A stretch of 64,000 bases of DNA, taken from assembly GCF_026340655.1 (NCBI RefSeq), contig NZ_JAPEOZ010000001.1:5704001-5768000 (forward strand), in the 5' to 3' direction. Positions 1-64,000 of this stretch are shown here, one piece after another. This DNA comes from Streptomyces sp. NBC_01275. GTDB lineage: Bacteria; Actinomycetota; Actinomycetes; Streptomycetales; Streptomycetaceae. A program made the translations under genes and the position numbers. Each line of letters opens with the position of its first letter. The first letter of the stretch is position 1. The notes beneath the pieces were generated by a model. That model worked only from the letters and a program-made list of their open reading frames with translations. It searched no databases and was not told where the DNA came from.

Positions 1-1082
1 CGGTCGTCGCGACTGCCGGGGCGGAGGAGGAGAAGCCTTCGCCCCGGCCCACCGGCCGTGACCGCTACTTCGACTCCCTCCGCGCCCTCGCCCTGATCCG
101 TGTCGTCGCCTACCACACCTTCGGGTGGGCCTGGGCGGGCATGGTCTTCCCCTCCATGGGGATCATGTTCGGTTTGGCCGGCACCCTGATGGCGAAGTCC
201 CTGGAACGCCCGGCGCTCAAGGTCGTCAAGAGCCGGTTCCGCCGACTGCTCCCGCCCTTCTGGTTCTGGGGCGTCTTCGTCGTCCTGGCGATGCTGGTCC
301 ACGACTGGATGCCGGGCTGGGAGATCGTCTACTGGGTCGTCCCGCTGGGCGACCCGCCGGGCAACGCGTGGGGCGAGCAGGCCTGGGAGATCCTCTGGTA
401 CCTGCGGACCTACCTCTGGTTCGTCCTCCTCTCGCCGCTCCTGCTCCGGGTGTTCCGGCTCGCCCCGGTCCCGGTGCTGGTGCTCTCCCTCGCGCCGATC
501 CTGGTGCTGAACTTCGTCTGGGCGGGCCCGGACAACCGGGTCGGCAGCGCCCTGTGGGACCTGTCGACGTACCTCTTCTGCTGGATCCTCGGCTTCGCGC
601 ACCGCGACGGCGTGCTGCAGCGGATGAAGCCGGCCCTGGTCGTCGTGGCGTCGCTCGCGGCCATCGCCTTCGGCGGCTGGTACGCCTTCACGCACCAGGC
701 CGAGTTCGGCACCTACGACCTGGACGAGGACCCGCTCGCGCAGGCCTTCTGGTCGGCCGGGTTCGTCATGCTGCTGATGTGGGCGAAGGCGTACTTCGGG
801 ATCGACTTCGCCTGGCTCACCCGGCTGCGCCGTACGAACCGGATCGTCACCGTCTTCAACGCGCGCGCGGTCACGATCTACCTCTGGCACGAGATCGCCC
901 TGATCCTCGCCGTCCCGCTGATCGACCAGTTCTGGAACGTCCCCGCGTTCGAGAAGTGGCTGCCGCTGGAGAGCCAGTGGTTCATGTTCGGCGTCGGCTG
1001 GCTGCTGATCGGCGTCTTCGTGCTGCTGTGCGGGTGGGTCGAGGACGTGGCGGCCAAGAAGAAGCCGAGGCTGCTTCCCTGA
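1..1082 (+). CDS. Acyltransferase family 3 membrane protein (5' end outside window)
   Basis: The reading frame is open from the left edge of the window (first full codon at position 3), so the gene starts upstream; 359 residues are visible. The visible N-terminus reads [20 protein letters not shown], the hallmark of integral-membrane acyltransferase-3 (OafA/YrhL-like) proteins, which move acyl groups from cytoplasmic donors onto exported sugars or lipids. The rest is a series of hydrophobic segments with Trp/Phe-rich loops and no recognised soluble domain. The first ATG that looks like a start (141) lies inside this conserved region and would remove the catalytic His of the first helix, so it is rejected. 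It ends 43 nt before menG on the same strand. The acceptor substrate cannot be inferred. Confidence 0.8.
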
Positions 1083-1125
1083 GGGGCTTCTCCGATCCCC
1101 CGAGGGGTGCTGCAAGAATGGTGAG

Positions 1126-1821
1126 GTGACCCGCGCTTCCCTGAACAAGCAGCCCCACGAAGTCGCCTCGATGTTCGACCGCGTGGCGGAACGGTACGAC
1201 CTGACCAACGACGTCCTGTCGCTGGGCCAGGACCGCAGGTGGCGCAAGGAGGTCGCGAAGGCGGTCGACGCCCGGCCCGCGCAGAAGATCCTGGATCTCG
1301 CCGCGGGCACGGCCACCTCCTCCCTCCCCTTCGCCCAGGCCGGCGCCTATGTCGTCCCCTGCGACTTCTCCCTCGGCATGCTCCAGGTCGGCAAGAGGAA
1401 CCACAGCTGGCTGCCGTTCACAGCCGGGGACGCGACCAGGCTGCCCTTCAAGGACGACAGCTTCGACGCCGTCACGATCTCCTTCGGCCTGCGCAACGTG
1501 CAGGACTTCGACGCCGCGCTGCGCGAGATGCACCGGGTGACCCGGCCCGGCGGACGGGTCGTGATCTGCGAGTTCTCGCACCCGACCTGGGCGCCCTTCC
1601 GCACGGTCTACACCGAGTACCTGATGCGCGCCCTGCCCCCGGTCGCGCGCGTGGTCTCCTCGAACCCCGACGCCTACGTCTACCTCGCCGAGTCCATCCG
1701 CGCCTGGCCCGACCAGCCCGCCCTCGCCGAGCGCCTGCGCAAGGCCGGATGGTCGAAGGTCGCCTGGCGCAACCTCACCGGCGGCGTGGTCACCCTCCAC
1801 CGGGGCTTCAAGGAGAGCTGA
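1126..1821 (+). CDS. menG: Demethylmenaquinone methyltransferase MenG/UbiE
   Basis: S-adenosylmethionine-dependent C-methyltransferase that converts demethylmenaquinone to menaquinone, the last common step of the pathway. The 231-residue protein has the UbiE/COQ5 start ([20 protein letters not shown]), the SAM-binding glycine-rich motif ILDLAAGT at residues 55-62, and the [18 protein letters not shown] block that identifies the family. The GTG at 1126 is chosen because the ATG eight bases upstream runs into a stop after two codons and the family N-terminus begins here. Menaquinone is the quinone of actinomycete respiration, so the position near a MenJ-like reductase, the nuo operon and a long-chain polyprenyl synthase is coherent. 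The 3' end is followed by degenerate copies of its own last codons. Confidence 0.93.
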
Positions 1822-1912
1822 GTTCAGCCGAGAGTCGGTTTCGCCGAGCTCAGCCGAGAGCCGGTTTCGAGGAGGGCAGAGTCAAGCCGAGGGCCGGTTT
1901 CAAGGAGAGCTG
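1803..1912 (+). repeat. Degenerate direct repeats copying the menG 3' end
   Basis: Three imperfect units of roughly 30-36 bp follow one another. Each carries a CAGCCGAGAG/AAGCCGAGGG block followed by a (T/C)CGGTTTC block. The first and last are joined to GGCTTCAAGGAGAGCTGA-like sequence, which is the end of menG including its stop codon. The array reads as repeated local duplication of the gene terminus. No stable terminator hairpin was found here. Confidence 0.6.
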
Positions 1913-1934
1913 AACCGGCCGCTCCCGCAGCGGC

Positions 1935-2285
1935 TCACCTGCTGGCCGCCTCGAAGGGATCCCCCGGCACTCCCGGCGCGTCGAGCTCGCGTTGCATCCC
2001 GCCGCCGCCCGGTCTCGGAACGCGCGGCTCGTGCACCCCGGCGCCTCCGCCGCCCTCGCCCTCGGTGAAGTCGAACCACACGGTGACGACCGCACCGCGC
2101 GGCACCTCGACCCCGGGCGGCGGGTACTGCCGTACGACGTAGTCGACGACGGCGCGGTGGAAGTCGGGCCGGTCGGGTGCGGCCAGCAGTACACCGTGTG
2201 CCGTGGCCGTCTCGCGCGCGTCCACGGCCATCAGACCGACGAGCCGCGGCACGCGCACTTCGGGTGTTTTGGGTGGTATGAGCAC
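1935..2285 (-). CDS. Small PASTA-domain protein
   Basis: A protein of about 116 residues with one PASTA-like domain near the N-terminus: VPRLVGLMAVDARETATAHG, then a Y-P-P-P-G-x-x-V-P-R-G-x-x-V-T-V-W-F segment. In transmembrane Ser/Thr kinases and PBPs, PASTA domains sense peptidoglycan or beta-lactams. Here there is no kinase, signal peptide or membrane segment, so this is a free-standing, probably cytoplasmic PASTA protein with a glycine-rich, likely disordered tail. Two GTG starts are possible. The one at 2285 has a GGGGG ribosome-binding stretch nine bases upstream. The one at 2294 has none at proper spacing and would put a TTA codon at codon 3, making the gene dependent on bldA tRNA. The former is preferred. 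Function unknown. Confidence 0.7.
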   Translation of the reverse strand: MLIPPKTPEVRVPRLVGLMAVDARETATAHGVLLAAPDRPDFHRAVVDYVVRQYPPPGVEVPRGAVVTVWFDFTEGEGGGGAGVHEPRVPRPGGGGMQRELDAPGVPGDPFEAASR

Positions 2286-2378
2286 TAATGTCACCCCCAG
2301 CGGTACTGGAAGGGTAACCGCCCGGGGGTGTCGTCCGGAAGCGTCAAGTGTCTTTCCGTAGCCAATGGCTACCCAGAG

Positions 2379-2885
2379 TCACCATTCAAGGCGGTAGCAG
2401 CGCCCCTCCCGCTCCGACTCCGGAGTCGTGAAGACCTCGGCGAGCCGCATGCCCAGCCGCCTGGTGACGGCGATGGACCGCTCGTTGCGGGCGTCGACCA
2501 TGGCCACCACGCCCGGCACCCCGGCCGCCCGCACCCGCTCCAGCGTCAGCCGCGCCGCCGCCGTGACATACCCCCGGCCCCAGTGCTCCCGCCCGAGCCG
2601 CCACCCGATCTCGATCTCCCCCTTGGGCCCCCAGTCCTTCGGCCAGGGCTGCGCGCCGGTGAACCCGATGACCCGGTCCTCCTCGTCCAGCATCGTCCAC
2701 AGGCAGAAGCCGTGCTCGGCGTCGTGCCGGCGCTGGCGGGCGGTGAGCTCCTCGTAGGCGGACAGCTCCGCGGATCTGCCGCCGTGGAACTCCATGACGT
2801 CCGGGTGGCCGAAGGTCCGGTGCCAGGCGACCGCGTCCTCGTCCGTGGGGACGCGCAGCCGTACTTCGGGGAGAGCTCGGTTCAC
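2379..2885 (-). CDS. GNAT-family N-acetyltransferase (RimJ/RimL type)
   Basis: A 168-residue protein with the GNAT fold. The acetyl-CoA-binding motif A is visible as GREHWGRGYVTAAARLTLERV, preceded by a beta-strand GEIEIGWRLG typical of the RimJ/RimL (Acetyltransf_3) subgroup. The late motif ERSIAVTRRLGMRLAE matches the NxxSxxVxxKLGF block. Such enzymes acetylate protein N-termini, amino acids or small amines; the substrate cannot be named. The GTG at 2885 is chosen because AAGGG lies seven bases upstream and homology begins there; a longer open frame extends upstream but lacks a credible start. It is transcribed divergently from the MenJ-like gene, sharing a promoter region of about 97 bp. 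Confidence 0.82.
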   Translation of the reverse strand: MNRALPEVRLRVPTDEDAVAWHRTFGHPDVMEFHGGRSAELSAYEELTARQRRHDAEHGFCLWTMLDEEDRVIGFTGAQPWPKDWGPKGEIEIGWRLGREHWGRGYVTAAARLTLERVRAAGVPGVVAMVDARNERSIAVTRRLGMRLAEVFTTPESEREGRCYRLEW

Positions 2886-2982
2886 GGGGCAGCCCTTCAG
2901 CCGGGTGATCAATTCTGCTGAATAGACTGCCCATGCCCAGTGCCGGTCGGCACGCAGATTCCGAACTTGGGGAGATCCCGCC

Positions 2983-4269
2983 GTGACCGAGCCCCTCTCC
3001 GAAAACACCGCCGATGTGATCGTCGTCGGCGCGGGGCCAGCCGGCTCCACCACCGCCTACTACCTTGCCAAGGCCGGACTCGACGTACTCCTGCTGGAGA
3101 AGACCGAGTTCCCGCGCGAGAAGGTCTGCGGCGACGGCCTCACCCCGCGCGCCACCAAGCAGCTCGTGGCCATGGGCATCGATGTCTCCGAGGAGGCCGG
3201 CTGGCTGCGCAACAAGGGCCTGCGCATCATCGGCGGAGGCGTGCGGCTGCAGCTGGACTGGCCGGATCTCGCCTCCTTCCCCGACTACGGCCTCGTCCGC
3301 AAGCGCGACGACTTCGACGAGCAGCTCGCCCGCCAGGCCCAGAAGGCCGGCGCCCGCCTGTACGAGCGCTGCAACGTCGGCGCCCCGATCGTCGACGACC
3401 GCACCGGCCGGATCACCGGCGTGCACGCGAAGCTGGGGGAGGAGAAGCGCGAAGTCACCTTCCGCGCCCCGCTGGTGGTGGCCGCCGACGGCAACTCCAC
3501 CCGCCTCTCGCTGGCGATGGGCCTGCACCGCCGCGAGGACCGCCCGATGGGCGTCGCCGTCCGCACCTACTTCACCTCCCCGCGCCACGAGGACGACTAC
3601 CTGGAGTCCTGGCTGGAGCTGTGGGACAAGCGCGGCCCGGGCGAGGACCGGCTGCTGCCCGGCTACGGCTGGATCTTCGGCATGGGCGACGGCACCTCGA
3701 ACGTCGGCCTGGGCGTGCTCAACACCTCCGACTCCTTCAAGGAGCTCGACTGGCGCGAGGTCCTCAAGGCCTGGTGCGCGTCCATGCCGGAGGACTGGGG
3801 ATACACCCCCGAAAACATGACCGGCCCGATCCGCGGCGCCGCCCTCCCGATGGCCTTCAACCGCAAGCCCCACTACACCAAGGGGCTCCTGCTGGTGGGC
3901 GACGCCGGCGGCCTGGTGAACCCCTTCAACGGCGAGGGCATCGCCTACGCCATGGAGTCGGGCCAGATCGCCGCCGACGTCATCGTCCAGGCCCACGCCC
4001 GCGCCACCCCCGGCCAGCGCGAACTCGCCCTCCAGCGCTACCCGCAGATCCTCGCGGACACCTACGGCGGCTACTACACGCTGGGCCGCGCCTTCGTGAA
4101 GCTCATCGGCAACCCGAAGGTCATGAAGATCGCGACCCAGCGCGGCCTGACCCACCCGCTGCTGATGAAGTTCACCCTGAAGATGCTCGCCAACCTGACG
4201 GACCCGACCGGCGGCGACGCGATGGACCGCATCATCAACGGCCTGAGCAAGGTGGCCCCGAAGGCGTGA
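2983..4269 (+). CDS. Geranylgeranyl reductase-family flavoprotein, MenJ-like
   Basis: FAD-dependent reductase of 428 residues in the geranylgeranyl reductase/PHBH-fold family. Visible are the dinucleotide-binding motif VIVVGAGPAGSTTAYYLAKAG near the N-terminus, the family motif KVCGDGLTPRA, a second FAD contact (LVVAADGNSTRLS) and the late LLLVGDAGGLVNPFNGEGI motif. Members saturate isoprenoid double bonds in archaeal lipids, chlorophyll side chains, or, in mycobacteria (MenJ), one unit of the menaquinone tail. Its place between menG and the nuo operon and the partially hydrogenated menaquinones of Streptomyces make menaquinone-tail reduction the likeliest role, but this is inference from context. 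GTG start with GGGGAG eight bases upstream. Convergent with def, 13 bp apart. Confidence 0.85.
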   Translation: MTEPLSENTADVIVVGAGPAGSTTAYYLAKAGLDVLLLEKTEFPREKVCGDGLTPRATKQLVAMGIDVSEEAGWLRNKGLRIIGGGVRLQLDWPDLASFPDYGLVRKRDDFDEQLARQAQKAGARLYERCNVGAPIVDDRTGRITGVHAKLGEEKREVTFRAPLVVAADGNSTRLSLAMGLHRREDRPMGVAVRTYFTSPRHEDDYLESWLELWDKRGPGEDRLLPGYGWIFGMGDGTSNVGLGVLNTSDSFKELDWREVLKAWCASMPEDWGYTPENMTGPIRGAALPMAFNRKPHYTKGLLLVGDAGGLVNPFNGEGIAYAMESGQIAADVIVQAHARATPGQRELALQRYPQILADTYGGYYTLGRAFVKLIGNPKVMKIATQRGLTHPLLMKFTLKMLANLTDPTGGDAMDRIINGLSKVAPKA

Positions 4270-4282
4270 CCAGGGGCGGGCC

Positions 4283-4909
4283 TCAGGTCGTCAGGGCCTT
4301 CGTCTTGGCGGCCCGGCGTGCGAAGACCTCTTCCCGCCGGTCCGCCACCTGCCGCAGCGCCTCTTTCCGGTCTCGTGCGGAGAGCCGGTCCAGGTAGACG
4401 TGACCGTCGACGTGGTCGGCCTCATGGGCGAGACAGCGGGCGAAGTAGCCCGTGCCCTCGACGGCGAGCGCGCCGCCGTCCTTGTCGACCCCGCGCACCA
4501 CGGCCCGGTCCGGCCGCGGTACGTCCATGACGGCGCCCGGCACCGACAGGCACCCCTCGCCCTCGTCGAGCAGCCGTCGCCGGGCCGGGTCGAGCCGGTC
4601 CAGCACCGGATTGACGATGTGTCCGACATGTCGGACACCCTCGTCGTCCCGGCAGTCGTAGACGAACAGTCGCAGCCCGACGCCGACCTGGTTCGCCGCC
4701 AGGCCGGCTCCGTCGGCGGCGTACATGGTGAGGAACATGTCGTCGACGAGCGCGGCCAGGTCGGGCCCGAACTCGGTGACGTCCCGGCAGGCCTTGTGCA
4801 GCACCTCTTCGCCGACCTCGGTGACCCGCCGCACCGACCCGCGCCGGGCCTCGGGCGCGAGCGGGGGATACGAGGCGACGGGCTGTCCCTGCACGAACAC
4901 GCGTGGCAT
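4283..4909 (-). CDS. def: Peptide deformylase
   Basis: Metalloprotease-like hydrolase that removes the formyl group from nascent polypeptides at the ribosome exit. All three family motifs are present in the 208-residue protein: motif 1 GAGLAANQ (67-74), motif 2 EGCLS (118-122, metal-ligand Cys120) and motif 3 HEADH (162-166, two His ligands and the catalytic Glu163). The metal site therefore looks intact. An N-terminal extension of about 25 residues precedes the usual start of the fold, a length often seen in actinomycete paralogues. ATG start with GGAGAG ten bases upstream. It is a single gene with no fmt next to it, so it is probably one of several deformylases of the genome. Confidence 0.93.
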   Translation of the reverse strand: MPRVFVQGQPVASYPPLAPEARRGSVRRVTEVGEEVLHKACRDVTEFGPDLAALVDDMFLTMYAADGAGLAANQVGVGLRLFVYDCRDDEGVRHVGHIVNPVLDRLDPARRRLLDEGEGCLSVPGAVMDVPRPDRAVVRGVDKDGGALAVEGTGYFARCLAHEADHVDGHVYLDRLSARDRKEALRQVADRREEVFARRAAKTKALTT

Positions 4910-5113
4910 GGCGGTCTCTCCTTCAACTCGTGGACGAGCCGCGGAGTTCCGTGGCCCGCCCGCCGAGCATGCCAGGAGGGCCGCACAGGCGCTCTGGACG
5001 CGGTTCAGGCGTCCTGGGGCGTGAGCCGGGCGTTCTGCTGCGCAGGCGGGCGTCAGAACGCGCGCCAGGCGCTTCTACGCGCGTCCAGGCGCCCCGGTGG
5101 GCGAGGAGACGCC

Positions 5114-5149
5114 GAAGGGGCCGCTGCCCCCGAGCGGCTGCGGCCCTTC
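5114..5149 (-). terminator. Hairpin downstream of the NlpC/P60 gene
   Basis: GAAGGGGCCGC and GCGGCCCTTC form a near-perfect stem (one bulged G) around a 15-base loop, 34 bases after the stop codon of the secreted peptidase. As usual in Streptomyces there is no clear U-tract. The rest of the 273-bp gap up to def contains only short CAGGCG-rich direct repeats and the def ribosome-binding site. Confidence 0.55.
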
Positions 5150-5182
5150 CGCGCGTGAGCGCCCCAGGAGGCGCCAGGGGTG

Positions 5183-5983
5183 TCAGAGCACCCGCACCGC
5201 ACCGGTCGGCGGGTCGTACGACAGCGGACGCTCGACCACGCCGGTGGACGGGTTCTGCGCGCCGACGAACATGCCGTCGCCGACGTAGATCGCCACGTGG
5301 TACGCGCTGCCCGCGCTGCCCCAGTACAGGATGTCGCCCGGCTGAAGGTTGTTCAGCGACACCTGGGTGCCCGCGGTCGACTGGTCCTGCGAGACCCGCG
5401 GCAGGCTGATGCCGACCTGCTTGAAGGCGGTCTGCATGAGCCCCGAGCAGTCCCAGGAGTTGGGGCCCGTGCCGCCGGAGACGTAGGCGTCGCCGACCTG
5501 TGCCTTCGCGAAGGCGATGACGGCCGCGGCCGCACCGGTCGCCGTCGACGTGCTCGACGACGAGGAGCTGCTGCTCGCCGTCGTGCTGAGCGTGGTCCGC
5601 TCGGCGTTGCGCGTGGCGCGCTCGGCGGCGGCCTTGCGGGCGGCCTCCGCCTTCTTGGTCGCCTCGGCCTTGGCGTGGGCGAGGTCCTTCTTGGCCTCCT
5701 TGGCGGCCGCTGAGGCGGCTGCGTCGCGTGCGGCCTGCAGCTGGTAGTTCGAGGCGGCCTGCTGCGTGGCCTCCGCGGACTGCGCGACCTGGGCGGCCAG
5801 GTCGCCCGTCAGCACGGGCAGTTCGAGCGTCTGCGTCACCGGCTCGGCGGCGTTGGCCGAACCCGCCGCGGTGGCGACGGCCAGCGTGCCGAGGACGCCA
5901 CTGGCGACTCCGGTCCGCATCGCGATCGTCGACGCGCTGCGGCGGGGTTTCCGGTGGCTGCGTATGGGAGCGGTGTGGGACAT
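5183..5983 (-). CDS. Secreted NlpC/P60 (C40) peptidoglycan peptidase
   Basis: Predicted cell-wall hydrolase of 266 residues. Order of parts: basic N-terminus and hydrophobic signal segment ending around SANA-AEP (residues 43-48); an Ala/Lys/Glu-rich helical coiled-coil stretch (about 60-130); a Ser-rich linker (about 131-147); and a C-terminal NlpC/P60 domain with the catalytic Cys179 in NSWDCSGLMQ and the catalytic His229 in AYHVAIYVGDG. The enzyme should cleave peptide cross-bridges in peptidoglycan outside the membrane. Three starts are possible (GTG 6040, ATG 6013, ATG 5983). The last is chosen because it places the signal peptide normally, although its ribosome-binding site is weak. The gene is divergent from nuoA across a long gap. 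I looked for a ydaO riboswitch upstream and did not find one. Confidence 0.88.
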   Translation of the reverse strand: MSHTAPIRSHRKPRRSASTIAMRTGVASGVLGTLAVATAAGSANAAEPVTQTLELPVLTGDLAAQVAQSAEATQQAASNYQLQAARDAAASAAAKEAKKDLAHAKAEATKKAEAARKAAAERATRNAERTTLSTTASSSSSSSSTSTATGAAAAVIAFAKAQVGDAYVSGGTGPNSWDCSGLMQTAFKQVGISLPRVSQDQSTAGTQVSLNNLQPGDILYWGSAGSAYHVAIYVGDGMFVGAQNPSTGVVERPLSYDPPTGAVRVL

Positions 5984-6231
5984 GAGTCCAACCGGTATCA
6001 GGGGGTCCTCCATACCTTCAAGAAACGTGTGCTGCGCCACATTTGTTCAATGGCGACCCCGAACACCTGGCGCGTCACTCTTTATTGACGCCGTAACGGA
6101 CATTGCGGACGCAGGTGATCAAGCCTGTGATCATGGGCTTTCGACGGTACGTCCGAATTGCCCCGCACCTACCACCGGTTGGAACACTTGGCCAAGCCCG
6201 GTTCTTAGGCGTCTCTCATGAATGTGGCGGA

Positions 6232-6253
6232 GGTCACGGAACGGTCACCTCGG
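6232..6253 (+). promoter_or_regulatory. Candidate PhoP-type direct repeat (PHO box-like)
   Basis: Two abutting 11-base units, GGTCACGGAAC and GGTCACCTCGG. Streptomyces PhoP binds tandem 11-base units whose first bases are G(G/T)TCA; the second unit fits that pattern at ten of eleven positions by my reading, the first less well. Only the spacing and the GGTCAC cores support the call. Confidence 0.3.
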
Positions 6254-6291
6254 CGGCCGCGTCTCGCGTGGGCGGTCCGACCCGCTCCGCT

Positions 6292-6307
6292 TGTGAACGC
6301 GTGCACG
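6292..6307 (+). promoter_or_regulatory. Candidate Rex operator upstream of nuo
   Basis: TGTGAACGCGTGCACG differs at two of sixteen positions from the idealised palindrome TGTGAACGCGTTCACA bound by the NADH-sensing repressor Rex of S. coelicolor. A second half-site TGTGAACG lies near 6340. The site is about 420 bp before nuoA, so it could serve either a distal nuo promoter or the divergent peptidase gene. Confidence 0.4.
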
Positions 6308-6726
6308 CGTCCACATCCCGCCCCGGTCTCCCTCTGATGTGTGAACGGGTCCCTCTATCAGGACGGTGGGTCCACCTCCAATTTGCATGCAAGGGAAGTC
6401 TCTTGATATAGAGACGCCCCTCCCTGCCTGGGGCGACGAGCACAAATGTCACTTCTTGTGATCACTCCGACGCTTCGCGTACGAAGATCGTCGCCGATAT
6501 GACTTCATGATCCTTCGTCAGGTGGTGGAGATCACAAAGCTTGTGCAATACCCCGTGTCGCAGATCACAGATCGGCGGGCATAAGATGCGAGGCAGTTGG
6601 GCTTGTGACCTGCTTCACATGTTCGCGATCTTCGTCGGGACGGGCGGAGTTCGTGAGGCCTGTGGGGCTGATGTGAGTCCGATGCCATCGCCAGCAGTCA
6701 GTGCCGACTGAGAGGAGCGAGGAGCG

Positions 6727-7086
6727 GTGAACGCGTATGCGCCCATCCTCGTACTGGGAGCCCTCGGGGCAGGCTTTGCGATCTTCTCCGTGGTCATGGC
6801 CACGCTGATCGGGCCGAAGCGGTACAACCGCGCCAAGCTCGAGGCCTATGAGTGCGGTATCGAGCCGACCCCCACGCCGGCCGGCGGCGGGCGCTTCCCC
6901 ATCAAGTACTACCTGACGGCGATGCTCTTCATCGTCTTCGACATCGAGATCGTCTTCCTCTACCCCTGGGCCGTCACCTTCGACGCCCTGGGTGTTTTCG
7001 GGCTCGTGGAGATGCTGCTCTTCGTGCTCACCGTCTTCGTCGCGTACGCGTACGTATGGCGGCGCGGCGGCCTGGAATGGGACTGA
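6727..7086 (+). CDS. nuoA: NADH-quinone oxidoreductase subunit A
   Basis: First gene of the complete 14-gene complex I operon. NuoA is a small membrane subunit (119 residues) at the junction between the quinone-binding module and the first proton channel. It has three hydrophobic helices and the conserved loop [13 protein letters not shown] between helices 1 and 2, where the Cys and neighbouring acidic residues line the quinone cavity entrance. The GTG start at 6727 has two GGAG motifs directly upstream. The nuoB start follows 13 bp after the stop. The long upstream gap makes this the start of transcription for the operon. Confidence 0.96.
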
Positions 7087-7099
7087 GGGGCCTTTAGCC

Positions 7100-7650
<551 letters not shown>

Positions 7651-7654
<4 letters not shown>

Positions 7655-8415
7655 GCGACGCGAACGGCACCCACGGCAAGAACGGATCCTCGAACGGGGT
7701 GAACCCCGAGAAGGACCTCGCCTCCGACAACCTCCCCGGTCAGCGGGGCCAGGGCGGCGAGGAGATCCGCGTCCAGCGCGGCATGTTCGGCGCCGACAAC
7801 GGCGGCGACACCTCCGGCTACGGCGGCCTGGTCCGCTCCGTCCGGCTCCCGGGACCGGCGAGCCGGCCCTACGGCGGCTGGTTCGACGAGGTCGCCGACG
7901 AACTCGAGGGCGCGCTGGAGGAACAGGGACTCCTCCCCGAGAACGCCATCGAGAAGACGATCGTCGACCGCGGCGAGCTCACCTTCCACATCGAGCGCGA
8001 GCACCTGCTCCGCGTCGCCCGCACCCTGCGCGACGACCCGGCCCTGCGCTTCGAGCTCTGCACGGGCGTGAGCGGCGTGCACTACCTGCACGACAAGGGC
8101 CGCGAGCTGCACGCCGTCTACCACCTGCGCTCGATCACCCGGAACCGGTTGATCCGCCTGGAGGTCAGCGCCCCGGACGCCGACCCGCACATCCCGTCCC
8201 TGGTCTCCGTCTACCCGACGAACGACTGGCACGAGCGCGAGACCTACGACTTCTTCGGGATCGTCTTCGACGGTCACCCGGCCCTGACGCGGATCATGAT
8301 GCCGGACGACTGGCAGGGCCATCCGCAGCGCAAGGACTACCCCCTCGGCGGCATCCCCGTCGAGTACAAGGGCGCCCAGATCCCGGCTCCGGACCAGCGG
8401 AGGTCGTACTCGTGA
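7651..8415 (+). CDS. nuoC: NADH-quinone oxidoreductase subunit C
   Basis: Peripheral-arm 30-kDa subunit (254 residues), separate from NuoD as in most actinobacteria rather than fused as in E. coli. The conserved C-terminal signature is visible: [22 protein letters not shown] followed by [25 protein letters not shown]. The first 60 residues are Gly/Asn/Asp-rich and look disordered. The GTG start overlaps the nuoB stop, and the stop overlaps the nuoD start, both as GTGA. NuoC holds the N2-bearing module together and has no cofactor of its own. Confidence 0.95.
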
Positions 8416-9752
8416 GCACACAGTCAGCATCCGCGGCCGCGGCCGCCTCGGCACGGGAGACCACCGAGGGCACCGTGTACACCGTCACGGGCGGCGACTG
8501 GGACGAGGTCGTCCAGTCCGCGGCCCGCGCCGACGACGAGCGCATCGTCGTCAACATGGGCCCCCAGCACCCCTCCACCCACGGGGTGCTCCGCCTGATT
8601 CTGGAGATCGACGGCGAGACGGTCACCGAGGCCCGCTGCGGCATCGGCTACCTCCACACCGGCATCGAGAAGAACCTCGAATTCCGCACGTGGACGCAGG
8701 GCACCACGTTCGTGACGCGCATGGACTACCTGACGTCCTTCTTCAACGAGACCGCCTACTGTCTCGCCGTCGAGAAGCTCCTCGGCATCGAGGACCAGAT
8801 CACCGAGCGAGCCAAGATCATCCGGGTGCTCCTGATGGAGCTGAACCGGTTGTCCTCCCACCTGGTGTGCATCGCCACCGGTGGCATGGAGCTCGGCGCC
8901 ACCACGGTCATGGTCTACGGATTCCGTGACCGGGAGATGATCCTCGACATCTACGAGCTCATCACGGGCCTGCGGATGAACCACGCGTACATCCGCCCCG
9001 GCGGACTCGCCCAGGACCTGCCGCCCGGCGCGGTGGACCAGATCCGCGAGTTCGTGAAGAAGATGAAGCGGAACCTCCCGGAGTACGACAAGCTCGCCAC
9101 CGGGAACCCCATCTTCAAGGCCCGTCTGCAGAACGTCGGCTATCTCGACCTGACCGGCTGCATGGCCCTCGGCGCCACCGGCCCGGTCCTGCGCTCCACC
9201 GGCCTTCCGCACGACCTGCGCAAGGCGCAGCCCTACTGCGACTACGAGACGTACGACTTCGACGTCCCGACCGCGGACTCCTGCGACGCCTACGGCCGTT
9301 TCCTGATCCGCGTGGAGGAGATGCGCCAGTCCCTGCGGATCGTGGAGCAGTGCCTGGACCGGCTGCAGCCCGGCCCGGTGATGGTCGCCGACCGGAAGAT
9401 CGCCTGGCCCGCCCAGCTCGCCCTGGGCCCCGACGGCCTCGGCAACTCCCTCGACCACATCAAGAAGATCATGGGCACCTCCATGGAGGCCCTGATCCAC
9501 CACTTCAAGCTGGTCACCGAGGGCTTCCGCGTCCCGCCGGGACAGGCGTACGCGGCCGTCGAGTCGCCCAAGGGCGAGCTCGGGGTGCACGCCGTGTCCG
9601 ACGGAGGCACCCGCCCCTACCGGGTCCACTTCAGGGACCCGTCCTTCACCAACCTGCAGGCCATGGCGGCGATGTGCGAAGGCGGCCAGGTCGCCGACGT
9701 CATCGTCGCCGTTGCATCCATCGACCCCGTGATGGGAGGCGTCGACCGGTGA
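8412..9752 (+). CDS. nuoD: NADH-quinone oxidoreductase subunit D
   Basis: 49-kDa subunit (446 residues) related to the large subunit of [NiFe] hydrogenases, which with NuoB forms the quinone-reduction site. After an Ala/Ser/Thr-rich lead of about 45 residues comes [13 protein letters not shown], whose His reaches towards the quinone headgroup in known structures. The family block [12 protein letters not shown] and the C-terminal DPVMGGVDR ending are present. The Ni-binding cysteines of hydrogenases are absent, as expected. Coupled by 4-bp overlaps with nuoC and nuoE. Confidence 0.96.
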
Positions 9753-10636
9753 CCACCTCTTCTTCCGAGCGGGGCGTCAGCCTGGGCATGCCCGAACTGC
9801 CCGCGCCCGCCTACCCGGACGACGTCCGAGCCCGGCTGGAGGCGGACGCGCGCGAGATCATCGCCCGCTACCCCGACTCCCGGTCCGCGCTCCTGCCGTT
9901 GCTGCACCTCGTGCAGTCGGAGGAGGGACACGTCACGCGCACCGGGATGCGGTTCTGCGCGGACGTGCTGGACCTGACCACGGCCGAGGTCACCGCGGTC
10001 GCCACCTTCTACACCATGTACCGGCGCCGGCCGAGCGGTGACTACCAGGTGGGCGTCTGCACCAACACCCTCTGCGCGGTGATGGGCGGTGACGCGATCT
10101 TCGAGGCGCTGCAGGAGCACCTGGGCGTCGGCAACGGCGAGACCACCGACGACGGCAAGGTCACCCTGGAGCACATCGAGTGCAACGCGGCCTGCGACTT
10201 CGCGCCGGTCGTGATGGTCAACTGGGAGTTCTTCGACAACCAGACCGTGCAGAGCGCGAAGCGCCTGGTGGACGACCTGCGGATCGGCCGCACGGTCTCG
10301 CCGACGCGCGGTGCGCCGCTGTGCACCTTCAAGGACACCGCCCGGATCCTGGCGGGCTTCCCCGACGAGCGGGACGGGGCCGTCGAGGCGAGCGGCGGTG
10401 CGGGACCTGCGTCACTGGTGGGTCTTCGCCTGGCAAGGGGAGAGACCGCACCCGCGCGCGTGGTCCACCCGCGCGACGGCGGGCCGCACGAGGAGCCGCA
10501 GGACCGGGCCCCGCGCGACGCGGCGCCGCACGACCCGTCGCCCACCGAGCACCTGAGTTCGCACGACGCGCCGCAGGACACGTCGGCCTCCGACCCAGCC
10601 CACCCGGCAGGGCCTACCGCCGAGGAGGGGGAGTGA
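9749..10636 (+). CDS. nuoE: NADH-quinone oxidoreductase subunit E, with long tail
   Basis: 24-kDa subunit (295 residues) of the NADH-oxidising module with the off-pathway [2Fe-2S] cluster N1a. Ligands are visible as CTNTLC and, about 40 residues later, CNAAC. The thioredoxin-like core ends near residue 210. The last 80-90 residues are an unusual disordered tail rich in His, Asp, Pro and Ala, with no counterpart in most bacterial NuoE. The GTG start overlaps the nuoD stop. The stop shares one base with the nuoF ATG (TGATG). The tail could be a species-level extension; its role is unknown. Confidence 0.94.
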
Positions 10637-11982
10637 TGACCTTGGCACCCGAGCTGAAAGGCAGCAGCCCCGAGAAGCTGCTCGCACCCGTGCTGTCGGC
10701 CTTCTGGGACGAGGACGGGTCCTGGAGTCTGGACGTCTACCGAAGGCACGAAGGATACGAGGGGCTCCGCAAGGCGCTCGCCATGTCGCCCGACGAGGTG
10801 ATCGCGTACGTCAAGGACTCCGGTCTACGGGGGCGCGGCGGCGCGGGATTCCCTACGGGAATGAAATGGCAGTTCATTCCCCAAGGGGATGGAAAGCCGC
10901 ACTATCTAGTTGTCAACGCCGACGAATCGGAGCCCGGAACCTGCAAGGACATTCCGCTCCTCTTCGCGAACCCGCATAGCCTCATCGAGGGCATCGTCAT
11001 CGCGTGTTATGCCATCAGGTCGTCTCATGCCTTCATCTATCTGCGGGGTGAAGTCGTTCCCGTGTTGCGGCGGTTGCACGAGGCCGTGCGCGAGGCCTAC
11101 GCGGCCGGCTACCTGGGCGAGAACATCCTGGGCAGCGGACTCGACCTCGAACTCACCGTGCACGCGGGCGCGGGCGCGTACATCTGCGGTGAGGAGACCG
11201 CGCTGCTGGACTCCCTCGAAGGCCGCCGTGGTCAACCGCGGCTGCGTCCCCCCTTCCCTGCCGTCGCGGGCCTCTATGCGTGCCCGACTGTGGTGAATAA
11301 CGTCGAGTCGATCGCGTCAGTTCCCGCCATCATGCAAAAAGGCAAGGAATGGTTCAGGTCGATGGGGAGCGAGAAGTCCCCGGGCTTCACGCTCTACTCC
11401 CTCAGCGGCCATGTCTCCAGCCCCGGCCAGTACGAGGCCCCGCTCGGCATCACGCTGCGCCAACTCCTGGAGATGAGCGGCGGCATGCGGCCCGGGCACC
11501 GGCTGAAGTTCTGGACGCCGGGCGGCTCCTCGACGCCGATGTTCACCGAGGAGCACCTCGACGTCCCTCTTGATTACGAAGGAGTGGGCGCCGCGGGTTC
11601 CATGCTCGGCACAAAAGCTCTCCAGTGCTTCGACGAGACGACCTGCGTCGTGCGCGCCGTCACCCGCTGGACCGAGTTCTACGCCCACGAGTCCTGCGGC
11701 AAGTGCACCCCGTGCCGCGAAGGCACGTACTGGCTCGTGCAGTTGCTGCGTGACATCGAGGCCGGCAAGGGCGTGCTGTCCGACCTCGACAAGCTGAACG
11801 ACATCGCCGACAACATCAACGGCAAGTCCTTCTGCGCCCTCGGCGACGGCGCCGCCTCGCCGATCTTCTCCTCGCTCAAGTACTTCCGTGAGGAGTACGA
11901 GGAGCACATCACGGGCCGCGGCTGCCCCTTCGACCCCGCCAGGTCGACGGCCTGGGCCGACCGCACGGAGGTGAACGCATGA
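10636..11982 (+). CDS. nuoF: NADH-quinone oxidoreductase subunit F (FMN/NADH site)
   Basis: 51-kDa subunit (448 residues) that binds NADH and FMN and the [4Fe-4S] cluster N3, the entry point for electrons. The glycine-rich NADH/FMN loop [16 protein letters not shown] and the N3 motif [12 protein letters not shown] with its fourth Cys in SFCALGDGA are intact, as is the [14 protein letters not shown] contact. ATG 10636 is chosen over the GTG three bases before it. Oddly, several stretches (about 10850-11080, 11290-11350, 11565-11615) use A/T-ending codons, including a rare CTA Leu codon, unlike the rest of the operon, although the protein is highly conserved there. Confidence 0.95.
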
Positions 11983-14483
11983 CGGTGACCACGAGCGCTC
12001 CCTCGGGTGGGGGAGAGGCGGCGGTCCCGCCGGAAGATCTCGTGACGCTGACCATCGACGGCGCCGAGATCAGCGTGCCCAAGGGCACCCTGGTCATCCG
12101 GGCCGCCGAGCAACTCGGCATCGAGATCCCCCGCTTCTGCGACCATCCTCTCCTCGACCCGGTCGGCGCGTGCCGCCAGTGCATCGTCGAGGTCGAGGGC
12201 CAGCGCAAGCCCATGGCGTCCTGCACGATCACGTGTACGGACGGGATGGTGGTGAAGACTCACCTCACCTCGCCCGTGGCCGAGAAGGCCCAGCACGGCG
12301 TGATGGAACTGCTCCTCATCAACCATCCGCTGGACTGCCCGGTCTGCGACAAGGGCGGCGAGTGCCCCCTGCAGAACCAGGCGATGTCGCACGGCAACGC
12401 CGAGTCCCGCTTCGAGGGCCGCAAGCGGACGTACGAGAAGCCCGTGCCGATCTCCACGCAGGTGCTGCTCGACCGTGAGCGGTGCGTGCTGTGCGCCCGC
12501 TGCACCCGGTTCTCCAACCAGGTCGCGGGCGACCCGATGATCGAACTGATCGAGCGGGGCGCGCTGCAGCAGGTCGGCACCGGTGAGGGCGACCCCTTCG
12601 AGTCGTACTTCTCCGGCAACACCATCCAGATCTGCCCCGTGGGCGCGCTGACCTCGGCGGCGTACCGATTCCGCTCCCGGCCCTTCGACCTCGTCTCCTC
12701 GCACTCCGTGTGCGAGCACTGCTCCGGCGGCTGCGCGACGCGCACCGACCACCGGCGCGGCAAGGTCATGCGGCGCCTGGCCGCCAACGACCCCGAGGTC
12801 AACGAGGAGTGGATCTGCGACAAGGGGAGGTTCGCGTTCCGGTACGCGCAGCAGCGGGACCGGCTCGCCACGCCTCTGGTGCGCAACGCCGAGGGTGACC
12901 TCGAACCGGCGTCCTGGCCGGAGGCGTTGCAGATCGCGGCGCAGGGGCTGCTCGCCTCGCGCGGGAGGACCGGCGTGCTGACCGGCGGCCGTCTCACCAT
13001 CGAGGACGCGTACGCGTACAGCAAGTTCGCGCGCGTGGCGCTCGACACCAACGACATCGACTTCCGCGCGCGTGTGCACAGCGGCGAGGAGGCCGACTTC
13101 CTGGCCTCCCGTATCGCCGGCCGCGGCCGTGACCTCGACGGTACGGGCCTGACGTACACCTCTCTGGAGAAGGCGCCGGCCGTCCTGCTCGTCGGGTTCG
13201 AGTCGGAGGAGGAGGCGCCCGGGGTCTTCCTGCGGCTGCGCAAGGCCTGGCGGGGGCACGGACAGCGGGTGTTCTCGCTGGCCACGCATGCCACGCGCGG
13301 TCTGGAGAAGGCGGGCGGCACGCTGCTGCCGGCCGCTCCGGGCACCGAGACCGAGTGGCTGGACGCGCTCGCGAGCGGGGTCGGCCTGGAGGACGCGGGC
13401 GGCGAGGCCGCCGAGGCGCTGCAGGCCGAGGGCACGGTGATCGTCGTCGGCGAGCGGCTGGCCAGTGTGGCCGGCGGCCTCACCGCCGCTGTACGGGCCG
13501 CCTCCGCGACCGGCGCCCAGCTGGTGTGGATCCCGCGCCGGGCGGGGGAGCGGGGCGCGATCGAGGCGGGTGCGCTGCCGTCGCTGCTGCCGGGCGGTCG
13601 TCCGGCCACTGACCCGCGCGCGCGGGACGAGGTCGCGGCCGTCTGGGGACTCGCCGAACTCCCGCACCGCTACGGCCGCGACACCGGGCAGATCGTCGAG
13701 GCCGCCGTGGCCGGCGAGCTGCAGGCGCTGCTCGTCGCGGGCGTGGAGATCGCGGACCTGCCTGATCCGGCACGCGCGCGTGAGGCGCTTGCCGAGGTCG
13801 GCTTCCTGGTGTCGTTGGAGCTGCGGCCCGGCGAGGTCACGCACCACGCGGACGTGGTCCTTCCCGTCGCGGCGGTCGCCGAGAAGGCGGGGGCCTTCCT
13901 CAATTGGGAGGGCCGGGTCCGCTTCTTCGAGGCGGCGCTCAAGCCCGACCAGATGATCCGCCGCCTGGCGCCCTCCGACGCGCGCGTGCTGCAGATGCTG
14001 GCCGACGCGATGGACGTCCACCTGGGCCTGCCGGACCTGCGGACCGCGCGCGCGGAACTCGACCGGCTCGGCGCCTGGGACGGCGCGCGGGCCACCGAGC
14101 CGTTGGAGATCGCGGCCCAGCTGCCGCGTCCGGCCTCCGGAGAGGCCGTGCTCGCCGGGCACCGTCTGCTGCTCGACCAGGGCGCCCTCCAGGAGGGCGA
14201 CGAGGCGCTCGCCGGAACGCGGCACGCGGCACGCGCGCGCGTGTCGGCGGCCACGGCCGCCGAGGCGGGCGTCGCGGACGGCGACGTGCTCGCCGTGACC
14301 GGGCCCGCCGGGGTGGTCGAACTCCCGCTGCAGATCACCGAGATGCCCGACCGGGTGGTGTGGCTCCCACTGAACTCCACCGCGGGGGGCGTCGCCTCCG
14401 ACTCCGGGGCCACGCCCGGCTCCCTCGTCCGCATCGGCCCGGCGACGCCCGCCGCCGAAGCCCCCAAGGAGGTGGAGGCATGA
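11979..14483 (+). CDS. nuoG: NADH-quinone oxidoreductase subunit G
   Basis: Largest peripheral subunit (834 residues). The N-terminal ferredoxin-like [2Fe-2S] site N1b uses Cys54, Cys65, Cys68 and Cys82. The His/Cys motif of cluster N5 is H116 with Cys120, Cys123 and Cys129 ([14 protein letters not shown]). A CVLCARC motif and a later CP form the next [4Fe-4S] site. A further CEHCSGGC motif opens the molybdopterin-oxidoreductase-like domain, which in complex I has lost its cofactor and is structural. The C-terminal 250 residues are poorly conserved and Ala-rich. ATG overlaps the nuoF stop (ATGA), and the stop overlaps the nuoH start the same way. Confidence 0.95.
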
Positions 14484-15841
14484 GCCCGTACCTCGCCGCT
14501 GAAGACCTCTCGATGTTCGGCCGCGACCCCTGGTGGCTGGTCGTCGTCAAGGCGGTGTTCTGCTTCGCCTTCCTGATGGTGACCGTGCTGTTCTCCATCG
14601 TCTGGGAACGCAAGGTCGTCGCCTGGATGCAGCTGCGCATCGGCCCCAACCGCCACGGCCCCTGGGGCATGCTCCAGTCGCTCGCCGACGGCGTGAAGCT
14701 GATGCTCAAGGAAGACCTCATCGTCAAACGCGCGGACAAGGTCGTCTACATCCTCGCGCCGATCATCGCGGCCATCCCGGCCTTCATGGCGATCGCCGTG
14801 ATCCCCTTCGGCCCCGCCGACAACGAGATCTCGATCTTCGGCCAGCGCACCACGATGCAGCTCACCGACCTGCCGATCGCGATGCTCTACGTCCTCGCGG
14901 TCGCCTCGATCGGCATCTACGGCATCGTCCTGGCGGGTTGGAGTTCTGGATCCACCTACCCGCTGCTGGGCGGCCTGCGTTCCTGCGCGCAGATGATCTC
15001 CTACGAGATCGCGATGGGCGCCGCGTTCGCCTCGGTCTTCCTCTACTCGGGATCGATGTCGACCTCGACGATCGTCGCGCAGCAGCACGACCGCTGGTAC
15101 ATCATCCTGCTGCCGGTCTCCTTCATCCTCTACGTCGTCACGATGATCGGCGAGACCAACCGCGCCCCGTTCGACATGCCGGAGTCCGAGGGCGACCTGG
15201 TCGGCGGCTTCAACACCGAGTACTCGTCGATCAAGTTCGCGCTGTTCATGCTCGCCGAGTACGTCAACATGGTGACCGTCTCGGCCGTGGCGACCACGCT
15301 CTTCCTGGGCGGCTGGCGGGCTCCCTGGCCGATCAGCACCTTCTGGGAGGGCGCGAACCACGGCTGGTGGCCGATGCTCTGGTTCGTCGTCAAGGTGCAG
15401 TTGCTGCTGTTCTTCTTCATCTGGCTGCGCGGCACGCTGCCCCGCGTCCGCTACGACCAGCTGATGAAGCTCGGCTGGAAGGTCCTCATCCCGGTCTCGG
15501 TCACCTGGCTGATGCTCGTCGCGACCGTGCGGACCCTGCGCAATGAGAACTACGACTTCGCCGACATCGCCCTCTATGTGGGCGGCGGTGTCCTGACCCT
15601 GTTGCTGCTCTCCTTCATCGCGGACACGTTCCGCGACCGCGGCAAGCAGGAACAGGCTCCCGCCGAGCCCGTCGGCTTCGACCCGATGGCGGGCGGATTC
15701 CCCGTGCCGCCGCTGCCGGGACAGGAGCTCGCGCCCGTGCCGCGACGCCGTTCGCGCCGGGAGCGGGAGCTGATTGTCAGTGGCGGGTCGGACACTGTCA
15801 GTGACGTATCGATGGATGGAAAGGAGGCGTCCGATGGCTGA
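14480..15841 (+). CDS. nuoH: NADH-quinone oxidoreductase subunit H
   Basis: Membrane subunit (453 residues) that forms the quinone channel together with NuoB and NuoD. The signatures [19 protein letters not shown] and [27 protein letters not shown] are complete; the acidic residues of the latter link quinone chemistry to proton pumping. About eight transmembrane helices end near residue 385. After that a cytoplasmic tail of some 65 residues (Pro/Arg-rich) extends beyond the E. coli protein, as in other actinobacteria. The end overlaps the nuoI start by eight bases. Confidence 0.96.
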
Positions 15842-16472
15842 GGAGCCCCAGGAGGCCGGGCAGACGACGCCCGGCTTCCAGAACCCCGTCGCCGGCTTCG
15901 GCGTGACCTTCAAGGCCATGTTCAAGAAGCGGCTGACCGAGCAGTATCCCGAGCAGCAGAAGACCACCGCTCCGCGGTTCCACGGACGGCACCAGCTCAA
16001 CCGCCATCCGGACGGCCTGGAGAAGTGCGTCGGCTGCGAGCTGTGCGCCTGGGCCTGCCCCGCCGACGCCATCTATGTCGAGGGCGCGGACAACACCGAC
16101 GAGGAGCGCTACTCGCCGGGCGAGCGGTACGGGCGCGTGTACCAGATCAACTACGCCCGCTGCATTCTCTGCGGTCTCTGCATCGAGGCCTGCCCCACGC
16201 GCGCGTTGACGATGACCAACGAGTTCGAGCTCGCCGACACCAGCCGCGCCAACCTGATCTACACCAAGGAGCAGCTGCTGGCAGGCCTCGACGAGGGCAT
16301 GGTCGACTCGCCGCACGCGATCTACCCGGGGATGGACGAGCAGGACTACTACCGCGGCCTGGTGACCGAGGCCGCGCCCGGCACCGTCCAGCAGGCCGCC
16401 GTCTCCACGGACGAGCCGCATCCGAAGGCAGGCCCTTCGGGCACGGCTCAGGAAGAGGAGGTGCAGGCATGA
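15834..16472 (+). CDS. nuoI: NADH-quinone oxidoreductase subunit I
   Basis: Peripheral subunit (212 residues) with two [4Fe-4S] clusters N6a and N6b that carry electrons from NuoG to NuoB. Two full ferredoxin motifs are visible, [12 protein letters not shown] and [12 protein letters not shown]. The ATG at 15834 has a very good AAGGAGG six bases upstream; in-frame codons further upstream lie in nuoH and are not credible starts. The C-terminal 45 residues after MDEQDYYRG are variable and Glu/Pro-rich. Coupled to nuoJ by an ATGA overlap. Confidence 0.96.
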
Positions 16473-17311
16473 GCGCGCAGCTCGCCGCGTACGCCACCTC
16501 CACCGGCGAGGCCTTCCAGTTCTGGGTGCTCGGCACCGTCGCGGTGGCCGGCGCCCTGTGCACCGTCTTCATGAAGCGGGCCGTGCACAGCGCGCTCTGT
16601 CTCGCCGGAACCATGATCATCCTGGCGGTGTTCTACCTCGCCAACGGCGCCTACTTCCTGGGCATCGTGCAGATCGTCGTCTACACCGGCGCGATCATGA
16701 TGCTGTTCCTGTTCGTGGTGATGCTCGTCGGCGTCACCGCGGCGGACTCCCTGAAGGAGACCATCAAGGGCCAGCGCTGGCTGGCCCTGGCGTGCGGTCT
16801 GGGCTTCGGCGTCCTGCTGATCGCCGGCATCGGCAACGCCTCCCTGACGGAGTTCAACGGCCTCGCCGAGGCGAATGCGAACGGCAATGTGGAGGGCCTC
16901 GCGGCTCTCATTTTCACCAAGTACGTCTTCGCGTTCGAGATCACCGGCGCCCTGCTGATCACCGCCGCCGTCGGCGCCATGGTGCTCACCCACCGCGAGC
17001 GCACCGAGCGCGCCAAGACCCAGCGCGAGATGTCCGAACAGCGCGTCCGCGAGGGCAAGCACCTCCCGCCGCTGCCGGCCCCCGGCGTGTACGCGCGGCA
17101 CAACGCCGTCGACGTCCAGGGCCTGCTGCCCGACGGCACCCCCTCGGAGCTCACGGTCAGCAGCACCCTGCGCGAGCGCGGTCAGGTCCGTGACGTGTCC
17201 ACCGAGGCGCTGGACGACCTCAAGGCCCTGCAACAGCGCGCCGAGGAGCGCCTGGAGCGGGCCCCGATCGAGCCGCCGCACCTCAAGCGGACCGAGGAGG
17301 CGTCGAAGTGA
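16469..17311 (+). CDS. nuoJ: NADH-quinone oxidoreductase subunit J
   Basis: Membrane subunit (280 residues) next to NuoH and NuoK. Five hydrophobic helices occupy the first 175 residues, including the conserved helix 3 segment [22 protein letters not shown] with its pi-bulge region. A hydrophilic C-terminal tail of about 105 residues, charged and possibly coiled-coil ([14 protein letters not shown]), is longer than in E. coli NuoJ. The ATG overlaps the nuoI stop and the stop overlaps the nuoK GTG. Confidence 0.95.
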
Positions 17312-17607
17312 ACCCCGTCAACTACCTGTACCTCGCTGCCCTGTTGTTCACGATCGGCGCGACAGGCGTGCTGATCAGGCGCAACGCGATCGTCGTCTTC
17401 ATGTGCATCGAGCTCATGCTCAACGCCTGCAACCTCGCGTTCGTCGCCTTCTCCCGGATGCACGGCAATCTCGACGGCCAGATCATCGCCTTCTTCACGA
17501 TGGTCGTCGCCGCAGCGGAGGTCGTGGTGGGACTCGCGATCATCGTGTCGCTGTTCCGTTCCCGTCACACGGCCTCGGTCGACGACGCCAGCCTGATGAA
17601 GCTGTAA
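17308..17607 (+). CDS. nuoK: NADH-quinone oxidoreductase subunit K
   Basis: Small membrane subunit (99 residues) of three helices, homologous to MrpC. The conserved Glu in helix 2 ([16 protein letters not shown]) and the second Glu in helix 3 ([11 protein letters not shown]) that form the E-channel for protons are both present. GTG start coupled to the nuoJ stop. Fifteen bases separate it from nuoL. Confidence 0.96.
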
Positions 17608-17622
17608 GGGGTCGGAAGAATC

Positions 17623-19536
17623 GTGGAGAACCTGATCGCGCTGCTCATCGCGGCGCCCCTGCTCGGAGCGGCCGTCCTTCTGGTCGGCGGCCGCCGGCTC
17701 GACGCCGTCGGCCACTGGGTCGGCACGCTCCTGTCGACCACCTCGTTCGTGTTCGGCGTCATCCTCTTCGGCGACCTGCTGAGCAAGGACGCCGAACACC
17801 GGACGCTGACGCAGCACCTGTTCAGCTGGATCCCGGTCGAGGGCTTCCAGGCGGACGTCGCCTTCCGCCTCGACCAGCTGTCCATGACGTTCGTCCTGCT
17901 GATCACGGGCGTCGGCTCGCTGATCCACCTGTACTCGGTCGGGTACATGGAGCACGACGAGCGCCGCCGCCGCTTCTTCGGCTACCTGAACCTGTTCCTG
18001 GCGGCGATGCTCCTGCTCGTCCTCGCCGACAACTACCTGCTGTTGTACGTCGGCTGGGAGGGCGTCGGTCTCGCCTCCTACCTGCTCATCGGCTTCTGGC
18101 AGCACAAGCCCAGCGCCGCCACCGCCGCGAAGAAGGCCTTCCTGGTCAACCGCGTCGGCGACATGGGCCTGTCGATCGCCATCATGCTGATGTTCACCAC
18201 CTTCGGGACCTTCGCCTTCGGCCCGCTGCTCGGGGCCGAAGGAGAACCCGGCATCGCCGGGGACGCGACCGAGGGCAAGCTCACCGCGATCGCCCTGATG
18301 CTGCTGCTCGCGGCCTGCGGCAAGTCCGCCCAGGTGCCGCTGCAGTCCTGGCTCGGGGACGCGATGGAGGGCCCGACCCCGGTCTCGGCCCTCATCCACG
18401 CGGCGACGATGGTGACCGCGGGCGTGTACCTGATCGTCCGCTCGGCGGCGATCTTCAACGGCGCCCCCGACGCCCAGCTCGTCGTCACCGTCGTCGGCGC
18501 GGTCACGCTGCTGTTCGGTGCGATCGTCGGTTGCGCGAAGGACGACATCAAGAAGGCGCTGGCCGGCTCGACCATGTCGCAGATCGGCTACATGGTGCTG
18601 GCCGCGGGCCTCGGCCCCATCGGCTACGTCTTCGCGATCATGCACCTGGTGACGCACGGCTTCTTCAAGGCCGGGCTGTTCCTCGGCGCGGGCTCGGTCA
18701 TGCACGGCATGAACGACGAGGTCGACATGCGCAAGTACGGCGGCCTGCGGAAGTACATGCCGGTCACCTTCGTCACCTTCGGCCTCGGCTACCTCGCCAT
18801 CATCGGCTTCCCGGGCCTGTCCGGCTTCTTCTCCAAGGACAAGATCATCGAGGCGGCGTTCGCCAAGGGCGGCACCGAGGGCTGGATCCTCGGCGGCTGC
18901 GCCCTGCTCGGCGCGGCCATCACCGCGTACTACATGACGCGCGTGATGCTGATGACGTTCTTCGGCGAGAAGCGCTGGCAGCCTGACGCGGAGGGCCAGG
19001 AGCCGCACCCGCACGAGTCGCCCAGGTCGATGACGATCCCCATGATCGTGCTGGCCGTCGGCTCGGTCGCGGCGGGCTTCGTGTTCAACTGGCACGACGC
19101 CTTCGTGAACTGGCTGGAGCCGGTCACCGGGCATGAGCACGGAGACTCCCCGGTCAGCGCTCTCACGGTCACCCTGGCCACGATGGTCGTCCTGGTCGTC
19201 GGCGTCGCCATCGCCTACACCCAGTACGGCCGCCGCCCGATCCCGGTCGCCGCCCCGCGCGGGTCGCTGCTCACCCGGGCCGCCCGACGCGACCTGCTCC
19301 AGGACGACTTCAACCACGTCGTGCTCGTCCGCGGCGGCGAACACCTCACGCGCTCCCTGGTGTACGTCGACCACACCCTGGTCGACGGCGTGGTCAACGG
19401 CACGGCGGCCTCCATGGGCGGCCTGTCCGGCCGGCTCCGCAAGCTGCAGAACGGCTACGCGCGGTCGTACGCGGTCTCGATGTTCGGCGGTGCGGCGATC
19501 CTCATCGCCGCGACCCTGCTGATGAGGGCGGTCTGA
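17623..19536 (+). CDS. nuoL: NADH-quinone oxidoreductase subunit L
   Basis: Distal antiporter-like proton-pumping subunit (637 residues). The Mrp-type core is marked by [21 protein letters not shown], the lysine-bearing helix [31 protein letters not shown] and the later [19 protein letters not shown]. The C-terminal region carries the lateral amphipathic helix and final anchor helix that clamp NuoM and NuoN. GTG start with GGAAG five bases upstream. Only six bases separate its stop from nuoM. Confidence 0.95.
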
Positions 19537-19541
19537 TACCG

Positions 19542-21113
19542 ATGTCCTTTCCTCTGCTGACAGCGACGGCCGCGCTCCCGGCGATCGGGGCGGTCGCCAC
19601 AGCCGCCGTCCCGGCCGCCCGGCGCAACGCCGCCAAAGCGCTGGCGCTGCTCGTCTCGCTCGCCACGTTCGTCCTGGCGATCGTCGTCCTGGTCCGCTTC
19701 GACCCGGACGGCGACCGCTACCAGCTCACCGAGTCCCACGCCTGGATCGCGGACTTCGGAGTCAGGTACGAGCTGGGCGTGGACGGCATCGCGGTGGCGC
19801 TCATCGCGCTCACGGCGCTGCTGATCCCGTTCATCATCCTGGCGGGCTGGCACGACGCCGACCCGCTGGAGACCGGCAGCAAGCGCTGGCGGCCGACGCA
19901 GGGCTTCTTCGCCCTGATCCTGGCCGTCGAGGCGATGGTGATCATCTCCTTCGAGGCCACCGACGTCTTCCTCTTCTACATCTTCTTCGAAGCCATGCTC
20001 ATCCCGATGTACTTCCTCATCGGCGGCTTCGGCGACCGCGCCCACGAGCACGGCGAGGAGACGGCGGCCACGCAACGGTCGTACGCGGCCGTCAAGTTCC
20101 TGCTCTACAACCTGGTCGGCGGGCTGATCATGCTGGCCGCGGTGATCGGCCTCTATGTCGTCGCCGGGAACTTCAGCCTCCAGGAGATCGCGCAGGCCCG
20201 CGCCAGCGGCTCGCTCGACATGGCGACGAACACCGAACGCTGGCTGTTCCTCGGCTTCTTCTTCGCCTTCGCGGTGAAGGCCCCGCTGTGGCCGCTGCAC
20301 ACCTGGCTGCCCAACGCGATGGGCGAGGCCACCGCCCCGGTCGCCGTGCTCATCACGGCGGTCGTCGACAAGGTGGGCACCTTCGCGATGCTCCGCTTCT
20401 GCCTCCAGCTGTTCCCGGAGGCCAGCAAGTGGGCGACGCCCGTCATCCTCGTGCTCGCCGTGATCAGCATCGTCTACGGCGCGCTGCTCGCCGTGGGACA
20501 GCGGGACATCAAGCGGCTGGTGGCGTACGCGTCGATCTCGCACTTCGGGTTCATCGTGCTGGGCATCTTCGCGATGACCAGCCAGGGCCAGTCCGGCGCG
20601 ACGCTCTACATGGTCAACCACGGCATCTCGACGGCCGCTCTGATGCTGGTCGCCGGCTTCCTGATCTCCCGGCGCGGCTCGCGGCTCATCGCCGACTACG
20701 GCGGGGTGCAGAAGGTCGCCCCGGTGCTCGCCGGGACCTTCCTGATCGGCGGTCTGGCGACGCTGTCGCTGCCCGGACTCGCGCCCTTCGTGAGCGAGTT
20801 CCTGGTCCTGGTCGGCACGTTCGCCCGCTATCCGGCGATCGGCATCGTCGCCACCTTGGGCATCGTGCTCGCCGCGCTCTACACCCTCGTCCTCTACCAG
20901 AGGACGATGACGGGCCCGGTGAAGCCGGAGGTCTCCGCGATGCCGGACCTCCGCGCGCGTGAGCTCGTGGTCGTCACCCCGCTGATCGTGCTGCTGATCT
21001 TCCTGGGCGTCTACCCGAAGCCCCTCACGGACATCGTCAACCCGGCGGTCAAGCAGACCTTGTCCGACGTGCACAAGAAGGACCCCCAGCCCGAGGTGGA
21101 GGCGGCCAAGTGA
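19542..21113 (+). CDS. nuoM: NADH-quinone oxidoreductase subunit M
   Basis: Second antiporter-like proton-pumping subunit (523 residues, about 14 helices). The conserved helix-5 glutamate lies in FLFYIFFEAMLIPMYFLIGG, and the lysine helix and broken helix in FAFAVKAPLWPLHTWLPNAMGEATAPVAVL. QRDIKRLVAYASISHFGFIVLG is the third signature. The C-terminus ends with a short charged tail and overlaps the nuoN GTG. Confidence 0.95.
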   Translation: MSFPLLTATAALPAIGAVATAAVPAARRNAAKALALLVSLATFVLAIVVLVRFDPDGDRYQLTESHAWIADFGVRYELGVDGIAVALIALTALLIPFIILAGWHDADPLETGSKRWRPTQGFFALILAVEAMVIISFEATDVFLFYIFFEAMLIPMYFLIGGFGDRAHEHGEETAATQRSYAAVKFLLYNLVGGLIMLAAVIGLYVVAGNFSLQEIAQARASGSLDMATNTERWLFLGFFFAFAVKAPLWPLHTWLPNAMGEATAPVAVLITAVVDKVGTFAMLRFCLQLFPEASKWATPVILVLAVISIVYGALLAVGQRDIKRLVAYASISHFGFIVLGIFAMTSQGQSGATLYMVNHGISTAALMLVAGFLISRRGSRLIADYGGVQKVAPVLAGTFLIGGLATLSLPGLAPFVSEFLVLVGTFARYPAIGIVATLGIVLAALYTLVLYQRTMTGPVKPEVSAMPDLRARELVVVTPLIVLLIFLGVYPKPLTDIVNPAVKQTLSDVHKKDPQPEVEAAK

Positions 21114-22768
21114 GCGCATCAGCCGTCCACAGCCTGTGGACAACGGCGGCAGGCGCAGCCGAACCGATCGCGAAGATCGACGCGCCCAAGATCGAGTACG
21201 GGCAATTGTCGCCCACCTTGATCGTTCTGGGTGCGGCGATCGTCGGGGTGCTGGTCGAGGCGTTCGTGCCGCGCAAGCACCGCTACTACGCACAGCTGTT
21301 CGTATCCGTCGTCGCTCTCGCCGCCGCGTTCGCCGCGGTCGTCGCGCTGGCGGAGGGCGGGTACGGCACCACGAAGGCGCGCATCGCGGCGATGGGCGCC
21401 ATCGCGGTCGACGGACCGGCCCTCTTCCTGCAGGGCACGATCCTGCTGGCCGCCCTGGTCGGCCTGTTCACCTTCGCCGAACGGCGGCTCGACCCCGAGG
21501 AGCACGGCAACCGGGTCGACTCCTTCGCCGCCCAGGCGGCCTCCGTGCCCGGCAGCGACAGCGAGAAAGCAGCGGTCAAGGCCGGTTTCGCCACCACCGA
21601 GGTCTTCCCGCTGCTGCTGTTCGCGGTCGCCGGCATGCTGGTCTTCCCGTCGGCCAACGACCTGCTGACCCTCTTCGTCGCCCTGGAAGTCTTCTCGCTC
21701 CCGCTGTACCTCCTGTGCGCCCTGGCCCGCCGCAAGCGGCTCATGTCGCAGGAGGCCGCGGTCAAGTACTTCCTCCTCGGCGCGTTCGCCTCCGCGTTCA
21801 CCCTCTTCGGCATCGCACTGCTGTACGGGTACGCGGGCTCCGTGTCGTACGGGACGATCGCGCAGGTCGTCGACGGCACGATCAAGAACGTGAACCCGGC
21901 CCTCGCGGACACCATGGGCAACGACGCGCTGCTGCTCATCGGCACCGCGATGATCGTCATGGGCCTCCTGTTCAAGGTGGGCGCGGTGCCGTTCCACATG
22001 TGGACGCCGGACGTCTACCAGGGCGCGCCGACCCCGGTCACCGGCTTCATGGCCGCGGCGACCAAGGTGGCCGCCTTCGGCGCGCTGCTGCGTCTGCTGT
22101 ACGTCGTGCTGCCGGGCCTGCGCTGGGACTGGCGGCCGGTCATGTGGGGCGTCGCGATCGTCACCATGCTGGGCGGCGCGATCGTCGCGATCACCCAGAC
22201 CGACATCAAGCGGCTGCTGGCGTACTCGTCCATCGCGCACGCCGGATTCATCCTCGCGGGCGTCATCGCGACCACCCCGGACGGCGTCTCGTCGGTCCTC
22301 TTCTACCTGGCCGCGTACTCGTTCGTGACGATCGGCGCGTTCGCGGTGGTCACGCTCGTGCGGGACGCGGGCGGCGAGGCGACGCACCTGTCCAAGTGGG
22401 CCGGCCTCGGCCGCCGGTCGCCGCTGGTGGCGGCCGTGTTCGCGGTGTTCCTGCTGGCCTTCGCCGGCATCCCGCTGACCTCCGGGTTCGCCGGGAAGTT
22501 CGCCGTGTTCAAGGCGGCGGCGGAGGGCGGTGCGGCCCCACTGGTCGTGGTCGGTGTGATCTCGTCGGCGATCGCCGCGTTCTTCTACATCCGTGTGATC
22601 GTGCTGATGTTCTTCAGCGAGCCGCGGCCCGACGGCCCGACCGTCGCCGTCCCGTCGCCGCTGACGATGACGGCGATCGCGGTGGGCGTGGCGGTCACCC
22701 TGGTGCTCGGCGTGGCGCCGCAGTATTTCCTGGACCTGGCGAACCAGGCCGGAGTGTTCGTGCGCTGA
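21110..22768 (+). CDS. nuoN: NADH-quinone oxidoreductase subunit N
   Basis: Last gene of the operon: proton-pumping subunit (552 residues) homologous to NuoL and NuoM. Signatures: VALEVFSLPLYLLCALARRK with the helix-5 Glu, KVGAVPFHMWTPDVYQGAPTPVTGFM with the channel Lys, and QTDIKRLLAYSSIAHAGFILAG. It is longer than E. coli NuoN because of an extra N-terminal stretch and a hydrophilic loop of about 35 residues (DPEEHGNRVDSFAAQ region) between early helices. GTG start overlaps the nuoM stop. A strong hairpin terminator follows 18 bases after the stop. Confidence 0.95.
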   Translation: MSASAVHSLWTTAAGAAEPIAKIDAPKIEYGQLSPTLIVLGAAIVGVLVEAFVPRKHRYYAQLFVSVVALAAAFAAVVALAEGGYGTTKARIAAMGAIAVDGPALFLQGTILLAALVGLFTFAERRLDPEEHGNRVDSFAAQAASVPGSDSEKAAVKAGFATTEVFPLLLFAVAGMLVFPSANDLLTLFVALEVFSLPLYLLCALARRKRLMSQEAAVKYFLLGAFASAFTLFGIALLYGYAGSVSYGTIAQVVDGTIKNVNPALADTMGNDALLLIGTAMIVMGLLFKVGAVPFHMWTPDVYQGAPTPVTGFMAAATKVAAFGALLRLLYVVLPGLRWDWRPVMWGVAIVTMLGGAIVAITQTDIKRLLAYSSIAHAGFILAGVIATTPDGVSSVLFYLAAYSFVTIGAFAVVTLVRDAGGEATHLSKWAGLGRRSPLVAAVFAVFLLAFAGIPLTSGFAGKFAVFKAAAEGGAAPLVVVGVISSAIAAFFYIRVIVLMFFSEPRPDGPTVAVPSPLTMTAIAVGVAVTLVLGVAPQYFLDLANQAGVFVR

Positions 22769-22785
22769 CCTGCGACGGGCGTGTA

Positions 22786-22824
22786 CGGCGGGCCCGGCTC
22801 CCTCGGTGGGGGCCGGGCCCGCCG
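22786..22824 (+). terminator. Intrinsic terminator of the nuo operon
   Basis: Perfect 13-bp stem, CGGCGGGCCCGGC with GCCGGGCCCGCCG, around a 13-base loop, beginning 18 bases after the nuoN stop. No U-tract follows, as is usual for Streptomyces terminators. The remaining 170 bp before recQ contain its promoter region, with no gene seen. Confidence 0.8.
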
Positions 22825-22993
22825 CCGTCTTCGCCGTCCTCGAACGACCTGCCGCACCGGCGGTTCGACGGGGCCCGCCAGGCTTCGAACACGCAGAGTC
22901 ACCAGATCGGGTCTGTGGATAACTCCGGCGGTGTCAGTGCGGACCCCTATCGTGGAGGCAGTGGTCGAGGGACGACGTACGGGGGACCATTCG

Positions 22994-25123
<2,130 letters not shown>

Positions 25124-25148
25124 GGGGCGCTCGGCACAGGGCCGCCCC
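25124..25148. terminator. Small hairpin between convergent recQ and flavoprotein genes
   Basis: GGGGCG and CGCCCC pair across 13 bases, directly after the recQ stop and 7 bp beyond the stop of the convergent flavoprotein gene. Short stem, so only a tentative bidirectional terminator. Confidence 0.4.
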
Positions 25149-25154
25149 GGCCTC

Positions 25155-28067
25155 TCACAGGGCCCGCGTCGCGTACGCCCTGACGTCCGCGTCCGAGTCC
25201 GTCGTCGCCGTGGCGAGGGCCGCGCGGGCCGGCTCGGCGGTGCGGTGGCGGGTCAGGGCCAGGACGGCGGCCTTGCGGACGTCGGCGTTCGGGTCGGCCA
25301 GGGCCTTGGCCAGGACGGGGACGGCCGTGTCGGAGTCCGCGACGGACAGCGCGGTGGCGGCCCCGGCGCGAACCTGCCAGGCCGGGTCGGCCAGAGCGGC
25401 CACGGCACGAGCGGCGAGCGGCCCAGGGCAGCCGGTGGTGCCCAGCGCACCGTAGGCGGCGGCGCGCACCAGGGCGTCGGGGTCGTCGGTGAGGGCGGCG
25501 AGCGCGGTGCGGACCGCGTCGTCGTCCTCGGGGGCTGAGGTCGCGGCTGCGGGGGGTTCGCCGAGGCGGCCCGCGGCCACTGTGGCCAGGGACTTGGCGA
25601 TCGTGACGCGGACCTCGCGGGACGGGTCGGCCGTCGCCGCGAGGGCCAGTTCGTCGGCGTCGTCGACGGACACCAGGGCGCGTACGGCTTCGATGCGGAC
25701 GGCGATGTCGGCGTCCCGGAGCGAGCCCGCGAACAGGGCGGTGTCACCGAGGCGCAGAGCGCGCAGCACGTCCAGGGCGGCGGCGCGCACGACGGGGTCG
25801 GACTCGGTCAGGGCGGCGGCGAGGCCGTCGCGCAGGGCGGGTTCCGGCGGCAAGGTCTCGACGAGCTCCCGCAGCGAGGCCGCGGCGGCGGCACGCACCT
25901 CGGCGGTGGCGTCGCGCAGCGCCTGCGCCAGGGCGGGGCCGGTGCCCGGTGGCACGGTCTCGGTGAGGACGGCGACGGCCTCGCGCCGGACGGCGGGCGC
26001 GGGGTCGGTCAAATAGGGCAGCAGGGCGTCGAGTTCGAGTTCTGGCTCGTCCTCGGTGAGGGCGAGGAGTTCGAGGAGGCGGGAGGAGGAGTGCTCAGGG
26101 CCGGGCTCGGGGCCGGGCTCGGGGACGGAGTCCGGAGCGGGTCCGGGCGACTGGGGCTGGGGCGGCGTCGAGGTCGGCGTCGAGGTCGGCGTCGAGGTCG
26201 GGGTCGGGGTCGCAGAGGTGTCCGGCCGATCCGGCACGGCGCCCGCGGTCCCGGTCGCCACCGGTGCCACGTCCCGTGAGCCAGCCGTGGCCACGTCCTC
26301 GGGACGTACCTCGCCGAGATGCCGGGAAGGGCCGCCGACGGGGGTGAACTCGTCGACCGGCACCAGATAGGGAGCCACGGGTCGGGCCGTGAACTCCATC
26401 GCACCAGAGGGGGACTTGTGCAGATCGAGGTGATGAAACCAGGACGCGTCGTCGCGACGAGGGTGGTCGAGACGCTCGTGGTAGAGGCCCCAGCGGGACT
26501 CCGTGCGGGCCAGGGAGGCGCGCGCGGCCATCTCCGCGCAGTCGCGGATGAAGGTGACCTCGGCGCACCGCATCAGCTCGTGCGGGGTGCGGCCGCCCAT
26601 CTCGGCGATGTCGGCGCGCATCCGCTCGAACGCCTCCAGGGCCAGGGACAGACGCGCGCCCGACTTCGGCGGGGCCACGTAGTCGTTCACGAAGCGGCGC
26701 AGCTTGTACTCCACCTGGGGCTGTGGCGGCCCCTGCGGGTTGCGCAGCGGGCGGTAGACCAGTTCGTGCGCCTCGCGCAGTTGATCGGCCGGAAGCTTCC
26801 CGCCGTAGGGCTGGTAGCGGGCCGCGTCCGCGCCCGCCAGCTCGCCGAAGACGAACGCGCCGATCATGTAGTTGTGCGGGACGCAGGCCAGGTCGCCGGC
26901 GGCGTACAGCCGGGGGACCGTCGTGCGGGCGTGGTCGTCCACCCGTACGCCCGAGGCGGAATGGCCGCCGCACAGGCCGATCTCGGAGATGTGCATCTCG
27001 ATGTCGTGGGTGCGGTAGTCATGGCCCCGGCCAGAGTGGAAGGTGCCTCGGGTCGGGCGTTCCGTCGAGTGCAGGATCGACTCCAGGGCCGAGACCGACT
27101 CCTCCGGGAGGTGGCTCAGCTTCAGGTACACCGGGCCGCGGTCCGAGGCGACCTCCGCCGCGAACTCGGCCATCATCTGGCCGGACCAGTAGTCGGAGTC
27201 GACGAAGCGTTCACCGTGCCGGTTGACCTGGTAGCCGCCGAACGGGTTGGCGACGTAGGCGCAGGCGGGTCCGTTGTAGTCCTTGATGAGCGGGTTGATC
27301 TGGAAGCACTCGATGCCGGTGAGCTCCGCGCCCGCGTGGTAGGCCATGGCGTAGCCGTCGCCCGCGTTGGTCGGGTTCTCGTAGGTGCCGTACAGGTAGC
27401 CGGAGGCGGGCAGGCCCAGACGGCCGCAGGCGCCGGTCGCGAGGATCACCGCGCCCGCGCGGACGGTGACGAACCGGCCCGTACGGGTGTTGAAGCCGGC
27501 CGCCCCCACGGCGCGCCCGTCCTCGGGCGACGTCAGCACGCGTACCGGCATCACCCGGTTCTCGATCCGGATCCGCTCCCGCATCTCGCGCCGCCGCAGC
27601 TGCCGGTACAGGACCTTCTTGACGTCCTTGCCCTCCGGCATGGGCAGCACGTAGGAGCCGGAGCGGTGCACCTGGCGGACCGCGTAGTCGCCGTGCTCGT
27701 CCTTCTCGAACTTCACGCCGTAGGACTCCAGGCGCTGCACCATGGCGAAGCCGCGGGTCGCGGTCTGGCGGACGGTGGTCTGGTCGACGATGCCGTCGTT
27801 GGCGCGGGTGATCTCGGCGACGTAGTCGTCGGGCTCGGCGCGGCCGGGGATGACCGCGTTGTTGACGCCGTCCATGCCCATGGCGAGCGCGCCGGAGTGG
27901 CGGACGTGGGCCTTCTCCAGGAGGAGCACGTCGGCGCCGTGCTCGGCGGCGGTGAGCGCGGCCATGGTGCCGGCGGTGCCGCCGCCGATGACGAGGACGT
28001 CGCAGGTCAGCTCCTCGGCGTCGGCGAGGGCGGGGATCTCCAGGGGCGTGTTCACGGGGGTGGTCAC
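25155..28067 (-). CDS. AprA-like FAD-dependent reductase fused to HEAT repeats
   Basis: A 970-residue two-part protein. Residues 1 to about 600 are a fumarate reductase/adenylylsulfate reductase-type flavoprotein: dinucleotide fold VLVIGGGTAGTMAALTAAEHGADV, then EKAHVRHSGALAMGMDGVNN, which resembles AprA (RSGAVAQGLS) rather than SdhA/FrdA, whose covalent-FAD His is not seen. GAVILATGACGR, NAGDGYAMAYHAGAEL and a capping-domain stretch follow. A Pro/Thr/Ser linker (TPTSTPTS, about 605-660) leads to nine HEAT-like repeats of the pattern L-x-DP-x-x-x-VR-x-x-A-x-x-AL, running to the C-terminus. HEAT arrays bind proteins. GTG start eleven bases after the ABC ATPase stop, so last in the operon. Electron partner is probably the ferredoxin of the same operon; substrate unknown. 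Confidence 0.82.
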   Translation of the reverse strand: MTTPVNTPLEIPALADAEELTCDVLVIGGGTAGTMAALTAAEHGADVLLLEKAHVRHSGALAMGMDGVNNAVIPGRAEPDDYVAEITRANDGIVDQTTVRQTATRGFAMVQRLESYGVKFEKDEHGDYAVRQVHRSGSYVLPMPEGKDVKKVLYRQLRRREMRERIRIENRVMPVRVLTSPEDGRAVGAAGFNTRTGRFVTVRAGAVILATGACGRLGLPASGYLYGTYENPTNAGDGYAMAYHAGAELTGIECFQINPLIKDYNGPACAYVANPFGGYQVNRHGERFVDSDYWSGQMMAEFAAEVASDRGPVYLKLSHLPEESVSALESILHSTERPTRGTFHSGRGHDYRTHDIEMHISEIGLCGGHSASGVRVDDHARTTVPRLYAAGDLACVPHNYMIGAFVFGELAGADAARYQPYGGKLPADQLREAHELVYRPLRNPQGPPQPQVEYKLRRFVNDYVAPPKSGARLSLALEAFERMRADIAEMGGRTPHELMRCAEVTFIRDCAEMAARASLARTESRWGLYHERLDHPRRDDASWFHHLDLHKSPSGAMEFTARPVAPYLVPVDEFTPVGGPSRHLGEVRPEDVATAGSRDVAPVATGTAGAVPDRPDTSATPTPTSTPTSTPTSTPPQPQSPGPAPDSVPEPGPEPGPEHSSSRLLELLALTEDEPELELDALLPYLTDPAPAVRREAVAVLTETVPPGTGPALAQALRDATAEVRAAAAASLRELVETLPPEPALRDGLAAALTESDPVVRAAALDVLRALRLGDTALFAGSLRDADIAVRIEAVRALVSVDDADELALAATADPSREVRVTIAKSLATVAAGRLGEPPAAATSAPEDDDAVRTALAALTDDPDALVRAAAYGALGTTGCPGPLAARAVAALADPAWQVRAGAATALSVADSDTAVPVLAKALADPNADVRKAAVLALTRHRTAEPARAALATATTDSDADVRAYATRAL

Positions 28068-28078
28068 CGGGGAGCCTT

Positions 28079-28846
28079 TCAGGTACCGAGCGAGGTCAGG
28101 ACGTCGTGGCGCAGGGCTGAGTGCGCCGGATCGTCGTGTGCCGCACGTTCCCGCGGACGAGGCACGTCGCGTACGGCGGTCAGCCGGCCGGCGGCCAGGA
28201 GGGCGACGCGGTCGCCGAGGAACAGGGCCTCGTCCACGTCGTGGGTGACGAAGACGACGGTGGCGCCGGTGCCGCGCAACACCTCCACCAGCAGGTCCTG
28301 CATGCCGGCGCGGGTCTGGGCGTCGAGGGCGCCGAAGGGTTCGTCCATGAGGACGGCGCGGGGCGCTCCCGCGAGGGCCCGGGCCAGCTGGGCGCGCTGG
28401 CGCTGCCCGCCGGAGACACGGTGCGGCAGTTGCCGGGACTGGTCGGCGAGGCCGACGCGGGTGAGCCAGGAATCGGCTTGGGCGCGGCGTTCGGCGCGCG
28501 GCAACCCCTTGACGGCCAGCGGCAGCTCCACGTTCGCGCGCAGGGTGCGCCAAGGCAGGAGGGCGTCCTCCTGGAAGATCAGGGCACGGTCGGCGGCGGG
28601 GCCCGTCAGCGGGCGCCCGTCCTGGCTGATCGCTCCGGCGAGGGGAGACAGAAGCCCGGCCAGCGTGCGCAGCAGGGTCGACTTGCCGCACCCCGAGCGG
28701 CCGACGACGGTGAGGATCTCGCCGGGGGCCACGTCGAGGTCCACTCCGTCGAGCACGGGCGCGCCCGGCCGTCCGAGGGCGGCGCCCCGCAGCGCCAGTC
28801 CCGCGCCGGTGCGGGAGGGCGAACGGACGTCAGACGAGCTGGTCAT
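28079..28846 (-). CDS. ABC transporter ATPase, SsuB/TauB (nitrate/sulfonate) family
   Basis: Cytoplasmic ATPase (255 residues) of an importer. Walker A GRSGCGKST at 49-57, Q-loop in LIFQEDALLPWRT, signature RVSGGQRQRAQLARALA, Walker B with RAVLMDEPFGALDAQTR and the switch His in VFVTHDVDEAL are all intact. FQEDALLPWRT and the D-loop FGALDAQTR are typical of the nitrate/sulfonate/taurine subfamily. The ATG at 28846 has AGGAGG upstream and overlaps the end of the permease gene by 17 bases, showing coupling. It partners with the downstream-numbered permease and lipoprotein genes. Confidence 0.9.
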   Translation of the reverse strand: MTSSSDVRSPSRTGAGLALRGAALGRPGAPVLDGVDLDVAPGEILTVVGRSGCGKSTLLRTLAGLLSPLAGAISQDGRPLTGPAADRALIFQEDALLPWRTLRANVELPLAVKGLPRAERRAQADSWLTRVGLADQSRQLPHRVSGGQRQRAQLARALAGAPRAVLMDEPFGALDAQTRAGMQDLLVEVLRGTGATVVFVTHDVDEALFLGDRVALLAAGRLTAVRDVPRPRERAAHDDPAHSALRHDVLTSLGT

Positions 28847-29693
28847 GGGGCAGGTCCTCCTGGGTCGCGGGGTTGACCGGAACGGCTGCCGCGGCACCGC
28901 TCACTCGCCGCGGAGTCCGGCCGACGGGGACGTACGACGTCCTCGGCAGCCAGCGGGTCAGCCTGCGGCCGAGGAGTTCCACGGCCGTGGAGGTGAGCCA
29001 GCCGAGCACGCCGATCGTGACCATGCCGACGAACACGCCGGGGTAGTCGACGACCGTGTAGTCCTGCCAGGTGCGGTAGCCGACGCCGTACTGGCCGGAG
29101 ATCATCTCGGCGGAGATCACACAGATCCACGACACGCCGATGCCGACCGACAAGCCGCCGAAGATGCCGGGCAGCGCGCCAGGCAGGACGACCGAGCCGA
29201 GGACCCGCGATCGGCCGCCGCCCATGGTGCGCACCGCCTCCTCCCACACCGGGGTCAGCGCGCGCACTGCGTGCCGGGTGGAGACCAGGACGGGGAAGAA
29301 GGCGGCGGTGAAGGTGATGAAGACGATGCCCTGTTCGTTGGAGGGGAAGAGGAGGATCGCGACGGGGACCAGGGCGATCGCCGGGATCGGACGGAGGACT
29401 TCCAGGACCGGGCCGAGCAGGTCTTCGGCGAGCCGCGAGCGCGCCACGAGCACGCCCGTGGCCACGCCCAGGACGGCGGCCAGCAGAAAGCCGGTGACGA
29501 TGCGGGTGAGGCTGTCGGTGAGGTCGGTCCAGTAGTCGTCGCCGGTCAGCCGGTCGGCGAAGGTCCGGGCGACGTCGGCGACCGTCGGGAACTGCGAGAA
29601 GCGCAGCCACAGGTCGACGTTCAGGCTGGTCAGCAGCTGCCAGACGCCGAGGGCGGCCACCAGCGAGGCCGCCCGCAGCGCATACCGGGTCAC
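28830..29693 (-). CDS. ABC transporter permease, SsuC/TauC family
   Basis: Integral membrane protein (287 residues) with about six helices and the EAA coupling loop EEAVRTMGGGRSRVLGSVVLPGALP, the site where the ATPase docks. It belongs to the BPD_transp_1 family as found with nitrate, taurine and alkanesulfonate importers; PIPAIALVPVAILLF is a characteristic stretch. GTG start at 29693 overlaps the stop of the binding-protein gene (GTGA). Longer frames upstream lie within that gene. Substrate follows from the binding protein and is unknown. Confidence 0.9.
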   Translation of the reverse strand: MTRYALRAASLVAALGVWQLLTSLNVDLWLRFSQFPTVADVARTFADRLTGDDYWTDLTDSLTRIVTGFLLAAVLGVATGVLVARSRLAEDLLGPVLEVLRPIPAIALVPVAILLFPSNEQGIVFITFTAAFFPVLVSTRHAVRALTPVWEEAVRTMGGGRSRVLGSVVLPGALPGIFGGLSVGIGVSWICVISAEMISGQYGVGYRTWQDYTVVDYPGVFVGMVTIGVLGWLTSTAVELLGRRLTRWLPRTSYVPVGRTPRRVSGAAAAVPVNPATQEDLPHDQLV

Positions 29694-31033
29694 GACGCCC
29701 GCCCCAGCGCGTCGGCGTAGGCGACGAGGCGGGCGCCGCCGTGCCCGGCGACGTACGCCTGTGCGGTCGCCGGAGCGACGAAGGGGAGCAGTTGGTCGCC
29801 GTCGGTCACCCAGACCGCCTTGTCGGCGAACCACAGGGTGCCGGTGGTGGCGTCTGGGACATAGGCGGCGCGGATGCCGTCCTTGTGCTGCGCGACGTAG
29901 GCCAGCAGTGCGGCGGGGGACTTGAAGGTACGGGTCTCGGCGGCGCCCCGGGGCCAGACCTCGCTCGCGGCCGGTGCGGGCGTGGCGGCCAGCTGCTGGG
30001 CGTAGGACGAGCCGAGCGCCTTCTTCACGTACCGGTCGTCGACGAAGGCGTCCACGTCGACGTCCCCGGTCAGTTTCGCCGCCTTCAGGACCGACACGTC
30101 CTCCTTGAGGGCGGAGACGAGCTGCGGCTTGAGGGCCGGGTCGAAGGTGGCGATGCCGTGGGCGCCGTTGTAGAGGTAGACGACCTCGGCGGGCAGGCCG
30201 GTGGCCTTCGCGACCTTCTCGGCGGCGGTCACGGGGTGTTCGTCGAGGTAGGCGGTGGCTTCCGCCTGGGCCTTCAGGAATGCCTCCAGCACGGCCGGGC
30301 GTCTCGTCGCGAAGTCCTCGCGGGCGGTGACGCCGTGGAAGGTGGGGAGGTCCAGCTGGGCGCCGTCGTACAGGGCTTTGGCCTTGCCCTGGTAGGCGAG
30401 CAGGCCGGGCCAGGCGACGAACTGCGAGAGCGCGTCCGCGCTGCCCGCGGCGAGGGCCGAAGCGCCCACCGCGGGCTGCTGGTTGAGCTTCTCGATGCCC
30501 TGGTCGGGGTCGATGCCGACGCGCTGGAGGGCCCGAACGAGGGTGCCGTCGGCGGCGGATCCGATGCTGGTGGAGACCTTCTTGCCCTTGAGGTCCGTGA
30601 GGGAGGTGAGCTTGGAGTCCGGTGCGGTGACGATGGTGTTGAGGCCGCCGCGCAGGTTGTAGCCGGTGACCGAGACCAGGTGGGTGGGCTTGCCGAGCTG
30701 TTTGCCGCGGGCGGCGTTGATGAGGAGCGGGAAGTCGCCCATCGAGCCGATGTCGATCTTCCCGGCCGTCATCTGGGCGGTGATGGGGGCGCCGGTGGCG
30801 TAGTCCTGCCAGTCGACGTTGTAGGTGTTGCCGTCGCCGAGGGCGTTCAGCGCGTTCTCGAAGTAGCCGAGCGAGCGCAGAAGGGTGCCTGCGGTGACCG
30901 TGTTGATGGTCTTGGACTGGTAGCCGACGGTGACGGTCACCGTGGAGCCGCTGCCGGCCTCGGCGTTGCCGCCGCAGGCCGTGAGCGGGAGGAGGAGAAG
31001 GACGGCGGACGTGACGACTGCTCTGCGTTTCAT
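29690..31033 (-). CDS. Lipoprotein ABC substrate-binding protein with NosL-like C-terminal domain
   Basis: Extracellular binding protein of 447 residues. The lipobox LPLTAC places the lipidated Cys at residue 20. The body (about 30-340) is an SsuA/TauA-like type II binding fold: VTVGYQSKTINTVTAGTLLRSLGYFE, IDIGSMGDFPLLINAARG and LKGKKVSTSIGSAADGTL are typical. Binding proteins of this family are usually near 330 residues; here about 85 extra follow. The extra part (YVPDATTGTLWFADKAVWV, then LLPFVAPATAQAYVAGHGGARLV) resembles the C-terminal half of NosL, a copper lipoprotein of nitrous oxide reductase assembly, though the metal-binding N-terminal motif of NosL is not seen. The assignment of this tail is by eye. 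ATG start 16 bp after the ferredoxin stop. Confidence 0.85.
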   Translation of the reverse strand: MKRRAVVTSAVLLLLPLTACGGNAEAGSGSTVTVTVGYQSKTINTVTAGTLLRSLGYFENALNALGDGNTYNVDWQDYATGAPITAQMTAGKIDIGSMGDFPLLINAARGKQLGKPTHLVSVTGYNLRGGLNTIVTAPDSKLTSLTDLKGKKVSTSIGSAADGTLVRALQRVGIDPDQGIEKLNQQPAVGASALAAGSADALSQFVAWPGLLAYQGKAKALYDGAQLDLPTFHGVTAREDFATRRPAVLEAFLKAQAEATAYLDEHPVTAAEKVAKATGLPAEVVYLYNGAHGIATFDPALKPQLVSALKEDVSVLKAAKLTGDVDVDAFVDDRYVKKALGSSYAQQLAATPAPAASEVWPRGAAETRTFKSPAALLAYVAQHKDGIRAAYVPDATTGTLWFADKAVWVTDGDQLLPFVAPATAQAYVAGHGGARLVAYADALGRAS

Positions 31034-31049
31034 GGGAGTTCGGGACCTC

Positions 31050-31277
31050 TCACCGGAGCAGGTAGGGCATGTTGACCGTGACGGCTCCGGTGGGACAGCG
31101 GGCTGCGCACGGGCCGCAGTACCAGCACTCGTCGACGTGCATGTACGCCTTGCCGTTGCTCTCGTCGATGGCGAGGGAGTCCAGCGGGCACATGTCCACG
31201 CAGAGGGTGCAGCCGTCGATGCACTTCGACTCGTCGATGGTCACGGGCACGTCGGCCCGCTGGGGCGCCAAGGGCAT
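31050..31277 (-). CDS. Two-cluster ferredoxin, AprB-like
   Basis: Small 75-residue iron-sulfur protein, first gene of the operon. The first cluster site is spaced C-x3-C-x2-C-x3-CP (CIDGCTLCVDMCP), one residue longer than the normal CxxC start, recalling the irregular first site of AprB. The second is regular, ECWYCGPCAARCP, and the Trp-x-Cys around it also recalls AprB. In adenylylsulfate reductase AprB passes electrons to or from the FAD of AprA; here the AprA-like partner is four genes downstream. It lacks the C-terminal tail of true AprB. ATG start with GGAGA upstream. Confidence 0.85.
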   Translation of the reverse strand: MPLAPQRADVPVTIDESKCIDGCTLCVDMCPLDSLAIDESNGKAYMHVDECWYCGPCAARCPTGAVTVNMPYLLR

Positions 31278-31301
31278 GGCTGTCTCCAGAAATGTCCGGC
31301 A

Positions 31302-31319
31302 GATATCCAGTGAAATATC
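31302..31319. promoter_or_regulatory. Inverted repeat in the promoter of the ferredoxin-ABC operon
   Basis: GATAT-(8)-ATATC, inside a longer stretch with two TATCC copies, lies 25-42 bp before the ferredoxin start and in the gap shared with the 3' end of the GntR gene. It is a candidate operator for that regulator. It is A/T-rich against a very G/C-rich background. Confidence 0.35.
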
Positions 31320-31423
31320 CGGCGCGGCAGTGAACCGAAAAGGCCCTGCCGAACGATGAAGAGGTGAAGGGGGATGGGGCGAAGGGAGGACGGGGTGACG
31401 GAGGGCGGGGTGGCGGAGGGCGG

Positions 31424-32224
31424 TCAGAGGGAGCGGTGGAGCAGGCCGCTCATGGTGATGCGGTCGCCGCGGAAGCGGATGAACTCCAGGTCGACCGGGC
31501 GGCCGTCGGCGAGATGCGTCAGCCGTTCCAGCATGAGGACGGCCGCGCCGCGCGGGGCTTCGAGTACGGCGGCGGAGTGGGCGTCCGCGTTGACCGCCTC
31601 CAGGGTGATCTCGGCGTGGCCGAGACGCTGGCCCGTGATGCCCTCCAGGAGGCGGAAGACGTCGGTGTTCTCCAGGTCGGCGCCGAGCAGGGCGGCGCCG
31701 ATGTCGAGCGGGATGTAGGTGAGGTCGAGGGAGAGGGGGAGACCGTTGAGGCGACGCAGACGTTCGATGTAGAGGACGTCCGTGCCGGGCGGGATGTGCA
31801 GGCGTTCGGCGACCGGGGAGGGCGCGGGGGCGGGGCCCATCGTGCGGACCTCGTTGGTGACCCGGCCGTGCTCACGGAGGGTTTCCGCGAGGCCCATCAG
31901 ATGGTCTAGGCCGTGCGGGTACTTCTCGGCGACGACGACGGTGCCGACGCCGGGGAGCCGTTCCACGAGGCCTTCGGCCCTGAGGAGGTCGAGGGCCTGG
32001 CGGACGGTGTTGCGGGTGGCGCGGTAGTCCGTGGCGAGTGTCGTCTCGTGCGGGAGTGTGCCGTCCGGGAACCCGCCGGCCAGGAGCTGGTGGCGCAGTA
32101 GGTCGGCGAGTTGCCTGGCCTGGTCGGCGCGCAGCCGTCGCCGCGCGCGGTGGGCGGCGACGGTGGTCGCGCCTTGGCCGGCGTGGTCTCGGACGCGGTC
32201 GGTGGGCGGCATGTTTCGAACCAT
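31424..32224 (-). CDS. GntR/HutC-family transcriptional regulator
   Basis: Ligand-responsive DNA-binding protein of about 266 residues. N-terminal winged helix-turn-helix: RLRADQARQLADLLRHQLLAG...LPHETTLATDYRATRNTVRQALDLLRAEGLVERLPGVGTVV. The C-terminal UTRA effector domain follows (GTDVLYIERLRRLNGLPLSLDLTYIPLDI, ending in LTHLADGRPVDLEFIRFRGDRI). HutC-type regulators usually repress neighbouring transport or catabolic genes until a small molecule binds. It sits immediately upstream of, and in the same orientation as, the ferredoxin-ABC-flavoprotein operon, so it is its likely regulator. Start uncertain: ATG 32224 or 32212, both with weak ribosome-binding sites, and a further frame upstream. 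Confidence 0.88.
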   Translation of the reverse strand: MVRNMPPTDRVRDHAGQGATTVAAHRARRRLRADQARQLADLLRHQLLAGGFPDGTLPHETTLATDYRATRNTVRQALDLLRAEGLVERLPGVGTVVVAEKYPHGLDHLMGLAETLREHGRVTNEVRTMGPAPAPSPVAERLHIPPGTDVLYIERLRRLNGLPLSLDLTYIPLDIGAALLGADLENTDVFRLLEGITGQRLGHAEITLEAVNADAHSAAVLEAPRGAAVLMLERLTHLADGRPVDLEFIRFRGDRITMSGLLHRSL

Positions 32225-32368
32225 AGCGAGCCGGTAGGAAAAGCCGTGTTGCCGGAGTGTTGCGCCACCTGCGGGAACGTCAGACAGGGCGATGACCTGC
32301 GGAAACGCCATGCGGGGCGCAAGATCTGCCACAGCCGTCGGCCGACGGCTGCCGGCTGTCCGCGGGCG

Positions 32369-33307
32369 TCAGGACAGCGCCGTCAGTCCCGGCGCGAACG
32401 TGATCAGCAGGGGCAGCAGAGGCACCAGCGCCGCAGCCGTCGTCGTGAGCGCACGGTGTCGGCGGCCCAGGCGGGGCGGCGGCTGGAGGAGGCGGTCGAC
32501 TCGCTCGCCCAGGAGGCGGTGGCTGGAGGCGCAGGACAGAACGCCTCGGTGCTGGTTCAGCTCGATCAGGGCCAGGGCGGTGGTCAGGTGACCGCAGCGG
32601 CGGGACGCGGTGTCGTCCGCGGAGAGTTCGACCAGGCGGTGGGTCTGGTCGCAGAAGTGCGAGAAGAGCGGGATACGGGGGAAGCCGGTGGCTAGGGCGG
32701 TCGACAGGTGGAGCAGCCAGTCGTGGTGGGCGCGGGCATGGCCGCGTTCGTGGGTGAGGACGGCGTCCAGTTGGTGGGAGGTGAGGCGGTGCAGGGCGCC
32801 GGTGGTCACGATCAGCTGGGGCGGGCTGCCCGGCATCCACCAGGCGTCGGGGTACTCGTCCTCCAGCACGAGCAGGGGGCCGCGGGCGGACGGCAGCCCC
32901 GCGGGCAGGTCGGGCGCACGCTCCCGCAGGTGGGCCCGGGCCAGGCCGCGGCGCCGGCGGGCGTCGACGAGCTCGCGGGCCAGCATCGCGGTGGTCCAGG
33001 CGGCCCCGCAGGCCAGCAGCAGGGTCAGGGCGACCGCCCACAGCGGCGCGGCGGAGAGGTCGTACGCCTCCGTCACCGCGGGCGGCGCGGGTGCGAAGAC
33101 CTGGGTGCGGACGGTGTGGAAGACGGCGGCCGCGCCCAGCATCAGGGCTGTCAGGCAGCACAGCAGGACCGTGGCGACCAGGCACTGCCACACCCACAGC
33201 GCGACCACCGGCTCCCGCTCGGGCCACTCGGCCCGGGTCAGTGCACGCGGGACCGGCACGGCGGCCGCCAGGGCGACGACGCTCAGCAGGAGCAGGCAGA
33301 CGGTCAT
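32369..33307 (-). CDS. M56-family membrane metallopeptidase
   Basis: Integral-membrane zinc peptidase (312 residues) of the BlaR1/MecR1-type M56 family. Hydrophobic helices at the N-terminus and around residues 40-65 and 85-110 flank a cytoplasmic peptidase domain with the zinc motif HERGH (in DAVLTHERGHARAHHDW); a third ligand is likely the Glu of VELSADD. A last helix ends the protein. In BlaR1 systems such a protease destroys the repressor BlaI on sensing a signal. Here there is no BlaI/MecI gene next to it and no penicillin-sensor domain, so the trigger and target are unknown. The 268-bp gap upstream contains its promoter and no visible gene. Confidence 0.87.
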   Translation of the reverse strand: MTVCLLLLSVVALAAAVPVPRALTRAEWPEREPVVALWVWQCLVATVLLCCLTALMLGAAAVFHTVRTQVFAPAPPAVTEAYDLSAAPLWAVALTLLLACGAAWTTAMLARELVDARRRRGLARAHLRERAPDLPAGLPSARGPLLVLEDEYPDAWWMPGSPPQLIVTTGALHRLTSHQLDAVLTHERGHARAHHDWLLHLSTALATGFPRIPLFSHFCDQTHRLVELSADDTASRRCGHLTTALALIELNQHRGVLSCASSHRLLGERVDRLLQPPPRLGRRHRALTTTAAALVPLLPLLITFAPGLTALS

Positions 33308-33575
33308 GCCACAGGCTCCGGATCCTGGTCGAGAAGGGGGCGTGCGCCGCATGCGCGAGGGGTGCGTGCTGGGTACCCGTGCGCGTGCGGCCGGCTACGG
33401 GCGACGGGCTCGGCGCGAGGACCGTGCCCGTCGCCAGTATGACGGCGGCGGCCCCGGGAGTCAGCCCACGACGACCCCCCGATTCAGCCGACGGCGACCT
33501 GACCGCCCGCCCGGCTCCTGCTCGGGCAGCGCCCCGTCTCCCGGCCTCGCCCCCAGCCGCCCCGCTCCGTCGCCG

Positions 33576-34790
33576 TCACTCGGCGGCGGTCACCCGGCCG
33601 CTCACCTCGCCCAGGCCCACGCGCAGGCCGCCTGGGCCCGGGGCCCAGGCGGACAGGGTCACCTCGTCGCCGTTCTCCAGGAAGGTGCGCTTGCCGTCGG
33701 GGAGTTCGAGGGGGTCGCGGCCGTTCCAGGTCAGTTCCAGGAAGGAGCCGCGCTCCTGCTCGCCCGGGCCGCTGACCGTGCCCGAGCCGTAGAGGTCGCC
33801 GGTGCGCAGGGAGGCGCCGTTGACGGTCAGGTGGGCGAGTTGCTGGGCGGCCGTCCAGTACATCGTGGAGAAGGGCGGCTCGGAGACGACGTGACCGTTG
33901 AGGGCGACGGAGATGCGCAGGTCGTAGCCGGCAGGTTCGGCGGCCGAGTCGTCCAGGTAGGGAAGGAGCGGGTGGGTGCGCTCCGGGGGCGTGACCCGCG
34001 CCGCCTCCAGCGCCTCCAGCGGGGTGATCCACGCCGATACCGACGTGGCGAAGGACTTGGCGAGGAACGGGCCGAGCGGGGCGTACTCCCAGGCCTGGAT
34101 GTCACGGGCCGACCAGTCGTTGAGCAGGCACAGGCCGAAGACGTGCTCACGGAAGTCGGCCAGCGCCACCGGGCTGCCCTGCCGCGAGGGCACGCCGACC
34201 ACGAAGCCGACCTCGGCCTCGATGTCCAGCCGCACGGACGGGCCGAAGACGGGAGCCGGGTCGGCAGGCGCCTTGCGTTGGCCCGACGGGCGGACGACGT
34301 CCGTGCCGGAGACGACGACCGTGCCGGCGCGGCCGTGGTAGCCGATGGGCAGGTGCTTCCAGTTGGGCGGGAGGGCGTCCACGGCGTTCGGGCGGAAGAT
34401 CGCGCCCGCGTTCACGGCGTGGTGCTCGGAGGAGTAGAAGTCGACGTAGTCGGCGACCTCGAAGGGGAGGTGCAGGGCCACCGAGGACAGCGGGTGGAAG
34501 AGCGGTTCGACCGTGGAGCGGTGGGACGGGTCCGTCACCCACTCCGTCAGCTCGCGTCGTACCTGCGACCAGGCCGTGCGGCCCGCCGCCAGCAGCGGGT
34601 TGAGGGTCGGCGCCGCGAGGAGGCCGGCGTGCGGCGAGCCGAGCGCACGGGCCGCCGCGCCCGCATCGAGGACGTGGTCGCCGAGCCGGACGCCGACGGT
34701 CCGTTCCGTCGAGCCGGGCAGGGAGAAGACGCCGTAGGGGAGATTGTGCGGGCCGAAGGGGTCGCCCTCGGGGATGTCGAAGGGGGGCAT
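33576..34790 (-). CDS. fahA: Fumarylacetoacetase
   Basis: Hydrolase (404 residues) that cleaves fumarylacetoacetate to fumarate and acetoacetate, the last step of tyrosine/homogentisate breakdown. The N-terminal domain start FGPHNLPYGVFS and the catalytic domain with DIEAEVGFVVG and NDWSARDIQAWEY (metal-ligand Glu and Asp) are complete, as are the later GTVSGPGEQERGSFLELTWNG and FLENGDEVTL blocks. The size is that of full eukaryote-like FAH rather than short FAH-domain isomerases. ATG 34790 is preferred (GAGAGG upstream); another ATG 14 codons earlier is possible. No other homogentisate gene lies beside it, so the pathway is dispersed. Confidence 0.93.
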   Translation of the reverse strand: MPPFDIPEGDPFGPHNLPYGVFSLPGSTERTVGVRLGDHVLDAGAAARALGSPHAGLLAAPTLNPLLAAGRTAWSQVRRELTEWVTDPSHRSTVEPLFHPLSSVALHLPFEVADYVDFYSSEHHAVNAGAIFRPNAVDALPPNWKHLPIGYHGRAGTVVVSGTDVVRPSGQRKAPADPAPVFGPSVRLDIEAEVGFVVGVPSRQGSPVALADFREHVFGLCLLNDWSARDIQAWEYAPLGPFLAKSFATSVSAWITPLEALEAARVTPPERTHPLLPYLDDSAAEPAGYDLRISVALNGHVVSEPPFSTMYWTAAQQLAHLTVNGASLRTGDLYGSGTVSGPGEQERGSFLELTWNGRDPLELPDGKRTFLENGDEVTLSAWAPGPGGLRVGLGEVSGRVTAAE

Positions 34791-35091
34791 CGGGTACTGC
34801 CTCTCTTTCGTGCGCTCTCTGGTGCTCGCCATGTCGTGCTCACGCTGTGCGCGAAGGGTGTTCGGCCGGTGCGTCGAGTCGGGCCACACGTTACGGCCGA
34901 CCTCGCAGGAGCCGCACGGGGGCGGTGCCGGGGAGGTGCGCGCAGTCGCAGCGCTCCGCTTACGGTTGCTCACCCGAAGTTGTCCACAGGCCGGTCCGCA
35001 ATCTTGACGGACCGGGTCGAAAGGGGCGAGTCTGGGCGGGTGCTGGAAGGCCTCGGGGAGGGGGTCTTCCTGTGGCACACCTGGGGGGCGG
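34791..35091. promoter_or_regulatory. 301-bp divergent promoter region, fahA / polysaccharide block
   Basis: No gene seen. It contains a perfect inverted repeat CCGGTCCG-(9)-CGGACCGG at 34991-35015, about 75-100 bp before the aminotransferase start, and a TTGTCCACAGG stretch just before it. The repeat may be an operator or a small terminator. The ribosome-binding stretch GGGGGG precedes the ATG at 35092 closely. Confidence 0.5.
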
Positions 35092-36327
35092 ATGGCCATA
35101 GGGGAGGCCGGCCTCGGGTCGGCGCGGCGTGGCTCACGGCCGAAACGGCTGGAAGCGGCGATGCGCGACAGACTCGGCCGGGAATGCGTGTACGTGCCGT
35201 CGTGCAGATTCGGGTTGTTCGTGGCCCTGCGCCACTGGTGCCCGCCCGGCGGACGCGTGCTGATGTCGCCGGTCAACGACGACGTGATCTTCTTCGTGGT
35301 GCTCGCGGCCGGTCTCAGGCCCGTGCAGGCGCCGTTGAACCCGCTGGACGCGTCGATCGACGTGGACGCGGTGCCCGACGAGGTGTGGGGCTCGCTGTCG
35401 GCGGTGCTCACGACGAATCTGTACGGGAACCCGGACGACACGCCGAGACTGCGCCGGAAGTGCGACGCGCTCGGCATCCCGTTGTTCGAGGACGGGGCGC
35501 ACGCCATCGGCAGCGAGGTGGGCGGCCGCCCGGTGGGGGCCTGGGGCGACGCCTCCGTCTTCAGCCTGTCCAAGCATGTCGGCGCCAAGGCCGGGGGCTT
35601 CCTGGCCTGCGCGGACCCGGGGCTGCGCGAGGCCCTGACGAAGACCTGCGAGGACCTGCTGCTGCCGAGGCGGCCCTCGGCGGAACTCGCCTACGCCGTC
35701 CGGCCGTACGCGGAGGCGACGGTGCGCGGGCTGCGGCTGCGGCGGGCGGCCTGGGCCACCCTGCGGCTGCTCGGGCGGATGGAGCGGGAGGAGATCCGGA
35801 TGCCGCTGCGGCCGGGCGAGCTGGCCCGCGCCGTCGACGCGGCGCCGGACCTCGCCGCGCACGACTCCTGGGTCCGGGTCGACATGCACGACTACCGGCT
35901 GCGTTCCGGTTCGCTGCGGATGGGCCGGATCGGGCGCAGGCTGGAGCGGCTGGACGAGGTGCTGGCCGCCTGCCGGGCGGGCACGGAGCTGCTGCTGTCG
36001 ACGCCGTGGGCGCGGCCCTGCGCGCCCCGCGCCGAGCGTGCCCAACCTCTCTTCCGGGTCCCCCTGTTCGTCGCCGACAGGGATGCCGCGATCGCGGCGC
36101 TCGCCCGGCGGGGCATCGTCGTGGGGTACCTCTATGACCCGCCGCTGGACGACTACGCGGGCGCCGCTTTCACCGACCTGTCGCCCGATCCGGCAGGGGC
36201 CCGCTGGTTCGCGCGGCACGCGCTGCCGGTGGATCCGCTGCGGGCCCGGCAGGTCGTCGAGGTGCTTCAGGAGTCCGGCGCACGGCCGGCCGACGCGCCG
36301 GGAGGGCTGGAGCCGAGCCGTGGCTGA
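35092..36327 (+). CDS. DegT/DnrJ/EryC1-family PLP enzyme
   Basis: Pyridoxal-phosphate aminotransferase-fold protein of 411 residues, first gene of the polysaccharide block. The family layout is clear: substrate/PLP entry VLTTNLYGNPDD, the pyridine-nitrogen Asp134 in FEDGAHAIGS, and the PLP lysine Lys161 in FSLSKHVGAKAGGF. Members make amino sugars on nucleotide carriers for surface glycans or antibiotics. The sequence departs from canonical sugar aminotransferases (no usual N-terminal GG-x-E motif, a Cys- and Arg-rich middle), so it may act on another ketone. Ends eight bases inside the flippase gene. Confidence 0.78.
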   Translation: MAIGEAGLGSARRGSRPKRLEAAMRDRLGRECVYVPSCRFGLFVALRHWCPPGGRVLMSPVNDDVIFFVVLAAGLRPVQAPLNPLDASIDVDAVPDEVWGSLSAVLTTNLYGNPDDTPRLRRKCDALGIPLFEDGAHAIGSEVGGRPVGAWGDASVFSLSKHVGAKAGGFLACADPGLREALTKTCEDLLLPRRPSAELAYAVRPYAEATVRGLRLRRAAWATLRLLGRMEREEIRMPLRPGELARAVDAAPDLAAHDSWVRVDMHDYRLRSGSLRMGRIGRRLERLDEVLAACRAGTELLLSTPWARPCAPRAERAQPLFRVPLFVADRDAAIAALARRGIVVGYLYDPPLDDYAGAAFTDLSPDPAGARWFARHALPVDPLRARQVVEVLQESGARPADAPGGLEPSRG

Positions 36328-38824
36328 GACGCAGGCCGAGATCCACGAGATCCAGGTGCCCGAGCCCGCGGTGCCGCCCACCGGGAAGGCCGGGAAAGCC
36401 GGAAGGTCTGGGAGGTCTGGGAAGGCCGGCGAGGAAGCGGTGGTCGGCCCGAAGCCGGCCGACAGCGGCCAAGGCTCCGACTCCCTCTTCAGGAACGCCT
36501 ACTTCCTGATGCTCAGCACCGGCGTCTCCGCCGTGCTGGGCCTGGGCTTCTGGCTGGTGGCCGCCCGCTACTACTCGACAGAGGCCGTCGGCCAGGGCTC
36601 CGCAGCGATCGCCGCGATGCGCCTGCTCGCCAGCATCACGGCGACGACGATGATCGGCGCCGTCGTCCGCTTCGTGCCGCGGGCCGGCCGGGCGACCGGC
36701 TCGCTGGTGTGGCGGGCGTACGCGGCCAGTTCGGTGGTCGTGGTCATCGCCGCGTTCGTCTTCCTGCTCACCCTCGACCTGTGGGGGGCGTCGTACGCGC
36801 CGCTGGGGACGCCGGCCGCGGGGGCGGCGTTCGTCGTGGCGTGCGTGGCGTGGGCGCTGCTCACCCTCCAGGACGGGGTGCTCACCGGGCTGCGCAGGTC
36901 GGGGTGGGTGCCCATCGGCAACGCGGTGTTCTCGGTCGGCAAGCTGATCCTGCTCGTCGTGTTCGCGACCGCGCTGCCGGCGCTCGGCATCTTCATCTCC
37001 TGGGCGGCGGCGATCGCGCTCTCGACGGTGCCGCTGGGCTGGCTGATCTTCCGCCGGCTCATCCCGCGCCAGATCGCAGCCGACCGTGACCTGGAGCCGC
37101 CCCGGCTGCGCGAGATGGGCCGCTTCCTCGCGGGGGACTCGCTGGGCGCGCTGTTCAGCCTGGCCATGATCAACCTGCTGCCGGTGATGGTCGCGGTGCG
37201 CTTCAGCGCCGCGGAGAACGGCTACTTCTACGTGGCGTACACCGTCGGCGGCACGATGGAGTTCATGGCCATCAACATGGCCTCCTCCCTCACCGCCCAC
37301 GCCTCGCACGACCCGCGCCATCTGGCCGACGGTGTGCGCGGGGCGCTGCGCCGGATGACGCTGCTGCTGGTGCCGGTGGTGCTGGTGCTGGTGCTGTTCG
37401 CCCCGCAGATCCTGCTGCCCTTCAACGAGGACTACGCCGAGCACGGCACCACCGTGCTGCGGCTGCTGGCCGCCGGGGCGCTGCCGAGGGTCGTGGTCGA
37501 GCTGTACATCGGAGTGCTGCGGGTCCAGGGGCGCACCGGAGTGCTCGCCGCGCTCCAGGGCGCCATGTGCACGATGGTGCTGGGCAGTGCGGCCCTGCTG
37601 TTCGCGCCGGCCGGGATCGCGGGGGCGGGCTGGGCGGTGCTGCTCAGCATGACGTTGATCGCCGTCGTCTCGGTGGTCGGGCTGCGGGCCGCGCTCCGGG
37701 AGACCGACGGGGTGCCCGCCGTCCCCTGCGTCCCCGCCGTTCCCGCCGTCCCTGCCGTTCCCGCCGACCTGGTCCCGGCCTCCGCCCCCGCCGACGCCCC
37801 GCCCGCGTACGGCACCCACTGGGCCCGTCTCAACGCCACCGCCGGGTACGGCACGAACTGGGCCCGCCGGGCCGCGGACGAGCACGGGGCGTCGGACCAG
37901 GACACGGTCGCGCTGTTCATCGGGCGTCCCGGCTACGAGCGCGAGGCGCTGGAGGCGGACACCCTCGCGGTGATCGTCCGGCCGCACCAGCAGGGCGGCC
38001 CGGTCGGGCGGAGCGTCGAGCCGCGCGCGTCGGCGGCGGCGTCGATACCCGCACCCGCACCCGCGTACGAGGGGAACGGGATCTGGTCCGAGCGGTGGCA
38101 GCGACGGCTGCGGGCCGGACTGTGGGCGCTGATCGGGGTCACCGCCGGATGCTTCGGGGCCGGGTTGCGCGACCTGCCGTGGTTCGGCGGCCGCCTCCCG
38201 GACCGCCTTCCGGACGGCCTTCCGGACGGCCTGGCGGCAGATCTCGCCGGGCCGCTCGGCGGGCGGGAGATGCTCGGTCTGCTGCCCGGTCCGGCGCTCG
38301 CCGCCGGTGTCGCGCTGCTCGTGCTGTTCGTTGCCGCGGTGACGCTGTGCGTGCGGCGCGAGGGGTGGCTGCCCGGCACGGCCCTCGCGGTCGTCGCCCT
38401 CGCCCTGTATTCCGTGCCGGTGGCGTTCGGGCGGGAACCACGGGCGCTGGGCGGGACGTTCTATACGGAAACGGCCGGTTTCTTCGCGGAGACGCTGGGC
38501 CTGCCCGGGCCCGAACCGCTGCTGCGCTGGGTGCCGCCCGTCTGCCAGTTGCTGTGCCTCATCACGCTGTGGCAGCTGCTCGCCCGGGTGGGTGGACGGC
38601 TGCCGTGGGCAGCACGCTGGGGGGTCGTGTTCCTCGCCGCCGTGGGGGGCTGGGCGGGGCGCGCGGCGCTCGCTCCGGTCGCGCTGCCGTTGCTCGGCCT
38701 GCTGTTCCTGCTCGTCCTTCTCCTGTCGCTCCACCGCGCCGAAACGCCGGCGGAGCCTGAGGCGGCCCAGGACCCACACCGTTCACCAGTGAACGAGAGA
38801 CCCGGGGCCCGCATTCGCGACTGA
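36320..38824 (+). CDS. Wzx-like polysaccharide flippase with extra C-terminal membrane module
   Basis: Large membrane protein (834 residues). After a Gly/Lys-rich N-terminal 50 residues, about 12-14 helices up to residue 455 form a MATE-like/Wzx polysaccharide exporter (LFRNAYFLMLSTGVSAVLGLGFWLVAARYY is the start of the fold). A cytoplasmic Pro/Val/Ala-rich segment (PAVPAVPAVPAD) and a region with two YGTHWARL/YGTNWARR repeats follow. Then comes a second membrane part of five or so helices (about 595-815) not found in ordinary flippases; it includes a small LPDG repeat. The GTG start overlaps the aminotransferase stop. The stop codon lies in a tandem-repeat array. Lipid-linked glycan translocation is the expected role of the first part; that of the second is unknown. 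Confidence 0.8.
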   Translation: MAETQAEIHEIQVPEPAVPPTGKAGKAGRSGRSGKAGEEAVVGPKPADSGQGSDSLFRNAYFLMLSTGVSAVLGLGFWLVAARYYSTEAVGQGSAAIAAMRLLASITATTMIGAVVRFVPRAGRATGSLVWRAYAASSVVVVIAAFVFLLTLDLWGASYAPLGTPAAGAAFVVACVAWALLTLQDGVLTGLRRSGWVPIGNAVFSVGKLILLVVFATALPALGIFISWAAAIALSTVPLGWLIFRRLIPRQIAADRDLEPPRLREMGRFLAGDSLGALFSLAMINLLPVMVAVRFSAAENGYFYVAYTVGGTMEFMAINMASSLTAHASHDPRHLADGVRGALRRMTLLLVPVVLVLVLFAPQILLPFNEDYAEHGTTVLRLLAAGALPRVVVELYIGVLRVQGRTGVLAALQGAMCTMVLGSAALLFAPAGIAGAGWAVLLSMTLIAVVSVVGLRAALRETDGVPAVPCVPAVPAVPAVPADLVPASAPADAPPAYGTHWARLNATAGYGTNWARRAADEHGASDQDTVALFIGRPGYEREALEADTLAVIVRPHQQGGPVGRSVEPRASAAASIPAPAPAYEGNGIWSERWQRRLRAGLWALIGVTAGCFGAGLRDLPWFGGRLPDRLPDGLPDGLAADLAGPLGGREMLGLLPGPALAAGVALLVLFVAAVTLCVRREGWLPGTALAVVALALYSVPVAFGREPRALGGTFYTETAGFFAETLGLPGPEPLLRWVPPVCQLLCLITLWQLLARVGGRLPWAARWGVVFLAAVGGWAGRAALAPVALPLLGLLFLLVLLLSLHRAETPAEPEAAQDPHRSPVNERPGARIRD

Positions 38825-38904
38825 CCGCATTCGCGACTGACCGCATTCGCGACTGACTGCATCCGCGACTGACCGCATCCGCGACTGACCGCACCAGCGA
38901 CCGA
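38809..38904 (+). repeat. Six tandem copies of a 16-bp unit
   Basis: The unit CCGCATTCGCGACTGA occurs three times exactly (38809, 38825, 38841) and then three times with one to a few changes (38857, 38873, 38889). The first copy contains the TGA stop of the flippase gene. Every copy contains a TGA in the same register apart from the last, which has CGA. The array fills most of the 116-bp gap before the next gene. Confidence 0.9.
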
Positions 38905-38940
38905 CCACGTTTCAGAGCCGAACGCCAGGGGGGAACCGTC

Positions 38941-40890
38941 GTGCGTCCGCCAACCACTCCAAGGGGAAGACCAGCTACGACGCCGCCGCAGCCGATCCCG
39001 GGGACCACCGTCACCCAGGAGTCGCACGGCTCGGCGGGCGGTGACGCGGTGACCGACCTCTCCGACCTGCCGCCCGCGCGCCCCTGGCGCAGCTCCGGGC
39101 TGTGGTCGGCCGCCGCGCTGCTCGCCGCGCTCGCCCTGTGGGGGTACGCGGTGACCCACACCGATGTCTCCGACCTCGGCGACTTCGGTCTCGTCACCGC
39201 GCTGCACCCCGCCTTCTGGGCCGGCCTCGCGCTGCTCACGGCCGGCTTCTGGTTCACCCTGCGCGGCCCGCACCGCCACCCGGCCTGGGCGCCGGCGTTC
39301 GTGGTCGGGCTGCTGGTGATGGAGCGGGCCACACAGGCCGTGGTGTACCCGACGCCGCTGTACGCGTGGGCGTGGAAGCACGACGCGGTCATCGACCATC
39401 TGCTGACGGCGGGCCATCTGCAGACCGCGGACGCGCTTGGCGACATGGCCGTCTACGACCAGTGGCCGGGCTTCTTCGCCGCGCAGGCCACGCTCGTGAA
39501 ACTGCTCGGTGTGGACTCCGCCGCGCAGTTCATGGCCTGGTGGCCCCTGGTCTCCAGCCTGATGCTGCTGCTTCCGCTGCTGCTGATCTACCGCACGTTC
39601 ACCGAGGACCGCCGCCTGATCTGGACCGCGGTCTGGCTGTTCTACGTCGCCGACTGGGTGGGCCAGGACTACTTCTCGCCCCAGTCCGTGGCCTTCGCCC
39701 TGCACCTCGGCGTCCTGGCCGTCGTCCTGCGCCGATACGCGAGCGGCGGCACGGCGGGCGGCAGGACAGTCGGGACGACGGGCGGCACGGCGCGGCAGAC
39801 CGTGTGGACGGTGCTGCTCACCCTGCTGGTCGTCGCCATCGTCATCTCGCACCAGCTCACCCCGGCCATGCTGGTGGTGTCCCTGGCCGCCCTGTTCTTC
39901 GCCCGCCGCTACCGCGACCGGGTCCCGCTGATCACCACCGCCGTGATCTTCCTGGCCTGGTGTCTCACCGCCGCCCTGCCCTTCCTGTCCGCCACGATGC
40001 CGGACATGCTCCGCTCCGTCGGCGACGTCGGTGGCAACGTCGCCACCGGGTACGGCGCGACCCCCACCGGCACCGGCGCGGTGACGACGTCCTGGGCGGC
40101 CCGGCTGCTGTCGGGCTCGGTGCTGCTGCTCGCGGCGTTCGGCGCACTGCGCCGGCCGGTGCTGCGCCACCGGGCTCTGCCGCTGCTGCTGCTCGCCCTG
40201 GCCCCGCTGCCGATGTTCGCGGCGAGCAGCTACGGCGCGGAGATGATCTTCCGGGTGCTGATGTTCATGCTGCCCGGCGCCGCGTTCTTCGCGGCGGCGG
40301 CCTTGCTGCCCCAGGTGCGCACGCAGGCGGCCGTGGAGGCGCAGGGCGTGCGGCCCGAGCCCCGCCGCTTCGTCTGGCTGCCCCTGCTCGCCCTCCTCGC
40401 CGGCACGTTCGCCTTCGTGCCGAGCTACTCCGGCAAGGACCGCATCAGCTACTTCCCGCCGGCCGAGGTGGACCTCGTGCAGCAGGTCTTCGACCAGGCG
40501 CCCGACGGCTCCCTCGTCGTCGCCGCCGACCGCAACTACCCGCTCGCGTTCGCCGACTACTGGCGGGTGGACCACTACTGGTTCCTCGACGACGCCCGCC
40601 ATCACGTCGACCTGATCGTGCGGGACCCGGCGGCCACCCTCGCCCGCGACATGGCGTCCGTGGAGTCGCCCGCCCGGTCCTATCTGCTGTTCACCCAGGG
40701 CCAGTTGGCCGACTCCGAGATGAACGGCCTGCTCACCGAAGCCCAGTTGACCCGCATCGAGAAGTCCGTGGCCGCGTCCCCGCTGTTCGAACGGGTGGCC
40801 CACAATAGCGCGGGCTCGGCCTACGCGCTGAAGGCGCCGGCGACCACGACATCGAAGGCGCCGAAGGCGCTGAAGGAGGCGGGCCGATGA
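38941..40890 (+). CDS. Multispanning membrane protein, GT-C glycosyltransferase-like
   Basis: A 649-residue protein with a disordered N-terminus (about 1-48), then 12 or more hydrophobic helices to about residue 490 and a soluble C-terminal part. Large membrane proteins of this build beside flippases are often GT-C glycosyltransferases or polymerases that use lipid-linked sugars; an early loop holds LGDMAVYDQWPGFFAAQATL, and WVGQDYFSPQSVAFALHLG follows a later helix. No catalytic motif could be fixed, so the class is inferred from topology and context. GTG start with AGGGGGG seven bases upstream. The stop overlaps the next gene (ATGA). Confidence 0.65.
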   Translation: MRPPTTPRGRPATTPPQPIPGTTVTQESHGSAGGDAVTDLSDLPPARPWRSSGLWSAAALLAALALWGYAVTHTDVSDLGDFGLVTALHPAFWAGLALLTAGFWFTLRGPHRHPAWAPAFVVGLLVMERATQAVVYPTPLYAWAWKHDAVIDHLLTAGHLQTADALGDMAVYDQWPGFFAAQATLVKLLGVDSAAQFMAWWPLVSSLMLLLPLLLIYRTFTEDRRLIWTAVWLFYVADWVGQDYFSPQSVAFALHLGVLAVVLRRYASGGTAGGRTVGTTGGTARQTVWTVLLTLLVVAIVISHQLTPAMLVVSLAALFFARRYRDRVPLITTAVIFLAWCLTAALPFLSATMPDMLRSVGDVGGNVATGYGATPTGTGAVTTSWAARLLSGSVLLLAAFGALRRPVLRHRALPLLLLALAPLPMFAASSYGAEMIFRVLMFMLPGAAFFAAAALLPQVRTQAAVEAQGVRPEPRRFVWLPLLALLAGTFAFVPSYSGKDRISYFPPAEVDLVQQVFDQAPDGSLVVAADRNYPLAFADYWRVDHYWFLDDARHHVDLIVRDPAATLARDMASVESPARSYLLFTQGQLADSEMNGLLTEAQLTRIEKSVAASPLFERVAHNSAGSAYALKAPATTTSKAPKALKEAGR

Positions 40891-41330
40891 CCCCGCAGGA
40901 ACTCGTGGTCCGGACGCTGCCCCCGTTCGGCGGCTGGCTGGCCCTCTCCGCGCTCGCGCTGCCCGACGGCTCCGGGCTGCGCGGAGTGGCCATGGTGGCC
41001 TTCCTCGCGGTGGGCCCGGGCGCGGCCCTGGTCAGAATCTGCGGGCCGGCGCTGGGCGCGCGGCCCGCCGAAGGCCCCGTCGAACGCAGGGACCCGGCCT
41101 TCGAACGCCACTCCGACCTGCTGGAGCGGCTGATGCTGATCGTGTTCCTGAGCGTCGCCGTCGTCCTGATCGACGCGACGGTGTTCATCGCCACGCACGC
41201 CTTCAGCGCGCAGCGCGTCCTGCTGACGCTGACGCTGCTGACCACCATCGCCGCGTTCTGCCCGCCGCTGCGCGCCTCCCCGCCGAGGACGAGCACGAGG
41301 GCGAGGACTGGGAAGGGTACTGCTCTGTGA
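40887..41330 (+). CDS. Small membrane protein of the polysaccharide block
   Basis: A 147-residue protein with two N-terminal hydrophobic helices (about 17-52), a short Arg/Glu-rich loop (AEGPVERRDPAFERHSDLLE) and two more helices (about 82-127). I do not recognise the family. Start and stop both overlap neighbouring genes (ATGA and GTGA), so it is translated together with the GT-C-like and GH26-like proteins and probably works with them. Confidence 0.7.
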   Translation: MTPQELVVRTLPPFGGWLALSALALPDGSGLRGVAMVAFLAVGPGAALVRICGPALGARPAEGPVERRDPAFERHSDLLERLMLIVFLSVAVVLIDATVFIATHAFSAQRVLLTLTLLTTIAAFCPPLRASPPRTSTRARTGKGTAL

Positions 41331-42538
41331 GGTTGCTCCACCTGCTCCGCCACGACCTACCCGCGCACCGCCACCGACGCTCCACCCGCCCCCGCCCGAA
41401 GAGCCGCCCCGCCGTCCGCCCCACGGTCCGCCCCACTGTCCGTCCGGCAGTCCGCCCCGTGGCCCGCCGCGTCAGCCGCCGTCTGCTCCTGGTGGTCTCC
41501 GCCGCCCTCTGCGCGGCGCTCACCGCCGCGCTCCTCCTGCGCGACGGCTTACCGGAGGGCTCGGGCGGGCCGGGGCAGGTCATCGGGTCGCGGCCCTCCG
41601 CGCTCGGCGGGCAGTGCGCGCCGACGGCGCTGCTCGAACCGCCCTGCGGGGCCTGGTTCGGCGCGTTCGTGCCGCACGACAAGGGGAACCTGCTGGAGAA
41701 GGTCCACGCCTACGAGCGGAAGGTGGGCCGCAAGCTCGACATCGTGTACACGTACCACGACATGTCTCTCGCCCAAGGGGCCCGTCTGGAAGGGCAGTTG
41801 CTCACCCCGGAGGAGAAGCGGGTCGCCGCCGACGGCCATCTGCTGCTGCTGTCCTGGGAGAGCAAGTGGTGGGGTGGAGCCGACACGCAGCAGCCCACCT
41901 GGAAGCAGATCGCCGACGGCGACCTCGACGCGTCCGTCATCGACGTGCAGGCCCGGCGCGTCAAGCAGTACGGGGAGAAGATCTTCCTCTCCTTCGACCT
42001 GGAGATGGACACCCGCACACCGGCCAGCGGCACCCCGGAGGACTACGTCAGGGCGTACCGGCACATCCACGACCGGTTCCGGGAGCTGGGCGTGACCAAT
42101 GTGGTGTGGACCTGGATCACCACGGGCTATCTGGCCCACGCCGACCTGATCAAGCGGATGTATCCCGGCGACGACTACGTCGACTGGGTCGCCTACAACC
42201 AGTACAACTACTACCAGTGCCACAAGGCGGGCTGGCTGTCCTTCGCACAGACCCAGCGGGCCACGCACGACTGGATACGCAAGAACATCTCCGCCGACAA
42301 ACCGCTGATGCTCTCCGAGTTCGGCACCGCGAACGACCCGACCGAGCCGGACCGGCAGGCCGAGTGGTACGCGCAGGTCCCGGCGGTGCTGAAGGGCCTG
42401 ACCGGGGTCAAGGCCGCGCTCCAGTGGAACTACCGCGATCCGGGCCCGCACTGCGATCTGGCGGTGGCCAACGACGACGCCTGGGGCAGCCTGCGCAAGG
42501 CGGTCTCCGACCCCTACCTCAACCAGCCGTTGACGTAG
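41327..42538 (+). CDS. Secreted/anchored GH26-like glycoside hydrolase with a TTA codon
   Basis: A 403-residue protein: Arg-rich cytoplasmic N-terminus with RPTVRPTVRPAVRP repeats, one membrane anchor or signal segment (about 52-71) and a (beta/alpha)8-type domain resembling GH26 mannanases. Landmarks are WFGAFVPHDKGNLLEKVHAYE, LLLSWESKWWGG, the possible acid/base Glu in FLSFDLEMDTR, YVDWVAYNQYNYY, and the possible nucleophile Glu in PLMLSEFGTAND. Catalytic assignments are by motif position only. Codon 75 (41549-41551) is TTA, read only by the bldA tRNA in Streptomyces, so full-length protein should appear late, in aerial growth. It may trim or cut the glycan made by the block. Convergent with the deacetylase gene, four bases apart. 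Confidence 0.75.
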   Translation: MRLLHLLRHDLPAHRHRRSTRPRPKSRPAVRPTVRPTVRPAVRPVARRVSRRLLLVVSAALCAALTAALLLRDGLPEGSGGPGQVIGSRPSALGGQCAPTALLEPPCGAWFGAFVPHDKGNLLEKVHAYERKVGRKLDIVYTYHDMSLAQGARLEGQLLTPEEKRVAADGHLLLLSWESKWWGGADTQQPTWKQIADGDLDASVIDVQARRVKQYGEKIFLSFDLEMDTRTPASGTPEDYVRAYRHIHDRFRELGVTNVVWTWITTGYLAHADLIKRMYPGDDYVDWVAYNQYNYYQCHKAGWLSFAQTQRATHDWIRKNISADKPLMLSEFGTANDPTEPDRQAEWYAQVPAVLKGLTGVKAALQWNYRDPGPHCDLAVANDDAWGSLRKAVSDPYLNQPLT

Positions 42539-42542
42539 GGGT

Positions 42543-43427
42543 TCAGCCCGCGAAGACGGGCCCGCGCACCACCGCGCGGGTCCGGCGGTACCAGCGCCAC
42601 GCGACCGTCTTCGCGCTGTCGCGGTACGGCGCGACCCGCGCCCCCCGGCCCGCGAGCCAGTCCTCGACGTCGGCGACGGTGTGGCCGCGGCGCACGATGA
42701 GCCGGGCGATGCGGTAGTGCTCGTCGCGGTCCGAACTGAGCGCGTGGCGTACGGCGGTGGCCGTCTCGTACCCGGCGGCGGCCGCCATGCGCCGCACCCG
42801 CCCGCTGTTGTAGCCGTGCGGGTAGGCGAGATGGCGGACGGGATGCCCGAGGGCGTCCTCCAACACGGCCCGGGAGGCGTGCAGTTCGTGCGCCAGGGCG
42901 CGGGGCGCGAGGGTGTCCAGCTGGGCGTGGGTGACCGTGTGGCTGCCGACCTCCATGCCGTACTGCTCCAGCTCCGCCGCCCGCGCCAGCGTCATCATCG
43001 GCGCGGGCGGCAGCAGGCTGCGCCCGCCCGCGACGAGGGCCCCGGTGGTGAGATAGGCGGTGGCGGACAGCCCTCGCCCGGCCAGCGCCTCGGCGGTCGG
43101 TCCGGGCAGGTCGGCGAAGCCGTCGTCGAAGGTCAGCAGCACCGGACGCGCGGGCAGCGGCGCCCGCCCCGCGAGATGGTCGGCGAGCGCGCCGATGGTG
43201 ACGGGCGTTCGGCCGCTGCCGACGACGGCGTCGAGATGCGCGCCGAACTGCTTCGGGCTGACGGTGAACTCGGCGATCCAGTCCGGCGGATCCTCCATCA
43301 CGGCGTGATACAGAAACACCGGGATGCTGCCGCCCCCGCTGCTCCCGCTGCCCCCGCCACCCCTGTTGCCCCCGTCACCCCGGCCGCCCCCGCCGCTCCC
43401 GTCGCCCCTGTGCGCGGCCGCCGTCAT
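42543..43427 (-). CDS. NodB-type polysaccharide deacetylase
   Basis: Carbohydrate esterase family 4-like protein (294 residues). The Gly/Ser-rich first 33 residues are low complexity. The NodB domain shows motif 1 TFDDGFAD, motif 2 SHTVTHAQLD (metal His pair, HxxxH) and a later motif LAYPHGYNS. Such enzymes remove N-acetyl groups from chitin-like or peptidoglycan-like sugars. No signal peptide is visible, so it may act on lipid-linked intermediates in the cytoplasm or be a CE4-fold relative with another role. The ATG overlaps the stop of the glycosyltransferase gene by four bases. Confidence 0.85.
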   Translation of the reverse strand: MTAAAHRGDGSGGGGRGDGGNRGGGGSGSSGGGSIPVFLYHAVMEDPPDWIAEFTVSPKQFGAHLDAVVGSGRTPVTIGALADHLAGRAPLPARPVLLTFDDGFADLPGPTAEALAGRGLSATAYLTTGALVAGGRSLLPPAPMMTLARAAELEQYGMEVGSHTVTHAQLDTLAPRALAHELHASRAVLEDALGHPVRHLAYPHGYNSGRVRRMAAAAGYETATAVRHALSSDRDEHYRIARLIVRRGHTVADVEDWLAGRGARVAPYRDSAKTVAWRWYRRTRAVVRGPVFAG

Positions 43428-44800
43428 CGCGCCGCACCTCGCAGCGCGCGCCGGGCTCGCAGATAGCCCACCGGCCCGTACAGCATGCCGCGCCGCTGGA
43501 GCCGGGACAGGCGTCCGGGCCAGGCGTGCGTCCGCTCGTCGTGCCCACCGGGCGCACTCCCCAGCCCGCTCTCGTGCCCGCTCTCCGGCCCACCCCCCGG
43601 CGCACGCCTCGCGTCCCGCCCAGCCTCACGGCTCGCCGTCAGCGTCCGGGCGTAGAGGAGCCCCCGGGGCAGCCGGGCCAGGAACGCCGGCAGCAGCCCC
43701 GGCCGGTTGACCAGGATCGCGGTGAGGTAGGCGGTGAGGCCGGCGCCATAGCCGTACGCCTGGGTCTCCAGGTCCTGCCAGGTCTCGCGGTGGCAGTGCC
43801 AGACCAGGGCCTGCGGGGTGTAGTGCAGGCGGTGGCCCTGGGCGAGGAGGCGGACGAACCCGTAGAGGTCGTCGCCGCCCAGCGCGAGCGTCCCCGCGCC
43901 CGTCGCCGGGTCGAAGCCGCCGACCGTCCGCAGCGCCTCCGTCCGGAAGGCCATGTTGGCCCCGGAGCCGAAGCGTCCCGCCGTGAAGGGGAACAGCGGC
44001 TCGTCGGCGGGCGGGTCCTGCGGATCGTACGTCCGTGCCGTGAAGCCCTTCGCGAAGCCGCCGTGGCTCTCCAGCAACACCTGGGCGGGGGTGCGCAGCC
44101 GGGCCGGCAGGATCAGGCCGGTGGCGCAGCCGAGGGCGGGGTCGGCGACGAAGGGCGCGGTGAGTTCGGTGAGCCAGCGCGGGTCGGCCACGACGTCGTC
44201 GTCGGTGAAGGCGATCACCTCGCCGCGCGCGGCCTCGACGCCCTTGTTGTGCGCGACGGCGAGACCGGGCGTCGGCTCGGTCACGTACCGCACGCGCTCG
44301 GCGTACTTGTGCGTCACCAGGTCCCGGGTCGCGTCCGTCACGGGCGCGTTGTCGACGACGACGATCTCGAAGTCCGGGTGGTCCTGGGCGAGCAAGGAGT
44401 CGAGGGCGTGGGCGAGTCGCCCGGCACGCTCGCGGGTGGCGATGACGACGGTGGTGAACGGCACGGCGGTGGGGAACGGTACGGCGGTGGTGAACGGTCC
44501 GGCGGTGGCGCCCACGGTCGCTGAAGGCTCCCCGGAAGAGAGCTCCCGTGTGGCGAGCCGGGTGAGGACCGTCTTCGGATCGGCCCCCTCGGGCACCTGC
44601 CCGAGCAGCGTGCCGATCGGTCGCCCACCCTGCCTGACCAGCACGAACACCTCGCCGTGCGCGACGGGCGGGCTGCCCGGCCCGGGTCTGAGCAGACCGC
44701 CCTCGTCCAGTTCGAGCTCGGCGATCTGCACGGGCCCGATGTCGAGGAACCTCTGGATCTCCCGCTCTGTCTCCTGCCGAGCATGCGTCGCGCGGGACAT
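43424..44800 (-). CDS. Family 2 glycosyltransferase
   Basis: Soluble GT-A-fold sugar transferase of about 458 residues. A 105-residue N-terminal region with an SH3-like or regulatory look precedes the catalytic core. Core motifs: VVIATRERAGRLAHALDSLLAQ, FEIVVVDNAP, the DxD-type FTDDDVVADPRWL and the acceptor-side LGGDDLYGFVRLL (Asp-Asp acting as ED-type base). The C-terminus contains a Gly/Glu/Arg-rich tract and ends LYGPVGYLRARRALRG. ATG 44800 is preferred because AGGG lies six bases before it; two ATGs slightly upstream are possible. It forms an operon with the acetyltransferase upstream and the deacetylase downstream. Confidence 0.88.
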   Translation of the reverse strand: MSRATHARQETEREIQRFLDIGPVQIAELELDEGGLLRPGPGSPPVAHGEVFVLVRQGGRPIGTLLGQVPEGADPKTVLTRLATRELSSGEPSATVGATAGPFTTAVPFPTAVPFTTVVIATRERAGRLAHALDSLLAQDHPDFEIVVVDNAPVTDATRDLVTHKYAERVRYVTEPTPGLAVAHNKGVEAARGEVIAFTDDDVVADPRWLTELTAPFVADPALGCATGLILPARLRTPAQVLLESHGGFAKGFTARTYDPQDPPADEPLFPFTAGRFGSGANMAFRTEALRTVGGFDPATGAGTLALGGDDLYGFVRLLAQGHRLHYTPQALVWHCHRETWQDLETQAYGYGAGLTAYLTAILVNRPGLLPAFLARLPRGLLYARTLTASREAGRDARRAPGGGPESGHESGLGSAPGGHDERTHAWPGRLSRLQRRGMLYGPVGYLRARRALRGAAR

Positions 44801-44835
44801 GAACCCCCCTCGTTTCATGACCGTTTCCATGACCG

Positions 44836-45921
44836 TCAGGAACGGCGCAGCCGGCCCGCGCTCTTCAGGGTCCGTGCGGCCGCCGCCGCGAGCCTCGGCC
44901 GGTTGCGCACGAAGTGGTGTGCGCGGCGGGACGGTTCACGGCTGAGCCAGTAGAGCGCGGCGCCCGCCCCCGGACGCGTCCACGCCCCCTCGTACACGGG
45001 AAGCTCCCCGGTCCTCAGCGAGTCCTTGTACTCGGCCGCGCCCCGTCCCAGGTCGAGCAGGCCGATGCCCTCGGAGGCGGCCGCCTCGGCCATCCGTAGA
45101 TGCAGCACCAGGCCCGGCGAGAACTTCGAGAACTCCGGGTCGTACGACGGGAACCAGCACGCCAGGACGGTCGCCGAACGCAGGCCGAAGTGCGCGGCGA
45201 TCGGTCGGTCGCCGGCGTAGAGGACGGAGAGCGTGCCGGCGCACTCGGGAGCGCGTGTCTCGTGGAGCAGGTTCACGAGCCGGGTGATCCACTCCTGCGC
45301 GAACCGGTCCCGGCGGCCGGTCCTGCGGTACTGCGCGGACTTCCACGCCATGAGCGTGCGCAGTGCGGCCGGGTCGCGTTCGTCGAACACGAACCGCAGG
45401 TCGCCGACCTGGCGGCCGAGCCGGCGCTCCTTGGCGAGGGTCGTCTTCAGGAACTTCGGCGACTGGGCGCGCAGTACGGACTCGTAGGTCTCGTACCCCT
45501 TTGCCACGTCGATGACGTAGGAGGCGTACTCCGCGGCGGTGTGGCGGGCGAACAGCCCTTGTTCCGCCTCCAGGTTGTCGAAGGCGAAGCTCGACAGGGA
45601 GCACGCCCGCATCAGTTCCTCGGCGTTCAGACCGAGTCCCGGGCTCAGTACGGCGCCCTGCGCGTCCGAGACGCCGTACGCGAGGGCCTGGCCCTGGCCG
45701 AGCGGGCCCCGCTCATGGGGCAGGAAGCCGACCGGCTCGCGCCCCTCGTACACCACCGCCACCCGCGCGCGTGCCCGCACGCGGCCCACTGTGTCGGTGA
45801 ACTCCGGTTCCATGAAGGGGTTGCGCGGCAGCGTCGACGCGGCGCGCAGCGCGCGCCACCGCTCCCTCTCCCCCTCGCCGAGGCCTTCCGGCCTCAGCAC
45901 ACGAATGCGCCCACTGCTCAA
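44836..45921 (-). CDS. CelD/BcsL-like GNAT-fold acyltransferase
   Basis: About 361 residues with the double-GNAT layout of the CelD (Acetyltransf_6) family often found in exopolysaccharide loci: RALRAASTLPRNPFMEPEF at the start, a middle block SPKFLKTTLAKERRLGRQVGDLRF, and GDRPIAAHFGLRSATVLACWFPSYDPEFSKFSPGLVLHLRMAEAAA near the C-terminus. It probably acylates a glycan or its lipid-linked precursor. The start is uncertain. A TTG at 45921 with GGGGGG five bases upstream is chosen because homology begins right after it; an ATG at 45999 would add 26 residues without clear family match. Divergent from the HAD gene. Confidence 0.75.
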   Translation of the reverse strand: MSSGRIRVLRPEGLGEGERERWRALRAASTLPRNPFMEPEFTDTVGRVRARARVAVVYEGREPVGFLPHERGPLGQGQALAYGVSDAQGAVLSPGLGLNAEELMRACSLSSFAFDNLEAEQGLFARHTAAEYASYVIDVAKGYETYESVLRAQSPKFLKTTLAKERRLGRQVGDLRFVFDERDPAALRTLMAWKSAQYRRTGRRDRFAQEWITRLVNLLHETRAPECAGTLSVLYAGDRPIAAHFGLRSATVLACWFPSYDPEFSKFSPGLVLHLRMAEAAASEGIGLLDLGRGAAEYKDSLRTGELPVYEGAWTRPGAGAALYWLSREPSRRAHHFVRNRPRLAAAAARTLKSAGRLRRS

Positions 45922-46157
45922 CCTGACCCCCCGATCAAGTCCCCCTGGACACCTGGACGGTACCGCTCCATCAGGGCGTCGCGGTAGGTAGCGTCGCATG
46001 TTGTTGCCAACTGGTGCAGAGGCCTTTAACCGTCCGCTACCCGGCGATGTGTCAGAAAGCTGTTTCTTTTAAAGGGGAGTTGGCAGAACCGGACAGGACC
46101 TGGCCGTCGTCCGGTTCGCGTCGAACCCGTGGGGCGTGGGATCCGTATTCTCTGATC

Positions 46158-46982
46158 ATGGCCGCACCCATCGCATATGCCCCGCGCACCGCGTACTCGC
46201 TCATCGCCACCGACCTGGACGGAACGCTGCTCCGCGGCGACGACACCTTCTCCGACCGGTCGCTCGACGTGCTCGCGCGGGTGAGGGCGGCCGGCGCCTG
46301 CCATCTGGTCGTGACCGGACGGCCGGCGCCCCGGGTCCGCCCGCTGCTGGACAACCTGCGCGGCGGCGGGCTCGCGGTGTGCGGACAGGGCGCGCAGTTG
46401 TACGACGCCGGCGCGGACCGTCTGCTGTGGTCGGTCACCCTGGACCGGGAACTCGCCGAGACCGCGCTCGGCAAGATCGAGGCCGAGGTCGGGCAGGTGT
46501 ACGCGGCCGTCGACCAGGACGGCGTCGACGGGCTGACGCTCATCGAGCCGGGCTATCTGATGCCGCACCCGACGCTGCCCGCGCTGCGCGTCGGCTCGCG
46601 CGACGACCTGTGGTGCGAGCCGATCAGCAAGGTGCTGCTGCGCCATCCCGGGCTGTCCGACGACGAGTTGGCGGCCACCGCCCGCTCGGTGGTCGGCTCG
46701 CTGGCCACCGTGACCATGTCGGGTCCCGGCACGGTCGAGCTCCAGCCCTGCGGCATCACCAAGGCGACGGGGCTGGCCCTGGCCGCCGAGCACCTCGGTC
46801 TGCGGCCCGAGGACACCCTCGCCTTCGGCGACATGCCGAACGACATCCCGATGTTCGACTGGGCCGCCCACGGCGTCGCGATGGCCAACGCCCACCCCGA
46901 GCTCAAGGCGGTGGCCGACGAGGTGACGACGTCGAACGAGGACGACGGCGTGGCCATCGTCCTCGAACGGTTGTTTGCTTAA
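46158..46982 (+). CDS. HAD-superfamily phosphatase (Cof-type)
   Basis: Cytoplasmic Mg-dependent phosphatase (274 residues) of the Cof/IIB subgroup. Motif I is DLDGT at 19-23 (nucleophile Asp19, acid/base Asp21), motif II is LVVTGR, motif III has the Lys of ITKATGL, and motif IV is FGDMPNDIPMF. Substrates in this family are sugar phosphates, nucleotide or cofactor phosphates; not assignable here. There is no ribosome-binding site before the ATG, and a TATTCT that could serve as -10 lies seven bases upstream, so the mRNA may be leaderless. Open frame to 46014 exists but the family starts here. Confidence 0.88.
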   Translation: MAAPIAYAPRTAYSLIATDLDGTLLRGDDTFSDRSLDVLARVRAAGACHLVVTGRPAPRVRPLLDNLRGGGLAVCGQGAQLYDAGADRLLWSVTLDRELAETALGKIEAEVGQVYAAVDQDGVDGLTLIEPGYLMPHPTLPALRVGSRDDLWCEPISKVLLRHPGLSDDELAATARSVVGSLATVTMSGPGTVELQPCGITKATGLALAAEHLGLRPEDTLAFGDMPNDIPMFDWAAHGVAMANAHPELKAVADEVTTSNEDDGVAIVLERLFA

Positions 46983-47055
46983 GGCTCCGCGGCTCCGCGG
47001 CTTTGCGGATCCGCTGACGACTTCGCACGGAAGCAGCGGAAGCAGCGGAAGCGGG
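46983..47055. repeat. Short tandem repeats between convergent genes
   Basis: Four 8-bp units (GGCTCCGC twice, then GGCTTTGC and GGATCCGC) are followed by three 9-bp units (GGAAGCAGC twice, then GGAAGCGGG). Together they fill the gap between the HAD gene and the convergent transglycosylase gene. The GC-rich units can fold into small hairpins and may end transcription from both sides. Confidence 0.6.
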
Positions 47056-47057
47056 TG

Positions 47058-47537
47058 TCAGTACGCGCCGAAGACGTTGTCGATCGAGCCGTACCGCGCG
47101 GCCGCGTAGTTGCAGGCGGCGGTGATGTTCGCTACCGGGTCGTACGGGTTGAAGGATGTGCCCGCCACGTGGTAGGCGAGGAAGGTCGGGTCGATGACCT
47201 GGAGCAGGCCCTTGGACGGGGTGCCCGCGGCCGCGTTGGAGTCCCAGAGGTTGACTGCGTTCGGGTTGCCCGACGACTCGCGCATGACGTTGCGGTAGAT
47301 GCCGTTGTACGTGCCCGGGATGCCCTTCTGGGCCATGATCGCGAGCGACTCGCGGATCCAGCCGTCGAGGTTGTTGGTGTACCCGGCGGTCGTGACGGTC
47401 GCGGCGGTGGTCGCCGTCGTGGCGGCGGAGGCGCTGGTCGCGCCGATGAGCGGGAGGGCGAGCACGGCCGCACCGGTGCCGGCGACGGCGAGGGTGCGGA
47501 AGAGACGGTTGCGGCGCGGCTGAGCGGCAGCGGGCAT
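47058..47537 (-). CDS. Secreted SLT-type lytic transglycosylase
   Basis: Small secreted protein (159 residues) predicted to cut peptidoglycan glycan strands. A twin-Arg-containing signal peptide (QPRRNRLFRTLAVAGTGAAV...) ends near ATSASA-A at about residue 39. The rest is a single lysozyme-like domain with the catalytic Glu in NVMRESSGNPNAVN and the downstream SKGLLQVIDPTFLAYH, the usual order in actinomycete SLT proteins. ATG 47537 has GGAGAGG nine bases upstream and lies just after a ydaO-type riboswitch, which sets the start; open frame further upstream is riboswitch RNA. Expression should respond to cyclic di-AMP, as for other Streptomyces muralytic enzymes. Confidence 0.9.
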   Translation of the reverse strand: MPAAAQPRRNRLFRTLAVAGTGAAVLALPLIGATSASAATTATTAATVTTAGYTNNLDGWIRESLAIMAQKGIPGTYNGIYRNVMRESSGNPNAVNLWDSNAAAGTPSKGLLQVIDPTFLAYHVAGTSFNPYDPVANITAACNYAAARYGSIDNVFGAY

Positions 47538-47556
47538 GACGAAGTTCCTCTCCTTC

Positions 47557-47765
47557 GCCTGCGAGGTGAGCTGTCGGGTTCGGGCGGGAGCTGCCCGGCC
47601 GCGCCCTGACGGACACGACTTCACCCCAAGCCGTACCGGTATGTCCGAATCAACCGTAAAAACTGGAGATGTCGAAAATATTCAGTACGGCGACTTACCT
47701 GGTTCCCCCGCTCCTGCCGAGCGTTCTAGTAGGTGGTCCGGGCGGCGGCAGGATTCGGCGTCCGC
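47557..47765 (-). ncRNA. ydaO-yuaA (cyclic di-AMP) riboswitch
   Basis: Read on the minus strand, the leader of the transglycosylase gene contains, in order, the conserved blocks of the ydaO motif: GACGCCGAATCC (near 47750-47762), GCGGGGGAACCAGG (near 47697-47710), GGCTTGGGGTGAAGTC (near 47619-47634), GGGCAGCTCCCGCCC, and the 3' block CCCGACAGCTCACCTCGCAG then GC (47558-47579). The 3' end is about 20 bases before the start codon. Boundaries are approximate. In known examples c-di-AMP binding lowers expression of cell-wall hydrolases. Confidence 0.88.
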
Positions 47766-48166
47766 CCGACAGGCCGGGAACGTATGCGAGAGCACATGTC
47801 CGGAACAAGTACCGGATTCACAGATCAGCCCTATTGACCTTGGTCTGGGGCGTATGGGGTGCTTGATCCTTTGGTACTGCAAAGCTTCAACTGGCGTTTG
47901 CGGCACGGCGGGAACCGGGGGAGGCTCGGTAGGGGTGGAGGCGGTGCGGGGCGGGTACGCGTGACTCAACTCACCACGGGGCGCAAGAGTGGTAAATCGG
48001 TCAATAAACTCAAGTCATAGTTAATTGGTCGAGCGGGTGGACGTGGGGGCTGTCGGTGATCGAAACGTGACCGGATACGCTGACTTGAGTGAGCCTTGAG
48101 TGAGCGCAGAGACCTATCGACAAACCGCGTAATCGCCCGTAGACACCAGCAGACAGGAGACCCCTC
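47766..48166. promoter_or_regulatory. Divergent promoter region, transglycosylase / polyprenyl synthase
   Basis: Unusually A/T-rich for this genome and without a credible gene. It should hold the promoter of the riboswitch-controlled transcript and that of the polyprenyl synthase. A perfect tandem duplication of CTTGAGTGAGC lies at 48084-48105, 62-83 bp before the synthase start, and an inverse ACTCAAG core at 48008-48014. The synthase has AGGAG eight bases before its GTG. Confidence 0.55.
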
Positions 48167-49177
48167 GTGACCGTCGTCGAGCCGTTCGGGCTGAGCGTGC
48201 GGGACCAGGTTCTGGAAGCCGATGTCCAGGCCGGGTTGGCGGCTGTCGAGGAGGGCTTGCTCGAGGCAACCAAGAGTGAGGTTCCGTTCATCACGGAGGC
48301 GGCCCAGCACCTGCTGCGGGCGGGCGGGAAGCGGTTCCGTCCCCTGCTCGTGATGCTCGCGGCGCGGTTCGGCGACCCGTACGCGCCGGGGATCGTGCCG
48401 TCCGCGGTGGTCGTGGAACTGACCCATCTGGCCACGCTGTACCACGACGACGTGATGGACGAGGCCGAGGTGCGGCGGGGGGTGCCGAGCGCGAACACCC
48501 GCTGGGGCAACTCGGTCGCCGTGCTCACCGGCGACTTCCTCTTCGCCCGTGCCTCGCACATCCTGGCCGACCTCGGGCCCGAGGCGGTGCGGGTGCAGGC
48601 CGAGGCGTTCGAGCGGCTGGTCACCGGACAGATCCTGGAGACCGCGGGGCCGGTGGACGGCCGCGACCCCGTGGAGCACTACCTGGACGTCCTCGGCGGC
48701 AAGACCGGCTCGCTGGTGGCGGTGTCCTGCCGGTTCGGCGCGATGATGTCGGGCGCCGACGAGACGGTCGTGGACGTGCTGACCCAGTACGGGGAGCGGC
48801 TCGGGGTCGCCTTCCAGCTGGCGGACGACGTCCTGGACATCGCGTCCGACTCCCATGAGTCCGGCAAGACGCCGGGCACGGACCTGCGCGAGGGCGTCCC
48901 GACCCTCCCGGTGCTACGACTGCGGGAGCGGGCCGCGCGGCTGGAACTCCCGGAGGACATCGCCCTGTGCGAGCTCCTGGACTCCGACCTCGGCGACGAC
49001 GCCAAGCTCGCGGAGGCGGTGGCCGCCTTCCGGGCCCACCCCGCGCTGGAGCAGGCCCGCCGGGACACGGTCCGGTACGCGAAGGACGCCCGCGCCGCGT
49101 TGGCGCCGTTGCCGGAGTGCGACGCGAAGGCGGCGCTGCTGGAACTCTGCGACGCGGTGGTCCACCGAGCCGGCTGA
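48167..49177 (+). CDS. Long-chain polyprenyl diphosphate synthase
   Basis: Trans-isoprenyl diphosphate synthase (336 residues) that joins isopentenyl diphosphate units. The first aspartate-rich motif is DDVMDEAEVRRG starting at Asp94, and the second is FQLADDVLDIASD; GGKRFRPLLVML and KTGSLVAVSC are the other family blocks. The fifth residue before the first motif is a small Ala (Ala89), as in enzymes whose pocket allows long chains, rather than an aromatic residue as in farnesyl or geranylgeranyl synthases. With menG and a MenJ-like reductase in the same region it most likely makes the menaquinone side chain. GTG start with AGGAG upstream. Confidence 0.92.
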   Translation: MTVVEPFGLSVRDQVLEADVQAGLAAVEEGLLEATKSEVPFITEAAQHLLRAGGKRFRPLLVMLAARFGDPYAPGIVPSAVVVELTHLATLYHDDVMDEAEVRRGVPSANTRWGNSVAVLTGDFLFARASHILADLGPEAVRVQAEAFERLVTGQILETAGPVDGRDPVEHYLDVLGGKTGSLVAVSCRFGAMMSGADETVVDVLTQYGERLGVAFQLADDVLDIASDSHESGKTPGTDLREGVPTLPVLRLRERAARLELPEDIALCELLDSDLGDDAKLAEAVAAFRAHPALEQARRDTVRYAKDARAALAPLPECDAKAALLELCDAVVHRAG

Positions 49178-49534
49178 CCGGTCCGGTCACGACCGGGCCG
49201 GCCCGGGCCTGCCCCGGCGGGGACTTCGTCCCCCCGCGCCCGGCGCCTCCGGAGCTCCTCACCCTGTGCTTCCGGACCTCCGCGCCCGGCGTCTCCGGAC
49301 CTCCGCACCCTGTGCCCGCCCCCTACGGGTCGACCGCCCAACTCCGCCGCCATGTCATACCGCAGGCGTACGCGGAGTTGAGTCCTCGGTCTGACGCTTC
49401 CTCCGGTGGGATTTGGTGAGATGGGAATCGCGGAAAACACCACTCCTCACCGATTCGGGTGAGAATGGCGGCTCGGGGTGGGGACGTTCAACGTGAGATG
49501 ACCGGCCGCCGCCGACGACGGAGGTAAGGCACAC
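49178..49534 (+). other. 357-bp gap before the LolA-like gene
   Basis: Besides the hairpin, it holds a direct repeat of 35 bp (49235-49269 and 49281-49315, differing at three positions). Further on comes an A/T-richer stretch around 49405-49470 that probably contains the promoter of the LolA-like gene. No gene is seen; short frames lack ribosome-binding sites. Confidence 0.6.
49219..49233 (+). terminator. Hairpin after the polyprenyl synthase gene
   Basis: GGGGAC-TTC-GTCCCC forms a tight stem with a three-base loop, 42 bases after the stop codon, with more G/C pairing possible on both sides. Confidence 0.65.
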
Positions 49535-50800
49535 ATGGCACCGAACGCATCCGACGACAGCACGACCGCCGGGGAGGTCGACGACCTGCGCGCCGGTCGG
49601 CGCAAGGCCGTACGGTACGTCGTCCCGGTCACCGTCGTGGGCATCGCGGCGGCGACGATCGGGCTCGTCCCGGCGCTCGCCGACTCCGGCGACCCCGACC
49701 TGCCGAAGATCACCGCGCAGCAGCTCCTCGACAAGATCGCCGCGTCGGACGTACAGCAGCTGTCCGGCACCGTGAAGATCACCACCGATCTGGGTCTGCC
49801 CGACCTCGGCGGCCTGGAGAGCGGGCTGCTCTCCGGGGTCGCCCAGCAGGGCGGTGACGGATCGTCCGCCGACCCGTCCGCCAAGCTCACCGAACTGGCC
49901 TCCGGCACGCACACCCTGCGCGTCGCCGCCGACGGCCCGGACCGGCAGAAGCTCTCCCTTCTGGAGAACGCAGCCGAGTACAGCGTCATCCACAACGGCA
50001 AGGACGTGTGGGGGTACGACAGCGCCTCCAACGAGGTCTACCACTCCACCGTCGACGAGAGCGCGGACAACGGCGGGGACAGGACCGGGAAGGACGCCGA
50101 CCCCGTTCCGGCCACGCCCAAGGAGCTCACCGAGGACGCCCTGAAGGCGGTCGACGACACGACCTCCGTGACCGTCGACGGCACCGTCCAGGTCGCCGGC
50201 CGCGACGCCTACAAACTGCTGGTCAAGCCGAAGCAGTCCGGCTCCACGGTCGGCGCCATCAGCGTGGCCGTCGACGCGAAGACGGGCCTGCCGCTGAAGT
50301 TCACGCTGACCCCGGCGAGCGGCGGCGCAGCCGTCGTGGACGCGGGCTTCACCCAGGTCAGCTTCTCCAAGCCCGCGGCCTCCACCTTCGACTTCACCGC
50401 CCCCAAGGGCGCGAAGGTGACCGAGGGCGACGAGGCCGGCAAGAGCGACGAGAGCGGCGCGGCGCCCGAGGGCTTCGGCGGGTCCGGCACGCCCGAGACC
50501 CTCGCGCAGGACTTCGAGGGCGCCGGCGGTCCCAACGTCATCGGCAAGGGCTGGACCTCCGTCGCCACCTTCGGCACCGGCGGCGAGGGCGTCCCCTCGG
50601 GCTCCGACACCGGCTCCGACGCGGGCGGCGCGCTCGGCGGCTTCCTCGGCTCCTTCGGCGACAAGGTGAGCGGCAAGTTCGGCTCCGGCACCGTCTACTC
50701 CACCCGTCTGATCAACGCCCTGATCACGGACGACGGCAAGGTCTACGTCGGCGCGGTCACCAAGGACACCCTGGTGAAGGCGGCGAACACGGGGAAGTAA
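49535..50800 (+). CDS. LolA-like membrane-anchored lipoprotein-carrier-fold protein
   Basis: A 421-residue exported protein. A cytoplasmic start of about 26 residues precedes a single hydrophobic segment (27-48, YVVPVTVVGIAAATIGLVPAL). The extracytoplasmic part resembles the LolA/LppX lipoprotein-carrier beta-fold (DUF2092-like): ITAQQLLDKIAASDVQQLSGTVKITTDLG, HTLRVAADGPDRQKLSLLE, VHVWGYDS-type and SVAVDAKTGLPLKFTLTP strands. Actinobacterial members are anchored in the membrane and may move lipids or sense the envelope. The C-terminal 110 residues are Gly/Ser/Asp-rich and then end in a folded-looking YVGAVTKDTLVKAA. Next to an ABC exporter 62 bp downstream, with which it may cooperate. Confidence 0.8.
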   Translation: MAPNASDDSTTAGEVDDLRAGRRKAVRYVVPVTVVGIAAATIGLVPALADSGDPDLPKITAQQLLDKIAASDVQQLSGTVKITTDLGLPDLGGLESGLLSGVAQQGGDGSSADPSAKLTELASGTHTLRVAADGPDRQKLSLLENAAEYSVIHNGKDVWGYDSASNEVYHSTVDESADNGGDRTGKDADPVPATPKELTEDALKAVDDTTSVTVDGTVQVAGRDAYKLLVKPKQSGSTVGAISVAVDAKTGLPLKFTLTPASGGAAVVDAGFTQVSFSKPAASTFDFTAPKGAKVTEGDEAGKSDESGAAPEGFGGSGTPETLAQDFEGAGGPNVIGKGWTSVATFGTGGEGVPSGSDTGSDAGGALGGFLGSFGDKVSGKFGSGTVYSTRLINALITDDGKVYVGAVTKDTLVKAANTGK

Positions 50801-50862
50801 GGGGAAGCAGGAGCAGGCGGTACCGGTACCGCCGGGTACGGGCACCGGAGATCGCGGAGTCG

Positions 50863-50898
50863 ATGGGGGAGCGGATGGGGGAGCGGATGGGGGAGCCC
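50863..50898 (+). repeat. Three tandem 12-bp start/ribosome-binding units
   Basis: ATGGGGGAGCGG occurs at 50863 and 50875, and ATGGGGGAGCCC at 50887. Each unit offers an in-frame ATG plus a GGGGGAG that is placed as a ribosome-binding site for the next initiation codon (the last serves GTG 50899). Confidence 0.8.
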
Positions 50899-51852
50899 GT
50901 GAGGGAGTCCACGGAGGACGACGGCGCCGCCATCCACACCCGCGCCCTCACCAAGCGCTACCGCGGCGGCCAGCTCGCCGTCGACGGTCTCGACCTGACC
51001 GTCCCGGCGGGCAGCGTCTTCGGCTTCCTCGGCCCCAACGGCTCCGGCAAGACCACCACCATCCGCATGCTGATGGGCCTCATCGAACCCACGGCCGGCT
51101 CCGCGCGCGTCCTGGGGCGCCCCATGCCCCGGGCCGCGCGCACCGTGCTCCCGCACGTCGGGGCCCTCATCGAGGGCCCCGCCCTCTACGGCTTCCTCTC
51201 CGGCCGGGACAACCTGCTCCGCTACGACGCGGCCGACCCGACCGCCGACCCCCGCACCCGGCGTGTCCGCGTCGCGGCGGCGCTGGACCGGGTGGGACTG
51301 ACGGCCGCGGCCGCGAAGAAGGCGAAGGCGTACTCGCTCGGCATGAAGCAGCGCCTGGGCCTCGCCGCCGCCCTCCTCCAGCCCCGCCGCCTGCTCGTCC
51401 TGGACGAGCCGACCAACGGCCTCGACCCGCAGGGCATGCGTGAAATCCGTTCGCTGGTCAGGGAGTTGGCCTCGGACGGCACGACCGTGTTCCTCTCCTC
51501 CCACCTCCTCGACGAGATCGAGCAGGTCTGCACCCACGCGGCGGTGATGGCACAGGGCCGTCTGATCACCCAGGGCGCGGTGGCCGACCTCGCGGCGGGC
51601 ACCCGCGGCCGGCTGGTCGTGACGACCCCGGACCCGGCGGAGGCCGCCCGGGTGCTGAAGGAGCAGGGGGCCGGTGACGTCGTCATCGCCGACGACCGGG
51701 TGACCGCCGAGCCGCCCGACCGCGATCTCGCCGACGTGAACGCCGCGTTGGTGACGGCCGGCGTCCGCGTGCGCGGCTTCGCCGTCGAACGGGCCTCCCT
51801 GGAGGACGCGTTTGTGGCGCTCACGGGGGAGGGATTCGATGTCGCAGGCTGA
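50863..51852 (+). CDS. ABC exporter ATPase
   Basis: Drug/lipid-type (DrrA-like) ATPase of up to 329 residues. Walker A GPNGSGKTTT, Q-loop, signature YSLGMKQRLGLAAALL, Walker B LLVLDEPTNGLDPQG and the switch His in VFLSSHLLDEIEQV are all present. The C-terminal 90 residues form the domain seen in exporters of this class (LVVTTPDPAEAARVL). The true start is unclear because the first 36 bases are three copies of a 12-bp unit, each with ATG followed by GGGGGAG that could serve the next start; a GTG follows at 50899. It overlaps the permease gene by 14 bases. Cargo unknown. Confidence 0.88.
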   Translation: MGERMGERMGEPVRESTEDDGAAIHTRALTKRYRGGQLAVDGLDLTVPAGSVFGFLGPNGSGKTTTIRMLMGLIEPTAGSARVLGRPMPRAARTVLPHVGALIEGPALYGFLSGRDNLLRYDAADPTADPRTRRVRVAAALDRVGLTAAAAKKAKAYSLGMKQRLGLAAALLQPRRLLVLDEPTNGLDPQGMREIRSLVRELASDGTTVFLSSHLLDEIEQVCTHAAVMAQGRLITQGAVADLAAGTRGRLVVTTPDPAEAARVLKEQGAGDVVIADDRVTAEPPDRDLADVNAALVTAGVRVRGFAVERASLEDAFVALTGEGFDVAG

Positions 51853-52723
51853 AGTCGCCCGTCCGGCAAGCCCGTTGTGGACGCTGGGACTGCTGCGCAG
51901 CGAACTGCTGACCACCTTCCGGCGCTGGCGCACCCTCGCGCTGCTGGCCGTGCTGGCGGCCGTGCCGGTGCTGGTCGGGATCGCCGTGAAGATCGAGACG
52001 AGCGACGGCTCGTCCGCCGGGCCGGGCGGCGGGGGAGGCGGTGGCGGCGGGGGACCGGCGTTCATCGCGCAGATCACCAACAACGGGCTGTTCCTGGTCT
52101 TCACCGCGCTGGCCGCGACCCTGCCGTTCTTCCTGCCGATGGCGATCGGCGTCATCGCGGGCGACGCGATCGCCGGCGAGGCCAACGCGGGCACCCTGCG
52201 CTACCTCCTGGTCGCCCCCGCCGGCCGCACCCGTCTCCTCCTCACCAAGTATGCCACCGTGATGGCGTTCTGCCTGGTGGCGACGCTCGTCGTCGCGACC
52301 TCGGCGCTGGCGGTCGGAGCGCTGCTGTTCCCTCTCGGCGACCTCACCACCATCTCCGGTACGACGATCTCCTTCGCCGACGGTCTGGGCCGGGCCCTGC
52401 TGATCGCCCTGGTCGTCGCCGCCTCACTGACCGGAGTGGCGGCCCTGGGCCTGTTCGTGTCCACCCTCACGAGCAGCGGGATCGCGGCCATGGCGACCAC
52501 GGTGGGCCTGCTGATCACGGTCCAGATCCTCGACCAGATACCCCAGCTCCACGCCCTCCAGCCGTACTTCTTCTCCCACTACTGGCTGTCCTTCGCCGAC
52601 CTCATGCGCGACCCCGTCTACTGGGACGACCTGGTGAAGAACCTCAGCCTTCAGGCCCTCTACCTGGCCGTCTTCGGCTCGGCGGCCTGGGCGCGCTTCA
52701 CGACGAAGGACATCACGGCGTAG
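51839..52723 (+). CDS. ABC exporter permease (ABC2 type)
   Basis: Membrane protein (294 residues) with six predicted helices: one near the N-terminus (about 30-46), then a Gly-rich loop (GPGGGGGGGGGGP, about 60-75) and five more from about 80 to 290. The helix run LFLVFTALAATLPFFLPMAIGVIAGDAIAGEANAGTLRYLLVAP carries the conserved E-x-x-x-GT-x-R-x-L block of ABC2 permeases, which contacts the ATPase. ATG 51839 has GGGGGAGGG upstream and lies inside the end of the ATPase gene. Together they make one exporter of unknown cargo. Confidence 0.87.
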   Translation: MSQAEVARPASPLWTLGLLRSELLTTFRRWRTLALLAVLAAVPVLVGIAVKIETSDGSSAGPGGGGGGGGGGPAFIAQITNNGLFLVFTALAATLPFFLPMAIGVIAGDAIAGEANAGTLRYLLVAPAGRTRLLLTKYATVMAFCLVATLVVATSALAVGALLFPLGDLTTISGTTISFADGLGRALLIALVVAASLTGVAALGLFVSTLTSSGIAAMATTVGLLITVQILDQIPQLHALQPYFFSHYWLSFADLMRDPVYWDDLVKNLSLQALYLAVFGSAAWARFTTKDITA

Positions 52724-52763
52724 AAGTCAGTTGCTCGCGGTTCTCGGCTCCCGGTTCTAGTTC

Positions 52764-53345
52764 CTAGTTGTCGTAAGGGAACCGCGCGAGCGGCGCCTGC
52801 TGTGCGAAGAACGTCTTCGCCCGCGCCAGCGCCTCCGTGTCCTTGAGCACGTCCCCCGGCTTGCTGCCGTTGCCGAGCAGGACCCCGCCGAAGCGCATGC
52901 CCAGGTACGCGGCCGAGTGGTCGAGCGTGCCGATCAGCGGGTCGGCGACCACGGTCTCCTCGTGCGCGAGCGCGGTGACGCCCCAGAGCGTGCGCCCGGC
53001 CATCGTCGCCTTGAAGTCGACGCCGGGGGTGCGCAGCCAGCCCGACCAGTGGTCCAGATAGCGCTTGGTGTGGGTGGACACGGAGTACCAGTACAGCGGC
53101 GACGCGATGACGAGGTCCGTTGCGGCGAGCGTGGCGTCGAGCAGCGCCGCGAGGTTCCCGTGCGTCGGCCGGACGTGGTCGCTGTCGTGCCGCAGGTCCT
53201 CGAAGTCGGGCAGCGGATGCTCGGCCAGGCTGATCCACGTCTGCTCGACGTCGGAGGGCAACTGCGCGGCGGCCTCGCGGGCCAGCAGCTCGGTGTTGCC
53301 GTCCGGACGACTGCTGCCCAGCACGAAAAGGAAACGGCGGGTCAT
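52764..53345 (-). CDS. NAD(P)H-dependent FMN reductase/oxidoreductase
   Basis: Flavodoxin-fold reductase (193 residues) of the NADPH-dependent FMN reductase group. The FMN phosphate loop is GSSRPDGNTELLAREAA, the flavin edge is contacted by SPLYWYSVSTHTKRYLDHWSGWL, and the WGVTALAHEET strand follows. These enzymes reduce quinones, azo dyes or nitro compounds, or supply FMNH2. ATG 53345 is chosen at the beginning of the fold; GGGGAG lies just before it. A strong 25-bp palindrome lies 35-59 bp upstream and is a probable operator, so the gene is likely induced by a ligand or redox stress through an unlinked regulator. Confidence 0.88.
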   Translation of the reverse strand: MTRRFLFVLGSSRPDGNTELLAREAAAQLPSDVEQTWISLAEHPLPDFEDLRHDSDHVRPTHGNLAALLDATLAATDLVIASPLYWYSVSTHTKRYLDHWSGWLRTPGVDFKATMAGRTLWGVTALAHEETVVADPLIGTLDHSAAYLGMRFGGVLLGNGSKPGDVLKDTEALARAKTFFAQQAPLARFPYDN

Positions 53346-53379
53346 GACTCCCCCAGGTGATCGCCGTACGCGGATAATC

Positions 53380-53404
53380 TGCATGTGCATTATATGCACA
53401 TGCA
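53380..53404. promoter_or_regulatory. 25-bp perfect palindromic operator
   Basis: Two 11-base arms, TGCATGTGCAT and ATGCACATGCA, are exact inverse complements around TAT. It is A/T-rich in a G/C-rich genome and sits directly upstream of the FMN reductase gene, overlapping the likely promoter. Typical operator for a dimeric repressor (TetR, MarR, PadR or similar); no regulator gene is adjacent. Confidence 0.75.
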
Positions 53405-53498
53405 ACAGTATGTCGAGGTGTCGAAGTTTCGAGGTGTCGAGGCAGTCAGGTGCCGGGCAGTGAGGTGCCGAGGTGGTGAGGTGCCCGGGCATGAAGGC

Positions 53499-54704
53499 TC
53501 AGCCTCGTCCGCTCCCCGCCTCGGCGCCCCGCGCCACGGCCAGCAGCAGTGCCTCCCGTCCGTGCGCCGCGACCGCCTGGAGTCCCACTGGGCAGCCGTC
53601 CGCGCCGAAACCTGCCGGGAGGCTCGCGGCCGGATGCCCGCTCAGGTTGAACGCCCAGGTGAGCGCGGTCGAATACCGGTCGCCGGGCCCGTCGTGGCCG
53701 TGCGCGGGGTTCGGGGTCGTGGGGGTCAGCAGCAGGTCGGTCCGGGCGAAGAGACGGGCCAGCCGCAGGTCGTTCGCCGCCCGGACCCGCCCGGCCGCAC
53801 GGAGGTCCGACCCCGGGGTGCGCAGCGCGAGCCAGGCGGGCGCGGGGTCTGTCAGCCGCAGGGGCGCGTCGAGCGGCAGCAGTCGTACGACCCCCGCGTC
53901 GGCCAGGCGTTCGGCGGCGGCCCGGGCGAGGGAGAGGGGCTCGGGATCGGTATCGGCGAAGCCGAGGTCGGGCGAGAAGACGGCGGTGGGCACGGAAGAC
54001 CCCGCCCTCGGACAGACGCCTGGACACGCTCCCGAACAGACGCCTGGGCATACCCTTGGGCACACCCCTGGGCATGTCCCCGGATGTGCCCCCGTCGCCC
54101 TCATCACCCGCCAGTACGCCTCCGCGTCCGCCGCGTGTCGGGCGAGTACTCCCGGTGCCGCGAGGCCGGTGCGGTCCGGGGACGGCAGATGGCCGTTGGT
54201 GGTCTTCAGGCCGATGACACCGCACCAGGCCGCCGGGATCCGTACCGAGCCCGCGCCGTCGCTGCCGGTCGCCAGGGGCACCAGTCCGGCCGCCACCGCC
54301 GCCGCGGACCCGGCCGAGGAGCCGCCCGGGGTGCGGTCGGCGTGCCAGGGGTTGACGGTGCGGCCGTGGGCGCCGAGACCCCAGGTCTGCCAGGGGGCGC
54401 CGGGCCCGGGCACGGCGGTCGCCCCGACGGGCACGCACCCGGCGGCGATCAGCGGGCCCGCCGCGCGCAGCCCGTGCCGCCCCTTGACGCCGATCGGCGC
54501 CCCGGCCAGCGGCAGCCGCTCGCCCGCGGCGATCCGTACGTCGACCTCGCGAGCCCGCGCGAGCGCCGCCTCCTCCCACACCTCGGCGAAGGCGCACAGG
54601 GAAGGGTCGACCCGGGCGATGCGTTCGAGCGCCTCGCCGACCGCGTCCACGGCCCGCGTCCGCCCCGCCCGCACAGCCGAGGCGATGTCCCCGGCGGACC
54701 GCAC
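53499..54704 (-). CDS. Amidase-signature hydrolase with Cys-Pro repeat insertion
   Basis: About 401 residues of the amidase signature family, which hydrolyses amides through a Ser-cisSer-Lys triad. In the chosen numbering the Lys is at 74 ([12 protein letters not shown]), the cis-Ser in [16 protein letters not shown] (about 129-130) and the nucleophile Ser in [16 protein letters not shown] (153). A short insertion near residues 211-231 has a cysteine every fourth residue, six in all, in a [12 protein letters not shown] pattern produced by a 12-bp repeat; this is not normal for the family. The C-terminus is short. The start is unclear: GTG 54704 is preferred over a longer frame that runs into the upstream gene. 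In tandem with the P-loop-like protein. Confidence 0.8.
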
Positions 54705-54727
54705 CGCCTCCGGCGCCGCCCCCGCGC

Positions 54728-55270
54728 TCAGCGAACCCGCCCCCCGACCGCCGCCCCTGTGAGCCGGGTCAGGGTCTCCGTCTCCTTCGGCGGCCCCCCG
54801 CCCAGGTCGCCCAGGCGCCAGTCCTGCACCCACGGGACCCGGTACACGTCGATGACCGACTCGATGAACCGCACGCGTTGGACGAGTTGCCGCGGCAGTC
54901 GCCCCGGCGCGTCCGCGACGAGGACGATCGCGTTCAGGTCCAGCCCCTGGGGCGCCTCCCCGCGCCGGAAGACGTCCAGGGTGCGCAGAACGGACTCGAG
55001 ACCGGTCGCGTGCGTGCGGGCGACGAGCAGGACGGAGGGAGGATCGCCGGGGCCCGGCCAGTCGCGTCCGCAGTCGTGACCGCCGTAGACGGCGCAGAGC
55101 GTGGAGACGCCGGCCCCGCCGTGCGTGCCGAGCCAGGAGAAGCGCCGAGGCGTGGCGGCGGACGGCGGGTACGGCCCCGGCGCCTGGGGAGTAGACGTCG
55201 CCGACTCCGGTGCGGGCACGGGCCCGCGGATCCAGATCTCCGGTCCCCGTTGCCCGTCCGTCGTCCGCAT
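54728..55270 (-). CDS. Degenerate P-loop-like protein of unknown function
   Basis: A 180-residue cytoplasmic protein. After about 45 disordered Pro/Thr-rich residues comes [17 protein letters not shown], a variant of the ParA/MinD-type Walker loop in which the usual lysine is absent. [22 protein letters not shown] and [24 protein letters not shown] resemble the later strands of a P-loop NTPase, so it may be an inactive or non-nucleotide-binding relative (DUF6668-like, from memory). It ends 23 bp before the amidase start and is divergent from the Pro-rich protein; such pairs occur together in Streptomyces. ATG 55270 has AGGGGGG eight bases upstream. Confidence 0.65.
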
Positions 55271-55421
55271 GGCCGTGGCCCCCCTAGTCGTCGCCGTCAC
55301 TCCGGGACGCCCCTGATCCTGGCGGCCTCGCCAGGGCCGCGCGAGCGGGGCGTGGATTCCTGGAACGAGGCTGTGACGTCGTGGTGACGTGCGGACCGGG
55401 AGCGAGCGGAGAGACTCAACA

Positions 55422-55506
55422 GTACGTGTACGTGTGCACGGACCTGGACGACGACGAGTACGCCTGCGACTACGAGTACGACTACGTGTGCGTGTATGTG
55501 TGCACG
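55422..55506. repeat. Alternating purine-pyrimidine direct repeats in a divergent promoter
   Basis: Two stretches of strict purine-pyrimidine alternation (19 bases at 55422-55440 and 24 bases at 55483-55506), both made of TACGTG/TGTGCAC elements followed by GGACC(T/C)GGACGA. Between them lie repeated GACTACGAGTAC units. Such DNA can adopt the left-handed form under negative supercoiling. The region lies 45-130 bp before the start of the Pro-rich protein. Confidence 0.7.
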
Positions 55507-55551
55507 GACCCGGACGATCGGATCGTGACGACGTATCCGAGTGAGGAACCG

Positions 55552-57108
55552 ATGTCTCGACTCAGCCGTGAGAAGAAGCGGGAACAGAAGCGCGCCGGGC
55601 GGCCGGCCACGGTCGTGGCGCCCCTCGACGTGCACGTCCGCGGAGGCGGGCCCGCGACGATCGGCGGTGTACCGGTCGTCCCGGCGGCCGGCCAGGAGCT
55701 CCAGCACGCCGTGCTCGGCCACCTCCACCGCATCGCCCTCGCCACCGGCCACCCGGTCCTCGCCACGGTCCACGACGAACGCATCGGCTACGTCGTTCCC
55801 CTGCGCGTCGACCCGGACGGGTCCAGCCACTTCACGGGCGAGCCCCTGCGGACGGCGGCCCTGTCGCCCGGGCAGCCCGCCGAACTGGCCGCACCTCAGC
55901 TCGAGCCCGTGCCCGCGTCCCTCTCCGTGCCCACCGCCGAGCCGTCGCCGCAGCCGCCGCCCCGCGACAAGGCAACCCACTTCCTGCGCCAGGTGACGGA
56001 CCCGGCGGGTCCGGCGAGCCCGGTGAACCCGGTGAGCCCGGTGAAGGAGACCGCGCCGACGTTCCCGTTGCGCGCGGTGCCGGAGTTGGGCCCGGTGCCG
56101 GAGCTGGGTCCGGTGCCGGACGCGACCTCGAAGGCCGACGCCAAACCGCTGCCGAAGTCGGAGCCGCTGCCGGAGCTGCCGGAGCAGCCGGAGCAGCCGG
56201 AGCCGAAGCCGGAATCGGTGAACGGGCCGGTGAAGGAGACGGCCCCGACGTTCCCGCTCCGCGCGGTCCCGGACCGTCAGGACGACGTCCCTGCCCTGGC
56301 CCTGGATCTGGAGCCGACCCCGATCCCGGCCTCGACCCCCGGCACGGTCACCGCCCCGACAGGCGTCTTCGGGCCGCCGCCGACGATGGACAAGCGCCCG
56401 GAGACGGACGAGCACCCCGCCCCGGACTCCATCCCGGACTCCGTCCCGGACCCGAACCCCACTTCCGCCCCTGACCTCAGCCCTGACCCGGTCCGGGTCC
56501 CGGCCCCCGACCCCGTCCCCCTCCTCGGCGTCACCCCCGACCCGGAGCCCGAACCGGACCCCAAGCCCACTCCCGCCCGCGGCTTCGACGCCGTGGCGGA
56601 GGCGGTGCTCGGGGACGACCCGCGGACCCTCCCCGGCGACGGCGGCGGGCCCGCGCTCCTCGGGGAGCCGATGGCGCAGATCAACGAGGCCGTGCGGGCG
56701 GGCCGCGTGGACACCGCGGCCTCCCTCGCGGAACGGGCCGTGATCGACGCATCGGCGACACTGGGGCTGGAGCACCCCGAGGTGCTGCGGCTACGCGAAC
56801 TCACCTCGTACATCGCCTACTTGGCCGGTGACCCGCTGCGCTCCTTCCACCTCTCCCTCGACCTGGCCCGCATCCGCCGCCGCACCCGGGACGCTGAGGC
56901 CGCGTACGGCAACGTCCAGAGCGCGGCGGCGGCCTGGCGTGCCGTGCGCGACCCGTTGCAGGGCCTGAACCTGGGGACCGAACTCCTCGGCCTGTGGACG
57001 GAGCTCACCACCGAGGAGGGCCCGGCCGCCGACGACGTGGAGCAGCTGGAGTCGGCCCGTGCGCGCATGCTCCGGCTGGCCGACCGGGCCCGCAAGCAGG
57101 GGAGTTGA
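55552..57108 (+). CDS. Proline-rich protein with C-terminal TPR-like helices
   Basis: A 518-residue protein without signal peptide. Lys/Arg-rich start (SREKKREQKRAGRP), then a small folded part up to about 125, then a long Pro/Glu/Val-rich disordered region (about 126-350) in which PVKETAPTFPLRAVP occurs twice along with ELGPVPELGPVP and Pro-Asp repeats. The last 150 residues are helical and look like tetratricopeptide repeats (INEAVRAGRVDTAASLAERAVI, HPEVLRLRELTSYIAYLAGDPLRSFHLSLDLARI). Likely a scaffold or partner of the divergent P-loop-like protein. ATG 55552 with GAGG five bases upstream is chosen; an open frame from 55381 would add 57 Tyr/Cys/Asp-rich residues from the repeat region. 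Function unknown. Confidence 0.72.
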   Translation: MSRLSREKKREQKRAGRPATVVAPLDVHVRGGGPATIGGVPVVPAAGQELQHAVLGHLHRIALATGHPVLATVHDERIGYVVPLRVDPDGSSHFTGEPLRTAALSPGQPAELAAPQLEPVPASLSVPTAEPSPQPPPRDKATHFLRQVTDPAGPASPVNPVSPVKETAPTFPLRAVPELGPVPELGPVPDATSKADAKPLPKSEPLPELPEQPEQPEPKPESVNGPVKETAPTFPLRAVPDRQDDVPALALDLEPTPIPASTPGTVTAPTGVFGPPPTMDKRPETDEHPAPDSIPDSVPDPNPTSAPDLSPDPVRVPAPDPVPLLGVTPDPEPEPDPKPTPARGFDAVAEAVLGDDPRTLPGDGGGPALLGEPMAQINEAVRAGRVDTAASLAERAVIDASATLGLEHPEVLRLRELTSYIAYLAGDPLRSFHLSLDLARIRRRTRDAEAAYGNVQSAAAAWRAVRDPLQGLNLGTELLGLWTELTTEEGPAADDVEQLESARARMLRLADRARKQGS

Positions 57109-57116
57109 CGGCCGAG

Positions 57117-57211
57117 GCCTACTCCTGCGCTTGCCCCTGCCCTTGCCCCCTGCCCCTGCCCTTGCCCCCTGCCCCTGCCCCTGCTCCTGCCCTACTCCTG
57201 GCTCCTGCCGC
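57117..57211 (+). repeat. C-rich (TGCCCC)-type microsatellite
   Basis: Repeated CTTGCCC and CCTGCCC units, several of them in a row, between the Pro-rich gene and the insertion element. The complementary strand has runs of three to five G at short spacing, enough for a G-quadruplex. The tract ends right at the insertion point of the IS. Confidence 0.8.
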
Positions 57212-57277
57212 TAGGTCGTTTCTGATGGCTCTTGGTGGGCTGGGTGGATCTCGTGGGTTGCCGGGCAGGACGCCGGT

Positions 57278-59255
<1,978 letters not shown>

Positions 59256-59420
59256 TCAATGGGGTCCCAGGATGGTGAACGCGCAGCAAACTCTGCGTCA
59301 AGAGCGATATCTGGACAGCCGATTCATATATCGGACACCGAGCCCCTGTTCGACACCCCTGGTGCACAGCCCTCCAGTGCCCACAGCGTCAGTGCCCACA
59401 GCCCCAGTGCCCACAGCCCC

Positions 59421-59897
59421 CTAGTGCACGCAGAACTCGTTCCCTTCCGGGTCGGCCATCACCACCCACGCCCCGGACGGCTCCTTCACCTCCCGCAGCA
59501 CGCTCGCCCCGAGCCCCGTCAGCCGCTCGACCTCCTCGGTCCGCAGCCCCGCACCGGGATGCAGATCCAGATGGAGGCGGTTCTTGACCGTCTTCGCCTC
59601 CGGCACCCGCTGGAACAGCAGTCGCCGCCCGAGCCCGGTCCCGGTCTCGGCGTCGTAGGGGTCGTCGGGGTGTCGTACGGCGATCAGGTCCCGGAAGGCG
59701 GGCCGGCCGTGGAACTCCACGGTCGCCGCCCCCGGCAGCGCACCGGCCTCCAGCAGCCGCTCGACGAGCGCGCTGTTGTCCTCCGCCGTGTAGTGCAGCG
59801 CGGCGGCCCAGAAGTCGGCCTGCGCATGCGGATCGCCGGAGTCGACGACGAGCTTCCAGTGAACGGGTGCGGGGGAGGGCGCGGGTGTCTGTGTCAT
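59421..59897 (-). CDS. VOC-superfamily (glyoxalase/bleomycin-resistance-like) protein
   Basis: A 158-residue protein with two beta-alpha-beta-beta-beta modules: HWKLVVDSGDPHAQADFWAAALHYT and, in the second half, KNRLHLDLHPGAGLRTEEVERLTGLGASVL ... WVVMADPEGNEFCVH. The last motif (DPEGNEFCV) is the usual VOC end with a Glu metal ligand. Members include glyoxalases, dioxygenases and antibiotic-binding proteins; the specific role is unknown. ATG 59897 is chosen over an upstream GTG. It is a single gene, downstream of rarD on the same strand but separated by a terminator. Confidence 0.82.
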   Translation of the reverse strand: MTQTPAPSPAPVHWKLVVDSGDPHAQADFWAAALHYTAEDNSALVERLLEAGALPGAATVEFHGRPAFRDLIAVRHPDDPYDAETGTGLGRRLLFQRVPEAKTVKNRLHLDLHPGAGLRTEEVERLTGLGASVLREVKEPSGAWVVMADPEGNEFCVH

Positions 59898-59947
59898 GCG
59901 GACCACTCAACCAGCGAGCCTGGAACTTTTCAGCGAGCGCGGGCAAA

Positions 59948-60055
59948 GATCAGCCCGTCCGGCGTTTGAGGGCGAGGCCCTTCAGAGGGCGAGGTCCTCC
60001 AGGGGGCGAGGCCCTTCAAGGGCCGACGCGGGGGTCTGGGGGCAGAAGCCCCCGG
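59948..60055 (-). repeat. Streptomyces-type dispersed intergenic repeat with hairpin end
   Basis: It contains the CAGCCCGTCCGGCGTTTGAG core followed by GGGCGAGG units and GGGGGTCTGGGGG. In my recollection of Streptomyces genomes this string recurs many times between genes. Here the GGGCGAGGCCCTTCA unit is repeated three times with changes. The terminal hairpin is annotated separately. Confidence 0.6.
60038..60053 (-). terminator. Terminator of rarD
   Basis: GGGGGC-AGAA-GCCCCC: perfect 6-bp G/C stem with a tetraloop, beginning three bases after the rarD stop codon on the minus strand. Confidence 0.7.
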
Positions 60056-61030
60056 TCAGACGTCCACCGATGCTGACCCCAGCTGAGAAACCCGCGGCAC
60101 CTCGACAACCCCCTTCGGCCGCCGCGCGGAGCGCCACGCGTCCCCGGTCAGCATCACCAACGCCAGCCATACCAGCGCGAAGCCCGCCCAGCGTTCGGCC
60201 GGCATGGCCTCGCCGAAGTAGACGACGCCGAGCAGGAACTGGAAGACCGGCGCCATGTACTGCAGCAGCCCCAGCGTGGACAGCGGCACGCGGATCGCCG
60301 CCGCGCCGAAGCAGACGAGGGGGAGCGCGGTGACCACCCCGGTCGAGGCGAGCAGGGCCGCGTGTCCGGGGCCCTCGGTCGTGAAGGTGGCGTCGCCGTG
60401 CGCGGACAGCCACAGCAGATAGCCGAGCGCGGGCAGGAACTGGACGGCGGTCTCGGCGGCCAGCGACTCGACCCCGCCCAGGTTGACCTTCTTCTTCACC
60501 AGCCCGTAGGTGGCGAAGGAGAAGGCGAGGGTGAGGGAGATCCACGGCGGGCGGCCGTAGCCGATGGTGAGGACCAGCACGGCGGTGAGGCCGACGCCGA
60601 CCGCCGCCCACTGCACGGGCCGCAGCCGCTCCTTCAGGAGCAGCACGCCCATGGCGATGGTGACCAGCGGGTTGATGAAGTAGCCGAGAGACGCCTCGAC
60701 GACATGGCCGCTGTTCACGGCCCAGATGTAGACGCCCCAGTTCACGGTGATGACGGCCGCCGCGATCACGACGAGCCCGAGGCGGCGCGGCTGGCGCAGC
60801 AGCTCCCCGGCCCACGCCCAGCGCCGTACGACGAGCAGCGCGGCGGCGACGAAGGCGAGGGACCAGACCATGCGGTGGGCGAGGATCTCCGTCGCCCCGG
60901 CCGGCTTGAGCAGGGGCCAGAAGAGAGGGACGAGGCCCCACATGCCGTAGGCCGCGAAGCCGTTCAGCAGGCCTATCCGGCCCTCGCTCTTCGCTTCCGC
61001 CGACCCCGTCTCGCCCCTCGACCCCGTCAT
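60056..61030 (-). CDS. rarD: RarD/EamA-family membrane transporter
   Basis: Ten-helix drug/metabolite transporter-family protein (324 residues). The start RIGLLNGFAAYGMWGLVPLFWPLLKPAGATEILAHRMVWS is the RarD signature, and a second EamA domain runs from YGLVKKKVNLGGVESLAAET to the end with LGLLQYMAPVFQFLLGV. RarD was named for chloramphenicol sensitivity; its natural substrate is not settled. The ATG at 61030 has GAAGGG eight bases upstream; a GTG ten codons before it is possible. The 290-bp gap upstream contains two conspicuous hairpins. Confidence 0.9.
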   Translation of the reverse strand: MTGSRGETGSAEAKSEGRIGLLNGFAAYGMWGLVPLFWPLLKPAGATEILAHRMVWSLAFVAAALLVVRRWAWAGELLRQPRRLGLVVIAAAVITVNWGVYIWAVNSGHVVEASLGYFINPLVTIAMGVLLLKERLRPVQWAAVGVGLTAVLVLTIGYGRPPWISLTLAFSFATYGLVKKKVNLGGVESLAAETAVQFLPALGYLLWLSAHGDATFTTEGPGHAALLASTGVVTALPLVCFGAAAIRVPLSTLGLLQYMAPVFQFLLGVVYFGEAMPAERWAGFALVWLALVMLTGDAWRSARRPKGVVEVPRVSQLGSASVDV

Positions 61031-61110
61031 GCCCCTTGACCCTTCAGGCGTCCCGGCCACGGGCCCCTCCTTCTCGCCGGCCTGCCGCCTGCCCGGCTGT
61101 GTGGGCATGC

Positions 61111-61124
61111 GTGCACGCGTGCAC
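61111..61124. promoter_or_regulatory. 14-bp palindrome upstream of rarD
   Basis: GTGCACGCGTGCAC is its own inverse complement and lies 80 bp before the rarD ATG. Possible operator. Confidence 0.4.
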
Positions 61125-61139
61125 GAAGGTAACGCCGAG

Positions 61140-61191
61140 GACCCCCGACTGTCATGCCCGTATCGCAATACGGTCATGACAGTCGGGGGTC
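61140..61191. terminator. Exceptionally long hairpin between qorB-like gene and rarD
   Basis: Two 17-base arms, GACCCCCGACTGTCATG and CATGACAGTCGGGGGTC, pair perfectly. Inside them, after one mismatch, CCGTAT pairs with ATACGG around a CGCA loop: 23 pairs in 52 bases. The symmetric layout means it folds the same in RNA of either strand. Position fits a terminator for the QorB-like gene, but an operator or leader structure of rarD is possible. Confidence 0.6.
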
Positions 61192-61275
61192 GGGGTGGTC
61201 GAGGGCCCTACGGGGGAGTAACGGCCCTCGAGCGGAGCTCCGGGGCGGCCCTTGAGGGTCAGCCGCAGGCGCTGG

Positions 61276-61317
61276 CTAGTACTCCAGTGCACAACCGGAG
61301 TGCTACCGGAGTGCTAG
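61276..61317 (-). terminator. Hairpin with 11-bp tandem repeat after the QorB-like gene
   Basis: CTAGTACTCC pairs with GGAGTGCTAG (one G-U type mismatch), four bases after the stop codon of the QorB-like gene. The right arm lies in a perfect tandem duplication of CCGGAGTGCTA (61295-61316). Confidence 0.55.
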
Positions 61318-61320
61318 GGG

Positions 61321-62175
61321 TCAGCCCTTGAGGGCCGCCGTGATCGCCTCGGCGAGCGGCGTGGTCGGGCGGCCGGCCAGCCGGGACAGGTCGCCGCTGG
61401 TGACGACCAGCTCGCCCTTCTCGATCGACGCGTCCACGCCCACCAGGATCGTGGCGAACGCCTCGGGCAGTCCGGCGCCGGTCAGGATGCCGGTGAGCAC
61501 CTCTCCGGGGACGGAGTTGTAGGCGATCTCCTTGCCGGTCTGCTTGCTCAGCTCGGCCGCGTACTCCGCGAAGCTCCACGCCTCGTCGCCGCCCAGCTCG
61601 TACGTCTTGTTCTCGTGGCCCTCGCCGGTCAGCACGGCGACCGCGGCGGCCGCGTAGTCGGCGCGGGAGGCGGAGGAGACCCGGCCCTCGCCGGCGGACG
61701 CGACGACGGCGTTGTGCTCCAGGACGGGGGCGAGCTGCTCGGTGTAGTTCTCGTGGTACCAGCCGTTGCGCAGCAGCGCGTAGGGCACGCCGGAGGCGAG
61801 GAGCGCCTTCTCGGTGCCGCGGTGGTCGTCGGCGAGCGCGGCGGTCAGGGTGCCGGGGGCGCTGGTGTAGGCGAGCAGGGCCACACCGGCGGCCTTCGCG
61901 GCGTCGATGACGACCTGGTGCTGTGCCACGCGCCCCTTGTCGAACTCGTTGCCCGAGATCAGCAGCACCTTGTCGCCGGCGGCGAACAGGCTGCCGAAGG
62001 TCTCGGGGGCGTTGTAGTCGGCGACCGCGAGCTTGACGCCGCGGGCGGCGAAGTCGGCGGCCTTGGCCTCGTCGCGTACGACGGCCGTGATCTGGTCCGC
62101 GGGGACCTTCTCCAGCAGCTGCTCCACGACGTGGCGGCCGAGGTGTCCGGTGGATCCGGTGACGACGATGCTCAT
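61321..62175 (-). CDS. NmrA-like NAD(P)H:quinone oxidoreductase, QorB-like
   Basis: Atypical short-chain dehydrogenase (284 residues) close to E. coli QorB/YtfG. The N-terminal nucleotide motif is VTGSTGHLGRHVVEQLL; AAGDKVLLISGNEFDKGRVAQHQVVIDAAKAAGV and LRNGWYHENY are family blocks, the latter with the Asn/Tyr that line the quinone site. It should reduce quinones with NADPH by one- or two-electron transfer in the cytoplasm. It is divergent from an HxlR regulator across 98 bp, the same arrangement as qorB with its regulator in other bacteria. ATG start has GGAG-type sequence upstream. Confidence 0.88.
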   Translation of the reverse strand: MSIVVTGSTGHLGRHVVEQLLEKVPADQITAVVRDEAKAADFAARGVKLAVADYNAPETFGSLFAAGDKVLLISGNEFDKGRVAQHQVVIDAAKAAGVALLAYTSAPGTLTAALADDHRGTEKALLASGVPYALLRNGWYHENYTEQLAPVLEHNAVVASAGEGRVSSASRADYAAAAVAVLTGEGHENKTYELGGDEAWSFAEYAAELSKQTGKEIAYNSVPGEVLTGILTGAGLPEAFATILVGVDASIEKGELVVTSGDLSRLAGRPTTPLAEAITAALKG

Positions 62176-62245
62176 GACTCAGGAACTCCTCGTGGGGGTG
62201 GTGCGGGTGTGCCACTTACCCTAGGATCTACACTAACCAAGCGAA

Positions 62246-62270
62246 AGTACCCACTTTGAAGTAAGGTACT
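62246..62270. promoter_or_regulatory. Candidate operator of the QorR-like regulator
   Basis: Nested inverted repeats with nearly the same centre: AGTACC-(13)-GGTACT outside and ACTT-TG-AAGT inside. The site ends four bases before the regulator ATG and overlaps its ribosome-binding site, which suggests autorepression as well as control of the divergent gene. Confidence 0.6.
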
Positions 62271-62273
62271 GGC

Positions 62274-62672
62274 ATGACAGTAAGTACCCCCAGGAGCGCC
62301 CCTCGGGTCGCCGAGGCGATGTGCCCCTACCGCCTCGTCCTCGAGCACGTCACCAGCCGCTGGGGCGTTCTCGTTCTCATCCGTCTCCTCGACCGCCCGT
62401 ACCGCTTCAGCGAGCTGCGCCGGGCGATCGAGCAGGTCAGCGAGAAGATGCTGACCCAGACCCTGCAGACCCTGGAGCGCGACGGACTCGTCCACCGCGA
62501 CGCCAAGCCCGTCATCCCGCCGCGCGTCGACTACTCCCTCACCGACCTCGGCCGCGAGGCCGCCGAGCAGGTGCGGACGCTGGCCCTGTGGACCCATGAG
62601 CGGATGCCCGCCGTCGAACAGGCCCGCCAGGCGTACGACGAGGCCCGGGAACTCCGCTCCCGGGCCTCGTGA
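62274..62672 (+). CDS. HxlR-family redox regulator, QorR-like
   Basis: Winged-helix regulator (132 residues) of the HxlR/DUF24 family. Start of the fold is CPYRLVLEHVTSRWGVLVLIRLLDRPYRFSELRRAI; recognition region QVSEKMLTQTLQTLERDGLVHR; wing VIPPRVDYSLTDLGREA. Cys17 sits just before the first helix; the equivalent Cys in C. glutamicum QorR and related sensors is the residue oxidised by quinones or disulfide stress, releasing DNA. It is the only cysteine in the protein by my reading. Divergent gene encodes a quinone reductase, so the pair forms a closed sensing loop. ATG with AAGG about eight bases upstream. Confidence 0.88.
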   Translation: MTVSTPRSAPRVAEAMCPYRLVLEHVTSRWGVLVLIRLLDRPYRFSELRRAIEQVSEKMLTQTLQTLERDGLVHRDAKPVIPPRVDYSLTDLGREAAEQVRTLALWTHERMPAVEQARQAYDEARELRSRAS

Positions 62673-62707
62673 CGTCCTAGGGGCTTCCTAGGGCTGTTCT
62701 ACGGGCC

Positions 62708-63796
62708 TCAGCCGACGACCGTCCAGGTGTCCCCGCCCGCCAGCAGCGCCGCAAGGTCGCCCTTGCCGTGCTGTTCCACGGCCGCGTCCAGCTGGTCCGC
62801 CAGCTGGGTGTCGTAGACCGGCCGCTCCACGGAGCGCAGCACGCCGATCGGCGTGTGGTGCAGGGTGTCGGGGTCGGCGAGGCGGGAGAGGGCGAAGGCG
62901 GTGGTCGGGGACGCGGAGTGCGCGTCGTGGACCAGGACGTCCGCCTCGTTGTCCGCGGTCACGGTGACGACCTTCAGGTCGCCGGTGGCCGCGTCCCGTA
63001 CGACCCCCCGCGCGCGGTCCGCCCCGAACCGGATCGGCTGCCCGTGCTCCAGCCGGATCACCGCCTCCTCGGCCGACTGCCGGTCCTTGAGCGCCTCGAA
63101 CGCGCCGTCGTTGAAGATGTTGCAGTTCTGGTAGATCTCGATCAGCGCCGTGCCCGGGTGGGCGGCGGCCTGGCGCAGCACCTCCGTCAGGTGCTTGCGG
63201 TCGGAGTCGATGGTTCGTGCCACGAACGAAGCCTCCGCGCCGAGCGCCAGCGACACCGGGTTGAAGGGCGCGTCCAGTGAGCCCATCGGCGTCGACTTGG
63301 TGATCTTCCCGACCTCGGATGTGGGGGAGTACTGACCCTTGGTGAGCCCGTAGATCCGGTTGTTGAACAGCAGGATCTTCAGGTTCACGTTCCGCCGCAG
63401 GGCGTGGATCAGATGGTTGCCGCCGATGGACAGCGCGTCCCCGTCGCCGGTCACCACCCACACGCTCAGATCCCGCCGGCTGGCCGCCAGCCCGGTCGCG
63501 ATCGCCGGGGCCCGCCCGTGAATCGAATGCATCCCGTACGTGTTCAGGTAGTACGGGAAGCGCGACGAGCAGCCGATGCCCGAGACGAAGACGATGTTCT
63601 CCTTGGCCAGCCCCAGCTCCGGCATGAAGCCCTGGACGGCCGCCAGGATCGCGTAGTCCCCGCAGCCCGGGCACCAGCGCACTTCCTGATCGGACTTGAA
63701 GTCCTTCATGGACTGCCTGGCCTCGGCCTTGGGGACGAGCGAGAGCGCCTCGATCGTGCCCGACCCTTCCCCGGTGGACCCCGTGCTCTCAGCCAT
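62708..63796 (-). CDS. korB: 2-oxoglutarate:ferredoxin oxidoreductase, beta subunit
   Basis: Thiamine-diphosphate subunit (362 residues) of the CoA-dependent 2-oxoacid:ferredoxin oxidoreductase used by actinobacteria beside or instead of the classic dehydrogenase. WCPGCGDYAILAAVQ carries two cysteines that help ligate the [4Fe-4S] cluster, with further Cys in VSGIGCSSR. The ThDP-Mg motif is GDGDALSIGGNHLIHALRRNVN, followed by LLFNNRIYGLTKGQYSPTS. C-terminal part ends with the typical VYDTQLADQLDAAVEQHG. The ATG overlaps the korA stop by eight bases, giving one operon korA-korB. The 35-bp gap to the HxlR gene contains only repeated CCTAGGG-type bases. Confidence 0.94.
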   Translation of the reverse strand: MAESTGSTGEGSGTIEALSLVPKAEARQSMKDFKSDQEVRWCPGCGDYAILAAVQGFMPELGLAKENIVFVSGIGCSSRFPYYLNTYGMHSIHGRAPAIATGLAASRRDLSVWVVTGDGDALSIGGNHLIHALRRNVNLKILLFNNRIYGLTKGQYSPTSEVGKITKSTPMGSLDAPFNPVSLALGAEASFVARTIDSDRKHLTEVLRQAAAHPGTALIEIYQNCNIFNDGAFEALKDRQSAEEAVIRLEHGQPIRFGADRARGVVRDAATGDLKVVTVTADNEADVLVHDAHSASPTTAFALSRLADPDTLHHTPIGVLRSVERPVYDTQLADQLDAAVEQHGKGDLAALLAGGDTWTVVG

Positions 63797-64000
63797 CGAT
63801 GGCCTCCTTCAGCGCCGCGGCGAGCTGCTCCGCCTTGAACGGCATCCCGTTGACCTGGTTGTACGAGTGGGCGTCGACCAGGTACCTCGCCCGTACGAGG
63901 GTGGCGAGCTGGCCCAGGTTCATCTCGGGGATGACGACCTTGTCGTACGCCTTCAGCACTGCTCCGAGATTGCGCGGGAAGGGGTTGAGGTGGCGCAGAT
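63789..64000 (-). CDS. korA: 2-oxoglutarate:ferredoxin oxidoreductase, alpha subunit (3' end only)
   Basis: The last 69 or so residues of the alpha subunit are visible on the minus strand; the rest is beyond the right edge. They read LRHLNPFPRNLGAVLKAYDK, then VVIPEMNLGQLATLVRARYL, then a short lead to EAIDG and the stop. NPFP-NLG and PEMNLGQL are the signatures of the CoA/transketolase C-terminal domain of KorA. The stop codon lies within the start region of korB, indicating translational coupling. Confidence 0.93.
   Translation of the reverse strand, partial: LRHLNPFPRNLGAVLKAYDKVVIPEMNLGQLATLVRARYLVDAHSYNQVNGMPFKAEQLAAALKEAIDG

Follow-up and report, generated by a model that had tools for sequence, protein, structure and literature searches.

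Within the window analysed here, a stretch of 64,000 nucleotides from Streptomyces sp. NBC_01275, six genes at 25155-32224, all on the minus strand, combine an AprAB-type redox pair with an SsuABC-type importer and a GntR regulator (Table 1). The single operon and its six gene types are those which a sequence-only reading of this DNA had named, at the same coordinates, and the joining of redox pair and importer is likewise supported; Pfam and NCBIfam models assign every operon gene to a family. With a confidence slightly short of an even chance, we read the operon as a sulfur-scavenging or sulfur-detoxifying module that would import an oxidised organosulfur compound and cleave it on the flavin, driven by the ferredoxin.

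Table 1. Features of the operon and of its upstream region (window coordinates)
Feature	Position	Strand	Evidence
GntR-family regulator with UTRA domain	31424..32224	-	Pfam GntR 51.7 bits, UTRA 123.3 bits
75-aa two-[4Fe-4S] ferredoxin, AprB-like (Cys-Trp-Tyr-Cys)	31050..31277	-	Fer4_7
Lipoprotein substrate-binding protein, SsuA-like, weak NosL-like C-terminal domain	29690..31033	-	
ABC importer permease, SsuC/TauC type	28830..29693	-	BPD_transp_1 69.6 bits
ABC importer ATPase, TauB/SsuB type	28079..28846	-	ABC_tran 105.9 bits
970-aa flavoprotein, AprA-type FAD enzyme plus HEAT repeats, GTG start	25155..28067	-	PRK13800
AprA-type FAD domain, residues 16-573	26349..28022	-	PRK08275, alignment with relatives
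HEAT-repeat domain, residues ~657-970	25155..26099	-	HEAT_2 98.9 bits
Conserved element GTGGCGCAAYANTNCNGCAACAC 5' of the operon, candidate operator/promoter	32246..32268	-	

The top solved relatives of the flavoprotein are the PAPS reductase of Methanothermococcus thermolithotrophicus (alpha/beta, 8a8o; PMC10322725, available in part) and Archaeoglobus AprA. The PAPS reductase alpha subunit is nearest in the PDB both by sequence (191 bits, the best match to the FAD region) and by model (rank 1), and AprA is second by sequence (109 bits), whereas SdhA and NadB chains score at most 83 bits; the proposal that the FAD blocks resemble AprA rather than SdhA/FrdA is thus borne out. In the model ranking, Mycobacterium Sdh1 stands third, between PAPS reductase and AprA, and the substrate lobe of this model is poor, with most of residues 252-371 below pLDDT 50. 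Two trees set the flavoprotein apart from SdhA/FrdA/NadB types, and the first outcome that had been named as a refutation, a position within the groups of L-aspartate oxidase or fumarate reductase, did not come about. Window-type rows form a group of their own outside the AprA/PAPSR group (100/100 in one tree, 100/99 in the other), and the HYxMGG and NRLGxNS substrate motifs of Sdh-type rows were not found in the flavoprotein. Against TIGR02061 (adenylylsulfate reductase alpha) it scores 124.3 bits, below the cut-off of 641.75; it passes PRK13800 (1654.4 bits, cut-off 1196), and its FAD domain passes PRK08275 (859 bits, cut-off 587), models that all 47 aligned relatives match at E<=1e-20.

Residues were compared in an alignment of 103 relatives, using AprA numbering. 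The position of AprA Arg265 is Leu in all 103, and that of Arg317, in a column that adjoins a gap, is Met in 101 and Ile in two; a second alignment (the PDB comparison) puts Ala at the latter position, likewise not Arg. We take these two arginines of AprA to be substrate-binding residues that clamp APS. Trp234 is replaced by Tyr in 103 of 103, and Glu141, Gln145 and Gly274 are also replaced, whereas Asn74 and His398, which presumably lie beside the flavin and hold the N5-sulfite adduct, are each kept throughout. R265, R317 and W234 are retained in PAPS reductase and in the AprA/PAPSR-type rows L017, L018 and L135. Judged by its sequence, then, the window-type flavoprotein is not an APS or PAPS reductase, and with both arginines replaced in every relative, the idea that it works as AprA itself is unsupported. 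Without them, a sulfo group is less likely to bind where it would in AprA, so that the compound handled might be something other than a sulfonate.

The ferredoxin has the pattern Cys-x3-Cys-x2-Cys-x3-Cys-Pro followed by Cys-x2-Cys-x2-Cys-x3-Cys-Pro. This irregular two-cluster arrangement, pointed out in the sequence-only reading, is real: the eight-Cys pattern fits 97 of 97 ferredoxins, the window included, the first spacing being x5 in 91 of them and x3 in the other six. All 97 also have a CW(Y/F)C motif; in AprB we assume the tryptophan of Cys-Trp-x-Cys to be the electron path to FAD. The counterpart reads CWEC in AprB (3gyx_B) and, in the beta subunit of the PAPS reductase, CWDC. The score against the AprB family TIGR02060 is 36.3 bits, under the cut-off of 135.65, and the protein is shorter than AprB (75 vs 150 aa). 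The window type shares with Archaeoglobus AprAB (1jnr/2fja) the fold, the ferredoxin motif, Asn74 and His398, and with the Methanothermococcus PAPS reductase the two-cluster CWxC ferredoxin and the adduct-site Asn and His. It differs from the latter, to which its flavoprotein is 28% identical, in the replacement of R237 and R276 (AprA R265 and R317), in a loop near residue 135 that is about five residues longer, and in the attached importer, HEAT repeats and GntR regulator.

The binding protein, with a lipobox (LTAC, residues 17-20, read by eye), is nearest to sulfonate and taurine binders by sequence and fold and has the SsuA/TauA fold. From these relatives and this fold, we infer that the imported substrate may be an oxidised sulfur compound. 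The importer shares the binding-protein fold and transporter classes with SsuABC and TauABC but differs in the weak NosL-like C-terminal domain and in scores that are, for all transporter genes, under the NCBIfam curated cut-offs: 137.4 bits against SsuA_fam (cut-off 163.5) for the binding protein and 216.4 bits against TauB (cut-off 357) for the ATPase, with SaoP, NtrB, TauC and SsuC as the top models of the permease.

The gene set occurs together more often than by chance. Flavoprotein, ferredoxin and HEAT repeats are found together in 40 of 40 neighbourhoods of relatives and the importer in 38. The second refutation named, homologues that often lack transporter and ferredoxin, did not materialise either: those without the transporter are a minority (2/40, and 7/80 in another set, in which three more loci are cut off by contig ends), and loci lacking the ferredoxin number 0/40 and 0/80. 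The carriers are actinobacteria, proteobacteria and cyanobacteria, aerobes among them. HEAT repeats are fused to the flavoprotein in actinobacteria, whereas proteobacteria and cyanobacteria encode them in a gene of their own; in the model of the window protein they form confident helical repeats after a low-confidence linker (567-653). A DUF971 protein accompanies the set in many proteobacteria, as does Mrp/NBP35 in cyanobacteria. TauE/SafE lies beside three operon copies, two of which also adjoin sulfate-exporter-type genes; no regular link to a sulfur gene other than the importer was found, TauE/SafE-like genes being present in only 3 of 96 loci. Homologues of four nearby oxygenases occur in 0/25 actinobacterial, 1/15 Pseudomonadota and 1/80 named loci. 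This rarity indicates that those four do not belong to the unit and that the flavoprotein is the likely catalyst.

In the favoured reading, the lipoprotein would use its sulfonate-binding fold to bind a small anion of an oxidised organosulfur compound, which the SsuBC-type permease and ATPase would then import. In the cytoplasm, the ferredoxin would dock on the flavoprotein as AprB does on AprA and pass electrons, presumably in this direction, through the tryptophan of its Cys-Trp-x-Cys to FAD. The loss of the APS-clamping arginines, with Asn74 and His398 kept, suggests a non-nucleotide substrate, from which the FAD enzyme would most likely release sulfite. The HEAT repeats might serve as a scaffold or partner, the DUF971 or Mrp/NBP35 proteins probably act in iron-sulfur assembly, and the GntR-UTRA protein would control the operon. 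A bolder reading, possible but rather doubtful, is that of a third AprAB-type class: an aerobic, ferredoxin-driven desulfonase with its own importer, cleaving C-S (or X-SO3) bonds via a flavin N5-sulfite adduct without oxygen or a nucleotide. To our knowledge, the familiar routes of aerobic desulfonation (SsuD, TauD and the proposed Asf) all use oxygen, part of which is taken from the available text of PMC4267179. A reductive route would add a new kind of chemistry to sulfur assimilation by aerobes, and if the sulfur-module reading is right, many soil- and plant-associated bacteria would have, on a sulfate-reducer scaffold, an enzyme for oxidised organosulfur compounds that has gone unrecognised.

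Among the alternatives, a sulfur-free substrate, such as another small anion or a heterocycle, converted on FAD through hydride or adduct chemistry, is unlikely but has points in its favour: the arginines are lost, the binding protein and permease stay under the cut-offs of the sulfonate and taurine families, and the ligands of SsuA-fold proteins, according to structure titles, include bicarbonate, nitrate, thiamine, pyrimidine precursors and PQQ as well. We regard as a little less probable still an electron-transfer role, in which flavoprotein and ferredoxin feed an unlinked desulfonating oxygenase, the model put forward for the AsfAB pair in Pseudomonas putida S-313. The asf cluster comprises a binding protein, an ABC transporter, a reductase/ferredoxin and a LysR regulator and is needed for aromatic sulfonates (PMC4267179, available in part). 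For comparison, AsfA and AsfB of Cupriavidus metallidurans CH34, presumed from their position only, stand in for those of S-313; they too are a FAD flavoprotein and a ferredoxin beside SsuA/B/C-type genes in an aerobe. However, the presumed AsfA is of a different lineage, with 21.7% identity to the window flavoprotein, 56 bits against PRK08275 (cut-off 587), no Asn74/His398 equivalents in the alignment and, in the tree, a place apart from the window group, its own placement being weak and on a long branch. The presumed AsfB lacks CWxC, HEAT queries gave no match within 890-950 kb of the CH34 contig, and the asf regulator is, according to PMC4267179, LysR rather than GntR. In addition, none of the four neighbouring oxygenases searched is regular in the window-type operon.

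An oxidative-stress module, with the ABC transporter exporting toxic compounds, has been published for Acinetobacter and appears quite improbable here, although the only experiments found on an ortholog report peroxide tolerance rather than sulfur nutrition. In the available text of PMC13104710, the genes are overexpressed under H2O2 and belong to the OxyR regulon (citing Juttukonda 2018), and GntR and permease mutants are more sensitive to H2O2, with complementation restoring tolerance. Export is at odds with a binding-protein-dependent SsuA/C/B-type transporter, which by family would be an importer, and with COG0715, COG0600 and COG1116, reported in the same text; nor does export appear to be the core function, since flavoprotein, ferredoxin and HEAT repeats also occur without the transporter. 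An impaired supply of sulfur or Fe-S might in itself bring about sensitivity to peroxide. A true APS or PAPS reductase for assimilatory sulfate reduction is very improbable: the closest solved relatives are such enzymes, but the arginines and Trp234 are gone, and neither ATP sulfurylase nor APS kinase is listed in the annotated neighbourhoods (plasmid annotation being incomplete), whereas an Ilyobacter operon of PAPS-reductase type does carry sulfate-activation gene(s). Equally hard to credit is an ordinary enzyme of the fumarate reductase, succinate dehydrogenase or L-aspartate oxidase kind; PRK13800 (NF010374) and PRK08275 (NF006131) are named after the fumarate reductase/succinate dehydrogenase flavoprotein subunit, a name at odds with the trees and the absent motifs.

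These two models and the 2026 Acinetobacter study (PMC13104710, as far as available) mean that the system is already described, and a reductase-ferredoxin pair with a binding protein and ABC transporter was known in an aerobe from the Asf cluster (PMC4267179 and PMC2864759, both available in part); the suggestion of an undescribed system therefore does not hold. The A. baumannii GntR-ABC operon (AUO97_RS16340-RS16365), which its authors label an 'efflux pump' and link to peroxide tolerance, has the six genes of our locus L044 in identical order, an order unlike the actinobacterial one, and likewise adjoins a chromate-transporter gene. Four of the six published distances (241, 28, 19 and 34 bp) and the length of the binding protein (476 aa) match L044, whereas the other two differ (74 bp in the paper vs 20 in L044, and 16 vs 1 bp); the available account of the operon does not mention HEAT or DUF971 genes. 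If the sulfur-module reading is true, both the database names and the 'efflux pump' label would need correction, and the peroxide-stress role might act via sulfur and Fe-S supply. A term search of the available text of PMC8557817, PMC7661421, PMC11852219 and PMC8079746, on sulfur-limited or sulfonate-related growth of strains that may or may not carry the operon, found no mention of a fumarate-reductase-type flavoprotein.

As for the layout, 146 bp separate GntR from the ferredoxin gene and 16 bp the latter from the binding-protein gene; the permease gene overlaps both neighbours (by 4 and 17 bp), and 11 bp lie between ATPase and flavoprotein. Of the extra domains claimed for both end proteins, the HEAT repeats of the flavoprotein stand, whereas the 75-aa ferredoxin has none and GntR only its usual UTRA. 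The second extra domain of the operon belongs to the binding protein, whose C-terminus is weakly NosL-like. DasR is the top PDB relative of the regulator, and the Acinetobacter ortholog binds its own promoter region and acts as an activator (PMC13104710, same text). Among 28 actinobacterial loci, the window included, 27 have a TGGCGCAA core 5' of GntR, and L221 has GGCGCAACA instead. The 23-bp upstream pattern has a single exact site in its own genome, and the sole other site with up to three mismatches has three.

All six genes of the minus-strand operon proposed in the sequence-only reading were recovered at one place (see the table), in the order GntR-UTRA regulator, ferredoxin, substrate-binding lipoprotein (SBP), permease, ATPase and 970-aa flavoprotein. 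The five genes from ferredoxin to flavoprotein are spaced or overlap by 4–17 bp. In the window, 146 bp separate the GntR gene from the ferredoxin gene; because this gap is at most 65 bp in 23 of 27 related actinobacterial loci, the regulator gene is probably a member of the same unit. Upstream of GntR lies a 23-bp element, the core of which, TGGCGCAA, occurs in 27 of 28 actinobacterial loci, and a search with the 23-bp pattern, which found one exact place in the organism's own genome (10.4 Mb, nine contigs), revealed no regulon. Rfam, at its gathering thresholds, has no match inside the operon.

Locations of the operon, of parts of its products and of features discussed with it
Feature	Location	Strand	Basis
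Six-gene operon	window 25155–32224	minus	
SBP lipoprotein gene, sulfonate-binding type	window 29690–31033	minus	
FAD domain, fumarate-reductase/AprA superfamily	residues 16–573 of the flavoprotein		profile matches
HEAT repeats	residues about 657–970 of the flavoprotein		profile match and predicted model
c-di-AMP riboswitch (ydaO/yuaA leader)	window 47548–47760	minus	Rfam, 61.5 bits
Presumed AsfAB pair of Cupriavidus metallidurans CH34	locus L169, 17881–19862		position
PAPS reductase-type locus L135	plasmid pILYOP02, 29561–41066		861 bits to 8a8o_A

The full-length flavoprotein matches the NCBIfam model PRK13800 (1654 bits, cut-off 1196) and its FAD part matches PRK08275 (859 bits, cut-off 587), both of which carry the name fumarate reductase/succinate dehydrogenase. 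In sequence comparison, the highest-scoring solved structure is the alpha subunit of the Methanothermococcus PAPS reductase (PAPSR; 191 bits over residues 16–549), followed by AprA (109 bits) and then by Sdh and NadB chains (83 bits at most), which bears out the earlier claim that the FAD-domain blocks resemble AprA rather than SdhA/FrdA. A Foldseek search with the predicted flavoprotein model, which is reliable in part only, put AprA fourth, behind PAPSR at the top and Mycobacterium Sdh1 in third place. In a 51-row tree, 24 window-type proteins (relatives of the 970-aa flavoprotein) form one group (support 100/100); five AprA/PAPSR rows attach to this group (96/87), and the Sdh/NadB rows stand apart (97/99). 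A 29-row tree, from which the longest branches were removed, also separates the three groups (99–100); it is unrooted and has three groups, so a sister relation cannot be read from it. An ordinary Sdh, Frd or NadB was rejected on the evidence of both trees, in which the window-type rows lie outside the Sdh/NadB groups, and of the missing Sdh-type motifs, since neither HYxMGG nor NRLGxNS was found in window-type flavoproteins.

The active site was compared in an alignment of 103 window-type proteins with Archaeoglobus AprA and PAPSR, from which one relative, L130, was omitted (misread start, 19 residues). These 103 flavoproteins, like the 97 ferredoxins considered below, are mainly from loci of Pseudomonas or Burkholderia type that a single scan supplied, and are non-independent. 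Likeness to AprA extends to Asn74 and His398, which are retained in all 103 proteins, and ends at other positions: Arg265 is replaced by Leu, Trp234 by Tyr and Gly274 by Cys throughout, Arg317 by Met (101) or Ile (two), and Glu141 by Lys (77) or Arg (26). PAPSR and the AprA/PAPSR-type rows L017, L018 and L135 retain Arg265, Arg317 and Trp234 and have Arg at the Glu141 position. A true APS or PAPS reductase was rejected on these replacements. With Asn74 and His398 retained and Arg265 and Arg317 lost, the flavin/adduct cradle is conserved and the substrate clamp lacks two of its arginines; because the active-site lobe of the predicted structure has low confidence, this pocket comparison is made on the sequence alignment only. 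Within the window family, 213 alignment columns, the Cys at the Gly274 position among them, are invariant or almost so, which points to one common, specific reaction.

All 97 ferredoxins examined have eight cluster cysteines and a CW(Y/F)C motif, the equivalent of which is CWEC in AprB and CWDC in the PAPSR beta subunit. The Trp of this motif connects cluster and flavin in AprAB, and its conservation supports a ferredoxin that would dock on the flavoprotein as in AprAB. The SBP appears to bear a weak NosL-like C-terminal domain, a match to which was obtained in 22 of 29 relatives; the structural comparison of this protein spans residues 29–350, and the NosL-like domain rests on sequence. NosL is a copper protein that takes part in assembling nitrous-oxide reductase.

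A contig scan with the Cupriavidus pinatubonensis flavoprotein as query gave at least 581 relatives, 80 of which were kept; these 80 loci contain ferredoxin (80), GntR (77), HEAT (77), the complete SBP-permease-ATPase set (70) and DUF971 (60), and three are interrupted by contig ends. Among genomes of the window's phylum, 8 of 246 score above the PRK13800 cut-off, as do 42 of 121 in its genus. For PRK08275 the corresponding figures are 21 of 398 in the phylum to which Cupriavidus alkaliphilus belongs and 14 of 60 in the Cupriavidus genus set; each tally includes a centre genome known beforehand to be positive. Forty neighbourhoods (24 of the 42 own-genus matches, one further actinobacterium, G096, and 15 of the 21 proteobacteria) were surveyed for co-occurrence. 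Flavoprotein, ferredoxin and HEAT are found together in all 40 and the transporter in 38, which agrees with the association first noticed in the window. Homologues without the transporter are a minority (loci L240 and L251 among the 40, and seven of the 80 kept from at least 581 relatives), and all have the ferredoxin. DUF971 accompanies all 15 proteobacterial copies, and HEAT lies within the flavoprotein reading frame (>900 codons) in all 25 actinobacteria.

The flavoprotein-ferredoxin-HEAT core also occurs on annotated plasmids of rhizobia, Methylobacterium, Methylocystis, Acidithiobacillus, Acinetobacter, burkholderias and three cyanobacteria; the plasmid records L125 and L134 are without annotation. 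Some plasmid loci have Crp/Fnr or LysR regulators nearby instead of GntR, and all three cyanobacterial records have an Mrp/NBP35 gene. In Pfam, DUF971 is GBBH-like_N; the Mrp protein of the cyanobacteria bears FeS_assembly_P, and we infer a role in Fe-S assembly for both kinds of protein. TauE/SafE as a linked partner looked suggestive beside annotated plasmid copies, yet it was present in only 3 of 96 loci and is a weak lead. Clustering of neighbour genes mixed true genes with antisense shadow ORFs and served exploratory use only. Oxygenases were counted as homologues of four query oxygenases, those four alone; PF00296 monooxygenases have 45 matches in the organism's own genome, a tally that gave no further lead.

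The anatomy of the operon, its breadth and its kinship with AprAB are well supported. Sulfur import with reductive cleavage is the best-fitting predicted function, which we put forward tentatively; the bolder form, in which the flavoprotein would be an oxygen-independent desulfonase, seems rather unlikely. Gene order had first led us to expect AsfA. The asf cluster of P. putida S-313, as far as the available part of the review PMC4267179 describes it, combines a reductase/ferredoxin pair with an ABC transporter, its SBP and a regulator of the LysR type; mutants in asfA lose the use of aromatic sulfonates. In the CH34 genome paper, AsfA and AsfB are Rmet_4334/5 (PMC2864759, part available). TauD was matched seven times in genome G280; six of these matches lie on one 2,580,084-bp contig, where their spacing round the circle (294, 259, 550, 180 and 597 kb) fits the gene-number steps of 273, 224, 486, 173 and 531 in the same part of PMC2864759. 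Interpolation from the TauD positions places Rmet_4334 near 923 kb. The single flavoprotein-ferredoxin pair found by our queries within 890–950 kb, at 927.9–929.9 kb, adjoins SBP, ATPase and permease genes of the SsuABC type, and by position we infer it to be CH34 AsfAB.

Unlike the window family, the presumed CH34 AsfA has no Asn74 or His398 equivalent in the alignment; it shares 21.7% identity with the FAD domain of the window protein and falls elsewhere in the 51-row tree than the window group, a weak placement on a long branch. The presumed AsfB, unlike window-type ferredoxins, is without CWxC. The CH34 locus thus holds a different flavoprotein, and the identification with AsfA was rejected. 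Given the low identity, the missing residues and the place in the tree, Asf looks like an analogous system built on another family, and the partnership of a flavoprotein-ferredoxin pair with an SsuABC-type importer may have more than one origin.

An Acinetobacter operon, AUO97_RS16340-RS16365, was studied in 2026 (PMC13104710). It agrees with locus L044 in gene order, in the 241-bp gap to a chromate transporter gene, in three further distances and in a 476-aa binding protein, but two distances disagree (74 vs 20 bp and 16 vs 1 bp), as far as the accessible part of the paper gives them. According to that part, the operon forms a single transcript, GntR binds and activates its promoter, GntR and permease mutants are peroxide-sensitive, and the transporter is assigned COG0715/0600/1116 and labelled an efflux pump; the substrate of the enzyme is not mentioned there (PMC13104710). 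Family membership makes an SBP-dependent transporter of the SsuABC type an importer, so we read the peroxide sensitivity of these mutants as loss of uptake. The three COGs are those of nitrate/sulfonate/taurine importers. In a biofilm RNA-seq study, the ferredoxin A1S_1719 is among the genes detected solely in biofilm cells and is termed iron-related (PMC3758355, part available). The literature search, for which subscription journals were largely beyond reach, found no work on the reaction of the enzyme, and the available parts of six papers from a term search (PMC8557817, PMC9694294, PMC7661421, PMC4505118, PMC11852219 and PMC8079746) contain nothing on the window operon.

Other flavoprotein-ferredoxin pairs were also found. 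The Ilyobacter polytropus plasmid pILYOP02, a fusobacterial plasmid typed as conjugative, carries a Methanothermococcus-type PAPSR pair with cysC, cysD and an anion symporter, which makes this locus an assimilatory sulfate operon of AprAB type in a host that is not an archaeon. Within the window's own phylum, L017 (genome G233) and L018 (genome G003) have an AprA-like flavoprotein adjoining a CWDC ferredoxin and cluster with PAPSR, apart from the window family. The flavoprotein of L027 (genome G090), which adjoins a CWIC ferredoxin, stands on a long branch that belongs to neither the AprA nor the window group and is possibly one more lineage. Elsewhere in the window, the riboswitch listed in the table is the sole match at the Rfam gathering thresholds.
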